From contig PWQB01000325.1 in NCBI GenBank assembly GCA_003556955.1, positions 1 to 5,095 of the forward strand: a stretch of 5,095 nucleotides of DNA, in the 5' to 3' direction. Positions 1-5,095 of this stretch are shown piece after piece. A model generated the notes under the pieces. The model saw nothing but the letters and a program-made list of their open reading frames with translations, was not told where the DNA came from and searched no databases. Position numbers and translations under genes: made by a program. The first letter of the stretch is position 1; each line of letters opens with the position of its first letter. The stretch comes from Nostocaceae cyanobacterium CSSed10_463m (GTDB lineage Bacteria > Cyanobacteriota > Cyanobacteriia > Cyanobacteriales > Nostocaceae).

Positions 1-702
1 ATAGTTGTATGATATCCTCTCTGTAACTAACCCACTCTCTAAACTCAGCAGGAGTTAGTTTAATGTTGTCCAAATGATTTATGAATCTCCTTCTTTTTTT
101 TTGATTTCCTCATCATAACCTAAACAAGCATGTGTTAAACCTTGTAAGTCGTCAGTTCCTATTAACCCGCAATAATTAATTAAGTCAATAGAAAAGTTAT
201 ATGATCGTTGAATACCCAAAATTATAAGAGGAAGCACTTCTTTGAAAGTCACTTCTTCCTGCTTATATAATCTTTCGTCAATTTCGTATGCTTTTTTACC
301 GTATGGACTGACTAGTACTGCTTCTTCCTCACAGTCATCAAATAAACTAAGGGCAACTTTTCTTGGTTCAGCAGTTGCAGGGATAATTTTAATTTCAAAT
401 CCACAATCAAGTTCAACTGTAATTTTTAAAGAACTTTTAGATTTCTCATGTTCGTCTAGGTATTCTTGAGTTAGTTTAAATTCTGTTGGAGGAAACCAAA
501 GATAATCTTTCAATTCTTTAGATTTAATTGGTTTTAGAAATTCGTTTTTCCCTGGTGTAGGATCTGAAACAGCATATGTTCCATAAATTCCATTACATTT
601 CCCATTGAAGAAAGTGTAACCTGGGAATAACTTTCTTAAAGATGTAATATTTCCAGGGATATCTTTTATTGTGTGAGTGAAATATTTAGTTTTAAGCATC
701 AT
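1..702 (-). CDS. Predicted -1 frameshift product of the tail chaperone gene (GT-like, partial)
   Basis: If ribosomes slip back one base on the A run at 102-94, translation leaves the short form after the three Lys codons. It continues as RRRFINHLDNI, then KLTPAEFREWVSYRED, and on for 31 codons to the window edge without a stop. The 'L-T-x-x-E-F-x-E-W-x-x-Y' motif (about 58-14) resembles the T domain of GT-type tail chaperones, which typically has an 'eF.eW.a.y.l.p' core. No ATG or GTG exists in this frame after the slip site, so an independent gene would need a TTG (73-71) 13 bases from the AAGGAG at 92-87. The long form would bind the tape measure, with the short form linking to tube subunits. 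The end of the extension and the tape measure gene lie outside the window. Confidence 0.6.
79..702 (-). CDS. Probable tail assembly chaperone, short (G-like) form (about 207 aa)
   Basis: Lambda gpG-type chaperones coat the tape measure protein and recruit tube subunits. Residue numbers here count from the in-frame ATG at 720. Residues 13-90 are a variable N-terminal part (FPGYTFFNGKCNG). Residues 98-120 are strands with IIPATAEPRKVALS (112-125). SPYGKKAYEIDERLY (138-152) follows, then helices EVLPLIILGIQRSYNF (161-176) and IDLINYCGLIGTDDLQGL (179-195). This pattern recalls chaperones placed before tape measure genes. Start choice: AAGGAGG (710-704) lies inside the longest frame and no ribosome site precedes ATG 720, so ATG 702 or 699 is more likely, although their spacing (1 or 4 bases) is short. 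The stop at 81-79 comes 12 bases after a run of nine A's. Position after the tube genes fits strongly. Confidence 0.65.
   Translation of the reverse strand: MMLKTKYFTHTIKDIPGNITSLRKLFPGYTFFNGKCNGIYGTYAVSDPTPGKNEFLKPIKSKELKDYLWFPPTEFKLTQEYLDEHEKSKSSLKITVELDCGFEIKIIPATAEPRKVALSLFDDCEEEAVLVSPYGKKAYEIDERLYKQEEVTFKEVLPLIILGIQRSYNFSIDLINYCGLIGTDDLQGLTHACLGYDEEIKKKEGDS
94..102 (-). promoter_or_regulatory. Candidate -1 ribosomal frameshift slip site (nine A's)
   Basis: The mRNA reads ATC AAA AAA AAA GAA in the zero frame, so it contains A-AAA-AAA, a classical slippery heptamer that lets tandem Lys tRNAs re-pair one base back. It lies 12 bases before the zero-frame stop, where G/GT frameshifts usually occur. 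A GAGG sequence (112-109) ends about 7 bases upstream and could act as an internal Shine-Dalgarno stimulator, as in dnaX; this is inference. I see no strong stem-loop at the usual 5-9 base downstream distance. Confidence 0.65.
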
Positions 703-703
703 G

Positions 704-710
704 CCTCCTT
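704..710 (-). promoter_or_regulatory. Ribosome binding site that decides the chaperone start
   Basis: AAGGAGG is a near-perfect Shine-Dalgarno sequence lying inside the longest reading frame, downstream of the ATG pair at 720/717, which itself has only AT-rich sequence before it. It is followed by C and then ATGATG (702-697). The spacing to ATG 699 is four bases, short but usable; to 702 it is one base. This argues for a start at 699 or 702. Confidence 0.6.
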
Positions 711-737
711 CAGCCATCATGGCTATTTAAATTGTTA

Positions 738-1175
738 TCAGGTATATAAAATAATTCCTATCTCAGTAGTATTATGATCAGCATCTTCATCATAAGCCCT
801 GAATGTAATAGTTAATGAAGATTGTCCCTGAGACTCCAAGCCATCAGTTACTGAAACCACACAAACACTTTTAAGAGTTATAGTTTGATCAGTTGATAAA
901 CCATCTCCACAAGTGCGTAACTTACCTGTCAATATTAATTGACCTGTATCGCCTGGTTCGAAAGACGAAGCAAAAGAACTATCCATAGTTTCAACTGTTA
1001 CATCAACTGAGTACATGTCATCTATAGGGAGATTAACAGTTCTACTTGCATCAGCAGTTAGGTTTGTCTCTTGGGTTGTTTCATTCACAGTACCATTGGT
1101 CAAAGAAGTAATAGTTATCGCTCCTTCACCTTCCCCGAAAACTGCTGAAGTGAGTGCATATGTTTTAGCCGCCAT
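738..1175 (-). CDS. Probable tail tube protein, second of two paralogues (145 aa)
   Basis: This is a clear paralogue of the gene just upstream, about 40% identical by hand alignment. Shared blocks are MA.KT at the start, L.AD.SR.VN (39-48 here), TMD (63-65), PG..G.LIL (74-82), GDG (90-92), E.QG.S.L (114-121), F.AYD..AD (125-132) and the final YT. It differs by a four-residue insertion near residue 14 (GEGE), a two-residue insertion near 72, and three Cys (89, 105, and none conserved with the first copy apart from chance). It is all beta by pattern. TGAGGAG (1188-1182) is at once the stop of the first copy and the ribosome site of this one, 6 bases before the ATG, so the two should be made together. 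Both may build the tube, or one may be a specialised ring or surface variant. Confidence 0.5.
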   Translation of the reverse strand: MAAKTYALTSAVFGEGEGAITITSLTNGTVNETTQETNLTADASRTVNLPIDDMYSVDVTVETMDSSFASSFEPGDTGQLILTGKLRTCGDGLSTDQTITLKSVCVVSVTDGLESQGQSSLTITFRAYDEDADHNTTEIGIILYT

Positions 1176-1181
1176 TTATTT

Positions 1182-1188
1182 CTCCTCA
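1182..1188 (-). promoter_or_regulatory. Stop codon fused to ribosome binding site between the tube paralogues
   Basis: TGAGGAG contains the TGA stop of the first paralogue (1188-1186) and, sharing its A, the AGGAG ribosome site of the second (1186-1182), 6 bases before ATG 1175. The overlap suggests coupled translation of the two proteins. Confidence 0.7.
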
Positions 1189-1602
1189 AGTATATTGAAT
1201 TAGATTTGATTCAGTTTCGTAATCAGCAAGTGGATCATAAGCGATGAAACTAATTACTAGTGCAGATTCACCTTGAGTTTCAATCGTATTGTCTGAACTA
1301 CTCACTTTTGCGTTTGTCATTGTGATTGTTGCACCAGCACTAACACCATCACCAGCCGATCTTTCAACAGTTTTTAAAATTAGTTCACCACATGAACCAG
1401 GTCGAAGTGCCTGACTACCATCCATGGTTGTAACGGACACTATTACAGTTTTTTCATCAACAACAACTTTATTTACTATTCGACTTGAGTCAGCGGATAA
1501 ATCTGTAGGAGTGCTTGTCTTTTCAATTGAAGCACTTTTAACAGATTTAATAGCAACTCCGTCAAAAGTCGCTTCAGATAATAGAAATGTTTTACTTGCC
1601 AT
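1186..1602 (-). CDS. Probable tail tube protein, first of two paralogues (138 aa)
   Basis: Tube proteins form stacked rings along which DNA leaves the head. The protein is almost entirely beta by pattern, with alternating Val/Ile/Thr, 138 residues and no membrane segment. Features include MASKTFLLSEA at the start, LSADSSRIVN (35-44), VSVTTMDGS (56-63), PGSCGELILKT (68-78), GDG (84-86), TQGESALVISFIAYDPLAD (109-127) and YT at the end. Most of these recur in the next gene. Length, beta content and position directly before the tail chaperone gene match major tail proteins of long-tailed phages. AGGAG (1613-1609) is 6 bases before the ATG. A tail-tube-related minor protein or a decoration protein is the alternative. 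Which paralogue forms the main tube cannot be told from sequence. Confidence 0.5.
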   Translation of the reverse strand: MASKTFLLSEATFDGVAIKSVKSASIEKTSTPTDLSADSSRIVNKVVVDEKTVIVSVTTMDGSQALRPGSCGELILKTVERSAGDGVSAGATITMTNAKVSSSDNTIETQGESALVISFIAYDPLADYETESNLIQYT

Positions 1603-1638
1603 CTTGTTCTCCTGTTACATGTATATTTATGTGATTAT

Positions 1639-2040
1639 TCACATCTTTTTCATCAAAATTTCTTTTGTCAATTCAGTTATCTTATCTAGATCTTCTTTCC
1701 TGAAATGTGTGAAATCTAAACCTTTTGCTATTAGATTCTTACCATATATGGGATATGATACAGTCATTCCCTGATAATTAACTTTAATTGATCCTAAAAC
1801 AGTATCTCTTAGAGTTCCTTCAGCAACTAATTGGGGTAATCGTTGACCATATTTTTTCATTTTAGTCATTTCATATCTTTGTGTGTTAGGTGCCCAACCC
1901 ATTTTCTGAGTATTTCCAAATTGAAATCGACTAGGTAACTCATCTCTGACCCACTGTCTCACAGCTTCCTGAACAGCAGGAGATAAGTTCTTCTCTTGCC
2001 ACTTTAAGAATTCTTGAATTTCAGCAACTGATCGCATCAT
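1639..2040 (-). CDS. HK97 gp10 / Mu gpG-like head-tail joining or tail completion protein (133 aa)
   Basis: This family closes the head-tail joint or completes the tail. The N-terminal helix (5-34, AEIQEFLKWQEK through EAVRQWVRDELPSRF) is followed by the loop MGWAPNTQRY (47-56). Next comes LVAEGTLRDTVLGSIKV (71-87), matching the 'L..tG.Lr.Si...v' hallmark, then a strand with IYGK (98-101). The terminal segment FTHFRKEDLDKITELTKEIL (110-129) matches the 'R.flgls.eD...i..i...l' ending. Length is typical. It overlaps the previous gene at ATGATG. AGGAGAG (2057-2051) is 10 bases from the first ATG (2040) and 13 from the second (2037), which favours 2040. The family call is by pattern only; among the connector genes here it is one of the better supported. 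Confidence 0.62.
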   Translation of the reverse strand: MMRSVAEIQEFLKWQEKNLSPAVQEAVRQWVRDELPSRFQFGNTQKMGWAPNTQRYEMTKMKKYGQRLPQLVAEGTLRDTVLGSIKVNYQGMTVSYPIYGKNLIAKGLDFTHFRKEDLDKITELTKEILMKKM

Positions 2041-2720
2041 AATGTAAACTCTCTCCTAACATTTATTTGAATTTCTGCAATTGTCTTAGGGCAAGTACTG
2101 TCCATTGCTTGAAGATCACTATAGAGAGTTATATTACTATTTCCTTCTTCAACAATTCCTTTAGTTAATAGTTCAGGCATTCTCATGATTACTAGTCGTT
2201 CACTTTCGTTTGCTGATACAAATTCCATTGATCCTACTAGATTGTCTCCACTAGGTGCAGTCGTAGTTGAATAAACGACATCAGCTTCATAATCACTAAA
2301 TCCTGTTATATTCATTGGTGCGACAATAGGAACAAGTACACAGTCACCTTCTTTCATAGTTAATGAAGTGGTTACGAATGTACCATCTGGTTGAACAACT
2401 CCAATGTCGATAAATGAAACAACTATTCTATTATAGACATCATCAATATCTCTATCTGTTACATCTAAATTAAAAAAATCAGGAGTTATGAAATGGCTTG
2501 AATCAGTAGTTCCGAAGTCAAAATGACCCTGACCACTATTAAGAATGTCAACATCTAAACGATAATAGCCATCTAAGAGGTTCTGTACACTATCTATGTC
2601 TGCACTGTCATAGGTATCAGAACCAATCCGACCATTCAAGGTGAAATCTGAAATATCTGTAACTTCTGCACCAGAGATGTCAGTCACTAAAACAGTAAAA
2701 GTATTCATTCCTTTCTTCAT
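2037..2720 (-). CDS. Two-domain beta-rich (Ig-like) virion protein (227 aa)
   Basis: The sequence suggests two beta domains joined near residue 90. Domain 1 (about 6-88) runs TFTVLVTDISGAEV, then NLLDGYYRLDVDILNSGQGH. The 'l.dGyYrldv' pattern is one I associate with Ig-like or BppU-type domains in phage tail and neck proteins. Residues 80-96 (PDFFNLDVTDRDIDDVY) look like a linker. Domain 2 (about 98-225) has LTMKEGDCVLVPIV, then TGFSDYEADVVYS and, at the end, AEIQINVRREF, again a beta-sandwich pattern. No membrane segment or enzyme motif is seen. It lies between the terminator-like and gp10-like genes, so it may be a neck decoration or an adhesin-like accessory; this is inference. TAGGAG (2732-2727) is both the upstream stop and the ribosome site, 6 bases before ATG 2720, which favours that start over the Met at codon 5. 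Confidence 0.55.
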   Translation of the reverse strand: MKKGMNTFTVLVTDISGAEVTDISDFTLNGRIGSDTYDSADIDSVQNLLDGYYRLDVDILNSGQGHFDFGTTDSSHFITPDFFNLDVTDRDIDDVYNRIVVSFIDIGVVQPDGTFVTTSLTMKEGDCVLVPIVAPMNITGFSDYEADVVYSTTTAPSGDNLVGSMEFVSANESERLVIMRMPELLTKGIVEEGNSNITLYSDLQAMDSTCPKTIAEIQINVRREFTL

Positions 2721-2726
2721 TTCGTT

Positions 2727-2732
2727 CTCCTA
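2727..2732 (-). promoter_or_regulatory. Stop codon fused to ribosome binding site
   Basis: TAGGAG gives the TAG stop of the terminator-like gene (2732-2730) and the AGGAG site for the Ig-like protein, 6 bases before ATG 2720. It fixes the downstream start at 2720. Confidence 0.7.
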
Positions 2733-3170
2733 GTATGAATTTTCCACATTAAAATTAACTTTTAAAACAAAGATAGTCGGATTAAATTGCAATTGTTCAA
2801 CAGTCTCACCACCTATTCTATAATTCGCTCTACCTCTTAGATCGTCTCTGATTGATTCAAACATTTGATATGCTTGATCCCATTGATCTTCTTGATCTTG
2901 CATTCTCTGATTAGTCACAACAATTTCAATTATAAAATTACTCGTAACAGTCCCACCTCTTGATGAGGACGTCTGTGCATTGAAGTCTCTTGGTCCTCTG
3001 AATACTCTAACAAAAGGGCATCTACCACGATTCTGACCACCAACACCAAGCATCCCACCAGCATCACCATAAAATATATGTTTAGAATTCCAATCACTTG
3101 ATATTATACCTGTGATTGATTCTGGAACTGATTGAACTGAGGCGATCAAATCATCTAACATAGTCTTCAT
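2730..3170 (-). CDS. Probable tail terminator / tail completion protein (146 aa)
   Basis: Tail terminators (lambda gpU role) form a ring that caps the tail tube and docks it to the head. The protein shows the alpha/beta order expected: an N-terminal helix (1-14, MLDDLIASVQSV), then a Gly-rich loop (35-50, GDAGGMLGVGGQNRGR), then strands CPFVRVFRG (51-59) and SNFIIEIVVTNQ (77-88). A long helix (93-113, DQWDQAYQMFESIRDDL) and two final strands (VEQLQFNP, TIFVLKVNFNVE) follow. Length is normal for the family. Its ATG overlaps the upstream TGA (ATGA, 3170-3167). No close AGGAG exists; GAGGG lies about 11-12 bases away, so translational coupling is likely. The call rests on fold pattern and position; another connector component remains possible. 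Confidence 0.5.
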   Translation of the reverse strand: MKTMLDDLIASVQSVPESITGIISSDWNSKHIFYGDAGGMLGVGGQNRGRCPFVRVFRGPRDFNAQTSSSRGGTVTSNFIIEIVVTNQRMQDQEDQWDQAYQMFESIRDDLRGRANYRIGGETVEQLQFNPTIFVLKVNFNVENSY

Positions 3171-3838
3171 ACTCTGTTAACCCTCACTGAGAAGAAACCA
3201 ACTGAGAAAGGATAGTTCAACCATTTTAATTTTTTAAATTCTGGAGGAATAAACCCTTTCTTATCATATCGGTCCTCAAACTTACTTGCCTCTGAACAAT
3301 AGTGATCAACTAATGCCCACACATCACTTCCAGCAGAGAATAATTGATGTCCTACTGTGCAACAGACTTTATTTCTTAGATACCTAGCAAGAGAAGGGAT
3401 ATTTAAATCATCAGAATGATAACTAACTATTAATGTAGTGTCAGGATCGTATGATTCACCTAAGATTACTTCATTTCCAACAACTTCATAATCTTCAAAG
3501 ATTGCAAAATCATTAAAAACTGTCTCACAAGGATTGTGGCATAATAATCCATTAAACTCATCTAAAATTCTAATTTGAATGCATTCAGGTTCACCAATTA
3601 AAGTAATTATATACTCACCATCTTCATTTGGGCAAATGTTTTCAAAAATGTGAGGAGCTATCCAACCTTCAATCATGGCAACAATTGCTGGGTGGAGATA
3701 TTGAAGTGATTCATCGAAGGCTAATTCTAGTTCATTTGTTATTATCTCAGCACCTGAGATTCCATTAGTTGCCCAATCACTCCCTTGAGTGCTGTTAAAT
3801 GACTGTATGATATCATCATGATCTAATCCATAAAACAT
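3167..3838 (-). CDS. Probable head-tail connector (adaptor-like) protein (223 aa)
   Basis: This probably sits below the portal in the neck of the virion. Residues 28-58 contain a helical stretch (ITNELELAFDESLQYLHPAI), reminiscent of the N-terminal helices of gp6/DUF1320-type adaptors. Residues 74-140 are a beta-rich insertion. Residues 146-205 are helical again (NIPSLARYLRNKVCC, then WALVDHYCSEASKFEDRYD and PPEFKKLKWL), matching the second helical bundle and Tyr/Asp-rich end of such adaptors. At 223 residues it is longer than the usual 100-150, which the beta insertion would explain. It has seven Cys, including CHNPC at 100-104 and CC at 159-160. Position before terminator-like and gp10-like genes fits. 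AAGGAG (3852-3847) lies 8 bases before the ATG and shares bases with the upstream stop. A minor head protein is the main alternative. Confidence 0.5.
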   Translation of the reverse strand: MFYGLDHDDIIQSFNSTQGSDWATNGISGAEIITNELELAFDESLQYLHPAIVAMIEGWIAPHIFENICPNEDGEYIITLIGEPECIQIRILDEFNGLLCHNPCETVFNDFAIFEDYEVVGNEVILGESYDPDTTLIVSYHSDDLNIPSLARYLRNKVCCTVGHQLFSAGSDVWALVDHYCSEASKFEDRYDKKGFIPPEFKKLKWLNYPFSVGFFSVRVNRV

Positions 3839-3846
3839 ATTAATTG

Positions 3847-3854
3847 CTCCTTTA
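3847..3854 (-). promoter_or_regulatory. Stop codon overlapping ribosome binding site before the adaptor gene
   Basis: TAAAGGAG combines the TAA stop of the coiled-coil protein (3854-3852) with the AAGGAG site, 8 bases before ATG 3838, supporting that start. Confidence 0.65.
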
Positions 3855-4226
3855 TTGCACTAACGCCAGTTTATAGGTTTCACCATTTATATTCACTTGT
3901 ATATAGCCTTCAATTGTAGTATCACTACCCGTAACAACTGGTGTATCTGCCATCAAAACTTCTTCTGATATTTTTTTTGTCAATGAAATATCTAAATTTT
4001 CTATATCTGTTTCTAATGGGCTAAAATCTATATTATCAATTGCCCCTGATAAGTTAATTACCTCCCCTTGAAGGTTACTAATATCACCTTCAATTTCTGA
4101 CAGATCAATTGACCCAATTGCTGCATCCACTTCGGAACGGGAATAGACAACTAAATCATCTCTTGCTTCTTCGGGAGTTCTTATGATAACTAACTCCGGA
4201 AATTGTCTTTGTCTATTGACGGCCAT
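3852..4226 (-). CDS. Small coiled-coil virion-like protein (124 aa)
   Basis: I do not recognise a named family. Residues 1-30 are a polar N-terminus (QFPELVIIRTPEEAR). Residues 31-90 show spaced Ile/Leu/Val suited to a coiled coil or fibre shaft, including the related segments EIEGDISNLQGEVINLSGAI and LETDIENLDISLTKKI. The last part (about 95-124) is predicted beta: VVTGSDTTIEGYIQVNINGE followed by TYKLALV. A short 'I-x-V-x-I-N-G-x-T-Y-K' strand pair at the very end is common in small phage structural proteins. A trimeric helix with a small beta cap would make it a minor fibre, spike or head-fibre component, which is inference. The start is well supported: AGGGAGG (4239-4233) lies 6 bases before the ATG, inside the end of the upstream gene, so the two are probably translationally coupled. 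Confidence 0.6.
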   Translation of the reverse strand: MAVNRQRQFPELVIIRTPEEARDDLVVYSRSEVDAAIGSIDLSEIEGDISNLQGEVINLSGAIDNIDFSPLETDIENLDISLTKKISEEVLMADTPVVTGSDTTIEGYIQVNINGETYKLALVQ

Positions 4227-4581
4227 CTCGTTCCTCCCTAATTGCTATTCTCACTTCCCTAACGATATCACTTCTTAGTTTTTCGAAATCTGCTCTTTGC
4301 TGTAATTGATTGTGTTCAACTATTAGAATTTTTGAATTTAATGACGACATGTAAATAAAGAAACTAATTATGAAAGGAATTAGAATGACTAATAACTTAT
4401 TCCAGTCGATTAACCCTTTTTTCATGTTAAAATATTCCTCTCTGGCTAACTCTTTTATCTTGGCAGGATTATGTGGACAATGTTTGCTGTGATCAGTAGG
4501 GTGCATTCTAACCATCCTCTCAGTTGATTTCTCATCTTCGGCTTCATTACTATTTATCATTTTTTTAGTTGTTCTATCCAT
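4213..4581 (-). CDS. Small single-pass membrane protein with His/Cys cluster (122 aa)
   Basis: I do not recognise the family. The frame opens at 4647, but I place the start at ATG 4581. It lies one base after the upstream stop (TAA 4585-4583), has GGTGA (4591-4587) at a good distance, and avoids a 65-base overlap. Residues 1-25 are polar and charged. Residues 27-37 (HPTDHSKHCPH) hold four His and one Cys, which could bind a metal. Residues 62-81 form one clear hydrophobic membrane segment (LLVILIPFIISFFIYM core). Residues 85-118 are a charged helix with coiled-coil character (QLQQRADFEKLRSDIVREV). The last 14 bases overlap the next gene. A holin-like, spanin-like or DNA-entry membrane role would fit a small phage membrane protein, but none is shown. 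No signal-peptide cleavage site or lipobox is seen. Confidence 0.75.
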   Translation of the reverse strand: MDRTTKKMINSNEAEDEKSTERMVRMHPTDHSKHCPHNPAKIKELAREEYFNMKKGLIDWNKLLVILIPFIISFFIYMSSLNSKILIVEHNQLQQRADFEKLRSDIVREVRIAIREERDGRQ

Positions 4582-4582
4582 T

Positions 4583-5020
4583 TTATTCACCGAAAAGAAC
4601 TTCTCTGATTGGATATGGGGGAGGTCCAACTGTTGAGAAATCCTCATTAATTAAGTCAATTATTTCTTTTGAATGTGAGGAAGTTACTTGATCCCTTCTA
4701 GCATAATATTCTGTCCAGATTGATTTAATCCAATCGCCAAATGCAGCAGCTTTAGATGATCCTGCCAATTTAAGCTGAAGTAGGGCACTAAAACCACCAT
4801 TAGCAACATGGGAATACTCATAATCAGTTGCTGCTTGCCACAATCTTTCAATTTTTTGATATTTGAAATCATCTAAGCTGATGACATAAGTATCAATTTC
4901 CTCTTGAGTTATATGATCAGGAACAAGTAAGTATCCTGGTTTGTGTGATTGAGGGTAGTCGCCTTGAGCATCAAAATATTTTTGACCATCAAAATTGTCA
5001 GGTATAATTAATTCTTTCAT
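4583..5020 (-). CDS. Probable tail fibre assembly / chaperone-like protein (145 aa)
   Basis: The 145-residue cytoplasmic protein has no signal peptide or membrane segment. Its N-terminal third (about 1-50) is variable, with Gly/Pro/Tyr. The middle (about 53-112) is helical, with the Ala-rich run LAGSSKAAAFGDWIKSIWTE followed by YYARRDQV. This resembles the 'A..W...lW..YYaRK' helix common in small phage proteins encoded next to fibre genes. The C-terminus has VGPPPYPIREVL, similar to the 'GP.PY.f.ei' ending of some fibre-associated proteins. It starts 10 bases after the stop pair of the preceding virion gene, and AGGAG (5032-5028) sits 7 bases before the ATG. Such proteins usually help fibres fold or oligomerise, and some remain in the virion. 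The role here is inferred from pattern and position; a non-chaperone virion protein is possible. Confidence 0.5.
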   Translation of the reverse strand: MKELIIPDNFDGQKYFDAQGDYPQSHKPGYLLVPDHITQEEIDTYVISLDDFKYQKIERLWQAATDYEYSHVANGGFSALLQLKLAGSSKAAAFGDWIKSIWTEYYARRDQVTSSHSKEIIDLINEDFSTVGPPPYPIREVLFGE

Positions 5021-5027
5021 TTTTTTT

Positions 5028-5036
5028 CTCCTATTA
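5028..5036 (-). promoter_or_regulatory. Double stop overlapping ribosome binding site
   Basis: TAATAGGAG holds two consecutive in-frame stops of the upstream virion gene (TAA 5036-5034, TAG 5033-5031). Its AGGAG (5032-5028) is the ribosome site for the fibre-assembly-like gene, 7 bases before ATG 5020. A tandem stop limits readthrough into the next gene. Confidence 0.65.
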
Positions 5037-5095
5037 CCACGTTGGGATTTCTGTTATAGATAGATAGTTTCTTTCTGCACTAGATAAAGATAAAC
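5034..5095 (-). CDS. C-terminal end of a probable tail fibre or other virion protein (partial)
   Basis: This frame is open from the window edge to a TAA, followed directly by an in-frame TAG (5036-5031). The other two minus-strand frames carry stops in this stretch (TAA at 5056-5054, TAG at 5082-5080). The last 18 residues read SLSSAERNYLSITEIPTW. The pattern 'L-S-x-x-E-R-N-x-L' is one I associate with C-terminal parts of phage fibre and other virion proteins, often before a trimerising tip. The next gene looks like a fibre assembly protein, and fibre plus assembly protein is a common phage gene pair, which supports the reading. The start and main body lie outside the window, so the identity is tentative; another structural protein would fit almost as well. 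Confidence 0.5.
   Translation of the reverse strand, partial: LSLSSAERNYLSITEIPTW

Follow-up and report, generated by a model that had tools for sequence, protein, structure and literature searches.

A putative recoding site of nine A's at the end of a candidate G-like tail assembly chaperone gene from an undescribed phage-like lineage

The slip sequence of the lambda G/GT system is G_GGA_AAG, and the locus described here, compared with lambda through library searches only, differs from it in offering a run of nine A's (A9), on which RNA polymerase can slip as well. Recoding of the G/GT type is widespread in long-tailed phages (PMC5009743), and AAAAAAA has been tentatively named as the slip site for 13 of 18 Paenibacillus larvae phages (PMC6256562). 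The nearest likenesses in form are two Paenibacillus larvae phages of the genus Fernvirus, Arcticfreeze (MH431932) and Yyerffej (MH431931; spelled Yerffej in PMC6256562). Their records carry a run of exactly nine A's that opens 19 bases ahead of the stop of the upstream tail assembly gene and closes 10 bases ahead of it; at the present locus the run closes 12 bases ahead. In both records the -1 extension is annotated as a joined CDS of which the extension makes up about 98 codons (31 can be seen here, up to the edge), the upstream gene follows that of the major tail protein, and the tape measure gene comes next. The likeness is one of arrangement: the upstream protein of the two phages has 112 aa and shows no relation to the G-like protein of the present locus by profile comparison (probability 0.2%), and their run starts on the third codon position (A_AAA_AAA_AA, then G), so that A_AAA_AAG is also usable there. 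In a third record, that of Paenibacillus phage Ash, the run is of six A's and lies 31 bases ahead of the stop. Because pure-A sites were thus already in print, and A9 itself stands in two phage records, the first-pass annotation's description of the slip site as unusual fails.

Beyond tail genes, E. coli dnaX shares with the present locus an A-run slip site and an upstream SD-like element (PMC3711429), but it has a downstream hairpin and the heptamer A_AAA_AAG, whereas no stable structure follows the run here. Yersinia pseudotuberculosis tssM3 and Thermus thermophilus dnaX likewise carry nine A's or nine T's (PMC4256274; PMC5009743); both are non-tail genes in which shifting has been measured, whereas at the present site it is predicted from sequence.

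The window, by which is meant the whole stretch of DNA analysed, is an entire contig of 5095 bases with ten short, tightly packed genes (79-5020), all read on the minus strand. At its low-numbered edge it appears to hold a G-like gene for a tail assembly chaperone, with the 3' end at the site in question (Table 1). Most readings of this gene would end at the frame 0 stop and give the short protein, while a minority would shift at A9, re-read one base and carry on in the -1 frame, making a longer fusion in the manner of lambda G and GT. The likeliest step would be tandem slippage of two lysyl-tRNAs on A_AAA_AAA, perhaps aided by the SD-like GAGGAA upstream; slippage of RNA polymerase at A9 would yield the same fusion and may contribute. 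That the gene is recoded at A9 by one route or the other is probable, and the narrower claim that the ribosome is the main route is tentative, falling a little short of an even call.

Table 1. Features at and near the candidate recoding site, in window coordinates
Feature	Position	Strand	Description
-1 extension, putative T region	1..94	-	31 codons with no stop before the contig edge; no ATG or GTG
Start under the reading as a separate gene	71..92	-	AAGGAG, 13 bases, then TTG (73-71) in the -1 frame
Frame 0 stop TAA	79..81	-	12 bases between A run and stop
G-like gene	79..702	-	207 aa + stop from ATG 702; C-terminus DEEIKKKEGDS
A9 slip site (putative)	94..102	-	Three AAA codons of frame 0; includes heptamer A_AAA_AAA (100-94), followed by G
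SD-like GAGGAA	106..111	-	GAGG at 111-108, 7 bases before heptamer A_AAA_AAA; possible stimulator
Second tandem paralogue	738..1175	-	Possibly a tail-tube protein, judged from place only
First tandem paralogue	1186..1602	-	Pairs with 738..1175

The frames around the run are as the first-pass annotation had given them. Frame 0 reads ATC AAA AAA AAA GAA GGA GAT TCA TAA, and the placing of the nine A's ahead of the stop was exact to the base. The -1 frame, readable to base 1 only, is free of stops from 109 to the edge over 36 codons, the 31 past A9 spelling RRRFINHLDNIKLTPAEFREWVSYREDIIQL, while the +1 frame gives KEIHKSFGQH, ten codons, and then closes at 62-60. A9 is the sole nine-base run in the window, the next longest being two runs of eight. 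Its presence alone is unremarkable, since in 415 of 2000 codon-order shuffles a run of at least nine A's turns up in one or another of the ten genes. As to its position, a nine-A run fell within the last ten codons of any of the ten genes in 122 of 10000 samples, and within those of one named gene in about 0.12%, drawn from a codon pool that includes A9 itself. It is not uncommon for the -1 frame to be free of stops where a gene ends: two of the nine other gene ends have such a frame, of 28 and 137 codons (the latter because the next gene overlaps in that frame), and 86 of 2596 off-frame stretches of 31 codons within genes contain no stop. Among the ten A or T runs of at least six that start inside genes, only A9 is followed by a -1 frame free of stops for more than 17 codons. 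If nothing were translated between the stop and the edge, these 78 bases would exceed every other gap in the window, of which there are nine, ranging from -14 to 36.

Codon usage bears on the same question. Over its last 25 codons the -1 frame has a codon log-likelihood of +2.09, the highest of the six frames, against -7.33 with one stop for frame 0 and +0.81 with four stops for the +1 frame. The references are a mean of +8.6 for in-frame stretches (sd 3.8, n=1348) and of -7.8 for stop-free off-frame stretches (sd 4.3, n=152, maximum +3.78), so that the -1 score lies 1.7 sd under the in-frame mean and within the range of the stop-free off-frame stretches, as given by a model trained on the very genes of the window that it scores and applied here to a short region. 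The score favours coding in the -1 frame without settling the matter.

The relatives of the G-like protein supply a further line of evidence. The protein itself may start at other codons than that of Table 1 (206 aa in the protein database, from ATG 699; 213 aa from ATG 720). A search of 5.8 billion proteins returned four at E<=0.01 among 245 candidates, the window's own included, and a profile search returned 14 at E<=1 among 3984 candidates. These comprise the first four and a further ten, and even the weakest match has an E of 3.1e-38. All 14, the window protein and 13 relatives with 35-86% identity to it, were aligned and none was left out. A KK or KKK stands 1-18 residues ahead of the C-terminus in every one of the 14, and 1-8 residues ahead in 13. 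The three columns of the block hold K in 13, 14 and 11 of 14 proteins, the exceptions being E in P0002, N in P0007 and P0013, and A in P0014, and the first two are the only columns among residues 196-206 that are kept in at least 13 of 14. Past residue 195 the relatives otherwise vary in length and in letters. With residues 198-206 at pLDDT <50, in a model whose overall mean is 84, we read the C-terminal tail as disordered. Conserved lysines in such a tail, followed by free variation, would be the expected protein-level trace of a conserved A-run slip site; they do not amount to proof, as the conservation is one of protein letters and the lysines could be encoded by AAG or form part of an embedded SD. 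Lysine in the window's own genes is AAA in 70 of 86 codons, and with the codons of the substitutes E (GAR) and N (AAY) the DNA would stay rich in A. Judged from the protein letters, P0002, the nearest relative (EKK), probably has at most eight A's and P0014 (KKA) perhaps six.

Recoding is the best-supported reading of the locus on three counts: lysines at the site in all 14 proteins, a codon score that is highest in the -1 frame, and a precedent for A9. The match to the G/GT system asserted in the first-pass annotation stands in part. What carries it is the A9 close to the stop, along with the lysines, the codon score and the precedent; what drops out is the rarity of the slip site, treated above, and the motif of the -1 peptide. 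This motif had been called T-domain-like, and it is not diagnostic. The -1 peptide has no match in Pfam or PHROG, and one search for protein relatives, with candidates limited to about 52-166 aa, found none. A scan of IMG/VR for any DNA that encodes TPAEFREW gave three exact matches, which fall in a ParB-like ORF (L001, by library match), a portal-like ORF (L002, by reading of the ORF sequence) and an ORF of no recognised family beside gp46/47-like genes (L003, by reading of the ORFs). Because none of the three is a recognisable tail chaperone, TPAEFREW does not identify a T domain, and its use as proof of one was rejected.

The third of these matches lies in an ORF of at least 277 aa (L003, 1-831, minus strand) that runs off its contig. 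Here the identity with the -1 frame of the window extends over nine residues, TPAEFREWV, although the surroundings do not resemble tail genes. PHROG matches of this ORF across the motif, with a tail assembly chaperone at E 0.1 and with a tail protein at E 0.24, speak for the first-pass reading but are weak and were not counted, and tblastn with the N-terminus of the ORF found nothing.

The G-like gene has no counterpart among the families of the libraries searched. Neither the G-like protein nor its relatives matched Pfam or PHROG at better than E 0.0065, the window protein (the only one compared there) matched nothing in NCBIfam at better than E 0.0065, and across the libraries and profile comparison searched no family or profile connects the gene with any chaperone already known. 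No relative came out of IMG/VR scans made with the G-like protein, with alignments A2 and A4 or with one back-translated motif, nor out of GTDB genome scans made with the two alignments, each of these scans using one to six short patterns. Tblastn of two of the relatives against phage records gave no match. The neighbours are similar in this respect. None of the ten window proteins has a convincing match in Pfam, PHROG or NCBIfam, the best of any being that of the protein at 3855-4226 to an ArlS sensor domain (E 0.0011), under the curated cut-off. Tblastn with six of them against 50,697 phage records gave no match, the DNA of the whole window has none in phage records either, and IMG/VR scans with the protein at 2733-3170 and with the paralogue pair (one to six short patterns each) gave no relative. 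The lineage is new to the collections searched. Separately, the small protein at 4216-4581 has, by eye, one likely membrane-spanning stretch, LLVILIPFIISFFIYMSS.

Since none of the searches links a window gene with a phage family, we infer a phage origin from layout, that is, from ten packed genes on one strand and a slip site that comes after a pair of paralogues. These two, 41% identical to each other (E 4e-30), stand directly before the G-like gene and are about the size of the Arcticfreeze major tail protein (145 aa), which likewise stands before the tail assembly gene. The pair is possibly a duplicated tail-tube gene, a reading taken from its place, and a tape measure gene may lie past the edge. 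The paralogues have no convincing match in family libraries or PDB and no profile match to one known major tail protein, and the structure model of the 1186-1602 protein is of no use (pLDDT 31).

Elements that might stimulate a shift were sought on both sides of the run. Downstream, the RNA folds no better than shuffled sequence (z 0.47 and 0.30), which bears out the earlier remark that no stem is visible; the longer of the predicted stems begins 33 bases past the A run. On the upstream side, GAGGAA has a pairing energy of -6.3 kcal/mol with the anti-SD, which places it among the lowest 3% of 1510 in-phase positions. It was found post hoc and is a lead only, a possible stimulator. The two residues that it encodes are E or D in 13 of 14 proteins at position 197 and in 10 of 14 at position 198, and the A9 of Arcticfreeze has no such element (-1.0 kcal/mol).

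Given that the two proteins could be made by either machine, one alternative concerns not the recoding, which it shares, but its agent. RNA polymerase slippage on A9 would be the main route and a ribosomal shift would be unneeded: mRNAs with an extra A would give the fusion, and those with one A fewer would give a short product, since the +1 frame closes after ten codons. A homopolymer of at least eight A's or T's is a mark of programmed transcriptional slippage, and A9 is such a run. It also exceeds the cited length, An with n over 7 (PMC3711429), slippage by the polymerase in vivo is stated for nine A's or T's (PMC5009743), and the nine A's of Yersinia tssM3 shift at 15-25% (PMC4256274). In cassettes of another gene family, shifting was 63% with eleven A's, 40% with nine and 10% with seven; for two cassettes of phage tail chaperones the figures are 6 and 7% (PMC3711429). 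The lack of a downstream stem points the same way. On the other side, the runs deduced for P0002 and P0014 would be shorter, the known chaperones are credited to ribosomal shifts (PMC5009743), and the SD-like element found post hoc lies upstream of the heptamer. No report of a phage tail chaperone made through polymerase slippage was among the papers listed by literature searches whose scope takes in a minority of the subscription journals. Nothing in the window sequence decides between ribosome and polymerase, and polymerase slippage as the main route appears unlikely. The point is not confined to this locus. The two Paenibacillus larvae phages carry A9 in their tail assembly genes (L004, 1928-1936; L006, 1925-1933), for which PMC6256562 names the heptamer AAAAAAA only, and polymerase slippage could act at these sites too.

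The main alternative to recoding itself, one that the first-pass annotation had left out of account, takes the -1 frame as the ordinary next gene, begun at the TTG behind an AAGGAG RBS, with the A run being a lysine-rich tail and nothing else. The stretch with AAGGAG does pair well with the anti-SD (-8.8 kcal/mol), and MDNIKLTPAEFREW would make a natural N-terminus. The spacing of 13 bases is long, although it has a near precedent in the gene at 2040, whose AGGAG and ATG are 12 bases apart. An SD can be embedded in a conserved tail of lysine and glutamate, and the KKKE of most relatives is ambiguous in this regard at the protein level; against this, KKN or KKA in 3 of 14 makes a strong SD inside the lysine codons less likely, though one is possible elsewhere in the tail, and the window's lysine codons are AAA and placed ahead of the SD. 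Further, all ten window genes read as ATG-initiated and the -1 frame has neither ATG nor GTG, which again favours recoding. Taken together, a separate gene from the TTG is rather improbable. That the frame relation is an artefact of a wrong run length in the assembly, or of an error near the contig end, is very improbable, for although homopolymers close to contig ends are error-prone, the relatives stop at the same place with dissimilar tails, so that the frame 0 stop looks real across the family.

Recoding at A9 is of a kind already known, the G/GT type, and the window is probably a further example of it from an apparently very divergent phage. A likely recoding site can be recognised from conserved lysines alone, in a family that is outside all the profile libraries searched, and the spread of tail chaperone recoding gains a lineage that the searches run did not match to any of 50,697 phage records. 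A9 also provides a clean case for asking which of the two machines, ribosome or polymerase, determines how much of each protein is made relative to the other. It is doubtful that the balance between short and long chaperone in this lineage comes mainly from slippage of RNA polymerase on the A run instead of from the ribosome; if it did, the stoichiometry of tail assembly would depend on the polymerase.
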